From Deltaproteobacteria bacterium (GTDB lineage: Bacteria > Myxococcota > JACRCW01): a DNA stretch of 64,000 nucleotides. Of the stretch, positions 1-64,000 are shown one piece after another. A model generated the notes under the pieces. That model did no database searches, was not told where the DNA came from, and saw only the letters and a program-made list of their open reading frames with translations. Both the position numbers and the translations under genes were made by a program. Where the stretch lies: the NCBI GenBank assembly GCA_016218805.1, contig JACRCW010000081.1, forward strand, positions 1-64,000. Reading direction: 5' to 3'. The stretch's first letter is position 1. Every line of letters begins with the position of its first letter.

Positions 1-165
1 ATGGTGCCCACCGAGCAGCTGGGCGAAGGGCCGTGGACAGTGGACGCGCGGGAGACCGCGTTGACCGGGCCAGCGGGCAAACGGTGGGCCGTGGGCATGC
101 CCATGCGCGTGCGCGTGACCGGCGCGGATGAGGAGCTGGGACGGGTGGAGTTTGCGCCGGGGTGA
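1..165 (+). CDS. rnr: C-terminal end of an RNase R-like 3'-5' exoribonuclease (partial)
   Basis: Only the last 54 codons are present; the gene begins upstream of the window, so the in-frame ATG at base 1 is not its start. The segment ends in LTGPAGKRWAVG followed by MRVRVTGADEELGRVEF, which fits the closing strands of an S1 RNA-binding domain: a basic loop, then an alternating V-R-V strand, then a negatively charged turn and a final V/I-x-F strand. RNase R enzymes end with such a domain plus a short tail. RNase R degrades structured RNA in the cytoplasm. Another S1-ended protein is possible, because the catalytic RNB domain is not visible. Confidence 0.55.
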   Translation: MVPTEQLGEGPWTVDARETALTGPAGKRWAVGMPMRVRVTGADEELGRVEFAPG

Positions 166-500
166 GTGCCGCTCCGCCGGAAGTTGAACCATTGATGCGA
201 AACGCGCGGAATGTCCGCTGGCCGGGCACGCAGGACCGTCAGGGCTGACGGCAGCGGTGGGCGAACAGCACAAGACGCGTCCTCCGGAGCGAGTAAAGAA
301 ATCAAAGCCCTGCCCGGTGTGCGGTCACCTCACGGTGGCTGTCACGCCGCCACCGCGTTGCCGTCACCGCGCGGTACGCGGGTCCGGCCCTTGCAACTGC
401 TCATGCGGGTCAGACCGCTGCTGCAATCCCCGCCCTGGGGAGCGGTCCCAGGCGCCGACTGGTCGTCCGGCGCGCGGGCGCCCGGTGAGGAGGGAGGCCC
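166..500. other. Gene-free stretch between the RNase R-like gene and the BON gene
   Basis: I find no convincing coding sequence in these 335 bases. Open frames exist on both strands but have extreme Arg/Pro/Cys composition typical of GC-rich shadow frames. It contains one short dyad (236-251) and a strong purine-rich ribosome-binding region just before position 501. The BON-gene promoter must lie here, but I cannot point to a clear -35/-10 pair. Confidence 0.5.
236..251. promoter_or_regulatory. 16-base perfect dyad, possible operator
   Basis: CCGTCAG and CTGACGG are perfect inverted arms separated by GG. The two-base spacer makes a transcript hairpin strained, so a protein-binding dyad upstream of the BON gene is a little more likely than a terminator for the RNase R-like gene. 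No second copy was noticed in the window. Confidence 0.25.
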
Positions 501-1106
501 ATGCGATGTCTCGTGTTTGTGCCGTTGGTGTTCCCGGCCGCGTTCCTGCTGCTGCCGGCGGTGGCGGGGGCTGACGATGCGCGGGTGGTGCCCGCGGCGA
601 GGAGCCTGCTGGCCTGGCAGGTACTGACCGCGGGCGACAGCGTGAAGGAGGCCATTCTGGCGACGAGCGTGACCCTGGAACTGCTGCGGCAGATGCCGGG
701 CGACGACGACGACGGCCTGCGCATCATGGTGTCCTGCGTGGGCACAACGGCGCAGTTGACCGGCGCCGTCCGGGACCGGGCCGCGGAAGAACAGGCCATG
801 GCCGTGACGCTGGGCGTACCGGGCGTGAGGAACGTGGTCAGCACGCTGGTGGTGAATCCCGGGCTTCCGGTTGACCAGAACCTGGAGGCGCACCGCAAGG
901 ACGCCGTGGTTGCCACCGACGTGAAGCTGCACGTGCTGCAGGCGCTCGGGTCAAGCGCGCTGGATATCCGCGTCCAGGCCGAGGACGGTGTGATCACGCT
1001 GAGCGGCCAGGTGGAGGACACGCTGACGCGCGATCTCGTGGTCTACATGGTCAGGGCCCGTCCCGCCGTGCAGCGGGTGATTGACCTGTTGGACACGCAG
1101 CCGTGA
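501..1106 (+). CDS. Periplasmic protein with two BON domains
   Basis: A 201-residue protein with a signal peptide (residues 1-24, hydrophobic VFPAAFLLLPAVAGA, cleavage near AGA/DD). Two BON domains follow: about residues 75-115 (AQLTGAVRDRAAEEQAMAV, then GVRNVVSTLVV) and 138-198 (GVITLSGQVEDTL, then RPAVQRVIDLL). BON domains are small alpha/beta modules thought to bind phospholipid; OsmY of E. coli carries two and acts in the periplasm during osmotic or envelope stress. The length matches OsmY-type proteins. The ATG follows a purine-rich GAGGAGGGAGG site. It appears monocistronic, with long spacers on both sides. The envelope role is inferred from family and signal peptide only. Confidence 0.8.
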   Translation: MRCLVFVPLVFPAAFLLLPAVAGADDARVVPAARSLLAWQVLTAGDSVKEAILATSVTLELLRQMPGDDDDGLRIMVSCVGTTAQLTGAVRDRAAEEQAMAVTLGVPGVRNVVSTLVVNPGLPVDQNLEAHRKDAVVATDVKLHVLQALGSSALDIRVQAEDGVITLSGQVEDTLTRDLVVYMVRARPAVQRVIDLLDTQP

Positions 1107-1414
1107 GGACGCGCAGGTGTTGCAGTGCGGGGTGGGCGCGGATTGGGATGGGACACCGGGCGCCGCCCATTTGCGGCGCAGTGCACGGACGCCCAGGCCC
1201 AAGGGGCTCCCTCAGTTTGCCCGTGATTCCGGGGCGGTGCGGGTGTCAGGCGGCCTGTTCCGGAACGCGTGGGTGTTGCTGTTGCGCCACACCGCATCCG
1301 GACGGACACAACGGATCCCATTTCAAACGCGATACTTTTCAATGACCTGACCCGCGCCCCGCCGTTGGCCCAGAGCCTGCTGCATGCCGCCGGACCCAGC
1401 GTCGGGAGTGCGTC
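1107..1414. other. Gene-free leader region of fabH
   Basis: These 308 bases have no convincing open frame. The only AT-richer patch, around 1318-1345 (CATTTCAAACGCGATACTTTT), lies about 75-95 bases before the fabH start and could hold its -10 element (GATACT). A matching -35 is not clear. No strong hairpin was found after the BON stop codon. Confidence 0.35.
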
Positions 1415-2407
1415 GTGGAGCAGAAGGTTCGGGCAGCGGTGGCGGGAACGGGAGCCTATCTCCCGCAGGCGCGGCTTACCAACGCCGCCCTGGCCGCGCG
1501 CCTGGACGCCACGGATGAGTGGATTGTTGAGCGCACCGGCATCCGTGAGCGCCGCGTGGCCGCGCGCGAGGAGTCCACCGGGGACATGGCGGCCGCCGCC
1601 GCGCGCGCCGCGCTGCAGGACGCGGGCATCACTGCGGACGAGGTGGACCTCATCATGGTGGCCACCTGCACGCCGGACATGGTGATGCCGTCCACGGCGT
1701 GCCTGGTGCAGCACGCGCTGGGGGCGCGCAAGGCGGCGGCGTTTGACGTCAACGCGGCGTGCAGCGGGTTTGTCTACGCGCTGCACGTGGCGCGCGGGCT
1801 GGTTGAGGCCGGCATGCACCGCACGGTGTTGTGCATTGGCGCGGACAAGATGAGCGGGCTGATGGATGCGCGGGACAAGGGCACGTCCATCCTGTTTGGT
1901 GACGGCGCGGGTGCGGTGGTGGTGCGCCGGGATGAGTCCGGCACGCGCGGGGTGGTGGCCAGCCACATCCACTCCGACGGTGACACCTGGGACCTCATCA
2001 CGGTGCCCGGCGGCGGGAGCCGCGCGCCGCTGACCGCGGCCAACGTGGAGGAAGGTCTGCAATTCATGCAGATGAAGGGCCGCGAGGTGTTCCGGATTGC
2101 GGTGCGCTGCCTGGAAGGCGCGGTGCGCGAGAGCCTGGAGCAGGCCGGGCTGGACGAAAAAGCGGTGGCGCTGTGCATCCCGCACCAGTCCAACGCGCGC
2201 ATTGTGGAGGCGGTGGCGGACCGGCTGCAGTGGCCGCGTGAGAAGGTGTTCACCAACCTGGAATGGGTGGGAAATACGTCGGCGGCGTCCATCCCGGTGG
2301 CGCTGCACCAGGCCCGCACGGAGCGCCGCGTGAAAGCCGGTGACGTGGTCATCCTGGCCGGCATGGGCGCCGGGATGACGTGGGGCGGCGCGGTGGTCCG
2401 CCTCTGA
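1415..2407 (+). CDS. fabH: Beta-ketoacyl-ACP synthase III (FabH family)
   Basis: A 330-residue thiolase-fold condensing enzyme of normal family length. The FabH triad is intact: Cys116 in DVNAACSGFVYAL, His257 in CIPHQSNARI and Asn287 in EWVGNTSAASIP. The N-terminal DEWIVERTGI and the central FGDGAGAVVV motifs are also typical. FabH condenses acetyl-CoA or a branched primer with malonyl-ACP to start type II fatty-acid synthesis in the cytoplasm. The start is GTG at 1415. No acpP, fabD or fabG is adjacent, so it stands alone and could also be a FabH-like enzyme of another ketoacyl pathway; the conserved sequence favours the housekeeping role. Confidence 0.9.
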   Translation: MEQKVRAAVAGTGAYLPQARLTNAALAARLDATDEWIVERTGIRERRVAAREESTGDMAAAAARAALQDAGITADEVDLIMVATCTPDMVMPSTACLVQHALGARKAAAFDVNAACSGFVYALHVARGLVEAGMHRTVLCIGADKMSGLMDARDKGTSILFGDGAGAVVVRRDESGTRGVVASHIHSDGDTWDLITVPGGGSRAPLTAANVEEGLQFMQMKGREVFRIAVRCLEGAVRESLEQAGLDEKAVALCIPHQSNARIVEAVADRLQWPREKVFTNLEWVGNTSAASIPVALHQARTERRVKAGDVVILAGMGAGMTWGGAVVRL

Positions 2408-2443
2408 GAGTTTTGTTGTTCTTACGCGCCGGGCCCGGCAAGT

Positions 2444-3076
2444 TCAGCGGTATTCCGTGAAGGCCGCGCGGAACGGGTCCGCGCCGTCGCCCTTGAGTTC
2501 CGGCAGCGCCATCTTGCGGCCGGTGACGGACAGCAGCAGCGCCTCCGCGGTGCCGCTGACCACGGGGCCGTCCCCGCGGGAGGCCCAGCCGGTGTCTTCA
2601 GCCACAAAGCGGAAACCCAAGGGCGTGCCAAAGAACTTCATGTTGCCGGTTCGCATCAGGTGGTCCAGGACGATCCCGGTGCGCTCAGCGGGGAAGGCGC
2701 GCTTGAGTCCCAGCGGGCGCCGGATGTCCAATCCGTGGACAATGATGTCACTGAGCGGTGCTTCCGGCCCCATGCCGGGCGGGGTGAACCGGTGGTCCGC
2801 CCGGGTGCGCAGTACCGCGGCCAACGCACGTGCAGGGCGCTTCTCCCCGTCCGCCTGCTGGTCCGCCATCCGGTTGAAGCTAAATCCCGCGCGCACCAGC
2901 CGGGCCAACGTGCCCGCCAGGCTGGCCTCCAGCGGCCACACCAGGTGCGCAACAACGTGACGAATCTGCCAGCCGCCCATGGCGCTGGGCGCCGTCCATT
3001 GCGCGTCGGTGAGGCTGTCAACGGTGTCACCCAGGATGCGGCGTTCATCCGCAATCATGGCAAAGAGGTCAGACAT
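2444..3076 (-). CDS. DinB / maleylpyruvate-isomerase-like metalloenzyme
   Basis: A 210-residue protein matching the DinB/MDMPI superfamily of four-helix-bundle, metal-dependent thiol S-transferase-like proteins. It begins MSDLFAMIADERRILGDTVD, followed by TDAQWTAPS, GGWQIRHVVAHLV (first metal His) and, in mid-protein, DIIVHGLDIRRPLG (second His cluster). These are the usual positions of the His ligands. Family members use mycothiol, bacillithiol or glutathione. A longer in-frame start exists at 3112, but the ATG at 3076 is preceded by GGGAGA at correct spacing. The substrate cannot be told. The gene converges on fabH and lies 86 bases downstream of the isoprenoid pair. Confidence 0.65.
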   Translation of the reverse strand: MSDLFAMIADERRILGDTVDSLTDAQWTAPSAMGGWQIRHVVAHLVWPLEASLAGTLARLVRAGFSFNRMADQQADGEKRPARALAAVLRTRADHRFTPPGMGPEAPLSDIIVHGLDIRRPLGLKRAFPAERTGIVLDHLMRTGNMKFFGTPLGFRFVAEDTGWASRGDGPVVSGTAEALLLSVTGRKMALPELKGDGADPFRAAFTEYR

Positions 3077-3162
3077 GGTTTCTCCCGTAGCAACTGGCGA
3101 TGGCATTGGCACGGAGGTCCGCGGCGGACAACCGCGCCGCGTGGCACCGGTCCGTCACTCCG

Positions 3163-4176
3163 TCACCCCAGGCCCATCTTTTCCATCACGCGTGACAGCG
3201 GGTAGTCCGTCCGCCGCGCCGCCGCCGCCGCCAGCAGCGCCTTCTCGTGGTTGTTCATCATGGGGTCGCCGCGCAGCACGGCGTCCGGTTGGGTCTCAAT
3301 GCGCCGCAGCAGTTCCGAATACACGGTAATGATGAGGCATAGGATGAATGCGCAGTCCCGCGCCATGTCCGGGTAGCGTGCCTCCGCCATGGCCACGCCG
3401 CGCGCTTCCATTTCATGCGCGCGTCCACACAGGTCCACCACCAGCGCGCGCCACGCCGCGGTGCCCTCGCCGCGGCGCAGGATGTCGCGCAGCGTGGATT
3501 CGGAAAGGCCGTGTTTCTCCATGTCCGCCAACGACAGGTACACCAAGCCGGACTGCCCCACGGCCATGTCCTGTTTCACGTCACGCAGGATGTGGGCCAG
3601 GTACGCAAACAACCCGAGTTCCCGGCCGCACGTCTGAAAGTCAAAGGCGTGCACGCGGTACACGCCGTCGTCGTCGCGCATGGCGGCGAGCAGGTAGACG
3701 TAGATGATCGTGGGCGCCACGGTGGCGCCTTCGCCGTATTGCAGGAATTCCGTGAAATCCCTGAACCGCGGATGGTCCACGTCAAACCGCATGGCGTCCA
3801 CAAAGTTCAGCCACACCTGCAACGGCACGGGGAAGGTGTGCGCGGCCGCGGCCAGCGCCAGGTCCACCGGGTCCTCAGACGGGTGGCCGTCATACGCCGC
3901 GCGGATGCGCTGCTCCCAGCGGTCCAGTTCCTTCTGCAGCCCGGCGCGCGCGCCGGCAGACGCCAGCGCCTTGTCCGGCACGTTGTCAATGAAGTCGTCC
4001 ACCAGCCGCATCACCGCGTACATGGCAATGAACGCGTCATAGCGGGCGCGGTCTTCAAAGAACTGGCTGGTCACGTACAGGTTGCTGCGGTCCTTGGCGG
4101 CAATCCGCTCACACACCTCCAGGGCGGCCTTCATCCGCGCCGCGTCCACGCCCGGGAGCCTCAACTGCGTCTTCAC
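3163..4176 (-). CDS. Squalene/phytoene synthase family protein
   Basis: A 337-residue trans-isoprenyl head-to-head synthase. Both diphosphate/Mg-binding Asp motifs are present: DDFID at residues 60-64 and RDVKQD at 198-203 (Asp199, Asp203). YGEGATVAP lies between them, as in the phytoene/squalene synthase fold. These enzymes join two C15 or C20 diphosphates to make squalene or phytoene. The start codon overlaps the stop codon of the upstream flavoprotein by four bases (ATGA), so the two are translationally coupled. No desaturase, lycopene cyclase or hopene cyclase is in the pair, so squalene and phytoene cannot be distinguished. Confidence 0.8.
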   Translation of the reverse strand: MKTQLRLPGVDAARMKAALEVCERIAAKDRSNLYVTSQFFEDRARYDAFIAMYAVMRLVDDFIDNVPDKALASAGARAGLQKELDRWEQRIRAAYDGHPSEDPVDLALAAAAHTFPVPLQVWLNFVDAMRFDVDHPRFRDFTEFLQYGEGATVAPTIIYVYLLAAMRDDDGVYRVHAFDFQTCGRELGLFAYLAHILRDVKQDMAVGQSGLVYLSLADMEKHGLSESTLRDILRRGEGTAAWRALVVDLCGRAHEMEARGVAMAEARYPDMARDCAFILCLIITVYSELLRRIETQPDAVLRGDPMMNNHEKALLAAAAARRTDYPLSRVMEKMGLG

Positions 4177-5465
4177 GCCGTCACCTCCGCACCATCCGCA
4201 CCGCCCGCCGCGCCGCGCACGGCCGGCCCGCGCGTGAACAGCGCCCGCAGGATTCCCGCCGCCCCCACGACGTCATGGCGTGGTGCCGCGTGTCCCAGCA
4301 ACGCCAGGAACGCCCACCGCATCCCCGGGTGCGCGCCACACAGCGCCACCGCGGCCCGCATCAACGTGGCGCGCGCGTGCAGCCGCTGCAGCCGCTGGCC
4401 CAGCGCGGCCTCGCCCAGGAACGACCGCCGGCAGCGCGTGTCATATTCCGCCAGCGCGGCGCGCGACACGTCACCGGCGGCGAGCGCGTCATGAAGCACG
4501 TCCCCCGCGTGGCCGCCCGCCATCAACGCGTGGTGGATGCCGTGGCCCGTGAACGGGTCCACCATCGCCCCCGCGTCCCCCACCAGCAGCAGCCCGTCGT
4601 CAACAATGCGGCGGTTCTCGCTGGTGCCCGGCAGAGACCAGCCCTTGAGCCGCGGCACCTCCAGGCCTGCCAGGCGTTCCCGGAACAGCGGCACCTGCTC
4701 GCGCACTTCATCAAACAACTGCGCCGGCCCTTTCCCGATGCGCTCGGAGTCCGCCTTGATGATGCCCACTCCCACGTTCCATTCGTGGTCACCCACGGGG
4801 AGAATCCATGCGCAACCGGGCAGCGTGCGCTCCGTGGTGAAGATCTCCAGGTACGGCTCCGGCAGCATCCGCGGGCTGTGCACGTACGCGCGCGCCGCCA
4901 GGCACAGGTGGTCCGGGTGCTGGTTGAACAGGCCCACGCTGCGCGCCACCGAGCTGGTGGCGCCGTCCGCCCCGACGACGGCGCACGCCTCCATGCGCTC
5001 TACCGTTCCGCCCGGGCGGCGCACGTCCACGGCCGCCACCACGCCGTTGCCGTCACGGATGACGCTGCAGCCTTCGTGACCTTCCTGCACCTCCGCGCCC
5101 GCGGCGCGCGCCTGTTCCAGCAACCAGTGGTCCAGCACCTCACGCTTGATGATCCACCACAGGCGTTGGGCCCCCGCGCCGTCACGGAACATGCCGTGCA
5201 CTTCGGTGCCGCCGGGCGCCACGTAGCGGCTGCCCGTGCACGCGTACCCGCGCGCGCGCAATTCCTCCCACGGCAGGCCCAGGGCGCGGATTGCTTCCTG
5301 CGCCTCGGGCAGCACCACGTCACCGCACACCTTGTCACGCGGGAACCGCTGCCGGTCCAACAGCACCACGCGGCGGCCACGTCGCCGCAGCGCAATGGCC
5401 GTGGCCGACCCGCCCGGCCCTGCGCCCACCACCAGCACCGGCTTTCCCGGGTCCAACGTCGCCAT
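4173..5465 (-). CDS. FAD-dependent geranylgeranyl-reductase-family oxidoreductase
   Basis: A 430-residue flavoprotein. It has the Rossmann FAD motif VLVVGAGPGG (near residue 15), the family signature FPRDKVCGD (41-49) and the second FAD motif LLVGDAGAMVDPFTGHGI (about 294-310). This pattern belongs to the geranylgeranyl reductase / p-hydroxybenzoate hydroxylase superfamily, which saturates polyprenyl chains or hydroxylates lipids. The longest frame starts at 5528, but that leader is arginine/glycine-rich and uncharacteristic. MATLDPGKP at 5465 places the FAD motif at the expected distance from the N-terminus. It leads a two-gene operon with the prenyl synthase, so its substrate is probably that enzyme's product or a related isoprenoid. 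Confidence 0.75.
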   Translation of the reverse strand: MATLDPGKPVLVVGAGPGGSATAIALRRRGRRVVLLDRQRFPRDKVCGDVVLPEAQEAIRALGLPWEELRARGYACTGSRYVAPGGTEVHGMFRDGAGAQRLWWIIKREVLDHWLLEQARAAGAEVQEGHEGCSVIRDGNGVVAAVDVRRPGGTVERMEACAVVGADGATSSVARSVGLFNQHPDHLCLAARAYVHSPRMLPEPYLEIFTTERTLPGCAWILPVGDHEWNVGVGIIKADSERIGKGPAQLFDEVREQVPLFRERLAGLEVPRLKGWSLPGTSENRRIVDDGLLLVGDAGAMVDPFTGHGIHHALMAGGHAGDVLHDALAAGDVSRAALAEYDTRCRRSFLGEAALGQRLQRLHARATLMRAAVALCGAHPGMRWAFLALLGHAAPRHDVVGAAGILRALFTRGPAVRGAAGGADGAEVTA

Positions 5466-5728
5466 GCCACTCCCGCGCCCCGCTTCCAGGGGGCCGCGCA
5501 ATCCAACGTGCCCGACGGGGGAAGTCAAGCCGCACGCGCGGGGCCCCTAAGCGGCGGCGGTCCGCACGGGTCCACGACGGGATGACGCGTTGCGTTGCCC
5601 CGCCTGGCAACGGAGTTCCCGGAGCTTCTTCCTGACGGGACACCGTCCTGGAGCTTGAACTGCGCGCCGGCCGGGCGCTAGCAGGGCGCCGCGACGTCCG
5701 CGACCGCGCGGACACACGGAGGAAATGC

Positions 5729-6616
5729 ATGGCAAAGGTGGCGTTCCTGGGATTGGGCGTGATGGGCTACCCGATGGCGGGTCACTTGGCGAAGAAGGGC
5801 GGCCACGACGTCACGGTCTACAACCGCACCGCCGCAAAGGCCGCGAAATGGGTGGCCGAACACGGCGGGCGGTCCGCGCCCACGCCGCGCGCGGCGGCGG
5901 CCGGAGCGGAGTTTGTCTGCATGTGCGTGGGGAACGACCACGACGTGCGCGAGGTGGCGCTGGGACCGGACGGCGCGCTGGCCGGGATGGCGTCCGGCGC
6001 GGTGCTGGTGGACCACACCACCGCATCCGCCACGATTGCGCGCGAGCTGCACGCGGCGGCGGCGAAGCAGGGCGTGGGTTTCCTGGATGCGCCGGTGAGC
6101 GGCGGCCAGGCGGGCGCGGTGAACGGGCAGTTGGGCATCATGGTGGGCGGCGAAGACGCGGTATTCGCGCGTGGCAAGCCGGTGCTGGACGTCTACGCGA
6201 AGATGACCGTGCTGGTTGGGGGACCGGGCAGCGGGCAGCTGACCAAGATGGTGAACCAGGTGGCCATTGCGGGCGTGGTGCAGGGGCTGGCCGAGGCGTT
6301 GAACTTTGCCAAGCACGCGCAGTTGGACGTGGAGAAGGTGGTCAGCGTCATCAGCAAGGGCGCGGCGCAGAGCTGGCAGATGGAGAACCGCTGGAAGGCG
6401 ATGGACGCGGTGAAGTTTGACGGGTTTGGTTTTGCGGTGGACTGGATGCGCAAGGACCTGGCCATTGTGCTGGAAGAGGCGACCCGCAACGGCGCGCGTC
6501 TGCCGATGACTGCGCTGGTGGACCAGTTCTACGCGCAGGTGCAGGCGCGCGGTGGCAAGCGCTGGGATACCTGTTCACTGATGGACCTGCTGGCGCGCGA
6601 CCTTCCACCGCGCTGA
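5729..6616 (+). CDS. NAD(P)-dependent beta-hydroxyacid dehydrogenase (3-hydroxyisobutyrate dehydrogenase family)
   Basis: A 295-residue enzyme of typical family length. It has the N-terminal dinucleotide motif FLGLGVMGYPMAGHL (6-20), the substrate motif DAPVSGGQAGA (120-130) and catalytic Lys173 in TKMVNQ. Tyr30-Asn-Arg at the end of beta-2 (VYNRT) favours NADP over NAD, as in glyoxylate/succinic semialdehyde reductases. The ATG at 5729 follows GGAGGA. The exact substrate (3-hydroxyisobutyrate, tartronate semialdehyde, succinic semialdehyde) cannot be read from the sequence. It is divergent from the isoprenoid pair and only 5 bases from the end of the convergent MFS gene. Confidence 0.82.
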   Translation: MAKVAFLGLGVMGYPMAGHLAKKGGHDVTVYNRTAAKAAKWVAEHGGRSAPTPRAAAAGAEFVCMCVGNDHDVREVALGPDGALAGMASGAVLVDHTTASATIARELHAAAAKQGVGFLDAPVSGGQAGAVNGQLGIMVGGEDAVFARGKPVLDVYAKMTVLVGGPGSGQLTKMVNQVAIAGVVQGLAEALNFAKHAQLDVEKVVSVISKGAAQSWQMENRWKAMDAVKFDGFGFAVDWMRKDLAIVLEEATRNGARLPMTALVDQFYAQVQARGGKRWDTCSLMDLLARDLPPR

Positions 6617-6621
6617 GCGCG

Positions 6622-7911
6622 TCAGGCGGCCGCGGCGGCGCGCTCCATGCGGCGCGCCCCCGTCCACAACAGCACGGCAGCCACGGCGCACGCCGCGGGG
6701 CACAGCAGCAGCGAATAGCGCATCATGCTCGGGTCGGTGGTGACGCCCAGCGCGTCGCTGGTGCGGCCAATGGCCACCGGGCCGATGCCGTACCCGATGA
6801 CATTCACCACGAAATAATACACGCCAATTCCGAGCCCGCGCAGCTGCGGACCGACGACGTCCTGCACATCCGCCGCGGCCGCGCCCATCCAGCTGAGGGC
6901 AAAACCCATGGCCACGAAATACGGGATGATCACCATCCAGAAGCTGCCCGCCGCCAGCATGGCGAACCACAGCGGGATGCAGATGGCCGCGCACATGGCC
7001 GAGAAGCGCATGCGCCCGCCGGCCCAGCGCTTGCGGAACGCGTCCGCGCCCAAGCCGCCCAGCACGCTGCCGATGAGGCCGCCCACCGCTGCGCTGAAGC
7101 CGGTGTAGCCGCCCACCTCGGCGAGGTCCATGGCGAACACCTTGTGGATGAACGACGGAATCCACATGGACAGCGCCTGCCCCGCCATGGCGAAGAACGC
7201 GTACCCGAAATAGTGGAACCGCAGCGTTCCCGACGACAGCACCACCTTCCACGCATCCGGCGGCGCCCCCGTGGCCGGCTTCTTCTCGGTGCTGCCGCGC
7301 ACCGGCTCGCGCACGAACAGTACGAGCACCGCGAACAGCAGGCCCGGGAAGCCGAGCAGGTAGAACGCCCAGCGCCAGCCGAACTCCCGTTGGATGAGCC
7401 CCCCGACGGTGAGTGCGACGCCCGCCCCAATGGGCACACCCGCGGTGAAGATGGCCGCCGCGGTGGCGCGCATGCGCGTGGGGAACAGGTCCGCCAGCAG
7501 CGACAGCGCCGCGGGGCCCAGCGTGGCTTCGCCCACGCCGACCATCAGGCGGCACAGGAAGATGCCGGTGAAGGACTCCATGAATCCCGTGAGACCGGAG
7601 AACACGCTCCAAATCACCAAGCCCACCGCAATCATCTTCTTGCGCACCACGCGGTCCGCCAGCCGCCCAAACGGCACGCCCAGCAGCGTGTAGAAGATGA
7701 CAAACGACGTGGATCCCAGCAGCGCGAGCTGCGTCTCCGTGAGCGCCATCTCCTTCTTGATGGGGCCGAACAGGATGTAGATGAGCGTGCGGTCCAGGAA
7801 GTTGAGCAGGTAAACGGTGAACAGCACCGCCAGACCGTACCAGCTGGAAGCGGGGATTTTCTCGTCGGCCGCGGGACCCGCAGCCGGACCATCGTTCAGC
7901 AGCAACGCCAT
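6622..7911 (-). CDS. Major facilitator superfamily transporter
   Basis: A 429-residue inner-membrane protein with about 12 hydrophobic helices. It has the MFS loop signature GRLADRVVRKK after TM2, RLMVGVGEATLGPAALSLLADLFP in TM4-5 (split here by position only), a central loop near REPVRGSTEKK, and a GPVAIGRTSDALG repeat of the loop motif in the second half. The GE-A-pattern in TM4 recalls Spinster-like and hexuronate/anion-type MFS carriers. The start at 7911 follows GAGAGG; the longer frame reads back into the upstream gene. It is the last of five genes in a compact operon with two lipoproteins, a lipoprotein hydrolase and an outer-membrane barrel, so it probably moves the product or substrate handled by that envelope set. 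The substrate is unknown. Confidence 0.85.
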   Translation of the reverse strand: MALLLNDGPAAGPAADEKIPASSWYGLAVLFTVYLLNFLDRTLIYILFGPIKKEMALTETQLALLGSTSFVIFYTLLGVPFGRLADRVVRKKMIAVGLVIWSVFSGLTGFMESFTGIFLCRLMVGVGEATLGPAALSLLADLFPTRMRATAAAIFTAGVPIGAGVALTVGGLIQREFGWRWAFYLLGFPGLLFAVLVLFVREPVRGSTEKKPATGAPPDAWKVVLSSGTLRFHYFGYAFFAMAGQALSMWIPSFIHKVFAMDLAEVGGYTGFSAAVGGLIGSVLGGLGADAFRKRWAGGRMRFSAMCAAICIPLWFAMLAAGSFWMVIIPYFVAMGFALSWMGAAAADVQDVVGPQLRGLGIGVYYFVVNVIGYGIGPVAIGRTSDALGVTTDPSMMRYSLLLCPAACAVAAVLLWTGARRMERAAAAA

Positions 7912-7921
7912 GGGGAACCTC

Positions 7922-8788
7922 TCAGAGGGAGAGCCGCCAGACCTCGTGCGCGGAAGTGAAGGAATCAGGAATGGTGTCAGCCAGGCGGCCCATGGGCGAA
8001 ATGACGCGGGCCACCTCGCCCAGGCACTCATGCACCCAGACGTGCGTGACCTGCTGCGCGTCACCGGCGACCAGCGTGCGCCGCAACCGCACCGTCACGC
8101 GCAGCGTGTTCTCCAGGATCATGTCCGGGAGCACCAGGGTGCCGCGGCCGGTCACGCGCACGTCGTAGATGTCGGACAGCGCGGTGGTGAGCCCCAGCAG
8201 CACCGCGTTGGAGGCGCGCGCCGTCGTGGTGACGTGCGCGTCTTCGCGCAGCGGGTATGGGTAGAGCGTCACCGGCACGTCGTAGACCAGCAGGGTGCGG
8301 CCCTCCGCGGGGTCCTGTTCGGCGGAGGCGCTGCCCAGCAGGTGCACGCCCGCGTCATCAATGCGAAGCGGGCCCAGCAGCCGGCCGCCCGGTGTCAGCG
8401 GCCCCGCGTAGTCCGCCTGCGGGAAGGAAGGCGCGAACCACTGGTTCTCCAGCGTCTGCAACTCCAGCCGCGCCAACGGCTGGGAATCGGGCAGCGGGGT
8501 GGAGAAGTCCCAGCGCCGGATGCCGGTCTCATCCACGTAGCCATCCACGTCCACGTCCATGGGACCGGAGCCCACTCGGATGCGCGCCACCGCGCCCAGG
8601 ACAAACGGCATTTCCTGGCGTTCAATCACGCCGTCGTTGTTGGGGCGGCAATCGGGCGCATTGACGGGTGAGACGTATGAGTCGTCCTCGCGTGCGGGGG
8701 CGGGCTCGCAGCCGTAGGGCGCGCCCGCCACGCAGCCTGCGAGCACCGTGGTGGACAACCAGACCAATTGCCGGGATTCACCTTGCAT
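7922..8788 (-). CDS. Lipoprotein, paralogue of the protein at 11482-12489
   Basis: A 288-residue predicted lipoprotein with lipobox TTVLAGC (Cys19). The body aligns by eye with the first gene of this operon. Shared landmarks in order are a Cys near an acidic N/D turn and E-x-P (DGVIERQEMPFVLG here), WDF followed by a Pro-rich turn (RRWDFSTPLP), WFAPSFPQADY, HLLGSASA, DVPVTLYPYPL, a Y-x-V-x-G-x-TLVLP strand, ENTLRVTVRL and THVWVHECLGEVARVISPMG. The family is not one I recognise. It starts 11 bases inside the end of the barrel gene and ends 10 bases before the MFS gene, so it is cotranscribed. The MDVDVDGYVDE segment reads as a secretion marker of acidic, possibly Ca-binding, surface proteins. 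Confidence 0.7.
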   Translation of the reverse strand: MQGESRQLVWLSTTVLAGCVAGAPYGCEPAPAREDDSYVSPVNAPDCRPNNDGVIERQEMPFVLGAVARIRVGSGPMDVDVDGYVDETGIRRWDFSTPLPDSQPLARLELQTLENQWFAPSFPQADYAGPLTPGGRLLGPLRIDDAGVHLLGSASAEQDPAEGRTLLVYDVPVTLYPYPLREDAHVTTTARASNAVLLGLTTALSDIYDVRVTGRGTLVLPDMILENTLRVTVRLRRTLVAGDAQQVTHVWVHECLGEVARVISPMGRLADTIPDSFTSAHEVWRLSL

Positions 8789-10502
8789 AGGCCAACCTCA
8801 CCAGGACCATCTGCGCCATGTTGGGCGCGTGCGCACCGCGTTGGCCGAGCCCGCCCATGGGGAACAGCACGCCGCCGTCCACCCGCGCGGAAAACGCGCC
8901 CATGGCCATGGAGATGGCCGTGTCCAGTTCCAGTCCCAGCGGCGCCACGCCGCCGGGCGCAGACCGCGGGCTGAGCGCGTGGCTGTAGACCGCGTTCCAC
9001 TCAAAGCGCACGCCCTTGATGGGAGATAGCGCGAGTTTACCGCGCGCGTACGCCGCCTCAGACACGCCGCCCAGCAGCGTGCGCCACAGGATGAGGTCCA
9101 CGCGGTACATGGGGTGGAAACGGAAGGAATCAAACCGCGTGTCGTGCGCGCCGTCCAGCTGCGGACCAAACACGTCACCGGGGCGGGAGCCCACAAACGC
9201 ACTGGCATCCTGCTGCGGAAAGCCGGGCGCGGGATCCGGCGTGGCAAAACCCGCTTCACCGAGAATGCCCAGGCGGCCCGCCAACGGCAGCCATTCACCG
9301 ACGAGAACGCCGCCCAGCGGGTTGCCGTACACCGGCCGGCGCAGCTCCACGCCGGGATACGGCGACGGATTGCCGATGCGCAGCGCGCTTGCGACCACTT
9401 CAGCCTCAATGCGGATCTCCTTCCACCACAGGCGCACCCACCCGTCCGCCATGGCCGCTGTGTACTGCCGACGGACCTGGTCAGTGCGGTTCCATCCGCT
9501 GGAGGCGAGCGCCTGGTAGAAGACGGGGCTGTCCATCACCTGGAATTGCACGGAAACGGCGGCGCCGTAGTCCAGCACCCAGCCCTGCAGCCAGCTGCGG
9601 CGGCGCAGCATGTCCACTTCCCACGGTGCGCGGTAGCGCAGGAAGGCCACGCTCAGCGCCTGTTGCGCGGCAGCGGGGCTGAACGGCTGCGGCCCCCCGG
9701 CAACGACGGGCGCGCGCGGCCCGGAAGCGGAGATGTCTGCAGCCGCCGCGACGAAATGACCGAGAAAGGGCATCACCCAGGCGATCCGATCGGCGCGGTC
9801 GCCGCCGTCGTCGTCAAGATCGTCCCCCGCGTTGGCGGCGATGCCGAGGCCGAAGTGCGTGGGGGCGCGGCCGGCGGAGACCACGCCGAGCGGCGTGAGC
9901 ACTTCACCGACGGCGGTGCGGACGCGGACGGCGCTGGCGGGATCCTGGAACGCGGTGCCGGCGACGATCCCAGTACGACCGTTGTACGGCGTGCCGCGCG
10001 GCGTGGAGCCCAGCGTGAGGTTGTCCAGCAGGTCCACTTCCAGGTGGAAGCGGACGTCATCACTGAACCAGATGCTGGGAGCGAGACGCGCGCGCAGGTC
10101 TGCGCCGGCGGTGAGGTCCAGCGGGGTGTCACCCTTGGGCCACAGCGGTTTTCCCGTGGAGGGGGAGACACCGCGGTCAAGGTCCAGGTTGCCATACAGG
10201 GCACCGCGGACGCGCAGGCTGCCGCGCAGGTCCAGCATTTCGCCGGGTTTATGATCGCGGAAGGGTTCGCCGGGGTCACCGAACCCAACGCGCGCATGGG
10301 CGTTGGGTGCAAGGAGGAGCACCGCTGCCACCGCGTAGCCTCCCACCTTGTGGGGGAGGCGGCGAGCGGTGGGGGGCGGCGAGCGGTGGCGGGCGCGGGT
10401 CAATTCACGGGTATTCGGTGGGTCCAGCCCCCCACCCGCCTCGGCGCTTCGCGCCTCGGCGACCTCCCCCACGCGGGGGGAAGTGACGCGGTGGGCGCTC
10501 AT
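8778..10502 (-). CDS. Large outer-membrane beta-barrel protein, Myxococcales-type
   Basis: A protein of about 574 residues if the ATG at 10502 is used. After HKVGGYAVAAVLLLAPNAHA (signal-peptide core and AHA cleavage site) the mature part is rich in alternating strands ending in aromatic residues and Gly-Asn turns. The final strand is MAQMVLVRLAYAR. This fits a porin-sized barrel and, from memory, the Myxococcales-restricted family that NCBI names TIGR04551. The ATG overlaps the upstream stop (ATGA). It is followed by about 50 codons that are translated repeat DNA (see 10345-10490) before the signal core. Alternative starts that skip the repeat are TTG 10403 and GTG 10346, neither with a good ribosome-binding site. 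Operon position suggests an outer-membrane channel for the compound moved by the MFS protein. Confidence 0.65.
   Translation of the reverse strand: MSAHRVTSPRVGEVAEARSAEAGGGLDPPNTRELTRARHRSPPPTARRLPHKVGGYAVAAVLLLAPNAHARVGFGDPGEPFRDHKPGEMLDLRGSLRVRGALYGNLDLDRGVSPSTGKPLWPKGDTPLDLTAGADLRARLAPSIWFSDDVRFHLEVDLLDNLTLGSTPRGTPYNGRTGIVAGTAFQDPASAVRVRTAVGEVLTPLGVVSAGRAPTHFGLGIAANAGDDLDDDGGDRADRIAWVMPFLGHFVAAAADISASGPRAPVVAGGPQPFSPAAAQQALSVAFLRYRAPWEVDMLRRRSWLQGWVLDYGAAVSVQFQVMDSPVFYQALASSGWNRTDQVRRQYTAAMADGWVRLWWKEIRIEAEVVASALRIGNPSPYPGVELRRPVYGNPLGGVLVGEWLPLAGRLGILGEAGFATPDPAPGFPQQDASAFVGSRPGDVFGPQLDGAHDTRFDSFRFHPMYRVDLILWRTLLGGVSEAAYARGKLALSPIKGVRFEWNAVYSHALSPRSAPGGVAPLGLELDTAISMAMGAFSARVDGGVLFPMGGLGQRGAHAPNMAQMVLVRLAYAR
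10345..10490. repeat. Structured GC-rich REP/intergenic-type repeat element
   Basis: The element is bounded by inverted arms GTGGGGGAGG (10350-10359) and CCTCCCCCAC (10463-10472). Inside are a 15-base direct repeat GGCGGCGAGCGGTGG (10358-10372 and 10375-10389), a GGCGC-TTC-GCGCC hairpin (10443-10455) and a CCCCC-ACGC-GGGGG hairpin (about 10466-10480). This layout matches the dispersed palindromic repeats seen between genes in GC-rich Proteobacteria. Here it lies inside the reading frame of the barrel gene, between the ATG and the signal-peptide core. No second copy was found in the window. Confidence 0.6.
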
Positions 10503-11485
10503 GGCGTGGCGCTCCCGGCGGCGGGCGTGGTGGTGCGCCGCTCGCGCGCCGCCCGTGACCGATCGATCTTTCCGAGCAGTTCCTCGACGATGCGGATGAC
10601 GGCCTGGGGTCGCTCCCACAATGGCACGTGCCCGCACGCGGGGAGCACCTCAAACCGCGCGCCATCCACCAGTGCGGCCAGTTGCTTCCCCGCCGCCAGC
10701 GGCGTGACGCGGTCATCCTCGCCCCAGATGATGACGGAGGGCAGACCCAGTTCCCGGTACCGCACCTGGTCCGGGCCGTAGTCCATGCCGCGTACCACGT
10801 TCAGCAGCGCATACAGACTCCCCGGTCTGAGCGTGTTTCCGCGGAACTCGTCTATTGCATCCGCATTGGCAAACCGGCCGCGGTCATGGAACGCAAGGAT
10901 GTACTTCTCTCCAATGACCTCCTTGAATTGCGTGGAAAACACAAACTCCCCGAGCACGGGAACCTTGGCCCAGCGGAACGCGGACGGGAGCTGCTCGTCC
11001 ATGGCGAATGCGTCCACAAGGATCAGCCCACCCCACCGCTCCGGGTCGTCCAGCGCGGCGCGCAGCACCACGCCGCCGCCATAGCTGTGCCCCACGAGCA
11101 CCGGCTTCACCAGTCCCAGCTTGTCGGCCAGGGCGCGGACGTCGCGCGCATGCGCCGCGGGTCCGTAGGCACCGCGGGGACGCTCGGACATGCCAAACCC
11201 GCGCTGGTCAAGGCTCACCACGCGGCGGTTCTCGGCGAGCGCGGGTTGCACTGCGGCCCAACTCTCCAGGCGGGACGCGTACCCGTGCACCAGCACCAGC
11301 GGTGTGCGGCCGGTGTCAACGCCGGAATCGCGCACGCGCACCCACGCGCCACCCAACTCCAGGAAGCGGTCCGTCGGCGGCGTGCCGCGTTCCAGCGCGG
11401 GTGCCGTGCGCGCATGCGGGCCGGCCATCAGCACACAGCCGCTGGCTCCCACAAACAGCGCTACGGCGCACGCAGCCCGGTTCAC
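10499..11485 (-). CDS. Alpha/beta-hydrolase lipoprotein
   Basis: A 328-residue protein. The GTG at 11485 overlaps the previous stop (GTGA) and gives an N-terminus with lipobox VGASGC (Cys17); the longer frame runs through another gene. The hydrolase domain has VLVHGYASRLESW (oxyanion region), nucleophile Ser134 in GHSYGG, Asp258 in WGEDDRVTP and His286 in CGHVPLWERP, with the cap region between. The complete triad suggests an active esterase, lipase or haloalkane-dehalogenase-like enzyme. The lipobox places it at the envelope, unusual for this mostly cytoplasmic family. Its operon with two paralogous lipoproteins, a barrel and an MFS carrier suggests processing of an ester during transport. 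The substrate is unknown. Confidence 0.8.
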   Translation of the reverse strand: MNRAACAVALFVGASGCVLMAGPHARTAPALERGTPPTDRFLELGGAWVRVRDSGVDTGRTPLVLVHGYASRLESWAAVQPALAENRRVVSLDQRGFGMSERPRGAYGPAAHARDVRALADKLGLVKPVLVGHSYGGGVVLRAALDDPERWGGLILVDAFAMDEQLPSAFRWAKVPVLGEFVFSTQFKEVIGEKYILAFHDRGRFANADAIDEFRGNTLRPGSLYALLNVVRGMDYGPDQVRYRELGLPSVIIWGEDDRVTPLAAGKQLAALVDGARFEVLPACGHVPLWERPQAVIRIVEELLGKIDRSRAARERRTTTPAAGSATP

Positions 11486-12489
11486 GGTGGCAGCCCCAGG
11501 CGCCGCAGCTCCGCGGCCTGCGTGAAGACCACCTCGGCCTCGCCCTCCTGGCTGACCACCTGGGTCACCACGCCGTAACACGGCGTCATGAACGAATACC
11601 GCACCCAGTGGTAGTTCAGCGCAAATGGCCACACCGCGATGGGCACGCTGACGTCTTGCACCAACCGCACGCGCAGCGTGTGGAAGCTGCCCGCCGGTAC
11701 CAACACACGTCCCGCGGCATCCACGGTGAGCTCATAGGTGTCATTGGACAGATAGAACGGGTTTCCCTCCAGCGTGCCGGTGGTCTGGGTGGTGGTGCTG
11801 AAGGATACACCCAGCACCAGCGGGAAGCGCAGCACGGTCACCGGCGGCGTGTGCACCGTCCGCGTCACGTCCAGCGCCGCGCTCGCCTCGCCCAGCAGCG
11901 TCAGCTCCGTCGCCGTGCGCCGGTAGACCGCGTACAGCGTGGCCGCGCCGTCCAGCGCCACGACGTAGGTAGCCTCCGGGTAATGGTCCTTGAACCACAG
12001 CCCGTCCAGCGCCAGCGCGGACACCTCAATGGGACGGTCTCCCGGCACGGCGCCGGTGAAGTCCCACTGCACCGCGCCGGACGCCACCGTGCCCACCAGG
12101 TCCACCGCCAGCGGCCCCGCGTCCGCGGCCTCCAGAAAGCGCACGGGGACGCCCAGTGCCAGCGGCAGCTCCGCGGCGGTCAGCGTGTTGTCCTCGTCAT
12201 GCGGGCACGCGGCACCGGCGTCCGCCTGTCCGCCGTCATGTTGCGTTGCAGCATCAGGGGTGTTCCCGGCGTCCACGGATCCCCCGGCGTCCGGTGCGCC
12301 GCCCGCATCTGGGCTGCCGGCGTCCGTGCCGGTGTCATTGCGCAGGCAGCGGCCCCCGCGGCACACCAGCCCCACCGCGCACTGGTCATCCGCCGCGCAC
12401 TCCTTCTCCGTCGTGGGCGTGCATGCCAACGCCGCCGGGAGCGCGGCCACCGCCACCACCACCGCCCATCGCCGCCGCACGTCCGTCAC
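11482..12489 (-). CDS. Lipoprotein with Cys-rich head and Asp/Ala/Gly linker, operon leader
   Basis: A 335-residue lipoprotein. The start is GTG 12489 after GGAGA; the signal MTDVRRRWAVVVAVAALP ends at lipobox ALAC (Cys23). A short Cys-rich segment (CAADDQCAVGLVCRGGRC) resembles heads found on many myxobacterial surface lipoproteins. A low-complexity DAG/PDAGG linker follows. The C-terminal 240 residues are paralogous to the lipoprotein at 7922-8788 (shared WDF, WF-x-P-x-A-x-Y, LLGEASA, PPVTVLRFPL, TLRVRLV and a late PCYGVVTQVVSQEG block). It is the first gene of the five-gene operon; the promoter must lie in 12490-12679, shared with the divergent SixA-like gene. Function unknown. Confidence 0.72.
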   Translation of the reverse strand: MTDVRRRWAVVVAVAALPAALACTPTTEKECAADDQCAVGLVCRGGRCLRNDTGTDAGSPDAGGAPDAGGSVDAGNTPDAATQHDGGQADAGAACPHDEDNTLTAAELPLALGVPVRFLEAADAGPLAVDLVGTVASGAVQWDFTGAVPGDRPIEVSALALDGLWFKDHYPEATYVVALDGAATLYAVYRRTATELTLLGEASAALDVTRTVHTPPVTVLRFPLVLGVSFSTTTQTTGTLEGNPFYLSNDTYELTVDAAGRVLVPAGSFHTLRVRLVQDVSVPIAVWPFALNYHWVRYSFMTPCYGVVTQVVSQEGEAEVVFTQAAELRRLGLPP

Positions 12490-12679
12490 CGGTGTCTCCT
12501 CGCCAAGGCGCGCGGACACTCGACGCCCGGCACGCCCTTGTCAACGCGCTTCCCATCCCTCATTGCTGCACTGCATCAAATACGCGGGAGGGGGCTCGGC
12601 CCACGTCGCAGCCGTGGCGGCGCGGGCGGGCCGTGATACGGTCACGGATATTGCTATGCAGCAACACGGAGGGCGGGGC

Positions 12680-13120
12680 ATGAGCGGGTACATCTACCTG
12701 TGCCGGCACGGCCTGGCGGAACCGGCGGCAGCCGGCGGGGACCGGGCGCGCGCGCTCACGGCGGAGGGCCAGGCGCGCGTGGAGCGGCTGGTCGCGGCGC
12801 TGGGGTCGTCGTGGAGCGCGGGCCGCGTGGTGACCAGTCCGTTTGTGCGCGCGCGCCAGACGGCGGAGCGCTATGCCCGCGCGCTGTCCGCCGCGCTGGT
12901 GGAGGAACCCACGCTGGGCAGCGGCATCCTGGACGGGGCGCAGCTGCTGGCGCTGGTGCGGCGGCACGGGCCGGGCAACGTGTTCGTGGGGCACAACCCG
13001 GAGATGGCGGATGCCATTGGCCGCGTAGCCGGTGCGGGCATGGCGGTGACGCCGGGAACCATTGCGGCGGTGCGCTGGGAAGACGCGCGGCTGGTCCTGG
13101 AGTGGGCGCGCGATGAATAG
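12680..13120 (+). CDS. SixA-like histidine phosphatase
   Basis: A 146-residue histidine phosphatase. The catalytic R-H-G motif is at residues 9-11 (YLCRHG, phospho-accepting His10), SPFVRARQTAE carries the second Arg, and His105 sits in FVGHNPEM, the SixA signature. SixA removes phosphate from His of phosphotransfer domains, and its small size (about 150 residues, no insertion) fits that subfamily rather than phosphoglycerate mutase. The ATG at 12680 follows CGGAGGG. The frame is open upstream to 11990, but that part is antisense to the lipoprotein gene. The partner His kinase is not nearby. Confidence 0.85.
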   Translation: MSGYIYLCRHGLAEPAAAGGDRARALTAEGQARVERLVAALGSSWSAGRVVTSPFVRARQTAERYARALSAALVEEPTLGSGILDGAQLLALVRRHGPGNVFVGHNPEMADAIGRVAGAGMAVTPGTIAAVRWEDARLVLEWARDE

Positions 13121-13122
13121 CG

Positions 13123-14082
13123 TCACACCACCAGCACTATCTTTCCCGCCGTGCGGCCCGCGCGACTGAGCGCGTGCGCGCGTTCGACCTCTGCCAGCGG
13201 AATGCGTTCAACCACGTTCACGCGCAGTGCGCCGGACGCCACCGCGTCCACCAGCGGACGCAGGCGCGCGCCGGTTGGCCGGCCCAGCACGGTTGTGGAC
13301 GTCAACGGCGCGCGCAGCAGGTCCAGCCACGCGGAGGGCGTGTCCCCGGCCACCAGCACGTGCCGTCCGCCCGGGCCCAACAGCGCGCGGCAGCGCGGTC
13401 CGCTGTAACCGCCCACACAGTCAATCACCGCGCGGAACGGCGCCTGCGCGCGCGCCTGTTCCAGGGCGTCACCGGCGCCGTAATCCAGCACCGTGTCCGC
13501 CCCCAGTGACCGCACCAGCTCCGCATTGCGCGCTGAGCACACGCTCGTGACGAGCGCACCCTGCAGCCTGGCCACCTGGACGGCGAGCTGCCCCACGCCG
13601 CCCGAGGCGCCCAGCACCAGCACGCGGTCACCCCCACGCACGCGCCCCAACTCCACCACGCAGGTCCACGCCGTCACGCCCGCCACGGGCAGCGCCGCGG
13701 CGGTGACCAGGTCAAACCCCGGCGGCAGCACGCACACCTGGTCCGCGCGCACCCGCACCGTGTCCGCCGTGCTGCCCCGCTGCCCCCGCGAAAAATCCGT
13801 GCCTCCGACGACGGCGTCACCCACCCGCACGCCCGTCACCGCCGGCCCCACCGCGTCCACCGTGCCGGCAAAGTCCACCCCGACGACGACCGGCGGAGGC
13901 GGCCCGACCAGCCGCGCGGCCAGGCGCAGCGGGCCCTGCTCGCGCATCTTCCAGTCCACGGGGTTCACGCCGGCGGCACGCACGCGCACGCGCACTTCAT
14001 TGCGCACCGGCACGGGGTCGGGCAGCTCCACCCGCTCCAGCGGCAGATTCTTCTCCCAGGACCGCTGTGCCATGGCCCACAT
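13123..14082 (-). CDS. Zinc-free MDR-family NADP-dependent quinone/enone reductase
   Basis: A 319-residue medium-chain reductase of the quinone oxidoreductase branch. It has AAGVNPVDWKMREQG (family N-terminal signature), GVDFAGTVDAVG, AALPVAGVTAW and the nucleotide motif VLVLGASGGVGQLAVQVAR. The structural and catalytic zinc Cys clusters of alcohol dehydrogenases are absent. It probably reduces quinones or alpha,beta-unsaturated carbonyls in the cytoplasm. The start at 14082 (MWAMAQRSWE) has a GGAGG eight bases upstream, better than the longer frame at 14097. It ends two bases from the convergent SixA-like gene and lies directly after the terminator of the TSP3 gene. Confidence 0.82.
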   Translation of the reverse strand: MWAMAQRSWEKNLPLERVELPDPVPVRNEVRVRVRAAGVNPVDWKMREQGPLRLAARLVGPPPPVVVGVDFAGTVDAVGPAVTGVRVGDAVVGGTDFSRGQRGSTADTVRVRADQVCVLPPGFDLVTAAALPVAGVTAWTCVVELGRVRGGDRVLVLGASGGVGQLAVQVARLQGALVTSVCSARNAELVRSLGADTVLDYGAGDALEQARAQAPFRAVIDCVGGYSGPRCRALLGPGGRHVLVAGDTPSAWLDLLRAPLTSTTVLGRPTGARLRPLVDAVASGALRVNVVERIPLAEVERAHALSRAGRTAGKIVLVV

Positions 14083-14104
14083 GCGTAGGACCTCCAAAAG
14101 CTCA

Positions 14105-14138
14105 ACGGGCGCCGGCGGGAACTCCGCGCGGCGCCCGT
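14105..14138 (-). terminator. Rho-independent terminator after the TSP3 gene
   Basis: Perfect 10-base arms ACGGGCGCCG and CGGCGCCCGT (plus-strand reading) enclose a GC-rich inner stem and small loop. In the minus direction the hairpin is followed by TTGAGCTTTT. This is the expected form for ending the TSP3 transcript. It lies about 25 bases before the next gene's start codon, so that MDR gene is either separately promoted or served by read-through. Confidence 0.6.
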
Positions 14139-14168
14139 CAATGCGAGCGAGGTTCTACTCCGGGTCCG

Positions 14169-15497
14169 TCACTTCCGGCGACGCATCAGCAGCCCGAGGA
14201 GCGCGAGGCCCGCGAGCATGCTCTCAGCACCGGCCGACGACGCGCACGAGGCGGGGAGGGGCAGCTTGGGGTTGCCTTCCACCTTGACCCTGAAGGTCTG
14301 CACGTCCTGCCGCTTGCCCAGCGCCTTGGGGTCGTCAAACACCAGCTCGCTCTCCAGGCGGATGGTGTATTCGCCCGGCTCCGTGGCCGTGAAGAACGGC
14401 GTCTTGTCCACGGTGTAGCGGTATTCCCACGGGCTGGAGAAGGTCACCGCACCGCGCGGGTTGCGCAGGCTCCAACCGCGGTTGCCGGCCGGGGACTCAT
14501 CCACGCTCCACGTGTACTTGATGGCCGTGTTGGCGCGGTTGGAGAACAGGCGCAGGCGCACCGGTTCGCCCGTCTGGACGGTGGCGTCGGGGCCGGGGCG
14601 CGCAAAGAACGGCGCCTCGGGATCCAGGCAGCGGCCCGCCGCGGGGGAGTCAATGGTGAAGCAGAACTTCGGGTCGCACCCGTCGCCCAGGCCGTCACGG
14701 TCACCGTCAGTCTGGGTGGGGTTGACAGCCAGTCGGCAGTTGTCCAGCTCGTTGGAGACGCCGTCGTTGTCCAGGTCGCTGTCGCACGCGTCGCCCATGC
14801 CGTCATGGTCTGCGTCCCCCACGTCCAGGCCGCCCAGGGTGGGGCAGTTGTCCAGGTTGTCGGGGATGTTGTCGCCGTCAGCGTCACGGTTGCAGGCCGC
14901 GCCCAGCGTGGTGGGGTCGGAGGAAAGCTGCTCGGGGTTGCGCACCAGCGGGCAGTTGTCGGACGGGTCCAGCCAGCCGTCGTTGTCGTCGTCGTCGTCG
15001 CACAGGTTGCCCAGGCCGTCGCCGTCGGCGTCATCGTCCGTGCCCTGGATGGGGTTGGGGAAGAGGATGCAGTTGTCCATCACGTTGGGAATGCCGTCGC
15101 CGTCCGCGTCATCGTCACACAGGTCGCCCAGGCGGTCGCCGTCCGCGTCGGTCTGCAGCGGGTTGCCGGAGCCGGGGCAGTTGTCGCACGCGTCGCCAAA
15201 GCCGTCGCCGTCGCCATCCGCCTGGTCACCGTTGTTGGAGAATGGGCAGTTATCAAAATCGTCTTCCCAGCCGTCGTTGTCGAAATCATCCGAATACTGG
15301 TAGGTGTCGCCGAGGTCGGTCTGGTTGATGAGGATGCTGCAGCCGCAGCCGCAACCGCAGCCGCCACCGCCGGTCTGGTTGGGAGTTCCGCAGAAACCAC
15401 CGGCGCACTCGCCGCTTGCGGACTGCGCGCTTGCCGCCGCCGGAGCCAACAGCACCAGCGCCGCGCCCACCGCCAACCACCGCATCATCGTTCCCAT
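14169..15497 (-). CDS. Thrombospondin type 3 repeat surface protein with MYXO-CTERM-like tail
   Basis: A 442-residue protein with a signal peptide (MMRWLAVGAALVLLAPAAASA). A short Cys-rich segment contains an alternating GCGCGCGC run (Cys47, 49, 51, 53, plus Cys31 and 36). About seven calcium-binding TSP3 repeats follow (pattern D-x-D-x-DG-x-x-D-x-x-DNCP, residues about 70-270), then a beta-sandwich-like domain. The tail is a Cys, a hydrophobic helix SMLAGLALLGLLM and RRRK, as in MYXO-CTERM sorting signals that anchor myxobacterial surface proteins after processing. The ATG at 15497 has AGGAGG at ideal spacing. Expected location is the outer cell surface with a Ca-dependent structural or adhesive role. 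The repeats explain the tandem-looking DNA here. Confidence 0.8.
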   Translation of the reverse strand: MGTMMRWLAVGAALVLLAPAAASAQSASGECAGGFCGTPNQTGGGGCGCGCGCSILINQTDLGDTYQYSDDFDNDGWEDDFDNCPFSNNGDQADGDGDGFGDACDNCPGSGNPLQTDADGDRLGDLCDDDADGDGIPNVMDNCILFPNPIQGTDDDADGDGLGNLCDDDDDNDGWLDPSDNCPLVRNPEQLSSDPTTLGAACNRDADGDNIPDNLDNCPTLGGLDVGDADHDGMGDACDSDLDNDGVSNELDNCRLAVNPTQTDGDRDGLGDGCDPKFCFTIDSPAAGRCLDPEAPFFARPGPDATVQTGEPVRLRLFSNRANTAIKYTWSVDESPAGNRGWSLRNPRGAVTFSSPWEYRYTVDKTPFFTATEPGEYTIRLESELVFDDPKALGKRQDVQTFRVKVEGNPKLPLPASCASSAGAESMLAGLALLGLLMRRRK

Positions 15498-15730
15498 GAC
15501 CTGCCTCCTGGCTCGCGGACCGGAGCTGCCCGATCCTGGACCCGACGAAAGCACGGCCCGTGCCTGCGTGAATGCGCTGTATTGATTGCGTATTCACCTG
15601 GCGACCACATCCCACAAGGGCTCCTGTGGAGTGGAGTCGCCGGGGAAACTGGGGACAGATGTCCACGCTTGGAGCGGGTCGGACGGTAGGCGGCTGCAAG
15701 GCCGGCTGCTGGCGGCCTACGGTGACATCC

Positions 15731-17233
15731 ATGTTGATGCAGCGGTGCGTTGGGCCCCTGCTCGTCGTCGTTGTGTCCTGCGGTGGCGAACGAGCGGGCG
15801 GTGGCGGCACGGTGGAGGACGGCGGACCCGGCCGGACCACGGATGCGGGGCCGCGGAACTCTGCGCCACGCTATGCGGACGGACTCACGCTGCGCGCGGT
15901 GACGGCGTACCAGGGCGTGGCGGTGCCGCTGTTCCATGACGGAGCGGAGGTGCCCCCGGCGGCGCGCGGCACGCCGCTGCTGCGCGGGCGCGAAGGCGTG
16001 TTGGAACTGATGATCGACGTCGGGAGCGCGTGGATGCCCGCGCCCGTGACGGCCGCGGTGGTGGTGGTGGACGGCGCGGGCGTTGAGCACACCGCGCCGG
16101 TCACGGACACGGTGGGACGGCCTGCGCCGGGGAGCGAAGTCCGCTGGGCCGTTCCGCTGCCCGCGGCGTTGCTGGTGGACGGGGGACGCCTGCGCGTGGC
16201 GCTGACGACGGAAACGGGCACCGCGGTGGGGCCGTCCGGCACGCACGCGGCGCGCGCACCGCACGACGGGACGACGCTGGACCTGGGGCTGGTGGCGGCG
16301 CACCCGCTGCGCGTGCACCTGGTACCGGTGGCCTACACGCGGGGCGGGGTCACGCGTTCCCCAGACGTGGGCGAGGTCCAGCTCACACGCATCCGCGCGG
16401 CCCTGGGCGCGTTCTACCCGGCGGGGGAAGTGACCGTGGAGGTGGGCGACCCGTTGCCGTGGAGCGGTGGCCTCACGTTCTGGGGAAACGTGGACTTTGA
16501 TGCGCTCAATGACACGCTTTACGATCTGCGCGTGGCCGACGCCCCCGCGGATGACGTCTACTATTACGGGCTGATTGTTCCCGCGGACACCATGGATGAC
16601 TACTGCGGGTGGGGCTGCGTGACCGGGCAGAGCTGGGTGGCGGATGACCCGGCAGATGCCGAGTTGCGCGTGGGCGCCGGCATGGGTTTCACCGGCGAGG
16701 ACAGCGTGCTCACACTGGTCCACGAGCTGGGCCACATGCACGGGCGCTACCACGCACCCTGCGAAGTGGACGACCCGGACCCGGACTATCCCTACGCGGG
16801 AGGAAAGACCGGCGTGTGGGGCTGGGACCGCCGGGACGGCAGCTTCAGGGACCCCGCGGTGTCCACGGACTTCATGGGCTACTGCGACGCGAATTGGGTC
16901 AGCGACTACACGTGGACGGCGCTGCACGCGCGCCTGGCGGCGCTGGACACCGGTGCGCAACCCCGCACCGCGCCGCCCCGCCTCCTGCGCCGGCTGCACC
17001 TGGCGGATGACGGTGGGACGCGCTGGGGTGGTGCCGCGTGGACGCCGCGTTTCTCATCCGGCGTGACGGCCACGGCGCGCTTTCTGGACGGCAACGGCCG
17101 TGAACTGGGCCGTACACCGGTGCCGGTGGTGGCGCGCTCGCACGGCGGGCGCACCGCATGGGTGCCCATGCACGCGGCGGCCGCGGTGGAGATTGTCGTC
17201 GGTGACCGGCGCTGGCGCGCGGTGGAACCGTGA
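15731..17233 (+). CDS. Lipoprotein zinc metalloprotease, metzincin / M66-like
   Basis: A 500-residue lipoprotein (lipobox VVVVSC) with a Gly-rich linker, an immunoglobulin-like region (about 40-190) and a catalytic domain. The zinc site is HELGHMHGRYH (residues 331-341), the extended HExxHxxGxxH of metzincins, with Met382 in DFMGYC as the likely Met-turn. Nearby Cys residues (YCGWGC, HAPC, GYC) could form disulfides. The arrangement is closest to M66/StcE-type secreted proteases, which cut glycoproteins; that assignment is by motif only. Two ATGs (15731, 15737) are possible starts with a weak ribosome-binding site; either gives the same lipoprotein. It probably acts on the cell surface, perhaps in predation or nutrient use. 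Confidence 0.78.
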   Translation: MLMQRCVGPLLVVVVSCGGERAGGGGTVEDGGPGRTTDAGPRNSAPRYADGLTLRAVTAYQGVAVPLFHDGAEVPPAARGTPLLRGREGVLELMIDVGSAWMPAPVTAAVVVVDGAGVEHTAPVTDTVGRPAPGSEVRWAVPLPAALLVDGGRLRVALTTETGTAVGPSGTHAARAPHDGTTLDLGLVAAHPLRVHLVPVAYTRGGVTRSPDVGEVQLTRIRAALGAFYPAGEVTVEVGDPLPWSGGLTFWGNVDFDALNDTLYDLRVADAPADDVYYYGLIVPADTMDDYCGWGCVTGQSWVADDPADAELRVGAGMGFTGEDSVLTLVHELGHMHGRYHAPCEVDDPDPDYPYAGGKTGVWGWDRRDGSFRDPAVSTDFMGYCDANWVSDYTWTALHARLAALDTGAQPRTAPPRLLRRLHLADDGGTRWGGAAWTPRFSSGVTATARFLDGNGRELGRTPVPVVARSHGGRTAWVPMHAAAAVEIVVGDRRWRAVEP

Positions 17234-17246
17234 CCGGGAGGCGCAC

Positions 17247-17636
17247 GTGGGCAAGCTGAAAGCGGGCAAATCAGTCCTTTCCGGGCGGAAGGTTGATCCG
17301 GATGGTGCCGGGTTGTGCGTGCTGGAGACCCACCCGGAGCGCTGCCGCGGCTGGTGGCTGACCATGCAGGTGGAGGCGCGCAGCATGCCGGACGCGCCGC
17401 GCGCGTTCTGGACCACGGTGTCCAACAACGCGCTGGTGCCGGTGGACCCGCGCAACGCGGGGGCCATCCTGGAGGACGCGCGCTCCTGGCCGGGCTGGTC
17501 TGACGCGGACCCGCCGCTGGAAGTCCGCACGCTGTCCGCCGCCGAGTCACACTCGATGATCACGCGCTACGAGCGGCAGGGACAGGGCAACATTGCCGCG
17601 GGCCTGCGCGCCATGCTGAAGCGCGCGCCGGGATAG
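17247..17636 (+). CDS. Hypothetical protein, 129 residues
   Basis: The GTG at 17247 follows CGGGAGG at good spacing, 13 bases after the protease stop, so it is probably cotranscribed. The protein is soluble and basic at the start (MGKLKAGKSVLSGRKVDPDG), with one CVLETHPERC segment, a Trp-rich patch (RGWWLTMQVEA) and a polar C-terminus. No signal peptide, membrane segment or known motif is visible, and I do not recognise the family. The codon pattern (strong GC3) and the ribosome-binding site support a real gene. Confidence 0.6.
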   Translation: MGKLKAGKSVLSGRKVDPDGAGLCVLETHPERCRGWWLTMQVEARSMPDAPRAFWTTVSNNALVPVDPRNAGAILEDARSWPGWSDADPPLEVRTLSAAESHSMITRYERQGQGNIAAGLRAMLKRAPG

Positions 17637-17640
17637 TCCG

Positions 17641-20124
17641 CTATTGGAAGAAGTACGCGCCGCTGCGGTACTGCGCGCCGACGACAAAAGTCACGCCGGA
17701 CACCGCCACGGAAGTGCCGAACTCCGCGCCGCTGGTGGGATCCAGCGGCTTGAAGAACGCGGACAGCGGCCAGGTGGTGCCGCTGCGCGTGTAGACGTAC
17801 GCCGCGCCCGCGCCGGACACGGAGTTGTCGCCGCTGGCGGTGCGGCTGGTCCCAACGAAGTTGCTGGATTCACCGATGGCGCCCACCACCAGCGTGTCAC
17901 CATCCAGGTCCACGGCGGCGCCAAAGCGGTCCTGCTCGTCGATGGCCGGGGCCTTCACGTAGGCCTGATGCGACCATGTGGTGCCCCCGCCGTCGTGAAA
18001 CAGGACGTACACGGCGCCCGCACTGTTGCGCGTGTCGTTGGCCGGGTCGTTGACCACCGCGCTTTGTTCGCCCGGTGCGCCCACCGCGGCGTAGTCCCCG
18101 GAGATGGCCACGGCCGTCCCGAAGTTGTCCGCCGCGTCGATGCCGGCGGCCGGGCCCTTCACGTACGTCACCGTGGAAAAGCCGGCGGACTCGTAGATGA
18201 ACGCGGCACCGGATTGCGCCATGGGCGAGGTGAAGTTGGGTACGGGGTTGATGCCGGCCACGGAACTGCTTTCGCCCGGGGCGCCAATGATCACCCGCGG
18301 TGACGGGCTGGACGTGATGGCCACCGCGTGGCCGAACCGATCATCCGCGCGGAAGTTGGCGGCGCGCAGCCGGTTGGCCTGCGTCCAACTGCCGCCGTTG
18401 TCCCGGAAGATGTACGCGGCGCCGGAGAAGTCGGAGGACGCGGCGCCTTCGCCCGGTGCGCCGGCGACCACGTATGGCAGCGCGATGTCCACGCTGCTTC
18501 CCAGTCCCTGCTGCGCGGTGGTGTTGGCGCTCTTGAGGTACGCGGTGGGTGACCAGGTACCGCCGCTGCGCTTGAACACGTAGACCGCGCCGGAATCGGC
18601 CGCCGTGTTGTCGGTGCTGCCCTGGTCCATCACGCGGCTGCTGGAATCCTCAAACGGTGCGCCCACCACCAACACGTCACCCTGCAGCGCCACCGCCTGC
18701 CCAAAGGCGTCCCCGTCATCCGCGTTGGGCGCAAGGATGCGCTGCTGCTCCACGCAGTCCCCGCCGCCCTGGTCAATGAACACGAACACCACGCCGGGGG
18801 TGAACGTGGTGGTGTTGGGCGTGAAGAACGGCGCGCCGACGGCAATGGTGTCGCCGTCGACCGCCACCGCGTAGCCCAACGACTGGTCAATGGTGTCCGT
18901 GACGGCGTCCGCCTGCGCGGGGAGCGGATCCCAGGTGACGGACGAATCCACGCGCGTGGCCGCGTTCAGCGCCGCGTCCGTCGCGTCAATGCGCACCTCG
19001 CGCGCGCCGGGGGCGCCGGCGTACTGGACGGTGGCGGTGAACTTCCCGGTTGCGTCCGCCGTGGGGGCACACCCGGCGTTTTCCGCCGTGGAGCAGGCCA
19101 CGCAAGGAACGGACGCGGGGTTCACGCTCCCCGCCGCGGGCGTGAACGTGCCCGCACCCACGTACGTGAACGACACGGTGCCACCGTATTCGCACCAGCC
19201 GGTGTAGGTGACCGTGCGGCGGGTGACCGTACCCGTCGGAGAGGTGAGCGCCAGCAGGGGCGCGTAGGCGGTGTCGTCGTTGTCGCGCAGGGTGACGGTG
19301 AAGGTATCCGGCAACCCGAGGCTGCCTACGGGGCTGGGCTGGCCGAGCGTAATGACCACCGTCTCGTCGAGCTCAACGTCCGCGTCATCCGTGATGGTGA
19401 AGCTGATGGGGCCGGTACCGCCGGCGCCCGACGTGAACGTCAGGCTTCCGGCGACCAGCGAGTGGTCCCCGGTGGACGCCGTACCGCCGACCGTGAAGGG
19501 CACGGTGATGGTCACCGGTGCGGGCGCGCCGGAGAGGATGACGACGGGAACCGACGCGGGTGACGCGTTCCCCTCCGTGAGGGAGGTGGTGCCCGTGCCA
19601 AACGCAAACACCGGCCCGGACGCCGAGGTGGACGACGACGAAGGAGGCGCGGACGACGATGATACCGCGGCGCTGGAGGACACCGCGGCCGAGCTGGACG
19701 GCGGTGGGCCGGAAGTGGACCCCGCGGACGACGCGGACACCACCGACGACGCGGTGGCGGAGGCGCTGCTGCCCGCGCCCGCGGATGAGGACAGCACACC
19801 GGAGCTGCCGGACAGCGACGAGGACGCCAAGGCGGAACTGGTGGCGTGCGACGACGAGGGCACTCCCGAGGTGGCTGCGCTGGAACCGCCGGCGTGCGAC
19901 GACGACCCGACGGTGCCGCTGCTGGAGCCCTCGCCCTCCTGGCGGTCCCGGCACGTCTTGGTTTCCCGGTCGCAGACGCGGCCTTCTTCGTACAGGCAGT
20001 CCTGATCGGTGTTGCAGGCCGGTTCCGGCGGGCCGCAGCCGGCACCCGCAGCCAACAACGCGACGGGCGCGAGCACCCGACCGACCCGGGAGAGGGCGTC
20101 CTGGAAAGCCATGTGCGCACCCAT
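17641..20124 (-). CDS. Lipoprotein with Ser-rich linker, Calx-beta domain and seven FG-GAP repeats
   Basis: An 827-residue lipoprotein (lipobox LLAAGAGC). A Cys-rich head (CNTDQDCLYEEGRVCDRETK) and a long Ser/Ala/Gly linker (about 65-170) precede a Calx-beta-like Ca-binding domain (LTEGNASPASVPV, then ITDDADVELDETVVI). A middle beta region is followed by a propeller of seven FG-GAP-type repeats (for example FGQAVALQGDVLVVGAP and FGTAVAISGDYAAVGAP), as in integrin-alpha-like blades. The last blade closes at VVGAQYR. It is probably surface-displayed, with adhesion or sensing inferred from fold only. An ATG at 20112 is an equally possible start. It converges on the small gene ending at 17636. 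Confidence 0.8.
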   Translation of the reverse strand: MGAHMAFQDALSRVGRVLAPVALLAAGAGCGPPEPACNTDQDCLYEEGRVCDRETKTCRDRQEGEGSSSGTVGSSSHAGGSSAATSGVPSSSHATSSALASSSLSGSSGVLSSSAGAGSSASATASSVVSASSAGSTSGPPPSSSAAVSSSAAVSSSSAPPSSSSTSASGPVFAFGTGTTSLTEGNASPASVPVVILSGAPAPVTITVPFTVGGTASTGDHSLVAGSLTFTSGAGGTGPISFTITDDADVELDETVVITLGQPSPVGSLGLPDTFTVTLRDNDDTAYAPLLALTSPTGTVTRRTVTYTGWCEYGGTVSFTYVGAGTFTPAAGSVNPASVPCVACSTAENAGCAPTADATGKFTATVQYAGAPGAREVRIDATDAALNAATRVDSSVTWDPLPAQADAVTDTIDQSLGYAVAVDGDTIAVGAPFFTPNTTTFTPGVVFVFIDQGGGDCVEQQRILAPNADDGDAFGQAVALQGDVLVVGAPFEDSSSRVMDQGSTDNTAADSGAVYVFKRSGGTWSPTAYLKSANTTAQQGLGSSVDIALPYVVAGAPGEGAASSDFSGAAYIFRDNGGSWTQANRLRAANFRADDRFGHAVAITSSPSPRVIIGAPGESSSVAGINPVPNFTSPMAQSGAAFIYESAGFSTVTYVKGPAAGIDAADNFGTAVAISGDYAAVGAPGEQSAVVNDPANDTRNSAGAVYVLFHDGGGTTWSHQAYVKAPAIDEQDRFGAAVDLDGDTLVVGAIGESSNFVGTSRTASGDNSVSGAGAAYVYTRSGTTWPLSAFFKPLDPTSGAEFGTSVAVSGVTFVVGAQYRSGAYFFQ

Positions 20125-20255
20125 CTGACCTTGTTCCGACGGGAACCGGTCACCCGGCGGAATGAAACCCGTCGGAGTGCACGCGGGTCAAGCGCAGCGC
20201 CGCGCTTGTAGAAGGCCGCCGTGCGGCGCCATGCTCCCGCCCGGAGGCGTTTGCC

Positions 20256-21596
20256 ATGCAACGGTCCTGGAGCGTTGCGGCCTGCGTGGCCGCGAGCCTG
20301 TGGTGTGCATCCGCACGCGCGCACCCCGACATCGACGCGGCGAAGGAACTGATGGGCAAGGGTGACTTCCGCGCCGCGCTGTTGAAGCTGGAACGCGCCG
20401 AGCGGTCACCTGAGCTCAAAGAGGAGGAACTCGTCGACGTGCACTGGAACCGCGGCGTGATCCACCACACGATGGGAAACGCGGAGAAAGCGGATGCGTC
20501 GTTTGACGCCGTGCTGGCGCTGCGCCCGCTGTACACGCCGGACCGCCTGGAGACACCGCCGCCCATCCGGACCGTCTTCCACAAACGCACCGAATTGTAC
20601 GCGGCGGCGCACGGGCTGGAACTCAAGGTGGTCAACGTGAAGGGAGCGGTGCTCAACGTGCAGCTGGTGGGGCACCCGGCGGAGGCGGCGTCACTGGTGG
20701 TGTACGCGCGGCCCGCCGGCCGGGCGACCTATGACAAGGCGGAGGCGACGACGGCGGGCCTGGCCATGGCAAAGGTGCGCCTGGGCGAGAAGGCGCTGTG
20801 GAAGGGGCTGGGTGACGCGGGGGCTCTGGAGGTGGTGCTGGAAGCGCGCAATGCGCGCGGGGTTCCCGTGGCGCGCGCTGGAGACGCGGTGGCGCCCATG
20901 AAGCTCAAGGTGCCCGCCGAAGAACGCGCGCGCGCGCTGGAAGAGTTGGAGCCGCCTCCCGCGCCGGCACCCGCCCCCGTGGCCACCCCCGCCCCGGAGA
21001 AGGCCCCGGCGCCGCCGGAGAAGCCCGCGGAGAAACCCGTGGAGCAACCGCGCGATGAGAAGCCCGCACCGCCCCCGGAGCCCACCAAGGTGCTGGTGCT
21101 GACGCGCCCTGAGCCCGCGCCTTCGGTCCCCTACGCGCCCCCGCCGCCGCAGCAGTACATCCCGCCACCCCACCAGCCCTACCCGCAATATCCCAACACC
21201 GCGCCGCCCCAGGCTCCGCACGCCCTCACGCCCACGCCCAACACGGTCCTTCCCGCGCCGCAGGCGCTGCCCGCGCCCGAGGAGGTGGACCCCGTCTCCA
21301 CGACGCTGCGCTGGGTGTCACCGCTGCTGCTGGGGGGCGGCGCCGTCGCCGGCGCGCTGGCCGTGCTGGCGCTGGTCTCCGCGGCGGCCAGCTGGGGAAG
21401 CCTGTATCTCGTCGACCAGCAGCTGCGTGTCGTTGGCAGCGAGCGTTGGTCCTACCGGCCAACCCTGGTGGGCGCCTGGTACGGCACGCTGGTGGGCGGG
21501 GTGGCGCTTCCCGTGGCGGCGGGCGCGCTCGCGCTGGGAGGGACCGGGGTGATCATTGCGGGCGCGGTGGCGGCGGTGCGCGCGTTCATTCTGTGA
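20256..21596 (+). CDS. TPR-like, proline-rich exported protein with C-terminal membrane helices
   Basis: A 446-residue protein with a signal peptide (AACVAASLWCASARA). A helical TPR-like region (about 25-120, AKELMGKGDFRAALLKLERA then GNAEKADASFDAVLALRP) is followed by a beta domain (125-230). A long Pro/Ala/Glu linker (240-360, with Pro-Tyr-Gln repeats) precedes two membrane segments (WVSPLLLGGGAVAGALAVL and LVGGVALPVAAGALALGG). The layout (periplasmic TPR, PEGA-like sheet, Pro-rich spacer, two TM) is common in uncharacterised Myxococcota proteins. The ATG at 20256 follows CGGAGG. The linker would span periplasm or peptidoglycan. The protein at 31177-32007 has a reduced version of the same plan. 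Confidence 0.7.
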   Translation: MQRSWSVAACVAASLWCASARAHPDIDAAKELMGKGDFRAALLKLERAERSPELKEEELVDVHWNRGVIHHTMGNAEKADASFDAVLALRPLYTPDRLETPPPIRTVFHKRTELYAAAHGLELKVVNVKGAVLNVQLVGHPAEAASLVVYARPAGRATYDKAEATTAGLAMAKVRLGEKALWKGLGDAGALEVVLEARNARGVPVARAGDAVAPMKLKVPAEERARALEELEPPPAPAPAPVATPAPEKAPAPPEKPAEKPVEQPRDEKPAPPPEPTKVLVLTRPEPAPSVPYAPPPPQQYIPPPHQPYPQYPNTAPPQAPHALTPTPNTVLPAPQALPAPEEVDPVSTTLRWVSPLLLGGGAVAGALAVLALVSAAASWGSLYLVDQQLRVVGSERWSYRPTLVGAWYGTLVGGVALPVAAGALALGGTGVIIAGAVAAVRAFIL

Positions 21597-21619
21597 CGGG
21601 GGGCGGCCCAGCCCGACCG

Positions 21620-21643
21620 TAATGTAATGTAATGTATACATGA
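21620..21643. repeat. AT-rich island: three AATGT units and a 10-base palindrome
   Basis: AATGT is repeated three times (21621-21635) and runs into the perfect palindrome ATGTATACAT (21632-21641). It lies between the convergent ends of the TPR/proline-rich gene and the bactofilin operon. It stands out sharply from the surrounding 70% GC sequence. It could serve as a protein-binding dyad or be a slippage-prone microsatellite. There is no U-tract hairpin of terminator type. Confidence 0.4.
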
Positions 21644-21659
21644 CGGAGGTGCGGCCGCG

Positions 21660-22397
21660 TCAGCGGCGCCGCACGGAGACCGCGGTCCCGCGGCCGGGAA
21701 GCGGGCGGGCCTGCGGGGGTTCGGACGGGGGCAGGGAGAGCGCGGGACGGGCAGGGGCCGGTGCAGGCGTAGGTTCGGCGGGTGCCGCACGCTTGCGGCG
21801 TTCGCGCGGCGCGGCGGGCCGCTCAGTGGGTTGGGGTGCGGCAGGCCTCTCCACCACGGGAACCGGGGGGGCGACGACCACGGGAGTGGGCGCCGGCGAC
21901 GGCGCGACGGGTGCGGGGGGGGTTGCGGGAGCGGGCGGGCGCGAGCGCGACGGCGGCCGCGTGGATGGACGCGGCTGCGGCGTGGGCGGGCGGGACTCCA
22001 CGCGCGCGGGGGCGGGCGGCGGCGGGGCGGGCTCCGGCGTGGGCGGCGGCCGCGCGGCGGCCATCTCAGGTGTGAGGACGTTGCCGCGGAACAGCGCGCC
22101 GTCCTCCATCACCACTTCCGGCGTGACCAGGTCACCCACCACGCGGCACCCGTGCAGCAGCTCCACCGCCTCGGATGCAAACACCGTCCCCAGCACCACG
22201 CCCTGCACCACCGCGCGCCGCACGTGCAGCTCCGCGCGCACCAGTGCGGACGGTCCCACCGTCAGCGTGCCCGCCAGATCCACGCGGCCTTCCAGCCGCC
22301 CGTCAACGGTGACGTCCGCCTTGCCCGCCACCTGTCCCTGCACCACCAGGCCGTGGCCCACCAGGATGCTGCCGGGGAAGCCGAATCCCGTCGTCAC
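21660..22397 (-). CDS. Bactofilin with long proline-rich C-terminal tail
   Basis: A 245-residue protein. Residues 1-105 are a bactofilin (DUF583) right-handed beta-helix: short repeated turns such as GKADVTVDGRLEGRVDLAG and GCRVVGDLVTPEVVMEDGA. The remaining 140 residues are a Pro/Ala/Arg-rich disordered tail ending in RRR. Bactofilins polymerise into nucleotide-independent filaments that scaffold cell-wall enzymes or chromosome-segregation proteins. It is the third of three bactofilin genes. Its GTG start overlaps the previous stop (GTGA), so equal translation is likely. The basic tail could bind membrane, DNA or partner proteins. Confidence 0.82.
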   Translation of the reverse strand: MTTGFGFPGSILVGHGLVVQGQVAGKADVTVDGRLEGRVDLAGTLTVGPSALVRAELHVRRAVVQGVVLGTVFASEAVELLHGCRVVGDLVTPEVVMEDGALFRGNVLTPEMAAARPPPTPEPAPPPPAPARVESRPPTPQPRPSTRPPSRSRPPAPATPPAPVAPSPAPTPVVVAPPVPVVERPAAPQPTERPAAPRERRKRAAPAEPTPAPAPARPALSLPPSEPPQARPLPGRGTAVSVRRR

Positions 22398-22702
22398 AGC
22401 GCCACGTTCCCCTTGAACACCGCCCCGTTGGCAATGAGCACGCGCGGGGCGCGGATGTCCCCGGTGACGCGTCCCGCGGCAAACACCTCCACGCGGTCCT
22501 CCGCCCGGATGTTGCCCACCACTTCGCCTGCCACTTCCACGCTCTTGGCGGCAATGTCCGCGCGCACCGTGCCGCCCACCTCCACGCGCACGTCTGCCGT
22601 CACCTCCACGCTGCCGCTGACCGTCCCCAGCACGACGAGGGGTGAACTCCCCCGCACGTCACCCTGCAGCCGCATGGTCTTCCCCAGCCGCGTGATGGCC
22701 AA
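22394..22702 (-). CDS. Small bactofilin
   Basis: A 102-residue bactofilin core with almost no tails. Repeats include LGTVSGSVEVTADVRVEVGG, AKSVEVAGEVVGNIRAEDR and GRVTGDIRAPRVLIANGA. It starts with TTG at 22702, well supported by AGGAGG and by the 11-base gap after the preceding bactofilin. It is short for the family (usually 120-180 residues) because the flanking disordered ends are missing. As the middle gene of the trio it probably co-polymerises with its neighbours. Confidence 0.8.
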   Translation of the reverse strand: MAITRLGKTMRLQGDVRGSSPLVVLGTVSGSVEVTADVRVEVGGTVRADIAAKSVEVAGEVVGNIRAEDRVEVFAAGRVTGDIRAPRVLIANGAVFKGNVAL

Positions 22703-22713
22703 CAGCCACCTCC

Positions 22714-23055
22714 TCAGGATTCCCCGGGCACCGGGAAGTCCATGGCGATGCGACCCGTGAAATGCGCGCCGGGCTCAATGATCACGCGCGGTGCCTTGAG
22801 GTCCGCGCTGACCTGTGCGCCGGGCAGCAGCTGCACCCAGTCCACCGCGGTGAGCGTTCCCTCCACGCGGCCGGCCACCGCGGCGGACAGCACCTGCAGC
22901 TCGCCGGAGACGTTGCCGGATTCACGGACCTCCAGGTGGTGCGTCAGCTGCAGCCGGCCCTCAAACGCGCCCGCCACATCGAGCGGTTCCTCGCCCGTCA
23001 GCGTCCCGCGGAGCTGTGCGCCCGGCCCCAGGCCGGCGCCGTCATCCTGCGCCAT
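22714..23055 (-). CDS. Small bactofilin, first of the trio
   Basis: A 113-residue bactofilin with a short acidic N-terminal tail (MAQDDGAGLGPG), the beta-helix core (GTLTGEEPLDVAGAFEGRLQ, then VSADLKAPRVIIEPGAHFTG) and a short C-terminal tail. The three genes run 23055 to 21660 with an 11-base gap and a 4-base overlap, a clear operon. Myxococcus xanthus has a three-bactofilin operon, bacNOP, whose scaffold positions chromosome-segregation proteins near the poles. By analogy this may be its counterpart, but no parA/parB-like gene is adjacent. Confidence 0.8.
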   Translation of the reverse strand: MAQDDGAGLGPGAQLRGTLTGEEPLDVAGAFEGRLQLTHHLEVRESGNVSGELQVLSAAVAGRVEGTLTAVDWVQLLPGAQVSADLKAPRVIIEPGAHFTGRIAMDFPVPGES

Positions 23056-23143
23056 GCAGCACTGTGTAGGGTTCCCGTGCGCGGCGGGTCAACAAAAGTG
23101 ACGTCGGGTGGCCCGCGCGGGGGCCGGCTGCTACACCGCGCGC

Positions 23144-23551
23144 ATGGCGGCATTCCTGGTGAAGAGTGACCCGGACACCTACGGACTGGCGGACCTGGAG
23201 CGGGACGGCCGCACCCGGTGGGACGGCGTGAAGAACCCCGTGGCGCAGAAACACCTGCGCAGCATCGCGCGCGGTGACGACGTGCTTGTGTATCATTCGG
23301 GCGCGGAGAAGGCGGTGGTGGGCCTGGCGCGCGCCGCCTCCGCCCCGTACGCGGACCCGGGGGACCCGGCCGGGAAGCTGTATGTGGTGGACCTGCAGTT
23401 TGTCTCCCGCGTGCGCACGCCGCTGGCGCTCAAGGAGATCCGCGCGGACCCGGCCACCGCGCAGATGGAGTTGTGCCGGATGCCGCGCCTGTCGGTGATG
23501 CCCGTGGCGCCCGCGGCGCTGGCCGCCATCCGGCGCCACACGGGGTTGTGA
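23144..23551 (+). CDS. EVE-domain protein
   Basis: A 135-residue single EVE domain: MAAFLVKSDPDTYGLADLER, then RWDGVKNPVAQKHLRSIARG and DDVLVYHSGAEKAVVGLARA. The NPVAQ-x-HLR and VYHSG segments are the family hallmarks. EVE is a PUA-like fold that binds modified bases in RNA or DNA. Stand-alone versions are widespread and usually uncharacterised; fused forms occur in restriction systems. The start at 23144 is chosen because the family motif begins immediately after it. It lies 7 bases before the alkyltransferase-like gene, so a shared role with modified nucleobases is plausible. Confidence 0.85.
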   Translation: MAAFLVKSDPDTYGLADLERDGRTRWDGVKNPVAQKHLRSIARGDDVLVYHSGAEKAVVGLARAASAPYADPGDPAGKLYVVDLQFVSRVRTPLALKEIRADPATAQMELCRMPRLSVMPVAPAALAAIRRHTGL

Positions 23552-23558
23552 GTCCGCC

Positions 23559-23930
23559 ATGCCCGCCGGACGTGACTTTGCGGAGGCCGTCTACGCGCTG
23601 GTGTGCCAGATCCCGCGCGGGCAGGTGGCCAGCTACAGCCAGGTGGGCACCTACCTGGGCTCCCCGCGGCTGGCGCGCGCAGTGGGCAACGCGCTGCGCG
23701 AACTCACCCGCGCGCGCGCCCGTGAAGTCCCCTGGCAGCGCGTGATCCGCGCCGACGGGCGGGTGGCCGTGCGCGGGGATGTCACGCGTCCCTCTCGCCA
23801 GGTGCAGCTGCTGCGCGCGGAGGGGATTCCCATTGGCCCGGACGGGCGGATTCCCATGGAGGCGTTCGGTTGGCGCGGACCCAGGCGGCAGCCCAGCGCG
23901 CAGTTCCACCAGCACGCGCCGCGGCGCTGA
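23559..23930 (+). CDS. Alkyltransferase-like (ATL) DNA-binding protein
   Basis: A 123-residue protein of the MGMT C-terminal DNA-binding fold. The usual methyl-acceptor motif PCHRV is replaced by VPWQRV, with Trp59 where the reactive Cys would be, the mark of ATL proteins. Tyr26 in VASYSQVG (base flipping) and Arg40 in ARAVGNAL (Arg finger) are kept. ATLs bind O6-alkylguanine without repairing it and hand the lesion to nucleotide excision repair. The ATG is 7 bases after the EVE stop, so the two form an operon. A strong hairpin follows (23950-23984). The C-terminal basic tail (RGPRRQPSAQFHQH) is a little longer than usual. Confidence 0.85.
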   Translation: MPAGRDFAEAVYALVCQIPRGQVASYSQVGTYLGSPRLARAVGNALRELTRARAREVPWQRVIRADGRVAVRGDVTRPSRQVQLLRAEGIPIGPDGRIPMEAFGWRGPRRQPSAQFHQHAPRR

Positions 23931-23949
23931 ATCCAAACCCCAGTAAATG

Positions 23950-23984
23950 CACCGCCCGGAGGCGGTCTTGCCCTCCGGGCGGTG
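23950..23984. terminator. Hairpin between convergent ATL and Hsp20 genes
   Basis: CACCGCCCGGAGG (23950-23962) and CCTCCGGGCGGTG (23972-23984) are perfect 13-base arms with a 9-base loop. It lies between two convergent genes and is the strongest short hairpin I noticed in the window, so a bidirectional terminator is likely. Flanking U-tracts are weak on both sides. Confidence 0.6.
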
Positions 23985-24023
23985 GGAGTGTCGCTTCACA
24001 CGAGGTGGTGCAAGGTCCCGGAC

Positions 24024-24497
24024 CTACTTCTTGTCCGTCTTGACCTCCACGCGGGTGGTCTTGCTCTGTGCCTGGCGTGGCACGAACAAATGCAGCACTC
24101 CATTTTTCAACTCCGCCTTCGCCTTGTCCGTGTCGGCGACATCCGGAAGCGTGAAGACGCGTGTGAACGCACCGTACGACCGCTCCAGGCTGTACCAGGT
24201 ATCGCCTTTGTCCTCCTTCTCCTGCTCACGTTTTCCAGCGATACGGAGCTGGTTCCCCTGGAACGTGACCTCGAGATCGGCCTCGTTCACTCCGGGGAGA
24301 TCCGCTTTGATGATGTACCCCTCCTTGTTCTCCTTCACGTCAAAGCCCGGGACGAAGGTATCCACGCGTTTCTCCGTGCCGGAGAACATCGGGTAGTTGG
24401 TCCCCCACGGAGTGGCGCTCATCATCTCGCGCATCATTCGGAAGGGATCCCACTCGGACACCTGCGTGTTCGGGTTGAGTCTTTGCAGCAAGCCCAT
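24024..24497 (-). CDS. Hsp20 / alpha-crystallin small heat-shock protein
   Basis: A 157-residue small heat-shock protein. It has a short N-terminal arm with WDPFRMMREMM, an alpha-crystallin domain (about 45-140; FVPGFDVKENKEGYIIKADL, PGVNEADLEVTFQG) and the conserved ELKNGVLHLFVPR near the end. The C-terminal I-x-I/V anchor is weak (VEVKT). It binds unfolding proteins in the cytoplasm without ATP. The start at 24497 follows AGAGGAG; the longer frame from 24644 is arginine/cysteine-rich leader. Codons use noticeably more A and T than neighbouring genes, which may mean transfer or high expression. No CIRCE inverted repeat is present upstream. Confidence 0.9.
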   Translation of the reverse strand: MGLLQRLNPNTQVSEWDPFRMMREMMSATPWGTNYPMFSGTEKRVDTFVPGFDVKENKEGYIIKADLPGVNEADLEVTFQGNQLRIAGKREQEKEDKGDTWYSLERSYGAFTRVFTLPDVADTDKAKAELKNGVLHLFVPRQAQSKTTRVEVKTDKK

Positions 24498-24593
24498 GGC
24501 TTCCTCCTCTGCCCCGCCCCGGCGCCCACGCAGTGCGCCCACCGCGCAACCAAGCCAGCACCCCACATCCCCGCAAGGCTGATCAGCGGAAAT

Positions 24594-24622
24594 GTGCCGA
24601 ATTGTAGGCACCGTAAATGCAG
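24594..24622 (+). promoter_or_regulatory. Possible sigma-54 promoter with overlapping dyad, upstream of the efflux operon
   Basis: AGGCACCGTAAATGCA (24606-24621) has the GG-N10-GC spacing of a -24/-12 promoter (GGCAC at -24, TGC then A at -12). The expected start is about 110 bases before the adaptor gene. GTGCC (24594-24598) and GGCAC (24607-24611) form a dyad that overlaps the -24 element. Such matches arise by chance in GC-rich DNA, so this is tentative. It lies in the spacer between Hsp20 and the efflux operon. Confidence 0.35.
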
Positions 24623-24741
24623 TGAAACACTCCTGCGCCGGCAACGGGACGTAACCATGCGGATATTCTGCAAAGAACCGTGTCGGTCCCCGTGCGTGTG
24701 GGCCGCCAAGTCACCATCTTCAGTTCCGGGAGGTGGTGCCC

Positions 24742-25971
24742 ATGACCGCTGTGTCGCCTCCGATGCCGGATCAACACATCTCGCAGGTGCTGGGGCTGGA
24801 TGGCCGTGCCCGCCGGTGGCGACGTGCGGCCTGGGTGGTGGTGGCCGGCGTGCTGGTGGCGGTGGGGTCCGCGTATGCATGGCGGACCGTGCAAGGCCGG
24901 ACCGCGCGAATCCCCGGTTATGAAACGGGCGTGGCGGAGCGTGGTGACCTCACCGTTGCCGTGACCGCCACGGGGCGCCTGGAGCCGGCCAACCGCGTGC
25001 AGGTTGGCGCGGAGATCAGCGGCCGCATTGCTGAGGTGAAAGCGGACTTCAACCACCGCGTCACGCGCGGGCAGGTGCTGGCGGAACTGGACACTGAGCA
25101 GCTGCGCATCCGCGTGGACGAGGTCCGCGCGGCGGTGGCGCTGGCCAAGGCCGCGGTGGCGCAGGCCGACGCGACGCTGCTGGACACCACGGCCACCCAG
25201 CAGCGCGTGGAGCAGTTGCACCAGCGCCAGATGGTCTCCGATGCAGAGGACGGTGCGGCGACGGCGGCGCTGGCGCGGGCGCGGGCGATGAAAGCGAGCG
25301 CGTTGGCCCAGGTGCAGAGCGCCGAAGCCGCGTTGGCTGCCGCGAACTCCGCGCTGCGCCGCGCCGTGGTTCGCTCCCCCATCAGCGGCATTGTCCTGTC
25401 ACGCACGGTGGAGCGCGGGCAGACGGTGATTGCCGCGCTCCAGGCGCCGGTGCTGTTCACCATTGCGGAGGATCTTGCGCAGATGCGGCTGCACACCAAC
25501 GTGGACGAAGCCGACGTGGGCCGCGTGCGCGAAGGTCAGCGCGCGACCTTCACGGTGGACGCCTACCCGGGCAAGACGTTTGACGCGGTGATCATTGAAG
25601 TGCGGCACGAGCCGCTGTTGGTGCAAAACGTGGTCACGTACGACGCGGTGCTGTCCGTGGCCAACCCGGACCTGCTGCTGCGTCCCGGCATGACCGCCAC
25701 GGCATCCATCCAGACGGACACGCACACGGACGTGTTGCTGGTGCCCAACGCGGCGCTGCGGTGGGCGCCGGCCACCACCGCGCAGGAGCAGGAGGCGGAG
25801 AAGAAGAAGGCGCTCAAGCGGCAGGAGGGCGTGTGGACGGTGGCGGACGGAGTGCTGCGGCGCATCCCGGTGGTGCCCGGCGTCAGTGACGGAGCGCGCA
25901 CCGAGGTCGTCGGCGGGAGCCTGGAGGAGGGAACGCCCGTCATCCTGGCGCTGCAGAAGGTGGCGCCGTGA
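24742..25971 (+). CDS. MacA-like periplasmic adaptor (HlyD family)
   Basis: A 409-residue membrane-fusion protein. One N-terminal membrane segment (AAWVVVAGVLVAVGSAYAW), a first lipoyl/barrel half (GRLEPANRVQVGAEISGRIA), an alpha-helical hairpin (about 125-200, Ala-rich), and the second half with RAVVRSPISGIVLSRTVERG and a beta-barrel domain. It bridges an inner-membrane ABC transporter to an outer-membrane TolC-like channel. The ATG at 24742 is preceded by GGGAGG; GTGs at 24733/24736 are too close to it. The stop overlaps the start of the ATPase gene (GTGA). No TolC homologue is in the window, so the channel must be encoded elsewhere. Confidence 0.87.
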   Translation: MTAVSPPMPDQHISQVLGLDGRARRWRRAAWVVVAGVLVAVGSAYAWRTVQGRTARIPGYETGVAERGDLTVAVTATGRLEPANRVQVGAEISGRIAEVKADFNHRVTRGQVLAELDTEQLRIRVDEVRAAVALAKAAVAQADATLLDTTATQQRVEQLHQRQMVSDAEDGAATAALARARAMKASALAQVQSAEAALAAANSALRRAVVRSPISGIVLSRTVERGQTVIAALQAPVLFTIAEDLAQMRLHTNVDEADVGRVREGQRATFTVDAYPGKTFDAVIIEVRHEPLLVQNVVTYDAVLSVANPDLLLRPGMTATASIQTDTHTDVLLVPNAALRWAPATTAQEQEAEKKKALKRQEGVWTVADGVLRRIPVVPGVSDGARTEVVGGSLEEGTPVILALQKVAP

Positions 25972-26681
25972 TTGCGGTCCGCGCGGAGCTGCCGGCGCCG
26001 CCGCTGGTGGAGTTGCAGGGCGTGGACAAGGTGTACGGGCGTGGCGATGCCGAGGTGCACGCGCTGCGCGGGGTGGACCTGGGGATCAGCGCGGGGGAGT
26101 TTGTGGCGATCATGGGAGCGTCCGGCTCCGGCAAGTCCACGTGCATGAACATCCTGGGCTGCCTGGATGTGCCCACTTCCGGGCGCTACCTGTTCCGCGG
26201 CGTTGACGTGGCGACGTTGACGCACGACCAGCGCGCGTTGCTGCGGCGCAATTTCATTGGATTTGTCTTCCAGGGCTACAACCTGCTGCCGCGCACGTCC
26301 GCGGTGGAGAACGTGGAGCTGCCGCTGACCTACCGCGGTGTGGAGCGCGCGGAACGGCACCGGCGCGCGCTGGCCGCCCTGCGTGACGTGGGACTGGAGG
26401 GGCGCGAGCTGCACACCGCGGCCGAGCTGTCCGGTGGGCAGCAGCAGCGCGTGGCCATTGCGCGCGCCATTGTGAGCGGCCCGGACCTGCTGCTGGCAGA
26501 CGAGCCAACGGGCAACCTGGACACCGCGCGCTCGCTGGAGCTGATGCGCCTCATCACCACGCTCAACCAGGAACGCGGGCTCACCGTCATCATGGTGACC
26601 CACGAGAACGACATTGCGGCGTTTGCCTCCCGGGTGATCCGCTTCCGGGATGGCGCCGTGGTGCCGGGGAAGGGGGCCTGA
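25968..26681 (+). CDS. MacB/LolD-type ABC transporter ATPase
   Basis: A 237-residue nucleotide-binding subunit. Walker A is GASGSGKST (50-58), the Q-loop is FVFQGYNLLP, the signature LSGGQQQR (154-161), Walker B LLLADEP (174-180) and the H-loop MVTHEND. The LGCLDVPTSG and NLLPRTSAVENVELPL segments are diagnostic of the MacB/LolD/FtsE branch. It is coupled by overlapping codons to both neighbours. Here the ATPase and permease are separate genes rather than fused as in E. coli MacB. Confidence 0.92.
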   Translation: MIAVRAELPAPPLVELQGVDKVYGRGDAEVHALRGVDLGISAGEFVAIMGASGSGKSTCMNILGCLDVPTSGRYLFRGVDVATLTHDQRALLRRNFIGFVFQGYNLLPRTSAVENVELPLTYRGVERAERHRRALAALRDVGLEGRELHTAAELSGGQQQRVAIARAIVSGPDLLLADEPTGNLDTARSLELMRLITTLNQERGLTVIMVTHENDIAAFASRVIRFRDGAVVPGKGA

Positions 26682-27889
26682 TGTTCCTCACCAGTGCGTT
26701 CCAGATGGCCGCCCGCCAGATCCGGCGCCACGGCATGCGGTCCGCGCTGACCACGCTCGGCGTGGTCATTGGCACCGCCGCGGTCATTGCCATGGTCACG
26801 CTGGGACGCGGCACCACGGCGCGCATCAGCGACGAGATAGGCAAGATTGGGCGCAACCTGCTGTTTGTGGCGCCGGGCGCGCCGCGCCACGGGGCGGCGC
26901 ACGGGCGGGTCACCGCGTTTGCGCTGGAGGATGCGCGGGCCATTGCGCGCGAAGTGCGCGGGCTGGTGGCGGTGGCGCCCACCGCCATGGCGCCGGTGCT
27001 GGCGGTGTACGGGAACAACAACTGGCGCACCATGCTCAGCGGCGTGGACCACAACTTCCTCGTCGTGCGCGAATGGACGCTGGCCACCGGCCGCGCATTC
27101 CAGGCGGGAGAAGAACGCTCCGGCGCGGCGGTCTGCATCCTGGGTGACACCGTGCGCGGGAACCTGTTTGTCGGCGAGGAACCCCTGGGGCGGAGCATCC
27201 GCGTGGCCAACGTGTCCTGCGAGGTGATTGGTGTGCTGGCATCCCGCGGGCGGTCCACCATGGGCGAGGACCAGGATGACCTGGTGCTGATGCCGCTGCT
27301 GGCGGTGCAGCGCCGCATTGCCGGGAACCAGGACGTGGGCGCCATTCTGGTGTCCGCCGCGGACGGCGAGTCCACCGCGCGCATCCAGGAGGACATCACG
27401 CGGCTCATGCGCCAGCGGCGGCACATCACGGGTGACAAGGAGGACGACTTTGCGGTGCGCGACCTCAAGGAACTGGCGGACCTGGCCGCGCGCACCACGG
27501 GCATCCTGACGACGCTGCTGGCCGCCATTGCCGCGGTCAGCCTGCTGGTGGGCGGCATTGGCATCATGAACATCATGCTGGTGAGCGTGACGGAGCGGAC
27601 GCGCGAGATCGGCATCCGGCTCGCCATTGGCGCGCGCGCGCGAGAGATCCTGCTGCAGTTCCTCATTGAGGCGGTGGTGCTCTCCGCCATGGGTGGCGTG
27701 CTGGGTATCGGGGTGGGCCTGGGCGGGTCCTACCTGGCCGCCCGGGCGCTGGAACTGCCGTTCGTCATTGACGTGCCCATCGTGATCATCGCGTTCGTGT
27801 TTTCGGCCGCGGTGGGCGTGTCGTTCGGGTTCTTCCCGGCGCGCAAGGCGGCACGGCTGGATCCCATTGTGGCGCTGCGGTTTGAGTAG
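26681..27889 (+). CDS. MacB-type ABC transporter permease
   Basis: A 402-residue permease of the FtsX/MacB type: one N-terminal TM (RSALTTLGVVIGTAAVIAMV), a large periplasmic MacB core domain (about 45-265), then three TMs (ILTTLLAAIAAVSLLVGGIG; VLSAMGGVLGIGVGLGG; VIIAFVFSAAVGVSFGFFP). The TERTREIGIRLAIGARAREI coupling helix is typical. The ATG overlaps the ATPase stop by one base. With its partners it should expel lipopeptides, macrolides or a small peptide through a TolC-like channel by the mechanotransmission mechanism known for MacAB. The natural substrate here is unknown. Confidence 0.9.
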   Translation: MFLTSAFQMAARQIRRHGMRSALTTLGVVIGTAAVIAMVTLGRGTTARISDEIGKIGRNLLFVAPGAPRHGAAHGRVTAFALEDARAIAREVRGLVAVAPTAMAPVLAVYGNNNWRTMLSGVDHNFLVVREWTLATGRAFQAGEERSGAAVCILGDTVRGNLFVGEEPLGRSIRVANVSCEVIGVLASRGRSTMGEDQDDLVLMPLLAVQRRIAGNQDVGAILVSAADGESTARIQEDITRLMRQRRHITGDKEDDFAVRDLKELADLAARTTGILTTLLAAIAAVSLLVGGIGIMNIMLVSVTERTREIGIRLAIGARAREILLQFLIEAVVLSAMGGVLGIGVGLGGSYLAARALELPFVIDVPIVIIAFVFSAAVGVSFGFFPARKAARLDPIVALRFE

Positions 27890-27894
27890 GAACG

Positions 27895-30309
27895 TCAAAA
27901 GCCCACGCGCACCTGCGCGCGCGCGTTCACGCCCGGTTGCCACGTGGCACTGCCGTGCAGGCGGTAGGGCTCGTCCAGGATGTTCTCCACCAGCAGGTCC
28001 ACGCCGGAGCGCGCGGTGATCTGGTAGCCCGCGCCCGCGTGGAAGATGAAGGACTGCGGCGTCCCCGTGGGGTCATACGCGGGTGAGAGGCGGTCAATGT
28101 CCGCCAGGCGGCGTGCGGGCAGCGCCATGCGGCATTGCGCGGTTCCGTAGAACCCCAGCGGGGCGACGTAGCTGATGTGCAGCGCGCCAAACGGCGGCGG
28201 GTGACCGGGCAGCGCCTGGGACGAGCGCAGCCGCTGCGCGAGCACCAGGGAAAACCAACCGCCGACGTGCAGGTGGCTCACCAGCCGCGCGTCCGCCCAC
28301 GCGTCCCCGCCCAGCAGGACCGCGTCACCGCCGCTGCGCCGCTCATAGACCGGCAGGCCGTCCACAAAGTCCTGCTCCTCGTAGCGGGACGCCACGCGCT
28401 CGGGCGCGCCGTTCCACCGCGTGGCATACAGGCTCGCCTGCAGCGCCATGCGCCCCGCGCGCACGCGCACCGTGGAGTCGGCCGTCAGCGCGCTCTCCGG
28501 CCGCACGTGCTGGGGCCGCGAGTACTCAAAGCCCACGTCGGAAATGGTGCGCCCCGAGAGGTCCAGCAGCCCCGGGGCGTGGTAGCCGTGCAACAGTGAC
28601 GCGGCGACAAACCCGCGGTCACCGAGCAGGAACAGCAGTTGCGCGCTGGCCGTGGGTTCAACGTAGACGCGCGAGAAACCGTTGGGGTCACGGTCCGCCG
28701 CGGGCAGCGACGCGCGGTGCACGGCCGCGCGTGCGGCCACGCGCAGCACCAGCGCCTGGAACAGCCACGTTTCCAGCGTGCCGTGCAGGGACAGGGATGT
28801 ATGCGTGGATCCGTCGGGCAGGCGTGACCGCGTGGGCAGCCGCGTGCCCAGGCCCGGTACCTCCCCCAGCTCCCCGCGCATCTGCGTGCGCCAGAAGCGG
28901 CTCTGCACCATGTCGTGCTGCGCATCCGTGCCCAGCGCAAAGCGCGTGGCCACCGGTCCCAGCGCCCACAGCGGCGTGCTTCCGCGTGCCTGGGCCTGCA
29001 GCATGTTGACGTCGTCCTGCATGCGGTCGATCACCAGCGAATAGAAGTCCACCCGCGACAGCGTCTGCCATTGCCGCTGCCACGCCACGCCGACCTGCAG
29101 CTCCTCAAAGAACCGCGGCCGCACCGTCAGGCGGGCGAAGGCCAGGTCGCGGTTCAGCTCGTCGTAGAGCGTGCAGTCGTAGATGGGCTCGCCGGCACGA
29201 CGTGGGCGGCAACGCGTGCCCAGCGGCAGGTGCGTGACGCGGGCCGCGTCGTAGCCCGCGTCCACCTGCTGGCGCAGGAACACCGCACGGGCGCGCGCGG
29301 ACACGTGCATGGGCACATACCCCGTCCGCTCCTGCACGCCTTCGCCGCGGCCCGCGCGCACGTCCTGGTGGTCCTCCAACGTGGCGGCAACGGACGCGGA
29401 CGCCGGGCCCATCCCGCCGGCCAGATGCAGGCGCAGCCCGCGTCCCTGGTCCGCCGACTGGTAGAACCCCGCGGCCAGCGCATGCACGGTGAGATCCGCG
29501 CCGTGCTCCGCCGACCGCGACGTCAACGCGAGCACGCCCCCCATGGCGCCGTCCCCCGCCCACGCGCCATCCGCGGACGGCACCAGCTCCGCGCTCTCCA
29601 GGCCCCATCCGTCCACGGTGGCCAGGTAAGGCATCCAACCGTCACCCCACGTGGCGTTGTTGAGACGGAATCCGTCCACCAGGACGCCCACGCGGCCCGC
29701 ACCCAGGCCGCGGATCACCGGCGCACCCACCGCCACCGCGGAACGCGTCAGCCACACGCCGGGCAGCCGGCCCACCACGTCCGAACCCACCGTGCCGCCC
29801 GAGCGCAGGATCTCATCCCCCGTGAGCGCGTGATGCGTGCGGCCCAATTGCGTGACGGGCGTGGGCAGCCCGGTGGTCAGGCTCGTCGTCGGCACCGGGG
29901 CCTGCACCACGTCCAGCTCCGGCCCCAGCGGCAGCGCCAGCAACAGCCGCGGCAGGGACAGGCCAAACTCGCCGCCGTCCGCGCGTTCCGCCTCACCAAC
30001 GGGCGGGATGACCACGTACGCGGGACCCGCATCAGCCAGCAGCGGAGCAAGCGTGCCCTCGGCGTACGGATGGATGGGCCGCGGTCCGGGCACGCCTCCG
30101 TCGGACGCGGCCGCCTGAAGGAAGCGGCGGTCGGGTCCCGCGGGTGGGTCGGTGGGCAGCGGCTCGCGGCGCACGGCGGGGCCGTCCAGCCAGACGGATG
30201 ATGGCACCGGATCCGCGTTGCCCGGGGCACCGCCGTCCACGCCCCACGAGGCCGCCGTGCACATCACGGCGCTGCTGATCAGGCCGAGCACAGCGCGGGA
30301 GCCTGCCAC
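27895..30309 (-). CDS. TonB-dependent outer-membrane receptor
   Basis: An 804-residue protein beginning at GTG 30309, with a signal-like N-terminus (AVLGLISSAVMCTAASWG). A proline/acidic extension (about 25-150) precedes a plug domain (LTGDEILRSGGTVGSDVVGR, GAPVIRGLGAGRVGVLVDG). A 22-strand-type barrel follows, ending with aromatic-rich strands, the NILDEPYRLHGSATWQPG closing motif and a final RVGF with C-terminal Phe. A standard TonB box near the mature N-terminus is not obvious. It imports a siderophore, cobalamin, metal or carbohydrate using ExbBD-TonB energy. It lies downstream of a spermidine-synthase-like gene with a 37-base gap, and converges on the MacAB-type operon. Confidence 0.88.
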   Translation of the reverse strand: MAGSRAVLGLISSAVMCTAASWGVDGGAPGNADPVPSSVWLDGPAVRREPLPTDPPAGPDRRFLQAAASDGGVPGPRPIHPYAEGTLAPLLADAGPAYVVIPPVGEAERADGGEFGLSLPRLLLALPLGPELDVVQAPVPTTSLTTGLPTPVTQLGRTHHALTGDEILRSGGTVGSDVVGRLPGVWLTRSAVAVGAPVIRGLGAGRVGVLVDGFRLNNATWGDGWMPYLATVDGWGLESAELVPSADGAWAGDGAMGGVLALTSRSAEHGADLTVHALAAGFYQSADQGRGLRLHLAGGMGPASASVAATLEDHQDVRAGRGEGVQERTGYVPMHVSARARAVFLRQQVDAGYDAARVTHLPLGTRCRPRRAGEPIYDCTLYDELNRDLAFARLTVRPRFFEELQVGVAWQRQWQTLSRVDFYSLVIDRMQDDVNMLQAQARGSTPLWALGPVATRFALGTDAQHDMVQSRFWRTQMRGELGEVPGLGTRLPTRSRLPDGSTHTSLSLHGTLETWLFQALVLRVAARAAVHRASLPAADRDPNGFSRVYVEPTASAQLLFLLGDRGFVAASLLHGYHAPGLLDLSGRTISDVGFEYSRPQHVRPESALTADSTVRVRAGRMALQASLYATRWNGAPERVASRYEEQDFVDGLPVYERRSGGDAVLLGGDAWADARLVSHLHVGGWFSLVLAQRLRSSQALPGHPPPFGALHISYVAPLGFYGTAQCRMALPARRLADIDRLSPAYDPTGTPQSFIFHAGAGYQITARSGVDLLVENILDEPYRLHGSATWQPGVNARAQVRVGF

Positions 30310-30346
30310 GGGTGCCCCCGCGGGTGCACGCCCGTCGACGACGCGG

Positions 30347-31129
30347 TCAGGCGGCGGGCCAGGAACCGCCGATCATGGCCCGCACCCGCGCCATGGCGCG
30401 GGCAGCCTGGGGCGGAAGCGCACGCATGTGGCCGGAGACGGCGGCCAGCGGCCGCGCGCGTGCCAGTCCGCAGAGGATGGCGTTGTGGCCCAGCGCGGGA
30501 ATCAGCTCCACCGTCGTGGGGAACTCGCGCGCGAACAGCGCGCGTGCGGTGGTGCGCAACCGCGCGTGGGCGCTGTCCGTGAACACGTTGCACGCCACCA
30601 TGCCGCCGGCCCGCAGTCCCGCGCGCAGCCGCCGCACCAGCTCGTCGTTGATCTCTGCGGTGCGGGATGCCTCGCCCGCAGCCAGGAACGCGTCGTCGAG
30701 GATCACGTCATAGGAGCCGCGCGCGGCCTCCACGTGCGCGTACCCGTCGCCCACCACCACGCGCGCACCCGTGTCCGCCAGCGCGAAGTGATCACGCGTG
30801 ATGTCCACCAGCGCCGGGTCAATCTCCGCGGCGGTGAGTTCCACCCGCGGAAGCATCAGGCGCAGCGCGTGGAGCACCGTCCCCCCGCCCAGACCGATGA
30901 GCAGCACGCGCAGGCCGGCGCCCTGGTTGGCGGCCAGCGGGTGATACAGCGGAGCCGCGGCCAGCGCGTCCCAGGCGTAGCCCCAGAAGCGCCGCACCGG
31001 GTTGTAGGACGCGTAGGTGGCGCCCTCCACTTCAAGGTGGCGCGACCGTCCGCGCCCCACCACGGTGGCGGTGTTGAACGCGGTGCGCACGCGCGCCAAG
31101 ATCTGTCGGCCCTGCTTGCCCGTTGTCAT
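30347..31129 (-). CDS. Spermidine-synthase-fold methyltransferase-like protein
   Basis: A 260-residue protein with the spermidine synthase / SAM-methyltransferase Rossmann core: VLLIGLGGGTVLHALRLMLP (motif I), AEIDPALVDITRDHF (acidic cofactor residue), VVVGDGYAHVEAA and YDVILDDAF. It has an N-terminal HLEVEGATYASYNP segment as in the bacterial spermidine-synthase-like proteins that lack clear aminopropyltransferase function. Such genes are common in Myxococcota and rarely characterised. It is upstream of, and probably cotranscribed with, the TonB receptor. It is divergent from the gene at 31177. Confidence 0.72.
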   Translation of the reverse strand: MTTGKQGRQILARVRTAFNTATVVGRGRSRHLEVEGATYASYNPVRRFWGYAWDALAAAPLYHPLAANQGAGLRVLLIGLGGGTVLHALRLMLPRVELTAAEIDPALVDITRDHFALADTGARVVVGDGYAHVEAARGSYDVILDDAFLAAGEASRTAEINDELVRRLRAGLRAGGMVACNVFTDSAHARLRTTARALFAREFPTTVELIPALGHNAILCGLARARPLAAVSGHMRALPPQAARAMARVRAMIGGSWPAA

Positions 31130-31176
31130 CGACGTGCGCGGTAGCCGCGGTGGGACCGCCGCGTCAAAGGAGACCG

Positions 31177-32007
31177 ATGCGCTTTGCCACCGTCCTCACC
31201 CTGCTGGCCCTGGCCACCGGGAACGCGCGTGCTGACGAGGACGCACCCGCCGCCGCGGAGGAGGCCACGCCGCCCGCTGCCGAGCCCGAGCCCGCGCCAC
31301 CGGCAGCGCTGCCCCCCGAGGAGACTCCGCCGGAACCGGAGGCCCCCGCGCCCCAAGCAGAGCCCGCCGGGGACCCGCCTCTGGACCCGTCCGCCCCGCT
31401 GCAGCGGTTCCGCAGAGCCACCAGCCGCTGGACGCGCTCAGCCGACGAGGAGCCGGCATCGCCGCCGGCGGGTTCTGACGACGTTCCGGCGGCCGCAGCG
31501 CCGGAGCCGCAGGACGGCGGACCCTCGCTGCAGCTCCGCCTTCGCAACGGGCAGGTGGTGGACGGGGTGGTGGTGGCCCAGACCGCGGAGGGCTGGGTGC
31601 TGCGCCTGCCGGGCGGGGAGACGCGCTTCTTTGACCGGCTGGACGTGGTGTCTGACAGCGGGCCGCGCCCGGAGCGCCCCTCCATGGCGCAGAAGGTGGT
31701 GCTTTCCGCCAGCCTCATCTGGCCGGGCGCAGGCCAGGTGCTCTACGGCGGGCTGGTGCAGCACGGACCGCCGTGGCAGCGGTCCGCGCTTGTCGTGGGT
31801 GTGCTGCTGGTGGCGGTGGCGGTGGTGGGCGCGCTGGTGGCCGGCGTGGGCATCACCGTGGGACTGGCCGCACCCACGGTGGCGGTGGAGGGCATCACGC
31901 TGCTGGGTGGACCGCTCAACCCCATCACGCTGGCGGGCGCGGTGGCCGTGGTGCTGGCGGCGGCGGTGGGTCTGCTGGACGCAGGCGCGCGTGTGATCCT
32001 GGATTGA
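31177..32007 (+). CDS. Exported Pro/Ala/Glu-rich membrane protein
   Basis: A 276-residue protein starting at ATG 31177 after AAAGGAGA. Signal peptide MRFATVLTLLALATGNARA, then an acidic Pro-rich linker (about 20-115). A small beta domain follows (LQLRLRNGQVVDGVVVAQTA then GWVLRLPGGETRFFDRLDVV), resembling an Sm/LSM-like fold. The C-terminus has two or three hydrophobic segments (SLIWPGAGQVLYGG, ALVVGVLLVAVAVVGALVAG, LAGAVAVVLAAAVGLL). The LIWPGAGQ-x-LYG pattern occurs in many small predicted membrane proteins of Bacteria. Function unknown; topology suggests a linker exposed in the periplasm. Confidence 0.65.
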   Translation: MRFATVLTLLALATGNARADEDAPAAAEEATPPAAEPEPAPPAALPPEETPPEPEAPAPQAEPAGDPPLDPSAPLQRFRRATSRWTRSADEEPASPPAGSDDVPAAAAPEPQDGGPSLQLRLRNGQVVDGVVVAQTAEGWVLRLPGGETRFFDRLDVVSDSGPRPERPSMAQKVVLSASLIWPGAGQVLYGGLVQHGPPWQRSALVVGVLLVAVAVVGALVAGVGITVGLAAPTVAVEGITLLGGPLNPITLAGAVAVVLAAAVGLLDAGARVILD

Positions 32008-32012
32008 CGTTC

Positions 32013-33794
32013 TTACGCGGTGGCGCGTGACTGCGTGCGGAACCACTTGAGGAAGTCCCGCTCCGCCGCGGTGAGCAGCGCGCGGTCCACCAGCCGCGCG
32101 TCCAGCGGCGAAAACGTCAGCGGCTTCACCCGCAGGAAGCCCGCGTGCGCCGGGTGCTCCTCCAGCGTGCACAGGTTCTCAATGCGGATGCCGCCCCAGC
32201 CCGGCACGTAGAGCCCGGGCTCAATGGAGAACACGTAGCCCACGCCCAGCGGCATCACGGAACGCATGTTGATGGACGGTGGCGCTTCATGGACGTTGAT
32301 GCCCACGCCGTGACCGGTGCCGTGGTTGTAGTTGAGCCCCTGGTCCCACATGGGCTTGCGCGTGATGGCATCCAGCGAAATGCCCGGCGCACCTGCGGGC
32401 ACCACCGCCGTCATCCCGGCAATGGCCGCCTTCAGCACCATGGTATACGCGCGGCATTGCTCCGCGTTGCCACGCACCTTGGGTCCGCCGACAAGAAACG
32501 TGCGCGTCAGGTCGGTCGCGTAGCCCTCGTCGTAGTAGGCGCCGGTGTCCAGCAGCATCAGCTCACCGCGCTGGATCACGCGCTCCGGGGACGGATGGCT
32601 GTAGTGGATGATGGCGCCGTTGGCGCCCGCGGCGGAGATCACCTTGAAGGACAGCCCCACCGCGCCGGAGCGGCGGAACGTCTTCTCCACGCGCGCGGCA
32701 AACTCCGCTTCTGTCACCGGCGTGCCCTTCTCAACGGAGCTGCACAGCCAGCGGGCGGCCTGGCTCACCACGCGGTCCGCGGTGCGGAAGGCCTCCACCA
32801 TGCGCGCCAGCTCCTCGGGGGTCTTGCGCGCCTTCATCTCCGTCAGCGGCGAGGCCGCCTGCACCGGCTCAAACCCCGCCTTCCTGAGCAGCTGGCGCGT
32901 GGCCTCCGTGGATCCCATGGGGTCCACGCCGGCCTTGCGTCCCGGCCCCGCAATGCGCGCCAGCGCTTCGGGGAACTCCTGCTCGGTGACAAACGAGAAC
33001 ACCCGCCGCGCATCCCGCAGCTCCTGCGCCGCGGGCCGCGTGTGCAGGCACACCAGCGCGCCCGCCCGCCCCACCGCGCCCATGCCCTTGAACGTTGCCT
33101 GGAAGGGCAGTTCGTCCGCGCGCAGGTTGGCCAGGTAGGCCAGGTCATCCAGCCGCTCCACCAGCAGCACGTCCAGCCCCGCGTCCACCAGCGCTTTCTG
33201 GATGGCCTCCACCTTCTGCGCGGAGGTCCGCCCCACGCGGCTCTCGTCCAGCACGCGCAGTGTTCCGGGGGACGCCTTGACCGGACCGCGCAACTCCTCA
33301 ACGGGCGAGGGGGTCAGCGGAACCACGGAGCCCCCCAGCGGGACGACCAGACGGTCCAGCGTGTCCTTCTCACCCACGGTGAAGCGCTCCGCCTCCGCGC
33401 CCACGGCCTTCACGCGGCCGGCCTTCAGGCGCTCCTGCAGCGCGCTGCACAGGCCGGTGAAGATGGGCTCCGTCATGGACAGCTTGAGGACAGTCCAGTC
33501 CGGCGTGACCTCCTGCTCCGCCTGCAGGTGGTAGCGCCCGTCCACGGCGATGAGCGCCTCGTCCGCGGTCACCAGCGCGTCACCCATGGAACCGGTGAAA
33601 CCCGTGAGCCACTGCCGCGTGGATTCCGCCTCGGGCACGTACTCGTTGAGGTAGCGGTCGGTGGACCGCACCATCAGCGCGTCCAGGCCGCGGGTCTTCA
33701 TCGTCTCGCGGAGCCTGCCCAGCCGGAGCCCAAGCTCCGCGCCGTCTCCACGCTTGCCGTGCGTCGTATTGGGAGTGGCCTGCGTCGTCGTCAT
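32013..33794 (-). CDS. Xaa-Pro aminopeptidase (M24B family)
   Basis: A 593-residue peptidase with two N-terminal creatinase-like domains and a C-terminal pita-bread domain, the size of the eukaryotic-type XPNPEP1 rather than the 440-residue PepP. The five metal ligands are visible: Asp416 (LLDTGAYY), Asp428 (YATDLTRTF), His495 (HGTGHGVG), Glu525 (SIEPGLY) and Glu539 (RIENL). It removes N-terminal residues before proline in the cytoplasm, using two Mn/Zn ions. The N-terminal MTTTQATPNTTHGKRGDGAE extension is disordered. It stands alone, divergent from the quinone reductase and convergent with the gene at 31177. Confidence 0.9.
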   Translation of the reverse strand: MTTTQATPNTTHGKRGDGAELGLRLGRLRETMKTRGLDALMVRSTDRYLNEYVPEAESTRQWLTGFTGSMGDALVTADEALIAVDGRYHLQAEQEVTPDWTVLKLSMTEPIFTGLCSALQERLKAGRVKAVGAEAERFTVGEKDTLDRLVVPLGGSVVPLTPSPVEELRGPVKASPGTLRVLDESRVGRTSAQKVEAIQKALVDAGLDVLLVERLDDLAYLANLRADELPFQATFKGMGAVGRAGALVCLHTRPAAQELRDARRVFSFVTEQEFPEALARIAGPGRKAGVDPMGSTEATRQLLRKAGFEPVQAASPLTEMKARKTPEELARMVEAFRTADRVVSQAARWLCSSVEKGTPVTEAEFAARVEKTFRRSGAVGLSFKVISAAGANGAIIHYSHPSPERVIQRGELMLLDTGAYYDEGYATDLTRTFLVGGPKVRGNAEQCRAYTMVLKAAIAGMTAVVPAGAPGISLDAITRKPMWDQGLNYNHGTGHGVGINVHEAPPSINMRSVMPLGVGYVFSIEPGLYVPGWGGIRIENLCTLEEHPAHAGFLRVKPLTFSPLDARLVDRALLTAAERDFLKWFRTQSRATA

Positions 33795-33931
33795 GTGTCG
33801 CCTCCGTGCGCGGGTGCGGCGGCGTTTTGGCGTCTTTCACCCTCCAAGACAAGCGGCCGGCCCGGCCAGGGGGTCCGCGGTGCAGGCGCAGGACGTTGCC
33901 AGCGCGGGCCGGTTGGCCGCAGCATGCCCGC

Positions 33932-34912
33932 ATGACGACGACAACCTGGGGCATGCGCATCCACCGCACCGGCGACACCGGCGAGTTCCACCGCGAGGAC
34001 CTCCCGCTGCCGCCGCCGTCGGCCAACGAGGTCCGCATTCGCCACACCGCGGTGGGCCTCAACTACATCGACATCTACCACCGCACGGGCCTGTACCCCG
34101 TGACACTGCCCGCGGTGCTGGGGATGGAAGGGGCGGGTGTGGTTGAGGAAGGCGGCGCGGGCGTCACGGACCTGCGCGCGGGTGACCGCGTGGCCTATGC
34201 GGGCACGCTGGGCGCCTATGCGCTGCACCGCAACATTCCCGCGGACCGGTTGGTGAAGATCCCCAACGGCGTGGACGACGTGACCGCGGCGTCCATGATG
34301 CTCAAGGGCATGACGGCGCAGTTCCTGGTGCGCCGGACGCACGCCGTGACGGCGGGAGAGACGGTGCTGGTGCACGCGGCGGCCGGCGGCGTGGGTCAGT
34401 TGCTGTGCCAGTGGGCCGCGCACCTGGGTGCCACGGTGATTGGCACCGTGGGCAGCCGCGCCAAGGCGGACGTGGCGCGTGCGCACGGTTGCGCGCACGT
34501 GGTGCTGTACCGCGAGGATGACTTCGTCGCGCGCGTGCGCGAAATCACCGGCGCGCGCGGCGTGCCGGTCGTCTACGATTCCGTGGGGGCGGACACGTTC
34601 ATGCGCAGCCTGGACTGCCTGCAGCCGCGCGGCCTGATGGTGTGCTTCGGCCAGTCGTCGGGACCGGTGCCGCCGCTGGACATCATCACGCTGTCCCAGA
34701 AGGGTTCGCTGTTCCTGACGCGCCCCACGCTGATGACCTACACCACGCGGCGCGAGGATCTGCTCACCAGCGCGGCCGAACTGTTTGACGTCGTGCGTGC
34801 AGGTCACGTGCGGGTGGAACCCGCGCGCACGCTGCCGCTTGTTGAGGTGGCGCGCGCGCACCAGGAACTCGGGTCACGCTCCACCAGCGGTGCCACGGTG
34901 CTGCTGCCTTGA
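33932..34912 (+). CDS. qor: NADPH:quinone reductase (QOR family)
   Basis: A 326-residue zinc-free MDR enzyme. It has VGLNYIDIYHRTGLYP (QorA signature), LGMEGAGVVEE, RVAYAGTLGAYA, the cofactor motif VLVHAAAGGVGQLLCQWA, CFGQSSGPVPPLD and RPTLMTYTTRRED. These are specific to the QorA/zeta-crystallin group, which reduces quinones by one electron. The start at 33932 (MTTTTWGMRIHRTG) follows an arginine-rich frame without features. Its product differs from the MDR enzyme at 13123-14082 by the NYIDIYHRTG and final signatures. Confidence 0.9.
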   Translation: MTTTTWGMRIHRTGDTGEFHREDLPLPPPSANEVRIRHTAVGLNYIDIYHRTGLYPVTLPAVLGMEGAGVVEEGGAGVTDLRAGDRVAYAGTLGAYALHRNIPADRLVKIPNGVDDVTAASMMLKGMTAQFLVRRTHAVTAGETVLVHAAAGGVGQLLCQWAAHLGATVIGTVGSRAKADVARAHGCAHVVLYREDDFVARVREITGARGVPVVYDSVGADTFMRSLDCLQPRGLMVCFGQSSGPVPPLDIITLSQKGSLFLTRPTLMTYTTRREDLLTSAAELFDVVRAGHVRVEPARTLPLVEVARAHQELGSRSTSGATVLLP

Positions 34913-34966
34913 AACGCCGGCGCGGTGGTGCCCGGGTGCGGTAGTGTGCCGCCCCGAGGTGAGTCC

Positions 34967-35935
34967 GTGAACGGGAAACGCTGGCCGCTTGTCGTCATGT
35001 TCGTGATGGGTTCCGTGTTCGCCTGCACCCGTGACAGTGGCGCCGACGGCGGCTCATCAGCATCATCGTCGTCATCCTCATCATCATCCGGTGCGGTGGA
35101 TGCCGGGCCCCCGCCCACGGCGGCGGAGTACTGCGCGCGGACGGTGGAGTTCTTTTGCAGCTACTACCTGCGGTGCGGGCGTATGGCAGCGGCGAGCGCG
35201 GACGAGTGCCGCGCCACCTTCATGGAGACGTGCGCTGCGCGCTACCAGCCCCGCTATGCGCAGCTTGCGGACGCGGGACTGCTTTCGCTCTCCGCGGCTG
35301 GCATTGAAGCGTGCCGCGCGCACCTGGGCACAGTGGAATGCGCGCGGCAGATCCGTGACCTGGACGGTCCGTGCGGTGCCATGTGGGTCGGCCACCAGCC
35401 CGTGGGCGGTCCGTGCGGGATTGACGTGGAGAGCCTGGTGTGCGCGGCCGGTTCCGCGTGCGTGCTGGGGCTGGACTTCTGTGGCACGTGCCGCGCGCTG
35501 GCCGCAGTGGGTGAGACCTGCGGCGGGGACATCACGTGTGGCCAGGAGGCCGCGTGTGTTGACGGGAACTGCGTTCCGCGTGGCCTGCCCGGGGACGGGT
35601 GCGCGGACGGCGGGCGTTGCGTGGTGGGGGCAAGCTGCGTGGCGGAAACGTGCACCGGTCCCGCGTACGTGGCGGTGGGTGACTCCTGTGACCAGTCCCA
35701 CCGCTGCCCGTACCGGTCGGTATGCGCAGCGGGGACGTGCGCGCGTACCTCACTGCAGTCCGAGCCATGCGGCGCCGGATGTGCATCGGGCTACTGCGCG
35801 GGCGGCACGTGCGCGGCACCGCTTGCCGATGGGGCGGTGTGCACGGCCTCGTCGGAATGCGCCAGCTATGAGTGCGTGGCCGGTCATTGCGCACCGCTGC
35901 CGGGTCACTGCTTCCACGTGGACGGCGGCGCGTGA
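34967..35935 (+). CDS. Cys-rich lipoprotein with poly-Ser linker
   Basis: A 322-residue lipoprotein. GTG 34967 (after GAGGTGAGTCC) begins MNGKRWPLVVMFVMG; the lipobox is SVFAC. Residues about 25-40 are a run of Ser with few breaks, encoded by TCA/TCG/TCC codons. The next 80 residues form a helical Cys-containing region (EYCARTVEFFCSYYLRCG). The rest is a chain of short Cys-rich turns (G-x-x-C-x-x-G-x-x-C) similar to dickkopf/EGF-like heads seen in myxobacterial surface proteins. Probably surface-exposed and disulfide-rich; function unknown. It is downstream of qor with a 54-base gap and converges on the Smr gene. Confidence 0.72.
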   Translation: MNGKRWPLVVMFVMGSVFACTRDSGADGGSSASSSSSSSSSGAVDAGPPPTAAEYCARTVEFFCSYYLRCGRMAAASADECRATFMETCAARYQPRYAQLADAGLLSLSAAGIEACRAHLGTVECARQIRDLDGPCGAMWVGHQPVGGPCGIDVESLVCAAGSACVLGLDFCGTCRALAAVGETCGGDITCGQEAACVDGNCVPRGLPGDGCADGGRCVVGASCVAETCTGPAYVAVGDSCDQSHRCPYRSVCAAGTCARTSLQSEPCGAGCASGYCAGGTCAAPLADGAVCTASSECASYECVAGHCAPLPGHCFHVDGGA

Positions 35936-35936
35936 G

Positions 35937-36230
35937 TCACGGCTTGAGGCGCACGAGCGTGGCGCCCCAGCTGCCGCGGTCCGTGCCGGCCGCGCCCCAG
36001 GACTCCACGCACTCCAGCCGTCCCAGCAGCGCGTGCACCCCCGCCCGCAGCGCGCCCGTGCCCTTCCCATGCACGATGCGGACTTCAAGGATCCCGCGCG
36101 CACGGCACTCAGCCAGGTAGTGCGGCACCAGGTCGCCAATCTCGGCGGGCCGGAACGTGTGCAGGTCCAGGCACCCGTCAATGGGCACCTCCACCGGGTT
36201 CGCCACGTCGTCCGGCGGGTCCTTCTCCAT
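35937..36230 (-). CDS. Small stand-alone Smr-domain protein
   Basis: A 97-residue protein that is essentially one Smr domain: VPIDGCLDLHTFRPAEIGDL, then VRIVHGKGTGALRAGVHALL and GATLVRLKP. The LDLHT and HGKGTGALR motifs are the conserved catalytic/nucleic-acid-binding pair. In MutS2 this domain nicks DNA or RNA; stand-alone versions act as endonucleases or in ribosome rescue. The start at ATG 36230 is chosen because the sequence before it is low-complexity and the domain begins soon after. The ribosome-binding site is weak. It is divergent from the toroid protein at 36334. Confidence 0.8.
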   Translation of the reverse strand: MEKDPPDDVANPVEVPIDGCLDLHTFRPAEIGDLVPHYLAECRARGILEVRIVHGKGTGALRAGVHALLGRLECVESWGAAGTDRGSWGATLVRLKP

Positions 36231-36333
36231 GCGGGTGGGATAACGCACCGCGCCGCCGCGCGGAAGCGGCGCAGAACTTCCGCGCGCGTGGGGCGTTCCA
36301 CACCCCACACCCGCAACAACGGAGAAGAACTCC

Positions 36334-38172
36334 ATGTACGCCACCTCCCTCCTCTCCGTGGTCCTGGCCGCGAACCCCGCGCAGGCCACCCTCAAATGCG
36401 CCACCCCCGCCGTCACCGCGGCCGCCTCAGACACCACGGACGCACGCACGCGCGAGTCCGCGCAGAAGGGCGTGGACTTCCTGGCGCGCGCCACGTCCGC
36501 GTGGGCGGCGGAACACCGCTGCTTTGGTTGTCACGTGCAGGCGGTCACGCTGGAAGCGCTCTCCGTCGCCACGGACCGGCAGTACCGGGTGCCCGCCGCG
36601 GAGTTTGCGGCCATCAGGAACAGCATCCTCCATCATGACGGTGGCGCGCGCGGACCCAACGGGATCTACCACGGGGGTTACCCGCGCACGGCGCGCACCT
36701 TCGGCGGCGCCGCGCTGGCCAAGTACGACCAATACGTGGGCATTGACCTCAAGGACGACCTGGTGCGCGTGGGCCGGCAGCTGCTGGCCTACCAGCGTGA
36801 CGACGGCGCCGTGGTGGGTGACCACGAAGGCCGTCCGGTGACCACCGGCGTGATGCAGGCCACCTACCAGGCGATGCAGACCTGGCGGCAGCTGTACGCG
36901 CGCACCGCGGACACCGCGTGGCTGGCGCCGACGCAGAAGGCGGAGCGCTGGGTGCAGGGCACGGCGCGCGGGTGGGACGCGCTGCAGGGTGCGGTGTACC
37001 TGCAGGACATCAACTACGCGCTGCTGGGTCTGCGCGCCGCCGGCGTGAGCCGCGCGGAAGAGACCGCGGACCGGCTCATCCGTTTCCTGCTGGCGCAGCA
37101 GAACACCGACGGCGGCTGGGGCTTTTCCCAGGGCAGCAGCGACGCGTTTGCCACCGGGCAGACGGTGTACGCGCTGCGGCTGGCGGGTCTGGGTGACGGC
37201 GAGCGCGCGGTCACCCGCGGCGCGCGCTGGCTGGTGGACCACCAGCAGGCGGATGGCGGCTGGGGTGCGGGCGGCTCGGGCAAGGCAGAGGCCATGTGGG
37301 CGCTGCTGGGGCTGGTGGGCGTGGACGTGATGTCCGTGAACGTGGCGGGTCTGCTGGACGGCACGCGGCTCACCGGCACGCAGGCGCTGACCGTGACCGC
37401 GCAGGACAACCGGCAGGGCGCGGTGACGCGGCTGGAGCTGTTTGTTGACGACGTCAAGGTGGCGGAGGCCTGCGGCAACACGCTGGCACACGCGCTGGAC
37501 GCCCGCGCGCTCAAGGAGGGGCGGCACATTGTGGATGCGGTGGCGCACAACCGCGAGGGCCGCCAGGCGCGCCGCCGCCTGGAGCTGTTCACCGGTGACG
37601 TGTTCCTGTCGCAGCTGGGTTCCCGCTTTGACGGTGGCGCCACGCACGTCACGCTGCGCGGTCTGGCGGCTCCGCAAGGTGCGGAGCTGGTGCTGCGGGT
37701 GCTCGCCGCGGACACGTCCGCACGCGAGCTGTTCACCGCCCGGCAGCCCGCGCAGCAGGGGGCCATGGAGTTTGCCTGGAGCGGCCAGGATGCACGCGGC
37801 GGCAGCGCACCGCGCGGGCGCTACCTGGCTGAGGTCAGCTTCCGTGACCGCACCGGCCGCACGCTGCAGCGCGAAACGCTGCCGTTCTTCCACGACGTGG
37901 AGGAGGCCGCGCGGGCACAGACCGCGGAGGTGGCCGGTCAGTTGAGCGTGCGCGGCGCGGCACCCGCGGCCAACACCCGCGTGGAGTTGGTGGATGACGC
38001 GGGCAAGGTGGTCCAGGCCACCACGACGACGGAAGCCGGCCAGTACCGGTTCAAGAACGTGACGGACGGGAAATACAAGGTGCGCGTGAAGAAAGACGGG
38101 TTCGCCGATGCGGAGCAGGACATCAAGGCGGAGCGCGCGCAGGAGTCCAACGCCAGCATGTCGCTGAAGTGA
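36334..38172 (+). CDS. Secreted alpha/alpha-toroid (squalene-cyclase-like) protein with CxxCH motif
   Basis: A 612-residue exported protein (MYATSLLSVVLAANPAQA signal). An early CFGCH motif (Cys63, Cys66, His67) could bind a c-type heme. Residues about 70-335 form an alpha/alpha toroid with prenyltransferase/squalene-oxidase repeats, marked by QQNTDGGWGF and HQQADGGWG, the QW-type motifs. No catalytic DxDD or DCTAE-like acid motif is seen, so a terpene cyclase is unlikely. Two beta-sandwich regions (340-430 Ig-like; 440-530 FlgD-like with GRYLAEVSF) and a C-terminal carboxypeptidase-regulatory domain (AGQYRFKNVTDGKYKVRVKK) follow. The ATG at 36334 has GGAGAAGA upstream. The plan recalls planctomycete cytochrome/toroid proteins with CF-x-CHHQ; function unknown. 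Confidence 0.7.
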   Translation: MYATSLLSVVLAANPAQATLKCATPAVTAAASDTTDARTRESAQKGVDFLARATSAWAAEHRCFGCHVQAVTLEALSVATDRQYRVPAAEFAAIRNSILHHDGGARGPNGIYHGGYPRTARTFGGAALAKYDQYVGIDLKDDLVRVGRQLLAYQRDDGAVVGDHEGRPVTTGVMQATYQAMQTWRQLYARTADTAWLAPTQKAERWVQGTARGWDALQGAVYLQDINYALLGLRAAGVSRAEETADRLIRFLLAQQNTDGGWGFSQGSSDAFATGQTVYALRLAGLGDGERAVTRGARWLVDHQQADGGWGAGGSGKAEAMWALLGLVGVDVMSVNVAGLLDGTRLTGTQALTVTAQDNRQGAVTRLELFVDDVKVAEACGNTLAHALDARALKEGRHIVDAVAHNREGRQARRRLELFTGDVFLSQLGSRFDGGATHVTLRGLAAPQGAELVLRVLAADTSARELFTARQPAQQGAMEFAWSGQDARGGSAPRGRYLAEVSFRDRTGRTLQRETLPFFHDVEEAARAQTAEVAGQLSVRGAAPAANTRVELVDDAGKVVQATTTTEAGQYRFKNVTDGKYKVRVKKDGFADAEQDIKAERAQESNASMSLK

Positions 38173-38213
38173 CCCGTCTCCTGGGTTGACGCCCCACGTC
38201 CGCCCCCCTAGAT

Positions 38214-38231
38214 GCGCCGCTCCCGCGGCGC
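38214..38231. terminator. Hairpin between the toroid gene and the CBS gene
   Basis: GCGCCGC (38214-38220) and GCGGCGC (38225-38231) form a perfect 7-base stem with loop TCCC. It lies 42 bases after the toroid gene stop and 18 bases before the CBS start. It could stop the toroid transcript or fold in the CBS leader. No U-tract follows, so confidence is low. Confidence 0.3.
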
Positions 38232-38249
38232 GGGTGGCGGAGGACGGCA

Positions 38250-38768
38250 ATGGCGGACAACGGCAAGGGCAGGGCGGGCGGGTTGCTCCTGGTTGAGCAC
38301 TTCATGACCTACAACCCGGAACTGCTGCACGTGAACAGCACGCTGGCGGACGCGGTGCTCCTGCTGCGGCGCGCGGAGTTCAAGCACATCCCGGTGCTGG
38401 ACGGTGACCGCCTGGTGGGCATCCTTTCCGACCGAGACGTGGCCCGGTTTGCACCCTCCATCCTCACGCCCATGCCGGGCCGCGAGTTCAACCGCGTGCT
38501 GGCGCAGACGGAGTTGGGGCGAGTGATGGCGGCCAACCCCCACTGGACCACGCCCACCACCACGCTGCGCGACGCGGCGGAGGTGATGCGCCTGCACGGC
38601 GTGGGCTGTCTCCCGGTGATGGAAGACGAGCGGGTGGTGGGCATCATCACCGTCACGGACATGCTGGAGGCGCTGTGCAGCGTGCTGGGCACCCCAACCG
38701 TCCCGCCCCCGCAGACCGCCACCAAGAAGCCCGCCAAGCGCGCGCGCAAGGTGGCCGCGCGCGGCTGA
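38250..38768 (+). CDS. CBS-domain pair protein
   Basis: A 172-residue protein with two CBS domains: VEHFMTYNPELLHVNSTLAD...HIPVLDGDRLVGILSDRDV (about 15-70) and LGRVMAANPHWTTPTTTLRD...GCLPVMEDERVVGIITVTDM (about 88-145). A lysine-rich tail (TATKKPAKRARKVAARG) ends it. CBS pairs bind adenosyl ligands such as AMP, ATP or SAM and regulate partners. The ATG at 38250 has GGAGGAC upstream. No fused effector domain is present. It converges on the DUF4476 gene. Confidence 0.85.
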   Translation: MADNGKGRAGGLLLVEHFMTYNPELLHVNSTLADAVLLLRRAEFKHIPVLDGDRLVGILSDRDVARFAPSILTPMPGREFNRVLAQTELGRVMAANPHWTTPTTTLRDAAEVMRLHGVGCLPVMEDERVVGIITVTDMLEALCSVLGTPTVPPPQTATKKPAKRARKVAARG

Positions 38769-38770
38769 GG

Positions 38771-39493
38771 TCACTCCGCCAGCAGCCGCTCCGCCTCTTC
38801 CTTCTCCGTGGAGAAATGGAAGTGCTGGTAGACCTGGAACAGGTTCTCCGGGTCCGCCACGCGGCCGCGCACCGCCTTGATCACCGCCAGCCGCCCGGGC
38901 CGGAATGAGAACAGGTCCACGAGCTCACCCACCTGGTCGCAGCTGAAGAAGTGGTGCGCGGCCGCGCTGCGCAGCGGCACCAGCTTCTTGTCCTCAAACG
39001 ACTCGGCTTTCATGGCGGCGATCAATGCGCGGAAGCGCGGCTCAGGCATCGCCGTGGGGGCCGGGGCCGGGGGCGGGACAGGCGGCGTGGGCTCGGGCGG
39101 CTCCGCACGCGGGGGTGGCCGCGGCGGCTCGGGCTCCGCGGCGCACGGGCACACCGCCAACACCTCCAACGTGCCGTGCATCCCGTCCCGCGTGGCAATC
39201 TCCTGCTGGAAGGTCAGCTCCGGGGCGAGCCGCACCACGACGGTGTACGTGCGGTCCGGGACCGCGCGGAAGTGCAACGGCAGCGGCTCGGACATCTGCC
39301 GCTGGTTGCCCAGGAACACGTCCGCGTGCGCACCACGCGGGCCCACCACGTCCACGGTGGACAGTCCGCGCGGCGCCGGCCGCAGCGAGTAGCGATGGAA
39401 CGCCGAGGCGGTTTCGCCAGGGACGCGCACGTGGTGCCCGCCCTGTTGGGCGCACAGCAATGACGCCAGCGTGGCAAGGGCGGCCGGGTGCAT
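38771..39493 (-). CDS. DUF4476-domain exported protein
   Basis: A 240-residue protein with a weak signal (MHPAALATLASLLCA), a beta domain (about 20-115; HVRVPGETASAFHRYSLRP), a Pro/Glu/Ala linker and a C-terminal DUF4476-like helical domain (about 152-238; ALIAAMKAESFEDKKLVPLR, SCDQVGELVDLFSF, RLAVIKAVRGRVADPENLFQV). Each helix pair of the domain is recognisable by eye. Function unknown. The start at 39493 lies 4 bases after the stop of the PLD-HhH gene, so it is translationally linked to it and is the last gene in that run. Confidence 0.6.
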   Translation of the reverse strand: MHPAALATLASLLCAQQGGHHVRVPGETASAFHRYSLRPAPRGLSTVDVVGPRGAHADVFLGNQRQMSEPLPLHFRAVPDRTYTVVVRLAPELTFQQEIATRDGMHGTLEVLAVCPCAAEPEPPRPPPRAEPPEPTPPVPPPAPAPTAMPEPRFRALIAAMKAESFEDKKLVPLRSAAAHHFFSCDQVGELVDLFSFRPGRLAVIKAVRGRVADPENLFQVYQHFHFSTEKEEAERLLAE

Positions 39494-39497
39494 GAGG

Positions 39498-41432
39498 TCA
39501 GCCCGGCCGGCTCTTGGACCACACATCGTCAAACCGGGCGCCGAACGCCCCCGCGATGCCAGGGTCGTTCTTGATGGCGAAGCGGTTCTCGGAGTGCTTG
39601 GTGGAGGAGGATTCGCTGAAGTTGGCGGAGCCGGCGAACACGTCATCCCCCACCACGCCAAACTTCTCATGCATGGTCTTGGCCGCCTGGATGCGCACGT
39701 CAATGGGCAGGCCCTGCGCCTGCAGCGCCTTGAGCGCCGCCACCGTGGACGCCGTGAAGTCAGAATTCAGGATCACTTTCACGTCAACACCACGCCGCGC
39801 CGCCGCCACCAGCGCCTTGTACTCCGGAGCGCCCGCGCTCATGCCGTACATGGCCACGCGGATGGACTGGCCGGGCGCCGCGCGGTTGAACAGGTCGGTG
39901 GCCGCCGCCACCACGCTGGCGGGCCCCGCCGCCACCGCACCGCCCTCGCCCATCACGGGCGTGGTGCGCGTGCCGCCGCTGCCGTAACCCGTCCCGCCCG
40001 CCGGGGAACCGAACGGCCGGCTGTTGAAGAACGCCTCAATGTCCACCGCGGAAAGCCGGTCCTTCACGCGTGACACGTCGGTGCGCGTGATGCCCGGGAC
40101 CTTGCCCAGATCCTCCAGCGCCTCAAAGTCCCCGTGCTGCTCCCGCCACGCGACGATGGCGCGCGCGTCCGTCCCCGAGAAGCCGGCTGCGTCCAGTTCG
40201 TCGGCCGTGGCCGTGTTGATGCTCACCTGGCCGGACCCGAACATCCCCGTGCGCGTGAGCGCCTCCCGTTGCGCCGCGGCCAGCGCGGCCACCGCCGGCA
40301 CGCGCTCCTGGAGTTCCGCCAGGCTGTCAAAGCGGCCGTGCGTCTTGCGCGCCGCGGCGATGGCGCGCGCGGTGTCCTTCCCCACCAGGTCCGCCAGGCG
40401 CGCCGCATCCTGGGGCCGGTAGCCGTTGACGTCGAACGACGTCGTATCGCGCGCGGGCTGGTAGGCGGGGGGCGCGTCATCCGCCAGCGGGCGGTACAGC
40501 AGCGGCCGGCCGCCGTTGGCGGTGACCAGGTCATTCCACTTCTGCTTCTTGAAGTTGGCAAAGTTGTTGGGTGACAGGCAGGCGTCCGCGTTGTTGAAGA
40601 ACGCGGCAAACTCGTCCCCCCAGCCTTCCACCGCGCGCCGCGCTGAGCTGTCCGCGGCGTGGAACACGGTGAGGTCTTCGTAGTTCTGCTGGTCCGCGGT
40701 GTTGGACCAGTTGTAGGAGCCCGCCACCAGCCGGTCCGGCATCCCGTCCACAAACGTGGCAAATCCCTTGTGGTGCAGCAGCCCCTGCGTGGAACCGTGG
40801 TTGAAGCGCGGCATGTGCTTCTGCGCGTCCCACGCGTACGGGAAGTCCTTCTTGAACTTCACCTGCACGTTGGGGAGCTTCTTCTTCAGGATGGACGGGA
40901 GCGCGTTGCCGCCGTAGTCCGCCGCCTGCCCCGAATCCGCAATGATGCGGAAGGTGACATGGGGATTGTCCCGCGCAATGCGCACCACCGCCTCCTCAAT
41001 CTCGTCTGACTGGAATTCAAAGATCATCATGTTCACGTCCAGCCGCCGGCCCGCCGCGCGTGCCACGGAGCCATCCAGCTCCGTCACCAGCGTGCGGGAC
41101 AACCGCTCCTGGAACGTGAAATGGACGCTGACACCGTCCACGTTGGAAGCGTCCGCCAGGGCGGAGATGGACTGCTCGGCCAGCGCCAGCGCCTCGGTGA
41201 GTTGCGCGGTGTTCAGCGCGCCGGTGCCCGTGCCACCTACGCGTTCAAAGGCATCCGCCACGGCGCGGGCTTCCCGCGTGGTCAGAAAGCGGTCCTTGTT
41301 CTGGCCGGCGGCGCGCGCCAGCACCTGTTCCACCTGCGCCTGTCCCGCGCCGTCCGCGCGTGCCAGCACGGTGTCCACCACGCCCCGCGCGTCCTGGCTC
41401 ACCTTCACGCGCCGCCACGTCGTCGTTGTCAT
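39498..41432 (-). CDS. Phospholipase-D-superfamily protein with two HKD halves split by helix-hairpin-helix domains
   Basis: A 644-residue protein. An N-terminal helical region (1-100, regular Ala/Arg-rich) precedes the first PLD half (about 105-285). That half has HHK (220-222) and AGSYNWS (237-243), as in mitochondrial-type PLD and bacterial nucleases. Two ComEA-like HhH segments follow (332-396 FDVNGYRPQDAARLADLVG; 402-462 VSINTATADELDAAGFSGTDA), with a Gly-rich linker. The second PLD half (about 505-640) has HEK (588-590) and AGSANFSE. HKD is slightly off consensus in both halves. HhH domains bind DNA, which favours a nuclease; the operon partner is a lipin-like phosphatase, which would fit a phospholipase. 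No signal peptide is visible. The ATG at 41432 follows GGGGAGGAG. Confidence 0.75.
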   Translation of the reverse strand: MTTTTWRRVKVSQDARGVVDTVLARADGAGQAQVEQVLARAAGQNKDRFLTTREARAVADAFERVGGTGTGALNTAQLTEALALAEQSISALADASNVDGVSVHFTFQERLSRTLVTELDGSVARAAGRRLDVNMMIFEFQSDEIEEAVVRIARDNPHVTFRIIADSGQAADYGGNALPSILKKKLPNVQVKFKKDFPYAWDAQKHMPRFNHGSTQGLLHHKGFATFVDGMPDRLVAGSYNWSNTADQQNYEDLTVFHAADSSARRAVEGWGDEFAAFFNNADACLSPNNFANFKKQKWNDLVTANGGRPLLYRPLADDAPPAYQPARDTTSFDVNGYRPQDAARLADLVGKDTARAIAAARKTHGRFDSLAELQERVPAVAALAAAQREALTRTGMFGSGQVSINTATADELDAAGFSGTDARAIVAWREQHGDFEALEDLGKVPGITRTDVSRVKDRLSAVDIEAFFNSRPFGSPAGGTGYGSGGTRTTPVMGEGGAVAAGPASVVAAATDLFNRAAPGQSIRVAMYGMSAGAPEYKALVAAARRGVDVKVILNSDFTASTVAALKALQAQGLPIDVRIQAAKTMHEKFGVVGDDVFAGSANFSESSSTKHSENRFAIKNDPGIAGAFGARFDDVWSKSRPG

Positions 41433-41461
41433 GCGTGCTCCTCCCCTCAGGATGCGCGGTG

Positions 41462-42496
41462 TCAGGTGCCCTGCGCCGGACCCGCGCACACGCGGTTGCG
41501 GCCGTCGCGCTTGGCCCGGTACAGCCGCTCGTCGGCCAGGCCCACCAGTTCGCCCGCCTCACGGAAGGCGGACGTCCACTCCGCCACGCCAATGCTCACC
41601 GTCACCGGAATGCGGCGCTCCTCAAACGTGAACGGGTGGCGCTCCACCAGCGCGCGGATGCCCTCCGCCAGGCGCTGCGCCCCGGTGATGGGCGTCTCGG
41701 TGGCAATGATGGCAAACTCCTCCCCGCCGTAGCGCGCCATGAACTCGCTGCGGCGCAGGCGCCCGTGCACCACCTTCACCAGGTCACGCAGCACCTGGTC
41801 CCCGGCGCGGTGGCCGTGCGTGTCATTCACGGTCTTGAACAGGTCCACGTCCACCAGCAGCAGGCACAGCGGCCGCCCGTAGCGGCGCGCCCGTTCAATC
41901 TCGCGGGACAGGAAGTCGTCAAAGTAGCGGCGGTTGGGCGCGTCCGTGAGCGGGTCACGCACGCTGGTCTCATGCAGGTAGCGCCAGTAGCCGTATTCCG
42001 GGTTGGACTCCGCCATGACCTTGATGGTGGCCGCGCCCATGAACACCAGGTCCCCGTCCTGCAGGCGCTCCGTCTCCACGCGCTTCTTGTTGAGGAACGT
42101 CCCGTTGGCGCTGGCCAGGTCCCGCAGTGCGTAGCCGCCCTGCGGATAGGGCTCAATCACGGCGTGCTGCCGGCTGACGCCCTTGGCGGTGAGCGGGATG
42201 GCCGCCTCCGGGTCCCGCCCCATGACGACGAGCCGGTCCCCCAGGGCGACGGTGTCACCAATGCGCCCGCCCTCCAGCACCACCACGTGCAGCGGTGCCT
42301 CGCCCTGCACCACCGCGCTGATGTCCTCGCGGCTGAACTGCGTGGTCTCCGTGAGCGGCTCGTCCGTCCCCGTGCGGGCAAAATCTGAGGTGGCTTCCAC
42401 CAGCGCGTGGTGCAGGTCGTACGCGGGGCGCGCCACCTCGGTGGGCGCGTCGTCGTCAGCGGGGGGCGGGGAGGCTGGGGGCCGGGGGTCCGTCAT
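41462..42496 (-). CDS. FHA-domain diguanylate cyclase
   Basis: A 344-residue protein: disordered Pro/acidic N-terminus, an FHA phosphothreonine-binding domain (about 70-160; GR93, GVSRQHAVI, DLASANGTFLNKKRV) and a GGDEF domain (about 180-335) with intact catalytic GGEEF (257-261). The allosteric I-site is RRSE (248-251) rather than RxxD, so product inhibition may be weak. It makes c-di-GMP in response to a phosphorylated partner. It lies 29 bases before the PLD-HhH gene. The FHA domain and the neighbouring sigma-54 activator suggest Ser/Thr-kinase input, common in Myxococcota; no kinase is in the window. Confidence 0.92.
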   Translation of the reverse strand: MTDPRPPASPPPADDDAPTEVARPAYDLHHALVEATSDFARTGTDEPLTETTQFSREDISAVVQGEAPLHVVVLEGGRIGDTVALGDRLVVMGRDPEAAIPLTAKGVSRQHAVIEPYPQGGYALRDLASANGTFLNKKRVETERLQDGDLVFMGAATIKVMAESNPEYGYWRYLHETSVRDPLTDAPNRRYFDDFLSREIERARRYGRPLCLLLVDVDLFKTVNDTHGHRAGDQVLRDLVKVVHGRLRRSEFMARYGGEEFAIIATETPITGAQRLAEGIRALVERHPFTFEERRIPVTVSIGVAEWTSAFREAGELVGLADERLYRAKRDGRNRVCAGPAQGT

Positions 42497-42544
42497 CGCG
42501 CGGGGGACCCTAGCAGGGGGCGGGCCCGGAGGGCAGCCGGTGGG

Positions 42545-42742
42545 TCAGTCCGCGTCGTCCGCCAGCGGGTTGCGCAACGCCCGCCACAGGAACTCCTGGT
42601 CCAGCGGGCCCAGGTCAAACTGCCGGGAGGCTTCGTCCACCAGCTCCACCAGTGGGACGCCGGGCCGGTCCCGGCGCGCCTGGCCAATCCAGCGCACGGC
42701 CTGACGGATGGCCTCACCGGGGCGGGCCACGGGCGTGGTCAT
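42545..42742 (-). CDS. Small hypothetical protein, 65 residues
   Basis: A short helical protein (MTTPVARPGEAIRQAVRWIG, then GVPLVELVDEASRQFDLGP and FLWRALRNPLADD). No signal or membrane segment. Its compact amphipathic helices, good codon bias and position between the lipin-like and FHA-GGDEF genes (gaps 31 and 48) support a real gene. The start codon is ATG 42742; a longer frame from 42847 would overlap the lipin-like gene. I do not recognise the family; a small regulator or a protein partner of the run is possible. Confidence 0.5.
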   Translation of the reverse strand: MTTPVARPGEAIRQAVRWIGQARRDRPGVPLVELVDEASRQFDLGPLDQEFLWRALRNPLADDAD

Positions 42743-42773
42743 GCCGCCATCCTGCAACGCGTTGCTGACGCTG

Positions 42774-44048
42774 TCACCGGCATGGCGCGGGCAGCGCGCC
42801 CAGCGGGGTGAGCAGGTCCGCGTAGTTGTCCACGCGCGTGCCGCCAAACGCCCCGTCCGTGTACTGGAAGAAGTAGCGGTGCTCCGCGGGAATGGTCACC
42901 CCGGTGTAGTCCTGACCGTAGGCCTCCGCGTCCGTGACCGTGTTGCCAAACACCAGCCCGGGCAGCAGGCCCCGCGCCGCCAGCGTGGCCAGCTCGCCGG
43001 TCTTGTAGGTGACCGCGGTGCCCCCGGTGCCGCCCGTCAGGGTCAGCGTGGTGTGCACGGGGCCTGGGGGGAAGCCGCGCTCGCGGACAAACTCCCGCGT
43101 CCGCCCCACCAGGAACTCCGGGCGGGCAGTCACGTACATCACGCGCCAGCCGCGCCCTGCCAGCAGCGACAGCACTTCGGGCGCAGACGGGTTGGCGTTG
43201 GGCGTGGCACCCGTGAGCATGGCCGTGAATTCCTCGTTTTCCGACGTGGTCAACGTGCCATCCACGTCCGAAACCACGGTGGCGGTGCCGGGCGGAAGCA
43301 CGTCAATGAGCGCGTCCGTTGTGGACAGGTCACCCCGCACCACCAGGTGCACGCGGTGGCGTCCCGTGCCCAGCGTCTTGTCCGCCGGAATCTGGAAGTA
43401 CACGCGCCCGCCGCTGTCCTCCACGCCCTCCACCGGGGCGTGCGTGTTGTCGCTGGTGGTGGTGGCGGTGCCCAGCGCCTCCCACGCCCCGGCACAGCTG
43501 CGCAGCAGGTAGAGGTCCACGTCCTCATCCTTGAGGTCCTTGTCCGTCAGCCCGTAGGCGAACTTGGCGATCACCCACTGCGGGTCACCCGGGTTGAGCA
43601 GCAGGTCCCGGCCCCGGTGGTTGGGCGACCCGGTGGCGACGATGATGGGCGAGGCGATGTCATGCCGCCAGGCGGCCGCCGCGCCCGGGTCAGGCGGTGC
43701 CGCGTCACAGGCGGGGGCCGGCAGGCAGCCGGGCAGGCTGGCCCCGGATGCCGCGCCTGCGGACGAGCCGGTGGCTGCCGACGAGCCGGCGCTGGCAGCA
43801 GAGGAGCCGGAGCTGGCCGCCGAGGAGCCGGACGCCAGGGAGGTGGGGGACCCTCCCGACGACGCGGAGGTGCCTGCCGAGGAACCCACGGCCGCGCCGC
43901 TGCTGCTGCCCGTCCCGCTGGACGCGAGCCCGGTGGAGCCTGACGACGAGGTCCCGCCCGCGCCGCCGCCGCCATCCGGTTCGTCCGTGGGGGAGGCGCT
44001 GGTGCAGGCGGCCAGGCCGCCGGCCAGGAGTAGGGGGAAGATCCTCAC
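42774..44048 (-). CDS. Secreted lipin-like (LNS2/HAD) phosphatase lipoprotein
   Basis: A 424-residue lipoprotein. GTG 44048 has AGGAGG at ideal spacing; the lipobox is LAAC (Cys15). A long Ser/Ala/Gly linker (about 25-105) is followed by a beta-sandwich region and then a HAD-type domain: VVSDVDGTLTTSENE (Asp261, Asp263, nucleophile and acid), RVMYVTARPEFLVGRT and a later NTVTDAEAYGQ. This pattern matches the LNS2/App1-like phosphatidate phosphatase family (lipin, Ned1, Smp2). Lipins dephosphorylate phosphatidic acid to diacylglycerol. Here the enzyme is exported and lipid-anchored, so it would act on envelope or external lipid. It heads the five-gene minus-strand run. Confidence 0.78.
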   Translation of the reverse strand: MRIFPLLLAGGLAACTSASPTDEPDGGGGAGGTSSSGSTGLASSGTGSSSGAAVGSSAGTSASSGGSPTSLASGSSAASSGSSAASAGSSAATGSSAGAASGASLPGCLPAPACDAAPPDPGAAAAWRHDIASPIIVATGSPNHRGRDLLLNPGDPQWVIAKFAYGLTDKDLKDEDVDLYLLRSCAGAWEALGTATTTSDNTHAPVEGVEDSGGRVYFQIPADKTLGTGRHRVHLVVRGDLSTTDALIDVLPPGTATVVSDVDGTLTTSENEEFTAMLTGATPNANPSAPEVLSLLAGRGWRVMYVTARPEFLVGRTREFVRERGFPPGPVHTTLTLTGGTGGTAVTYKTGELATLAARGLLPGLVFGNTVTDAEAYGQDYTGVTIPAEHRYFFQYTDGAFGGTRVDNYADLLTPLGALPAPCR

Positions 44049-44172
44049 GGTGCGCCTCCTGCTCAGCGGGCACGGGCACCCGCAGAAGCGCGCGCACCCT
44101 AGCGGTGCCCGGCGTCCTCGCAACCCGCGCGCCTTCCGCCATCCGGCCGATGCGGCGCCGTCCCGCGGTTTG

Positions 44173-44185
44173 TGCTGAAACAGCA
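44173..44185. promoter_or_regulatory. 13-base palindromic operator, copy 1
   Basis: TGCTGAAACAGCA, extended on both sides to GTGCTG-AAA-CAGCAC. First of three copies of TGCTGWWWCRGCA in the shared spacer between the lipin-like and bEBP genes. Its start is 21 bases, two helical turns, from copy 2. This is the expected form for upstream binding sites of an enhancer-binding activator. Confidence 0.6.
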
Positions 44186-44193
44186 CTCGCATA

Positions 44194-44206
44194 TGCTGTA
44201 TCGGCA
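44194..44206. promoter_or_regulatory. 13-base palindromic operator, copy 2
   Basis: TGCTGTATCGGCA, embedded in the longer perfect dyad CATATGC-N7-GCATATG (44190-44210). Second of the three copies. With copy 1 it sits about 75-100 bases before the predicted sigma-54 start point, the usual distance for upstream activating sites. Confidence 0.6.
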
Positions 44207-44250
44207 TATGTTGGCCCGCGCCCCGCGCAGCTTCACGACGAGGCGCCGCG

Positions 44251-44266
44251 CGGCACGCCGCATGCT
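44251..44266 (+). promoter_or_regulatory. Predicted sigma-54 (-24/-12) promoter of the bEBP operon
   Basis: CGGCACGCCGCATGCT has GG and GC exactly 10 bases apart. GGCACG matches the -24 element fully and TGCT the -12 element apart from one base. The start point would be near 44277, about 120 bases before the GTG of the bEBP gene. Operator copies 1 and 2 lie upstream at activator distance, and copy 3 overlaps the -12 element. Confidence 0.6.
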
Positions 44267-44275
44267 GTTACGGCA
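44263..44275. promoter_or_regulatory. 13-base palindromic operator, copy 3, overlapping the -12 element
   Basis: TGCTGTTACGGCA. It differs from copy 2 at two of 13 positions (TT-A for TA-T). It covers the -12 element and the bases just before the predicted start. A protein bound here should block RNA polymerase, so the same regulator could activate from copies 1-2 and repress from copy 3 at high level. Confidence 0.55.
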
Positions 44276-44397
44276 ACCCGGACACGTTCACGGTGACCGC
44301 ACCCCACCCGCCGCGCGCCTTGCCGCCCTCGCCCGCCGCGCGCCTTGCCCCCGCGGCGGCCCCGCTCACCCCGGCCCCCGCCGCCTGAGGTACCACA

Positions 44398-45456
<1,059 letters not shown>

Positions 45457-45518
45457 CGGTCGGCAGACGCCGCCGCCCGGTTTGGACGGCGCTCCCGGCG
45501 TGCCGTAGGCTCGTCCAC

Positions 45519-48107
45519 GTGGCGGAACCCCGGAGCGGCTCGGCGGCCAGGCGGACCGAGCACACCCAGTTCTTCTCCATGGCGATGCTGGAGCTGGCGC
45601 GGGAGGCGCCGGCATGGGTGAAGTCCGCGCGCGCGCATCTGCAGCAGGGGCGGTTTGCCCAGGCACAGCAGGAGCTGGAGGCGGGCCTGGCCAGCTCGCC
45701 GGGGCACGTGGAGGGCCTGCTGTTCCTGGCCGAGGCGCACTGGGAGCAGGTGCACGCGCCCTCCGCGCTGGATTGCCTCAAGCAGGCCATCCAGGCGGCG
45801 CCGCGGGACGCACGCGCCTACGCGCTCTTGGGGCGCTACCTGCTGCTCAAGGGCCTGCGCGAACAGGCGGTGAAGTTCCTGGAGCACGCCGTCACGCTGG
45901 ACCCCAACGATCACCACAGCCGCAAGGCCCTGGAGCGCACGCGCAACCTCATCCAGAAGGGCTACCGCCGCGTGGAGCGCACGCGCCTGGGAGCGCCACC
46001 CGGGGACGCACCGCAGGAGACGCGGCTGTTTGTGCGGCCCGTGCCGGATCCGCAGACCGCCCCGCCGCCGCCACCGGCCGCTGGGGCCGGCCCGTCTGAC
46101 CCCACGGCGGAACAGGCCGCCCCGGCCGCTGCCGTCCCGGAGCCCGGCATCTCCGAGGGTGAGGTGGAGCGCGCCCTGGCGGCGCTCATCACCGGCAACC
46201 TGTTCCCGGTGGACCTGGACCACCCGGCGGTGGACGGCGCCCGGCGCCGCCCGGCGTGGCAGCTGTTGGCGGCGGTGCTGCTGTTGGCGCTGGCCGCGGC
46301 CGCAGGCGCACCCGCGGGCCTGCTGCTGCGCAAGCACGTGGCGTCCGCCCGGGCCGGTGGCGCCATGGAACGCGCGTACGCGCTGCTGCGGGAGGACACG
46401 CCGGCGGCGTGGACCGGCGCGGCGGAGCTGCTGGACCGGATCTCGGCGTCGTCGCCGGAGTATGAGGCGGCCCAGCCGCTGTTGGCCATGGCGCAGGCCA
46501 CACGCGCGCAGGACCTGGGCGGTGGCCGCCCGCTGCGCGAAGAGGCGGAGCGGGCGCTGTCCGCCTCCGGCGAGGCAGGCAGCCCCGCACGCCGCTCCCC
46601 CGCCGCCCTCTGGGCGCGGCACCTGGTGGTCCGCGGTGGCGGCGAGGCCGACCGGGCACTGGCTGGCGACCTGCGGCGCGCGCTTCAGGACAAGCCCGCT
46701 GATGCGTGGCTGTGGGCGGTGCAGGGGCGTGTGGCGGAAGACGCGGGGGATGACGCCGCCGCGTTGGATGCCTACCGGGCCGCGGTGCACCGCGACCCGG
46801 ACTTTCCGCTCGCGCGGATGGGGCTGGCGCGCGGCCACGTGCGCCTGGGGGACCTGGCGGAGGCGCGCCGGCAGCTGGACCAGGTGCTGGCGCTGCACCC
46901 CGGTCACGCCGGTGCGCACCTGGTCCTCACGCTCTTGGCCGCCGGCGACCCGGCAGGGGCCACCGTGCTGGAGCGCACCCGGCGCCTGGTGGATGACCCG
47001 GCCACCCGCCCGCCGGACGCGGCCCTGCTGGCCGCGGGGTTGGCGCTGGCGGAACTGGCGCGCGGCCAGGGCCACGCGGCGCCGGCGTTGTGGGCGCGTG
47101 CGGCGGGGGCGTCCGCGGCACTGCCGTTTGCGGTCTGGCAGGTGGCGCGCGTGCGCCTGGCGCTGGGCGAGGTGGACGCGGCCCGGGAGATGCTGGCGCA
47201 GCTGGCCGAGAACAACGACTCCGACGTCAACCTCCACAAGGACCTGGCCCGGGCGTCCGCGGCGGCGGCGCTGGGTCCCCCGCTGGTGGAGCGCGCCCGT
47301 GCGGCAGCGCCCGGGCGGGAGCGCGGCGGTTGGCCCACGCTGGTCCTGCCGCTGGGGACAGTGCACGTGCGCCCGGGCGCGCCGTTCCCTTTTGAAACGG
47401 TGCTGGATGCGCGCTTCTTCCCTGAGGCGGAACTGCAGCAGGCCACGGCGATGGCGCGGGACCTGTCACCGCGGGTGGCGGTGGCACGCGTGAAGACGGC
47501 GGCGGCGGTGGCGCGGGCGCGGGCGCTGCTGGCGTCGGGCCAGGCTGCTGCCGCGCGCGAGTTGTTGCTGGAACAGCGGGAGAGCGCGCGGTCTGACACG
47601 GAGGTGCTGGTGACGCTGGCGCAGGCGTGCTGGCGCGCCGGGGACCGCGCCGCCGCGGAGCAGCACGCGCGTGAGGCCCTGGAGGTGAATCCCCAGGAGC
47701 CGGGCGCGCGCCTGCTGCGGGTCTCCCTGCTGCTGGAAGGGGAGGACGTGGCGCGGGCGCTGCGGGAACTGGACCTGTTTGACCAGTCCGGCGTGGAGAG
47801 CGCGCAGGCCCACGCGCTGCGGGCGCGCGCGCTGGCGGCCAGGGGCCGCACCGCTGACGCGCAGAAGGCGCTGGCGCGCGCGCTGGCGCTGGATCCGGGG
47901 GACCTGGAGGTGGCGCTGGCGGTGGCGCGGGTGGGTGCGCCGGAGGGCGGCGGAGAGCGAGCCGCGGCGGTGACGGCGCTCACGCGCTTTCTGCAGGCGG
48001 CGGACGCGGAGAACCCGCGGCGCGCCGGCGCGGTGGACGCGCTGGAGCGCCTGGGTGCGCCCGTTCCCGCGGGACAGGGCAGCCAAGGCCGGCGCGCGCG
48101 GCGCTAG
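45519..48107 (+). CDS. Large TPR protein with one membrane helix
   Basis: An 862-residue Ala/Arg-rich protein. TPR repeats occupy about 35-150 (AHLQQGRFAQAQQELEAGLA, AYALLGRYLLLKGLREQAVK). A Pro/Ala linker and one TM (WQLLAAVLLLALAAAAGAPAG, about 247-268) follow. A long second TPR array covers 280-850 (for example AWLWAVQGRVAEDAGDDAAA, ARLLRVSLLLEGEDVARALR). It has cytoplasmic TPRs before the TM and periplasmic ones after it. TPR proteins act as scaffolds; this one could pass an envelope signal to the bEBP upstream (62-base gap). GTG 45519 and ATG 45579 are both possible starts. Function unknown. Confidence 0.75.
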   Translation: MAEPRSGSAARRTEHTQFFSMAMLELAREAPAWVKSARAHLQQGRFAQAQQELEAGLASSPGHVEGLLFLAEAHWEQVHAPSALDCLKQAIQAAPRDARAYALLGRYLLLKGLREQAVKFLEHAVTLDPNDHHSRKALERTRNLIQKGYRRVERTRLGAPPGDAPQETRLFVRPVPDPQTAPPPPPAAGAGPSDPTAEQAAPAAAVPEPGISEGEVERALAALITGNLFPVDLDHPAVDGARRRPAWQLLAAVLLLALAAAAGAPAGLLLRKHVASARAGGAMERAYALLREDTPAAWTGAAELLDRISASSPEYEAAQPLLAMAQATRAQDLGGGRPLREEAERALSASGEAGSPARRSPAALWARHLVVRGGGEADRALAGDLRRALQDKPADAWLWAVQGRVAEDAGDDAAALDAYRAAVHRDPDFPLARMGLARGHVRLGDLAEARRQLDQVLALHPGHAGAHLVLTLLAAGDPAGATVLERTRRLVDDPATRPPDAALLAAGLALAELARGQGHAAPALWARAAGASAALPFAVWQVARVRLALGEVDAAREMLAQLAENNDSDVNLHKDLARASAAAALGPPLVERARAAAPGRERGGWPTLVLPLGTVHVRPGAPFPFETVLDARFFPEAELQQATAMARDLSPRVAVARVKTAAAVARARALLASGQAAAARELLLEQRESARSDTEVLVTLAQACWRAGDRAAAEQHAREALEVNPQEPGARLLRVSLLLEGEDVARALRELDLFDQSGVESAQAHALRARALAARGRTADAQKALARALALDPGDLEVALAVARVGAPEGGGERAAAVTALTRFLQAADAENPRRAGAVDALERLGAPVPAGQGSQGRRARR

Positions 48108-48132
48108 GCTGTTGCGCTGCAGGAGGTGGGGC

Positions 48133-49296
48133 GTGGAGCTTGACGGGGTTCTGCCGCCACCACCGCGCGTCCCTGCCGCATCGGTGCGGCGCGTGCGCTC
48201 GCTCGCGTTCCTCCTGCTCAGTGCTGCGCTCCTTGCGCTTCCCTGGCTGATGGTGGGGCTGGTGGAGGAGGTCCGCGCGGACCACCGGCGTGCGGCCACC
48301 TGGCGGACCGGGCAGCCGGTGGACGCCACCGTGGTGCGGCACGAATTCCCCGAGGGCTGGTTCCCCGGCCCGCGCCGCGTGGTGTTCTCCTTTGTCCACG
48401 CGGGCGCCACGCGCGAAGCGCGCCGCGTGGTGCTGCCGCGGGACCTGGGCGAGTGGCCCGTGGGCTCCGTCCTCCCGCTGCGCGTGGACCCCGCGCACCC
48501 GGACGACCCCTCGCTGCCCTGGGACGCCGCGGGGGATGCGTGGTGGCCGTTGGATCTGCTGGCCTTCCCCGCGGTGCTCCTCCTGATTGCGGCGGGGCTT
48601 GCGGTGCTGGCCCGGGTGACGGACCGGCGCTACCGCGTGCTCCGTGACGGTGTGGCGGTGCCCGCGCGCGTGCTCCGGCGCCACCCTGCGTTCGCGCAGT
48701 TGCACCAGGTGGAGTACGCCTGGGACGGCGTGACCCACCGCGCGTGGGTGGACATCCCCGTCGTGTTCTGGCCCGCGCCGTTGCGCGCCGCGCTGCTGGT
48801 GCTCCCCGGCCGTCCCGGTGCCTGCGCCGCCGCGCTGCCCACGGAGATTGTGCACGTACCGGGGCCGCAGGAGCAGGCGCACGCGCTGGCGGAGGTTGTA
48901 GACCGCTGGGTGCGGCTTCCCGGCCCGGCGGCTGCGCTGGCCGGACTGCCGGCGCGGCTGCGCGCGGTGGATGACAACGCTGCGCGCGACGCGGTGGCCG
49001 CGCTGGAAGCGCTGCTGGCGGGTCCCGCGCTGGAAGTCTTCCTGGACCGCTGGCTGCGCGGCCACGCGGCGGCGCTGGCGCCCGCACAACGGGCCGCGCT
49101 GGGTCGGCTGCACGCCGTCCGGCGCATCCGCCGTCACGTGGCGCTGCGCTTCGCCATCGTCTCCGCCACGGCGATCACGGTCGTGGTTGGCGGAGTTCTC
49201 GGACTGTTCCTGGGGGTCGCCCCGGGCGCGCTGGAACTGGCGCTGTATTTCACCGTGTTTGCCGTGGTGCTGTGGCTGGCGGCCGGCGGCGTGTGA
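48133..49296 (+). CDS. DUF3592-like membrane protein
   Basis: A 387-residue protein from GTG 48133, which has AGGAGG at ideal spacing. Hydrophobic segments: LAFLLLSAALLALPWLMVGL (about 23-42), LLAFPAVLLLIAAGLAVLA (about 140-158) and two at the C-terminus (FAIVSATAITVVVGGVLG, LALYFTVFAVVLWLAAG). A beta domain between the first two (GQPVDATVVRHEF, RRVVFSFVHAG, GSVLPLRVDPAHPDDP) fits DUF3592, found in many uncharacterised membrane proteins. It is 25 bases after the TPR gene and probably cotranscribed. It converges on the GH31 gene. Confidence 0.68.
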   Translation: MELDGVLPPPPRVPAASVRRVRSLAFLLLSAALLALPWLMVGLVEEVRADHRRAATWRTGQPVDATVVRHEFPEGWFPGPRRVVFSFVHAGATREARRVVLPRDLGEWPVGSVLPLRVDPAHPDDPSLPWDAAGDAWWPLDLLAFPAVLLLIAAGLAVLARVTDRRYRVLRDGVAVPARVLRRHPAFAQLHQVEYAWDGVTHRAWVDIPVVFWPAPLRAALLVLPGRPGACAAALPTEIVHVPGPQEQAHALAEVVDRWVRLPGPAAALAGLPARLRAVDDNAARDAVAALEALLAGPALEVFLDRWLRGHAAALAPAQRAALGRLHAVRRIRRHVALRFAIVSATAITVVVGGVLGLFLGVAPGALELALYFTVFAVVLWLAAGGV

Positions 49297-49302
49297 GGCC
49301 AC

Positions 49303-51798
49303 TCACGGGGACGCGATCAGCACCTGGTGCGTGCCGCCGGGCACGTGGATCCACAACGCGCCACCGGACTCGGGCACGTGGCGCCATGACGAGGCGGTGG
49401 ACTGCAGCGCCTGCGCGCTGTCCGCCACCGTGGCTGCCGTCCCGTCCAGGGTGACGGATGCCGGCGCGGGAACACCCAGCAGCTCCAGCACAAACCCCGC
49501 GGTGAAGACGCTGCCTGACGCCACAGAGAGCTGTGCCGCCGCCACCTCCAGGCGCGTCCCGTCATACACGGTGAACACGCTGCTGCCGGAACCGGGCGGG
49601 ACCGCGCGCACGTACAACAGCCCCGCATCCCCCGCGAACGACTCCACGCCCGCCAGCGTGGCCGGTGCCAGCGTGTCGATCGTCGGGCGGAGCAGCGGGA
49701 TGATGGCGCCTTGCCGGATGAACAGCGGCAACCGCTCCAGCGGTGCGTCCACGGTGGCGTGGCCCGGCCCGTCGTGGACGGTCCCGTCCCACCAGTCCAC
49801 CCACCGCCCCGCCGGAAACGGCACCTCGCGCGTGCGGTCACCGTCCACAATGACGGGCGCCACCAGCAGATCGTCGCCGAACAGGTAGGTGTCCGACGGG
49901 TGTTCCCCCAGTTCCGGGTGGGCCAGGCCCAGCGGTCGCTGGATGGGCCGGCCCGTCGTGGCAATCTGTTGCGCCAGCGTCCACTCATAAGGGAACAGGC
50001 GCAGGTGCAGCCGCGCGTAGACACGGTAGATGTCCACCGCCTCCTGGTCGCGCCCGTTCTCCGCGGTGAACTCCCATGGCGGTTGCGACGAACTGTCACC
50101 GACCTGCATCACCGACGACAGTGCGGTCTGCTGTGTCCAGCGCAGGAACAGCTCCTTGGACGGCGGGCTGTGCCGGTACCCGCCGGTGTCCGCGCCAAAG
50201 AACGGGTAGCCTGACGGGCCCAGGCCCAGCCCCATGGCGATGGAGGACGGCAGTCCGCCCACGCCCGTCACGCGTTCCCCCGCGCGGTTGGTGAACACCT
50301 CGCGGTAGCGCGTGAAGGTGGCATCCAGGTCCCCCGGCCAGATGACGCTGGCGTAGCGCTGGCCACCCCAGCGTCCCGCGCGGCACAGCAGGAAGCCACC
50401 GTTGGGGGGAAGCAGCTCGGCGTAGGCCCGGTGGTAGAGCGCGGGGTAGCGGTGGTGCATCACGCGCTCGTCACTGCCGTCACCAAACTCCCAGGTGCTG
50501 CGGCTCATGTAGAGCGCGGGCAACACGTCCTCCGCGTAGTCCAGCTTGAAGCCCTCCACGCCCGCATCCGTGTAACGCCGCACACCCTCCTGCCAGAACG
50601 CCCATGCCGCCGGCAGCGTGAAGTCCAGCGGCTCGCTCCAGGAGTTGAGCAGCGGGCCGTGGGTGGACGGGAAGAAACCCGCATTCACCGCCTGCGTGCG
50701 GTAGGGCTCAGCGCCCTCCTCCACGTAGGGCACGTGCCACAGCGCGTACCGCAGGCCCGCCGCGTGGAGCGCATCCACCATCGCTGCCGGGTCGGGGAAT
50801 CGCGCGGCGTCGTAGTCAAACGCGCCCTCGTGTGACGCGTACGGCCGGTCAATCCACATCCCGCTGGTGGCGAGATCCAGCTCGCGGATCTTCGCCACGT
50901 CGTCCAGCACCTGCACCTGGTCGCGGTTCTCGTCACGCCAGATCCACGGGCCCAGCGCCCACGGGGCGGGGAGGACCGGCGCGCCGGTGACCGCCAGGTA
51001 ATGCGCCGTCACATCCAGCGGGTGCGCCGCCGCAAACAGGTGCACCGCCAGCGCGGGTTCGCCGGACGCCACCGCGTAGGTCACCTCCACCAGCGTGGGC
51101 TCCTTGCGCGCCACGTCAAACGCGCCCACGCGCTCGTCCTCCACAAACAGGCCCCAGCCGCCCGTGCCAATGAGCAGCGGCACCACCACGTGGTTCTCGG
51201 TGCTCGCGCTCTCAATGCCCAGGTCCGCCTCCAACTGCATGGGCCGCAACTTGCCACGGTGGTTGACGTCGTCGGGCCATTCGCCCAGCCCGTAGAACGC
51301 CTCGTCCGCCGCCGCGCGCGGCCGCAGCCGCATCCACGCCACCGCCGTGCCGTTCCCGGCCGCCACCACCCGCCAGGCCGCCCGGAAACGCCCGTCCGCC
51401 GCCGGGGCAATGCGCAACTCCGTGCGCGTGCCGTCCGTGAAGGTGGACTCCACCACCGCGTCCGCGCCGTCCGCGCGCGCGGTACTCCCGCTCACCGTGT
51501 CCCACGCCAGGTCGTCGGGTGCGCCCGGGTTGAGCACGTCATCCCGCTCCAGCCAGTACGGGTCGTAGCTTCCCGCCGGGTCCAACTGGAACACCGTGCC
51601 CAGCTGCAGCGCATCCGCCGGGAAGTCCAGCAGCGTGGTGGCTCCGTCCCGCAGTGAGAATGAACGCCCGTCCGCCGCCACGTGTACGGACACCGTGCCG
51701 GCGCGGACCTCCGGGCCGGTGGGGTCCGGTGGCTGCTCCCGGCCGGTGCAGGCGGTGAGCAGGACGGGGAGGAGCGCGGCGCGAAGGTGGGGTGCCAT
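49303..51798 (-). CDS. GH31 family alpha-glycosidase lipoprotein
   Basis: An 831-residue lipoprotein (lipobox LLTAC, Cys17). It has an N-terminal beta-sandwich (about 30-270), a TIM barrel with nucleophile Asp420 in VEGFKLDYAED and acid/base Asp490 in VIWPGDLDATF, and C-terminal beta domains. FYGLGEWPDDVNHRG is the GH31 N-terminal signature; PFFGADTGGYRHSPPSKELFLRW (split across the barrel end) is also conserved. The family includes alpha-glucosidases, alpha-xylosidases and sulfoquinovosidases; the exact sugar is not readable. Surface-anchored form suggests use of external or EPS glycans. It stands alone, with the Kazal-like lipoprotein gene upstream in the same direction. Confidence 0.88.
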   Translation of the reverse strand: MAPHLRAALLPVLLTACTGREQPPDPTGPEVRAGTVSVHVAADGRSFSLRDGATTLLDFPADALQLGTVFQLDPAGSYDPYWLERDDVLNPGAPDDLAWDTVSGSTARADGADAVVESTFTDGTRTELRIAPAADGRFRAAWRVVAAGNGTAVAWMRLRPRAAADEAFYGLGEWPDDVNHRGKLRPMQLEADLGIESASTENHVVVPLLIGTGGWGLFVEDERVGAFDVARKEPTLVEVTYAVASGEPALAVHLFAAAHPLDVTAHYLAVTGAPVLPAPWALGPWIWRDENRDQVQVLDDVAKIRELDLATSGMWIDRPYASHEGAFDYDAARFPDPAAMVDALHAAGLRYALWHVPYVEEGAEPYRTQAVNAGFFPSTHGPLLNSWSEPLDFTLPAAWAFWQEGVRRYTDAGVEGFKLDYAEDVLPALYMSRSTWEFGDGSDERVMHHRYPALYHRAYAELLPPNGGFLLCRAGRWGGQRYASVIWPGDLDATFTRYREVFTNRAGERVTGVGGLPSSIAMGLGLGPSGYPFFGADTGGYRHSPPSKELFLRWTQQTALSSVMQVGDSSSQPPWEFTAENGRDQEAVDIYRVYARLHLRLFPYEWTLAQQIATTGRPIQRPLGLAHPELGEHPSDTYLFGDDLLVAPVIVDGDRTREVPFPAGRWVDWWDGTVHDGPGHATVDAPLERLPLFIRQGAIIPLLRPTIDTLAPATLAGVESFAGDAGLLYVRAVPPGSGSSVFTVYDGTRLEVAAAQLSVASGSVFTAGFVLELLGVPAPASVTLDGTAATVADSAQALQSTASSWRHVPESGGALWIHVPGGTHQVLIASP

Positions 51799-51846
51799 CA
51801 GCGGCGCGGTGTGCCTGCGTTGCGCGCGCGGCGCAAGGGCGCCGCG

Positions 51847-52713
51847 TCAGGGTGTGCAGTCCGTCCACGCAATGAGGTGCGTGGACAGGCCGCATCCGTC
51901 GCCGGTGGTGTACCAGCCCTCGGAACGCGTACCCACGGCGTCGCATGACGGGAATTCGCCCGCGCAGCGCGCGTGGCACAGCAGCTCACCGGAGCAGGTG
52001 TCATACCAGCCCTCACTGAACGACCCCGCTTCCATGCACACCGGCGGGCACAGCCACGTGGGCATGCAGCAGGACGTGCCCAGGCCGCCGCCGCATGACC
52101 ACGCGCCCGACATGATCCCGGCCGGGCACGCGTTGGGCACCACCGCCACACACTGGCCGCCCGCCGCCTCGCACGGCAGGGTCCCGGCGTCGGGCAGCGG
52201 GGGAACGCCGCCATCGCCCGTGGTGCACGCCACCACCGTCGTGCCGGCACAACCCGCGTTGCACGCGTTGCAGTAGCGCTGCCCATCGGCTCCGCACACC
52301 CAGTACTCGGGCGCCGGGCACCCCACGCCGCACTGCTCCACGCAACTGCCCGCGTCGGGCGTGGTGCCACCGTCAGCCGGCGTGCCGGCGTCCGGGCAGT
52401 CCACCACCGTGGTGCCGCTGCACGCGGCAAAACACGCGGTGCAGTAGCGGTTCCCATCCTGGCCGCACACCCAGTACTCCGGTGCCGGGCATCCCGTGCC
52501 GCACGCCTCCACGCAGGACTGCACCGTGGAGGATGACTGGCCGCCACCCGAGCTGGCCGTGGCCCCGGAGGACGGGCCCGCCGCGGAGGACGACGCCACG
52601 CCGCCCGAGGAGCCGCCGCCGGACGACGACGATGACGATGATGACGACGAACCACCGCCACCGGTGCAGGCGGCGAGGAAAGCGGAAAACGCGACGGTCA
52701 GGACACGGTTCAA
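51847..52713 (-). CDS. Lipoprotein with two Kazal-like domains and a Cys-rich C-terminus
   Basis: A 288-residue lipoprotein starting at TTG 52713, which follows GGAGG at six bases. The lipobox is AFLAAC, then GGGGS and a poly-Ser run encoded by mixed TCN codons. Two tandem copies of a Cys-rich module follow: SCVEACGTGCPAPEYWVCGQ...TTVVDC and SCVEQCGVGCPAPEYWVCGA...TTVVAC, with the CG-x-DG-x-x-Y-C-x-x-C spacing of Kazal-type inhibitors. A Pro/Asp/Gly linker separates them. The last 130 residues are a further Cys-rich domain with two SEGWY repeats. Kazal domains inhibit serine proteases; function here is inferred. The long frame to 53055 is arginine/serine-rich shadow. Confidence 0.72.
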   Translation of the reverse strand: MNRVLTVAFSAFLAACTGGGGSSSSSSSSSSGGGSSGGVASSSAAGPSSGATASSGGGQSSSTVQSCVEACGTGCPAPEYWVCGQDGNRYCTACFAACSGTTVVDCPDAGTPADGGTTPDAGSCVEQCGVGCPAPEYWVCGADGQRYCNACNAGCAGTTVVACTTGDGGVPPLPDAGTLPCEAAGGQCVAVVPNACPAGIMSGAWSCGGGLGTSCCMPTWLCPPVCMEAGSFSEGWYDTCSGELLCHARCAGEFPSCDAVGTRSEGWYTTGDGCGLSTHLIAWTDCTP

Positions 52714-52750
52714 GTCACACCTCCAGGAACAGGCCGGCGCGGAGGCTAGC

Positions 52751-52793
52751 GCGCACCGCCAGCGGAACGAACGGACCGGTTCACAGCAACGCA
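52751..52793. repeat. 43-base direct repeat, copy 1
   Basis: It matches copy 2 (58390-58432) at 40 of 43 positions in the same orientation, beginning GCGCACCGCCAGCGGAAC and ending GCAACGCA. It lies in the divergent spacer before the Kazal-like gene, 38 bases upstream of its TTG. The three differences are at repeat positions 20, 21 and 36. No further copy was seen. Confidence 0.75.
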
Positions 52794-53000
52794 CGGTGGC
52801 CCCGGAAAGGGGAACGCCATGGCCCGCGCTGTCGGTGGTGGACGAAGACGACGGGGAGCACCCGCAGCGGCGCGTGTACGCATTCGATGCCATCGACGGG
52901 ACGTTGGGATCCCGGTGGCGGCTTCCCGCGACCGCATCCATTGCCTTGCCGACGGTACATGCCGGTGATGAGATGCGCCGTCCGTCGACGGAGGTCTCCG

Positions 53001-56000
53001 ATGAGCAGGTTCGCGTTCCCGTGGCTGGTTGCCGTCCTGATGCTCGCCGGAGCATGCACGTCCAACCGTACCGACACCCGCGTGGTCATCACCGGACGCG
53101 TGCAGCTCACTGCTATACCGGGGCTGAACGACATGAGCCGCGTGCGCATTGACATCGGTCGCGGCGAAGGCGGCGTGGTGCCCGACGCGGACGGGCAGTT
53201 CGAACTGTCCGACCTTGAACCGGACGTGTACACGCTTGTCATCACGTTCACAGGGGGACTGACGCCGCAGGCGTCACGGTCCGCGTACCGGCGGCACGAG
53301 CTGCGCGTCGTGGGGCGCAGCGGTGGCGACATCAACCTGGGGACACTGGTGCTGCAGCTCGCCACCGGGCGGGTGACCGGCCGCGTGGAACAGACGGACG
53401 GGCGGGACCCCGCGGGCGCCACCGCGTCGCTGCGGACCATGGATGGGAAGACGCTGCAGGCACCGGTCACCGGTGGCCTGTATGTGCTGGAGAGCGTGCC
53501 CGTCGGTGAGCACTCCGTGACCGTCACCAAGCCGCTGTACGCGGCGGGATCGGCGCAGCCGCAGTGTGCGCCGCTGGTGGCCGTGGTGGAGGAGGATGCC
53601 GTCGTGGAGGCGACCCCGATGGTGCTCGCGCCGACGGCGGTGGGCCTGGTGCCGGGTGCGGTGGGCATTCTCGATACCGAGGGAACCACCTGGTACCTGC
53701 AGCGCGACGCAACCGGCGTGGCCGTGCGGGTGCTGTCCACCTACGCCACGCAGGGCCGCGTGTGGCTGGCCAGCGGCGGCACGCTGAGCGGGGACGGCGG
53801 CGTCGTGCCCTTCACCGCCTTTCAGCCCGATGGCTACGTCGTGGACGTCCCCGACGGGCGGTCGACGGTGCTGCTGCAGTTCGCCGACCGCTGCGGCTAC
53901 GAGTCCCCGGTCTATTCGCTGACCATCATCCGTGACCGGACGGCTCCGCGTCTTGACCTGGTGATGCTGAACGGCGGCGCGCCGTTCATCACCGCGCCCA
54001 CCACGCGCATGCTGGTCGTCGCCACGGATGAGCTGGACGGTCCGCTGGAACTGCGCCGCGCGTTGTGCACGGTGCCCGCCTTGGGTGCCGTCCCGCAGTG
54101 CACCCTGCCGCTGGAAGCATCGCCATGGGATGCGTACCAGGCGGATGACAACGTCACGTTCGACCCCCAGCAGGGCGGAAAGGCCGTGCAGGTCCAGGTG
54201 CGCGACCGGTCCGGAAACGTCTCGGAGATCGCCACCGCGCTCGTGACGCTGGACTCGCTGCCACCGGTGAATCCGCTCGTGGTGATCGGCAACGGAAGTG
54301 AACTGGTGAGCACGAACCGCGTGGTGGTCACCGTCCAGGCCGAGGGCGCCACGCGGATGAAGGTGGGTCCGGTATCCGGGCTCGCCGGGGTGGCATGGCA
54401 ACCCATGGTGGCGACGTTCCCGGTTGACCTGCCGGGCACGGATGGTGAGAAGCGCGTATACGCGGTGTTTGCGGACGACGCGGGCAACGAGACGGGCGAG
54501 GTCTCCGGCCGCGCGGTGCTGGACGCGACGCCGCCGTCCGCGCCGTTGGTGACGCTGGGCGATCCGGCCAGCGCGCCGTGGGTGAGCGACGCGTACGCGC
54601 CGCTCGTGGTCCTGACGACGGACGATGACCGCGCCACCCTCACGCTGCGCCTCCGCGGGGACACCGCCGGTGGCGCCCGGGACTACGGGTGGAGCGCCAT
54701 CCCGTCACACGTGGACCTGGCAAAGGGCGATGGCAGCAAGCGCGTGCTGGCCAGCCTGGTGGACCGCGCGGGCAACGAGAGCCCGGTCACGGAGACGGTG
54801 GTCCAGCTGGACACGTTGGCCCCACTGGTGAGGAGCGTCGTCGTCAACAACGGCGCGGAATACACCGGAGCCGCCCTGCTCGTGCTGGCCCTGGACGTGA
54901 CGGGCGCGGCGGAAATGCGCATCCAATGCGATGGCGCGTTTGACACCGAGACGTGGGGGCAAGCGGCCGCGGACGCGGACTGTCCCGCCCCGGTGGGCGA
55001 CGGGCTGAAGACCGTTCGCGGGATGTTCCGCGACGCTGCGGGGAACACCGTGACGGTGACGGCGCGTCCGGTCGTGCTGGACACGCTCGGGCCCGCCGGC
55101 ACGCTGGAGGTGGCCGGGCTGACCTCCACGTCCACAGGCTTCCGCACGCGCGAGCCTTTTGTGGACCTGCTGATGACGGCGCTGGACCCGCCGGCCGGGA
55201 CGCGCAGTGGCAGCGGCACGCGCTGGATGAAGGTCTGGAATGGCTCGGGCAGTGAGCCGGCGGATTGGCTGGAGTTCCGCCCCAGCATGCGCTGGCAGCT
55301 CCCGACGGGTGACGGGCCCAAGGAGATCCACCTCAAGCTGGCGGACGGCGTGGGGAATCCGAGCACCACGGCCATCACCGCGTCCCTGACGCTGGACCAG
55401 ACGCCCCCGACGCTACCGCGCCTGGCCGCACTGCCCGCCGCCACGTCGGCCGCCGCGGTGCTGCCCGCGCTGGACACGCCATCCACCGACGTGCACTCGG
55501 CGCCGGTCACCTACCAGTTGCGCGTGGATCCCAGCTCACCAACGTGGACCACCGTCACCTTCCCGCTGGTCACCCCCGTGCCGCTTGCCGCGGGCGAACG
55601 CAACCTGGTGCGCCTGCGCTCCCTTGACGCTGCGGGCAACGTCTCCGCCGAGGATGCCGCCGCGGTGGTCCAGGATGCCACGGGTCCACGGGAGCCCGTT
55701 CTGCTCGTCTCGCGCCAGCACGTGAACGCCACCACGGCGTCCGTGACCATCGTGAACCCGGACCCGGATGACGCCGGCCTGCGGTTCGAGGGATGCACCG
55801 AGAACATCCCGGCCACGGCGACCTGCAGCCGGACCTGCACGCCGGTGGACCTGCCCTCCAGCGTGGTGCTGTCACTGTCCGCGGGTGGGAAGACGTGTGT
55901 GTTCGCGCGTTCGGTGGACGCGGCGCAGAACGCCAGTGGACTCGCCGTGACGTGGTTGATCAGCGACCTGTCCGCCCCGCGTCCGCCGGACCTGGCCCCG

Positions 56001-58385
56001 CGGTTTGACCCGTCCGCGCTGACGGTGCGGGCGCCACGGGTGGACCTGTTTCTTGCCGGCCCGGCCACGGACCTGCCGCTGGGCGGACCGGGTAACCCGT
56101 ACAAAGGCGTTGCCCACCTGGAGGTGGACGACGGCGCAGGTTTCTCCCCGCTGTGCCCGGGCTTCATCACGGACGAGGCGTGGGACCCGTGCCGCGCGGT
56201 CTCACCGTGCACGGACCCACGCCTGCGCTGCACCGGCACCACGCCGTCGGCGGTGAACGTGGCGCTGGTGGCCGGGCTGGCCAACCGGGTCGCGGTGCGC
56301 GCGGTGGACCTGGCCGGCAACGTCGGTGACGGCGTCAGCCAGGTGATTGCCACGGAGAGCGACGAGCCGGCGGGCCTGGCGGCGGGCAGCCAGGAGGCGC
56401 CGCACCTGTGGGGAACCACGCTCGCCTGGCAGACGCGGAACACGGGCTTCTCCGTCGTGGAACTGGGGACCAACCGCCGCGTGGACACCACGGACCCGCA
56501 GTGCGGACAGAGCACGTTCGGGTCTTTCAGGGTGACCGCGTCCCCGGGCGCGGCCGGCGTGGCGTACCTGGATGGCCAGGACGTGAAGCTGCGCCGACGT
56601 GGCGCCGACGGGCTGCTGTGCACGGCGGACGATCCGGCGGACCTGGTCCTGTACACGTCCCCCGCGGGTGCACTGAAGGAGGTGTCGCTGTCCGGTGGAC
56701 GCGTGGCCTTTGTGGAGACGGCCTACGATGTCCCGTCGCGCCTCACCACCGCCGATGTCCGGGTGAAGGAGGCGGGCCCCGACGGGGTTTTCGGCACTAC
56801 TGATGACACCACCGTGGTGGTGAGCCACAGCACGTATTCGGGGAATGACCCGTCCGGGCTCAGCCTGGCGGGCGCGTGCCTGCTGTGGAGCGGACCGCCC
56901 TCTTCCGACGTGGACGGGTGGCAGGTCGTCTGCACAGCATCGAGCTTCGCGAGTCCGCTGGGTTCCCACTCGTTCACGGCCGCGGCCGCGGCGTTGGCAG
57001 CGGACGGGCTTGCCCTGGTGCGCGGCGTGTTTGACCCGTTCCCCGTGCCAACGTTGTGGTTACACCGCCGCGCGGCCGGCACGCTGTTCAACGGGACGGG
57101 CGTGCGCCGTGACTACCCGGCGGGGGCGGCCACGCAGTCCTACGGATGGTCGGTGGCGGTGGACGGCGTGCACGTTGCGAGCCTTGAGCAGGCGACCGAG
57201 GGAGCGCTGGGCCGGATCACCGACTGGAACGCGGGACCGGACGGCGCATTCGGCAGTGGCGACGACGATCTCCGCCGCCTGGCCCCCGCCTCCGTCACGC
57301 GCCTGGGCGCCTCGCTGGCGGGCGGGCTGCTGGTGTTCTCCTCCGGCGGTGACAGCGCGCGCGACATCCTGTCCATGGACCTCACCACGATGCGGTGGGA
57401 GTCCGTGGGCACCACCGCCGCCCACGTCCACCCCGTCCTGAACGGCGCGGGCACGCTCGTGTTCCAGCGCGGGCAGGACCTCGTTGCGCGGTCGCCGTCC
57501 GGACGGGAGACCGTGCGGGAGAGCGTTGGTGGTGCGTTCTCCGGGCACGGGATGGCCGCGTCGGGGGAGTTCCTGCTGCTGGCGGAGGCGCCGCCGTCCA
57601 CGCCCGGCAGCCCGCAGCCCACGCTGTTCCGCGCCGGCACCGACGGACTGTTCTTCACCGACGACGACCCGGCACCGGCCGTCCACGACATAGCGGGAAC
57701 GCGCCACGGGGCGTACCTGGGCGGCGGCAAGGGCATGGTGGTGCACGCTTCGCCCGTGGATGGCCTGCCTGAGCCCGTTGTGTTGGAGCCCGGGACCGGT
57801 CCGCTGGAGCTGGCCACGCAGGTGTCGTTGGGAACGGGATGCTCGGAGGGGGCCAACTCATACTGGGGTGGCATCTCACGGCGGCACGCCATGTGGGATT
57901 CCGGCAACTGGGCCATCTGCATCCACGACGCAGGACCGGACGAGGAGTTCGGCACCGGGGATGACCTGCCCTCGGCAAAGCTGGGCTCGTGGAACAACGT
58001 CCGGTTCGCGTGGATGGATGAGCGCCGGATGGTGATCAACACGCAGTTCACCGGTGAACTGTCCGTCGTGGACACGGGCCCGGACGGCCGCTTCAACACC
58101 GCGGATGACGTCACCACGCCCATCCCGCTCCACGGACGACAGGCGATGCACGTGGCGCTGGCGGGGAACGCGCTGGCGTACGTGGCCACGCCATCCGGCA
58201 CGGAGGGCGCGCAGGTGTACCTCCACGATCTCGCCACGGGACGGGCGACGCAGCTGACGTCGCACCACTCCAGCAAGTGGACGTCCGAAGGCTACGCCAT
58301 GCAGCTCGCCGTTGATGCGTCCGGGCGGACGGTGTGGACGGACACCCTGTTCCCGTACCCGTCACTGTTCGTGCACATCCCCTGA
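53001..58385 (+). CDS. Giant multidomain lipoprotein (1794 residues)
   Basis: ATG 53001 follows GGAGG; the signal is MSRFAFPWLVAVLMLAGAC with lipobox LAGAC. Residues about 25-160 contain two carboxypeptidase-regulatory-like domains (FELSDLEPDVYTLVITF, GLYVLESVPVGEHSVTV). A chain of Ig-like beta-sandwiches with repeated L-D-x-x-P-P and DRAGNESPV-type motifs covers about 160-1130. The last 650 residues form a propeller-like region with six copies of an acidic motif, G-x-DG-x-F-x-T-x-DD (bases 56601-58108). The longest frame runs upstream to 52482 but reads through low-complexity sequence. Surface adhesion or a structural role is inferred. The gene is bracketed by 43-base direct repeats. Confidence 0.82.
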   Translation: MSRFAFPWLVAVLMLAGACTSNRTDTRVVITGRVQLTAIPGLNDMSRVRIDIGRGEGGVVPDADGQFELSDLEPDVYTLVITFTGGLTPQASRSAYRRHELRVVGRSGGDINLGTLVLQLATGRVTGRVEQTDGRDPAGATASLRTMDGKTLQAPVTGGLYVLESVPVGEHSVTVTKPLYAAGSAQPQCAPLVAVVEEDAVVEATPMVLAPTAVGLVPGAVGILDTEGTTWYLQRDATGVAVRVLSTYATQGRVWLASGGTLSGDGGVVPFTAFQPDGYVVDVPDGRSTVLLQFADRCGYESPVYSLTIIRDRTAPRLDLVMLNGGAPFITAPTTRMLVVATDELDGPLELRRALCTVPALGAVPQCTLPLEASPWDAYQADDNVTFDPQQGGKAVQVQVRDRSGNVSEIATALVTLDSLPPVNPLVVIGNGSELVSTNRVVVTVQAEGATRMKVGPVSGLAGVAWQPMVATFPVDLPGTDGEKRVYAVFADDAGNETGEVSGRAVLDATPPSAPLVTLGDPASAPWVSDAYAPLVVLTTDDDRATLTLRLRGDTAGGARDYGWSAIPSHVDLAKGDGSKRVLASLVDRAGNESPVTETVVQLDTLAPLVRSVVVNNGAEYTGAALLVLALDVTGAAEMRIQCDGAFDTETWGQAAADADCPAPVGDGLKTVRGMFRDAAGNTVTVTARPVVLDTLGPAGTLEVAGLTSTSTGFRTREPFVDLLMTALDPPAGTRSGSGTRWMKVWNGSGSEPADWLEFRPSMRWQLPTGDGPKEIHLKLADGVGNPSTTAITASLTLDQTPPTLPRLAALPAATSAAAVLPALDTPSTDVHSAPVTYQLRVDPSSPTWTTVTFPLVTPVPLAAGERNLVRLRSLDAAGNVSAEDAAAVVQDATGPREPVLLVSRQHVNATTASVTIVNPDPDDAGLRFEGCTENIPATATCSRTCTPVDLPSSVVLSLSAGGKTCVFARSVDAAQNASGLAVTWLISDLSAPRPPDLAPRFDPSALTVRAPRVDLFLAGPATDLPLGGPGNPYKGVAHLEVDDGAGFSPLCPGFITDEAWDPCRAVSPCTDPRLRCTGTTPSAVNVALVAGLANRVAVRAVDLAGNVGDGVSQVIATESDEPAGLAAGSQEAPHLWGTTLAWQTRNTGFSVVELGTNRRVDTTDPQCGQSTFGSFRVTASPGAAGVAYLDGQDVKLRRRGADGLLCTADDPADLVLYTSPAGALKEVSLSGGRVAFVETAYDVPSRLTTADVRVKEAGPDGVFGTTDDTTVVVSHSTYSGNDPSGLSLAGACLLWSGPPSSDVDGWQVVCTASSFASPLGSHSFTAAAAALAADGLALVRGVFDPFPVPTLWLHRRAAGTLFNGTGVRRDYPAGAATQSYGWSVAVDGVHVASLEQATEGALGRITDWNAGPDGAFGSGDDDLRRLAPASVTRLGASLAGGLLVFSSGGDSARDILSMDLTTMRWESVGTTAAHVHPVLNGAGTLVFQRGQDLVARSPSGRETVRESVGGAFSGHGMAASGEFLLLAEAPPSTPGSPQPTLFRAGTDGLFFTDDDPAPAVHDIAGTRHGAYLGGGKGMVVHASPVDGLPEPVVLEPGTGPLELATQVSLGTGCSEGANSYWGGISRRHAMWDSGNWAICIHDAGPDEEFGTGDDLPSAKLGSWNNVRFAWMDERRMVINTQFTGELSVVDTGPDGRFNTADDVTTPIPLHGRQAMHVALAGNALAYVATPSGTEGAQVYLHDLATGRATQLTSHHSSKWTSEGYAMQLAVDASGRTVWTDTLFPYPSLFVHIP

Positions 58386-58389
58386 TCCA

Positions 58390-58432
58390 GCGCACCGCCA
58401 GCGGAACGGCCGGACCGGTTCACGGCAACGCA
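58390..58432. repeat. 43-base direct repeat, copy 2
   Basis: It starts 4 bases after the stop of the giant lipoprotein gene, 5639 bases from copy 1, and overlaps the last four codons of the small membrane gene at 58420. It contains a short CCGC/GCGG stem and a GAAC...GTTC dyad, so it may also act as a terminator for one or both convergent transcripts. Confidence 0.75.
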
Positions 58433-58692
58433 AGGTCCACCAGCCACAGCGCGCAGGTGAGGGCATGCAGGCGCATGGCGCATGTCCGGACGACGCCCGT
58501 CCGCCGCCGTGCCACCAGCCAGCCGAGCAGCGGCACGGTGGCGGCCCACAGCGGCCAGGCGTTCTGGAAGGTGTTGCCCGGCACGTCACGCGCCGTCACG
58601 CGCACCAGGCCCCACCACAGCACGCCAAGCTGCAGCGCCGCCGTGGCAAACATCCACGCGGCATCCCACGCGGTGAGGGCCGGCGCGCCCAC
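58420..58692 (-). CDS. Small membrane protein, 90 residues
   Basis: GTG 58692 directly follows the yajQ stop (TGAGTG), so coupling is likely. Three hydrophobic segments are visible: AAWMFATAALQLGVLWWGLV (12-31), AWPLWAATVPLLGWLVARR (43-61) and a C-terminal LHALTCALWLVDLAL (75-89). No known family. The last codons lie within direct repeat copy 2. It could be a small membrane anchor; it might also be a chance frame, but the codon bias and position support it. Confidence 0.5.
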   Translation of the reverse strand: MGAPALTAWDAAWMFATAALQLGVLWWGLVRVTARDVPGNTFQNAWPLWAATVPLLGWLVARRRTGVVRTCAMRLHALTCALWLVDLALP

Positions 58693-59184
58693 TCAGTCCC
58701 GGAAGTTGTTGAACTGCAGCACCAGGGACAGCTGTTCCTGCTGGCCGCGCAGCAGGTTCATGGCCGCCTGCAGTTCGTCCTTCTGCTTGCCCGCCACGCG
58801 CACGGCGTCACCCTGGATGGACGCCTGCACCTTCAGCTTGCTGTCACGGATGAGCGCCTGGATCTCTTTTGCCTTCTCCTGGGCAATGCCCTGCTTGAGT
58901 TTGATGAGCTGGCGCACCTGCTGGTTGCCCACGCCTTCCACCTTCTGCTCGTCCAGGAACGTGAGGCTCACGCCGCGCTTGCTCAGGCGCGCGTACAGCA
59001 CTTCCAGCGCTGCCTTGCACTTCTCCTCGCTGTTGGTGCGGATGACAATGTCCTCCCCCGCGCGCTCCAGTGACGTGTTGGTGCCGCGGAAATCGTACCG
59101 GCCCACAATCTCCTTGCGGGCCTGGTCCACGGCGTTCTCCACCTCGTGCTTCTGGTAGTTGGACACGACGTCAAATGAGGGCAT
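58693..59184 (-). CDS. yajQ: YajQ-family c-di-GMP/nucleotide-binding protein
   Basis: A 163-residue YajQ, exactly the usual length. MPSFDVVSNYQKHEVENAVD, YDFRGTNTSLER, LSKRGVSLTFLD and IQALIRDSKLKVQASIQGD are the conserved blocks. The ATG at 59184 follows AGGAG at six bases. YajQ homologues in Xanthomonas and Pseudomonas bind c-di-GMP and act as transcriptional co-regulators; others bind tRNA or GTP. Two GGDEF proteins are encoded in the window. It is in a minus-strand run with the fusion gene (15-base gap) and the nitronate monooxygenase gene. Confidence 0.93.
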   Translation of the reverse strand: MPSFDVVSNYQKHEVENAVDQARKEIVGRYDFRGTNTSLERAGEDIVIRTNSEEKCKAALEVLYARLSKRGVSLTFLDEQKVEGVGNQQVRQLIKLKQGIAQEKAKEIQALIRDSKLKVQASIQGDAVRVAGKQKDELQAAMNLLRGQQEQLSLVLQFNNFRD

Positions 59185-59199
59185 CACAGGCTCCTGGGT

Positions 59200-60966
59200 T
59201 CACGAAAACAGGACCGGCCGGCCCGTCAGCGTGGGGTCCGTGCCCGACGCATGTGGCACCAGCGAGCGCAGGATGGCGCGCACCATCTGGGGCAGGCTCA
59301 GGTGGCTGCCATCCACCACCACGCGGTCCGGCCGGGGCGGGGGGGGCGCCTCGTCCGGGTCCGGCGGGGGCGGGACGGACGGCGGTGGCGGCGTGGTTTC
59401 CAGGTGCGCCTGCCGCCGCGCCGCGCGCAGCGCCGGGGACGCCCACAGCTGGAACACGCGCGCGCTGGGCGGCATGAGCCCCTCCAGGCTCTTGGCCTCC
59501 ACCACCGCACCCCGCACGCCCGCACGCAACACAAACTCCCGCAGCGCCGCGCGCACCGCCGGGTGCTCCAGGACGTCCGCCGCCGGCCCCGCAAAGCCGG
59601 AGGTGTCCCGCGCCGCCTGCAGCGCATCATGCCCGTCCCACAACAGCCGCAGCTTCCCGTCAACCAGGTGCACCTGCAGGCGCCGCACCATGTCCGCCAG
59701 CATGGGGCCGTCCACCGCGTCCGGCCGGCCGGTGGCCCACGCGGCGGAGCGCAGTACCGCGGCAATGCCCACCCACGGCACCCGCAGCCGCTGCGCCAGG
59801 TCCTGCGCCAGCGGCGTCTTGCCTGTGTACGGGGGACCCTCCACGCCCACCAGCGGACAGGTCCCGCGCAGGCGCAGTTCCTCCACGGCAATGAGCGCAC
59901 CCATGGCGCCCACCTCGCTGAGGGACAGCGGCCGCGCCGGCCCGGTGAAGTCCCGCAGCCCGTTCATGGCCAGCCGCATGTTCTCCCGCGCCACGTCGGC
60001 AAACCACTCCAGCGCCTCGCCCTGGCCGGACAGGCCCTCGTCCAGCACGTCCGTGAGATCCTGCAGCTCGCGCAGGCCGCCCACCGCGCGCTGCAACCGG
60101 AACAGCACGCGCCACGCGCACACCCGCGGCACCAGCGTGGCGTCGCGCCCGGCGCGCTGGGCCAGGTAGCCTTCCAGCACGGCCCGGGTGGCGGCTTCCG
60201 TGAGTTCCGCGCGCTCCGCCAGCTGCGCCAGGTCCGCGGCGCCGTCTCCCGCGTGGGATTGCTCAAACCCGGTCAGCATCCACCGGTCATCCACCGTGCG
60301 CATCACGCGCGGCAGGTCAAACGCGCCGTGACACAGCACGCGCGGGGGCGGCGGAAGGAAGTGGTGCTCCTGCGCCACCACGTAGCGCCGCAGGGCGCGC
60401 ATCAGGTCGGACAGGCTCATGGTGAGCAGGTCCTGCGGCAGCCCGTCGCGCTCGCGCCGCGCCAGGTAGGCTTTCACGTCGTCAGACAGCGCCTGGAAGG
60501 CAGCCATCAGGGACACGGGGCCCAGCGTGGGCGCGCGCAGGCGCAGGGACACATCGCCCTCGGCGTGCAGGCGCGCCAGCACGCCGCCCACCTGGCCGGC
60601 TTCGTCGCCCTGCAGCGGCGCGGTGGGGCGCTTGCCCGCGGGTTCGCGCAACAGGTGGTGCGGCTGGGGCAGCACTTCCGTGCCCAGGGATTCCGCCAGC
60701 AGCTGCGGGGCCAGGCCGGACCCGGCCAGGTAGCGCAGCGCAAACGCCTCACGCTTGAGCCAGGCCACCTTCTGCGGGTGCGCCACGCGCAGCGTCACGC
60801 GCTGGCGTCCGGTGGACAGCAGCACGGATTGCAGCAGGAAGTTCCCGTGTTCCCCCTTGATGGTGACGCGCCCCGCGCGGATGCCCGCGCGCGTGAGCAG
60901 CACCTGCGCCGCCTGCAGCGTGCCGCGCGGGCCGGGGAAGCTGCTGTCGGTGGACGAGCCGACCAT
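59200..60966 (-). CDS. APH-like (probable pseudokinase) domain fused to a P-loop kinase-like domain
   Basis: A 588-residue two-domain protein. The N-terminal part (about 15-330) has an aminoglycoside-phosphotransferase/choline-kinase fold: APLQGDEAGQVGGVLARLHA and the Brenner-like region CHGAFDLPRVMRTVDDRWML. Where active kinases have HGD-x-x-x-x-N and DFE, this protein has HGA (213-215), no Asn and GFE (233-235), so catalysis is unlikely. The C-terminal part (about 370-530) has a Walker A-like VEGPPYTGKT (375-384) of P-loop kinases or AAA proteins. The end is a Pro-rich linker and a short helix. The fusion recalls proteins linking APH and zeta-toxin/AAA_33 domains. The function is unknown. 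ATG 60966 has a weak ribosome-binding site. Confidence 0.62.
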   Translation of the reverse strand: MVGSSTDSSFPGPRGTLQAAQVLLTRAGIRAGRVTIKGEHGNFLLQSVLLSTGRQRVTLRVAHPQKVAWLKREAFALRYLAGSGLAPQLLAESLGTEVLPQPHHLLREPAGKRPTAPLQGDEAGQVGGVLARLHAEGDVSLRLRAPTLGPVSLMAAFQALSDDVKAYLARRERDGLPQDLLTMSLSDLMRALRRYVVAQEHHFLPPPPRVLCHGAFDLPRVMRTVDDRWMLTGFEQSHAGDGAADLAQLAERAELTEAATRAVLEGYLAQRAGRDATLVPRVCAWRVLFRLQRAVGGLRELQDLTDVLDEGLSGQGEALEWFADVARENMRLAMNGLRDFTGPARPLSLSEVGAMGALIAVEELRLRGTCPLVGVEGPPYTGKTPLAQDLAQRLRVPWVGIAAVLRSAAWATGRPDAVDGPMLADMVRRLQVHLVDGKLRLLWDGHDALQAARDTSGFAGPAADVLEHPAVRAALREFVLRAGVRGAVVEAKSLEGLMPPSARVFQLWASPALRAARRQAHLETTPPPPSVPPPPDPDEAPPPPRPDRVVVDGSHLSLPQMVRAILRSLVPHASGTDPTLTGRPVLFS

Positions 60967-61043
60967 GGGGCCGCGCACGCTAGCAGCAGGACGGACGCCG
61001 CCACCATGGCGCGGCCGGGCACGCCGTATGGCAGGGTCCCGCA

Positions 61044-61934
61044 TCAGGCCAGCGCGGCGTACGCGTCGTGCGCTTCGCGCACCAGGTCCTCCACAATCTG
61101 GCCCACCGGTTTGATCTGGTTGATGAGCCCCACGCCCTGCCCGGCGCTCCAGATGTCCCGCCACCGCTTGGCGCCGTCCGGGCCCCGCGCCACCTCAAAG
61201 TCCGCCGGCACCGTGTCACGGATGAAGTTGGCGTGGATGCCGGAGATGCGGTCCGTGTAGACAATGTCCTCCGGCCCGGCCGTCAGCACCCGCTGCTTGT
61301 AAGCGTCCTGCGCACCGGACTCGGCGGACGCAATGAACCGCGTGCCCATGTAACAGAGCTCCGCTCCCAGCGAGAGGCTCGCCAGGACCTGCCGCCCGTC
61401 GGTGATGCACCCCGCGGCAATGATGGGGACTTGCAGTTCCTCCTTCAACCACGGGTAAAGCACAAACGGCGAAATGGTCCCCGCGTGCCCGCCGCCACCC
61501 GCCGCCACGGCAATGATGCCGTCCACGCCCGCCTTGACCGCCTTGCGGCCGTGCGTGAGGCCAATGACGTCATGGAACACCACCATGCCGTGCTCATGCG
61601 CGCGCCGGACAAACTCCGTGGGATTGCCGTAGCTGGTCAGCAGCACGGGCACGCGGTGCCGGATGCACGCCGCCAGGTCCGCCTCCAGCCGCTCCGGTGG
61701 CGTCAGGCCAATGGTCAGGTTGATCCCAAAGGGCCGGTCTGTGCGCGCGCGGATGTACGCCAGGTCCTGGTCAAACTGCTGTGGCGTGCGCGCGTTGAGG
61801 GACGGCATGCACCCCAGGATCCCGGCTTCTGCGCAGGCCAGGATCATGTCCGGGTTGGAGAGGAGGAACATGGGTGCCGCAACAAAGGGATACCGCAGAC
61901 CCAGGCGTGTGCTGAGAGGCGTGGCAAGCTTCAT
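61044..61934 (-). CDS. Nitronate monooxygenase / 2-nitropropane dioxygenase family enzyme
   Basis: A 296-residue FMN-dependent TIM barrel. RYPFVAAPMFLLSNPDMILA opens it; the FMN-binding pieces are TSYGNPTEFV, GLTHGRKAVKAGVDGIIAVA, AGGGGHAG and AAGCITDGRQVLASLSLGAE. The catalytic His is in VFHDVIGLTHG or GHAG (His of class I NMOs). These enzymes oxidise propionate-3-nitronate or alkyl nitronates; some family members are enoyl-ACP reductases (FabK). The start at 61934 (MKLATPLSTRLG) is preferred to 61955. It lies 77 bases upstream of the fusion gene. Confidence 0.85.
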   Translation of the reverse strand: MKLATPLSTRLGLRYPFVAAPMFLLSNPDMILACAEAGILGCMPSLNARTPQQFDQDLAYIRARTDRPFGINLTIGLTPPERLEADLAACIRHRVPVLLTSYGNPTEFVRRAHEHGMVVFHDVIGLTHGRKAVKAGVDGIIAVAAGGGGHAGTISPFVLYPWLKEELQVPIIAAGCITDGRQVLASLSLGAELCYMGTRFIASAESGAQDAYKQRVLTAGPEDIVYTDRISGIHANFIRDTVPADFEVARGPDGAKRWRDIWSAGQGVGLINQIKPVGQIVEDLVREAHDAYAALA

Positions 61935-62038
61935 GGCGAGCGAACCTAGCACCACGCGCGCGGTTGGCCTGCCGCCGCCGTTGGTGCATCCTGTCCCGCA
62001 TCCTGTCGGTCACCCTGTTCAAACCCGAGGAGCCCGCT

Positions 62039-63784
62039 TTGGACGCCGCGGTTGCCTGGCCCCCCAAGTCGCCCCTGCACCGCGCGCTGCTGGCCGCCGC
62101 GTTGTTCGTTGTCGTTGTGCTGCTGGCCGCGGGGCTGCGCGGCTGGGCCGGCTTGGATGCGGGCGCGCTGCTGGTGCTGCCCGCGTTTGCCACCGGCGCG
62201 TTGCTGGGCGTGCGCGGCGGGCTCACGGCGGCGGGCGCGGGGTGCCTGGCCGGCGTGGCGGTGCCGCTGTGGTCTGGCGTGGCGGCCGCGGATGCGCTCA
62301 TGCTTGGGGTCCCGCTTGCGGTGGCGCAACTGGCGGCCGGGGCGCTGGCGGGCCGGCAGCACCAGCGCCTGCGCGTGGCCCGTTCCGCCCTGGCGGACCA
62401 GCGTGACGTGGAGGAGCAGGTCACCTTCATGGCCTACCATGACCTGCTCACCAGCCTGCCCAACCGCCTGTTGTTCACGGACCGCCTCCAGGTGGAGATG
62501 ACGCGCGCGCGCAAGCACTCCGAGCAGCTGGCGGTGATCTTTGTTGACGTGGACCGCTTCAAGGTCATCAATGACTCCATCGGGCATGAAGCGGGTGACG
62601 AGGTGGTGTCCGAGGTGGCAACCCGCCTGAAGGCCGGCCTGGGCGAGCACGACGCACTGGCGCGGTTTGCGGGGGACAAGTTTGTGCGGCTGTGCGGCGG
62701 GCTGCGCACCGCGTCCGACGCCGACAAGGTGGCGGCGGGGATTGCGCACGCCATGAAGGCGCCCTTCCGCGTGCGGGACCGCCCGCTCAATGTCACCGTC
62801 ACCATGGGCATTGCATCCTTTCCCAGCGACGGGAACGACGCCTCCACGTTGCTGCGCAACGCGGAAGTGGCCATGTACCGCGGCAAGGAAAAGGGCCGGA
62901 ACACCTGCGAGACCTACGACCCGTCCATGAACGCGCGCGCCGCCGAGCGCCTGGGCCTGGAGACGGACCTGCGCACCGCGCCCGTCAACGGCGAGCTGCG
63001 CGTGTTCTACCAGCCGGAGGTGGATGCACGGACGGGGCGCGTGGTGGGCGTGGAGGCGCTCATCCGCTGGCAGCACCCGCGCCTGGGCCTGGTGTCCCCC
63101 ATGGATTTCATTCCGCTGGTGGAGGAAGCGGGCATGGCGGACCTGGTGGGCGGTTGGGTGCTGCGCACCGCGTGCGCGCAGGCGCGGGTGTGGCAGCGCA
63201 TGGGGCACTCGTTGCGGTTGGGGGTGAACGTGTCCGCGCGCCAGGTCACCGGCGGCCGCCTGATGCGGGACGTGGAGGCCGCGCTGGGTGAATGCGGCCT
63301 CCCGCCCGGCCTGCTGGAACTGGAGATCACAGAGAGCATTGCCATGAACGAGGACGCCGCCGCGCTGCAGACGCTGGAGGAGCTGACGGGCAAGGGCATC
63401 CGGATCGCCATCGACGATTTCGGGACGGGCTATTCGTCGCTGTCACGCCTGCGGCGCCTGCCCGTGCAACGGGTGAAGATTGACCGCGCGTTTGTCATGA
63501 ACGTGGACAAGGACGAACGCGACACCGCCATGGTCAGCGCGATTGTGGCGCTGGCCCGCGCGCTGAAGATTGATGTCATTTCGGAGGGTGTGGAGACCCC
63601 CGCGCAGCGCGAGAAGCTGGTGGAGCTGGGGTCGGACCAGCTGCAGGGCTACTACTTCGCCCGGCCGCTGCCCAGGGAGGAACTCACCCGGCGGTTGTCC
63701 AAGACCCGCGGCTCCGTTGTCCTCCCGGATTCGTCGCCACCGCAGGCCGCCACCGCGCCCAAGCCGGTCCCCGCCGGCGGTTGA
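62039..63784 (+). CDS. Membrane GGDEF-EAL protein with inactive GGDEF, probable c-di-GMP phosphodiesterase
   Basis: A 581-residue protein from TTG 62039, which follows GAGGAG at six bases (another TTG lies at 61964). Four membrane helices fill 10-105 (LLAAALFVVVVLLAAGLRGW and others). The GGDEF domain has AGDKF (211-215) in place of GGDEF, with Gly to Ala and Glu to Lys changes that should abolish synthesis. The EAL domain is intact: VEALIRWQHP (EAL 339-341), ELEITES, IDDFGTGYSSLS, KIDRAFV and EGVETPAQ. It should degrade c-di-GMP at the inner membrane, possibly with the dead GGDEF site as a GTP sensor. A Pro-rich tail ends it. Confidence 0.88.
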   Translation: MDAAVAWPPKSPLHRALLAAALFVVVVLLAAGLRGWAGLDAGALLVLPAFATGALLGVRGGLTAAGAGCLAGVAVPLWSGVAAADALMLGVPLAVAQLAAGALAGRQHQRLRVARSALADQRDVEEQVTFMAYHDLLTSLPNRLLFTDRLQVEMTRARKHSEQLAVIFVDVDRFKVINDSIGHEAGDEVVSEVATRLKAGLGEHDALARFAGDKFVRLCGGLRTASDADKVAAGIAHAMKAPFRVRDRPLNVTVTMGIASFPSDGNDASTLLRNAEVAMYRGKEKGRNTCETYDPSMNARAAERLGLETDLRTAPVNGELRVFYQPEVDARTGRVVGVEALIRWQHPRLGLVSPMDFIPLVEEAGMADLVGGWVLRTACAQARVWQRMGHSLRLGVNVSARQVTGGRLMRDVEAALGECGLPPGLLELEITESIAMNEDAAALQTLEELTGKGIRIAIDDFGTGYSSLSRLRRLPVQRVKIDRAFVMNVDKDERDTAMVSAIVALARALKIDVISEGVETPAQREKLVELGSDQLQGYYFARPLPREELTRRLSKTRGSVVLPDSSPPQAATAPKPVPAGG

Positions 63785-63886
63785 CGCGCGGGGGCGCATC
63801 CGCCAAACGGCCGATGGCCGGCCCGGTGGCCGCCTGCCAAAGGCGTTGTCCGGCCGTATTTCTTCCCCCGTCACCAAGGAAACCCC

Positions 63887-64000
63887 ATGCGCCAGATGCG
63901 TCACGTCCTGCTGTTTCCCCTTGTGCTCGCCGGCTCCCTGCCGTTCGCGTGCACGGGCGGCAACTCATCCTCCTCCTCGGGTGACCCGGGGCGGAGCAGC
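63887..64000 (+). CDS. Start of a lipoprotein gene (partial, runs off the window)
   Basis: ATG 63887 has AGGA upstream. The 38 visible codons encode MRQMRHVLLFPLVLAGSLP, lipobox PFAC, then TGGN and a run of Ser (SSSSSG). This is the same plan as the other Ser-linker lipoproteins in the window, so a Cys-rich or propeller domain probably follows. The rest lies outside the window. Confidence 0.7.
   Translation, partial: MRQMRHVLLFPLVLAGSLPFACTGGNSSSSSGDPGRSS

Follow-up and report, generated by a model that had tools for sequence, protein, structure and literature searches.

Elements of the REP/BIME/REPIN type that carry GTAG or CGTC tags are short palindromes present in dozens of copies, some of them arranged as inverted pairs (Nunvar 2010; Di Nocera 2013; PMC3733652). 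In a subset, the palindrome is immediately preceded on its 5' side by the tetranucleotide GTAG or GTCG, and subfamilies are distinguished by covarying stems (PMC3733652). Most are extragenic, and their presence within genes, including at N-termini, has already been described (PMC3733652). Mismatch bulges have been described in E. coli REPs (PMC8266576) and an unpaired GA in P. aeruginosa elements (PMC3733652). Rickettsia palindromic elements (RPEs) lie in frame in unrelated protein genes, and N-terminal RPE-1 fusions are reported to be expressed (PMC10969869, PMC3733652). In a single enterobacterial case, RU-2/YPAL in YPO1552, a repeat provides N-terminal residues and part of a signal motif (Delihas 2007).

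Here we describe a palindromic repeat at the start of an outer-membrane protein (OMP) gene in the window, a 64,000-nucleotide stretch of contig JACRCW010000081.1 from a Deltaproteobacteria bacterium. The family to which it belongs resembles the REP/BIME/REPIN elements in copy number, inverted pairing, covarying stems, and mostly extragenic location. Some of its copies carry a GTAG or GTCG tag and many are untagged. Unlike those elements, it has two consecutive hairpins and a conserved GGGTGGGGGG tail, and it is found repeatedly downstream of a coupled start codon and upstream of a secretory or membrane core. Like the RPEs, it is a palindromic repeat found in frame in unrelated protein genes, and at the window locus the frame is open, the start is conserved, and translation is predicted from sequence. 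It falls outside the RPE family, however: homologues place the host among the Myxococcota, an Rfam search matched no RNA family, its sequence and host are unrelated to those of RPEs, and its intragenic copies were found only at extreme N-termini, read in several frames. In contrast to RU-2/YPAL, the repeat here occupies the n-region in front of an ancestral core, and the insertions concern several genes. The open-licence literature yielded no report of a REP family whose copies recurrently separate a conserved stop-overlapping start from a secretory core.

Results and Discussion

The OMP gene occupies positions 8778-10502 on the minus strand, with a frame that is open from ATG 10502 down to 8778 (574 codons). 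The TIGR04551 profile matches the protein over the whole model with 264 bits (E 2e-78); the curated cut-off is 300. By this score, the OMP is a relative of TIGR04551 and not a formal member. A Pfam search with the OMP gave no match, and its homologues are 55-56% and 36-39% identical. Directly upstream lies an alpha/beta hydrolase gene (10499-11632, minus strand; Pfam Abhydrolase_1, 116 bits), the TGA of which (10501-10499) overlaps the OMP ATG (10502-10500) as ATGA. The predicted N-terminus reads MSAHRV, TSPRVGEVAEARSAEAGGGLDPPNTRELTRARHRSPPPTARRLPHKVGGYA, the hydrophobic core and cleavage region VAAVLLLAPNAHA (10293-10331, minus strand), and then the mature RVGFGD. The last motif is kept in the best homologue (55% identity), where it follows MIKRLLCLVLFVGSLPAAA. 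The hydrolase-OMP pair is flanked by paralogous secreted proteins at 7925-8788 and 11485-12519 (both minus strand; 28% identity over 250 aa, E 2e-16), neither of which has a clear Pfam match and the second of which contains DAG-rich linkers. This arrangement suggests one envelope-protein operon.

OMP residues 6-56 lie entirely inside a 157-bp, BIME-like inverted repeat pair that runs from GCGTAG to TGACGC (10333-10489); SAEAGGGLDPPNTR is an example of the peptide that it encodes by conceptual translation. The unit comprises one full copy and a head-to-head inverted partial copy. The full copy (10428-10483, minus strand) consists of palindrome A (CTTCCCCCCGCGTGGGGGAGG), TC, hairpin B (GCCGAGGCGC GAA GCGCCGAGGC), and GGGTGGGGGG; it matches the exact family pattern and scores 56.9 bits with cmsearch (E 1e-10). 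The tag GCGTCA lies 5' of its palindrome A (10484-10489, minus strand), where sister copies have GCGTCG, GCGTAG, or GCGTGA. The partial copy (10335-10376, plus strand) is made up of a GTAG tag (10335-10338), the palindrome CCTCCCACCTTGTGGGGGAGG (10339-10359), and the arm GGTGGGGGG (10368-10376), and scores 25.2 bits (E 0.001) over 10336-10376. It keeps the outer palindrome and the arm without the inner hairpin B, and contains two tandem 17-nt copies of GGGAGGCGGCGAGCGGT (10354-10387, plus strand). The outer arms of the pair, 10328-10359 and 10463-10494, are 81% complementary across 32 nt. The fold energy of the whole element is unexceptional by itself (DNA z -1.5, RNA z -2.7), and its non-randomness rests on the repeat family, not on fold energy. 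Set against a MITE, which has terminal inverted repeats and a target-site duplication, the pair shows inverted ends (GCGTAG/TGACGC), and no clear duplication can be assigned without an empty site. Because the length of the unit is 1 mod 3, the insertion boundaries are approximate. The initial annotation had described a palindromic repeat inserted in frame into the OMP signal peptide, and the 157-bp unit indeed lies in frame between the overlapping ATG 10502 and the hydrophobic core. The extent given there, about 50 codons followed by the core, also stands; the edge at 10345 does not, as the element reaches the Y-A residues before the core, at about 10333.

Other copies in the genome, the absence of which would have refuted the initial annotation, were found by BLAST, pattern, and covariance-model searches. 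BLAST with the element finds 41 places in the host genome. The pattern GGGGGAGGTCG-N8-38-GGGTGGGGGG occurs 34 times, with none in a reversed control (34-36 versus 0-4 across exact-pattern searches), while among 116 further genomes from the phylum just 4 contain it, in one or two copies each. A covariance model built from 24 copies retrieves 61 copies at its cut-off of E <= 0.0054. A family member consists of palindrome A (CCTCCCCC-loop-GGGGGAGG), TC, a hairpin B that varies between copies, and GGGTGGGGGG. Among 50 copies, hairpin B has 35 distinct sequences with 91% of positions paired, as compared to 56 +/- 4% when the 3' arms are swapped. A tandem G-A/A-G stem mismatch is present in one subclass, to which the window copy belongs. 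Tags 5' of palindrome A are GTCG in 11, GTAG in 5, GTGA in 1, and GTCA in 1 of the 61 copies, and most others are untagged. Inverted pairs occur at the window locus, C29:21756-21933, C112:19359-19508, and C112:19592-19738. Nearly all copies sit between gene bodies defined by coding potential and are thus predominantly extragenic. Stop codons interrupt only 2% of element frames, as compared to 14% in mononucleotide shuffles, and the encoded, Arg-rich peptides have a positive mean net charge in all six frames. A plasmid search with the window locus gave no match.

At two loci, direct repeats adjoin a copy. Over the ~60 nt that follow the copy at C42:84117-84172, GGGGAGGTCACGCG(T/C)G is directly repeated four times, extending the end of the element immediately ahead of an S8-type protease signal peptide. 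The resulting stretch offers several successive Shine-Dalgarno/GTG combinations and looks like a ribosome-binding site prone to slippage. On C54, beside the copy at 7670-7730, a tandem GGCGACGCAGCTCGGCGCGT/GGCGACGCGGGTTGGCGCGT array (L211, 3058-3200) has grown from the GGCGACGC end of a repeat copy.

Mobilization of the family was also considered. Two RAYT-like genes (NF047646) score 79.8 bits (C54:78377) and 75.9 bits (C163:59716) against a cut-off of 80. Unlike in REP/BIME/REPIN systems, no RAYT gene flanked by the window repeat family was found in the draft genome, which is 92% complete. We infer that mobilization may be of the RAYT type.

The ancestral state of the OMP N-terminus was examined with 80 homologues fetched from an alignment scan, mostly titled Myxococcales, Myxococcota, or Deltaproteobacteria, of which 77 have an alignable N-terminus. 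These homologues are distant (<= 56% identity), and a single-protein scan of named genomes found no close relative. An overlap was scored when an ATGA, GTGA, or TTGA start shared bases with the 3' end of a preceding ORF that was 100 codons or longer. Such an overlap is present in 61/77 homologues. The median distance to the residue aligned with R71 is 24 residues, versus 70 here; a few homologues reach 64-154 residues before this reference, so long N-termini are rare and not unique. The repeat residues are absent from all displayed homologous N-termini. In 69/73 homologous loci, a hydrolase homologue lies directly upstream of the OMP. The conserved overlap and this synteny support the proposal of the initial annotation that ATG 10502 is the ancestral start, and its suggested comparison of N-termini revealed no diverged version of the 50 residues in relatives.

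These comparisons also bear on how the repeat came to lie in the gene. The genome is a draft of 170 contigs and several copies lie near contig ends, so that unrelated sequences might have been joined at a repeat during assembly. The reading frame is intact, however, and the hydrolase and the OMP are neighbours in nearly all of the other loci; we rejected such a chimera as very unlikely on the basis of this synteny. Still more improbable is an ancient, genuine long n-region that merely resembles the repeats: the same sequence occurs at about 61 places and is missing from the homologues, the N-termini of which are short, and this candidate was rejected as well. Judged from these alignments, the repeat in the OMP is a genuine insertion, because homologues with the same overlap have short N-termini and synteny leaves little room for a chimera.

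Whether the inserted residues are made depends on the start codon. ATG 10502 (10500-10502, minus strand) is preceded by an ordinary Shine-Dalgarno sequence (GGGAG, -6.6 kcal/mol). The repeat supplies Shine-Dalgarno-like GGGAGG near downstream GTG codons, which raises the alternative that the start has been displaced, with initiation within or after the repeat via its own GGGGGAGG; the extra residues would then never be made, and the repeat would be a mobile ribosome-binding site. The strongest of the starts compared fits this alternative: GTG 10331 (10329-10331, minus strand), which the initial annotation had overlooked, has the repeat-derived GGTGGGAGG at good spacing and -10.2 kcal/mol. Starting there, however, leaves the 13-residue VAAVLLLAPNAHA, which has no Lys or Arg and is an improbable Sec signal, and the two in-frame candidates named in the initial annotation, TTG 10403 and GTG 10346, have no Shine-Dalgarno match. 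At three other loci (C150, C29, and C1), no start located after the repeat and ahead of the core would keep the signal intact, and the stop-overlapping start is conserved in homologues. The alternative gains from Di Nocera et al. 2013, who hold many N-terminal REPs to be truly extragenic (PMC3733652), and from C167:3687, C133:83533, and C164:3248, where GGGGGAGG or GGGGGAG lies just before plausible starts. At these three loci, a mobile Shine-Dalgarno looks like a better reading than a translated repeat. At the first of them (C167:3687-3742), the repeat ends in GGGGGGAGATGATGCCGATG where a response-regulator-like protein begins, and Shine-Dalgarno and start codon alike seem to come from the element. 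For the OMP, we consider a displaced start unlikely, yet still a serious rival. Translation from ATG 10502 is favoured today, because TTG 10403 and GTG 10346 lack a Shine-Dalgarno and GTG 10331 would leave an uncharged 13-residue signal. The OMP export signal thus probably carries ~50 extra repeat-encoded residues. The translation start is the weak point of this reading, as a repeat-borne Shine-Dalgarno could shift initiation downstream.

The element could instead have been kept for its hairpins in the operon mRNA, where it would stabilize or attenuate between hydrolase and OMP, translation being incidental. The hairpins are stable in the RNA (z -2.7, as above), and REPs have been proposed to be RNA elements (PMC3733652). 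No conserved hairpin was seen at the hydrolase-OMP junction in homologues, however, and such a role does not compete with the insertion history; we regard it as doubtful to about the same degree as a displaced start.

To describe the insertion in its genomic setting, genes around all copies were called with our own 3-periodic model trained on the host genome, a non-standard caller; protein names at the recurrent loci are our reading of the sequences, made without a family search. In 31 cases, a gene lies within 130 nt of the repeat and points away from it. In eight of these, an in-frame xTGA start upstream of the repeat overlaps the previous stop, and all eight frames enter a signal, lipoprotein, or transmembrane (TM) core, a recurrence that the initial annotation had not noted. 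Besides the window OMP, these are a putative solute-binding/permease fusion (C29:21756-21933, where a complete inverted pair directly follows the start), a putative Ig-like lipoprotein (C150:17727), a putative TonB-dependent receptor (C112:32760), a putative NosL-like lipoprotein (C68:27926), a putative PMT-like glycosyltransferase (C13:21872), a putative lipoprotein (C1:5821), and a putative membrane protein (C146:35028), where ATG codons also follow the repeat and read-through is not required. In a ninth gene, for a putative PEGA-like secreted protein (C91:27697), the repeat separates the signal core from an ATG that has a good Shine-Dalgarno. At C106:11390-11446, a repeat immediately precedes the first TM segment of a CtaA/COX15-like protein; no good start follows this repeat, which is a possible further N-terminal fusion.

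Homologues of three of the eight proteins likewise begin at an xTGA start and have short N-termini, with medians of 20.5 versus 84 residues here for the C29 transporter (n = 10), 18 versus 45 for the TonB receptor (n = 6), and 31 versus 47 for the glycosyltransferase. By this measure, the insert is again missing from homologues at these loci. Hydrophobicity was compared using a Kyte-Doolittle cut-off of 2.2 for an 11-residue window within 45 residues, picked after the data had been seen. The start-overlap cases pass in 7/8 instances versus 56/295 genes (Fisher p 9e-5), a value that is indicative only given the post hoc cut-off, and the same caution applies to all five-prime neighbours (18/31, p 7e-6). 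The eight cases do not differ significantly from the remaining five-prime neighbours (p 0.10), and the secretory or membrane preference may therefore apply to five-prime neighbours generally and not just to translated copies.

Conclusions

Our analysis allows us to propose how the repeat became part of the OMP gene. We read the repeat as a lineage-specific REP/BIME family, which coupled secretory genes tolerate in their Arg-rich n-regions. A pair of this type would have entered the first few codons of the translationally coupled OMP gene. Because the element is nearly stop-free in any frame and encodes Arg-rich, net-positive peptides, the frame would stay open. Translation would still begin at the stop-overlapping ATG 10502, giving a signal peptide of ~70 residues with an n-region ~52 residues longer. 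Arg-rich sequence added before an intact hydrophobic core can be tolerated in Sec signals. The n-region would tolerate the insert because a positive charge ahead of a hydrophobic core is most of what export requires, and we infer that the long signal functions in export. A junction with overlapping start and stop has no spacer, so the n-region would be among the few sites where an insertion survives. The same process would account for the remaining copies that separate a coupled start from a secretory or membrane core, with purifying selection acting on random insertions; targeting is neither shown nor needed. Taken as a whole, insertion of a REP/BIME pair into the coupled gene and its translation from ATG 10502 as a lengthened n-region is the best explanation, and we regard it as probable.

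REPs at annotated N-termini are often dismissed as misannotated starts. Here, most homologues share the stop-overlapping start, which establishes the ancestral start without recourse to annotation and argues that the repeat is really translated. The finding offers as a concrete rule that coupled secretory genes tolerate such insertions in the n-region; this rule could be used in genome annotation and tested directly by N-terminal proteomics. More tentatively, the n-region or N-terminal anchor of coupled genes may be a recurrent permissive landing site, at which the repeat would have become translated signal sequence in at least seven genes, diversifying export signals or tuning expression via a mobile Shine-Dalgarno.
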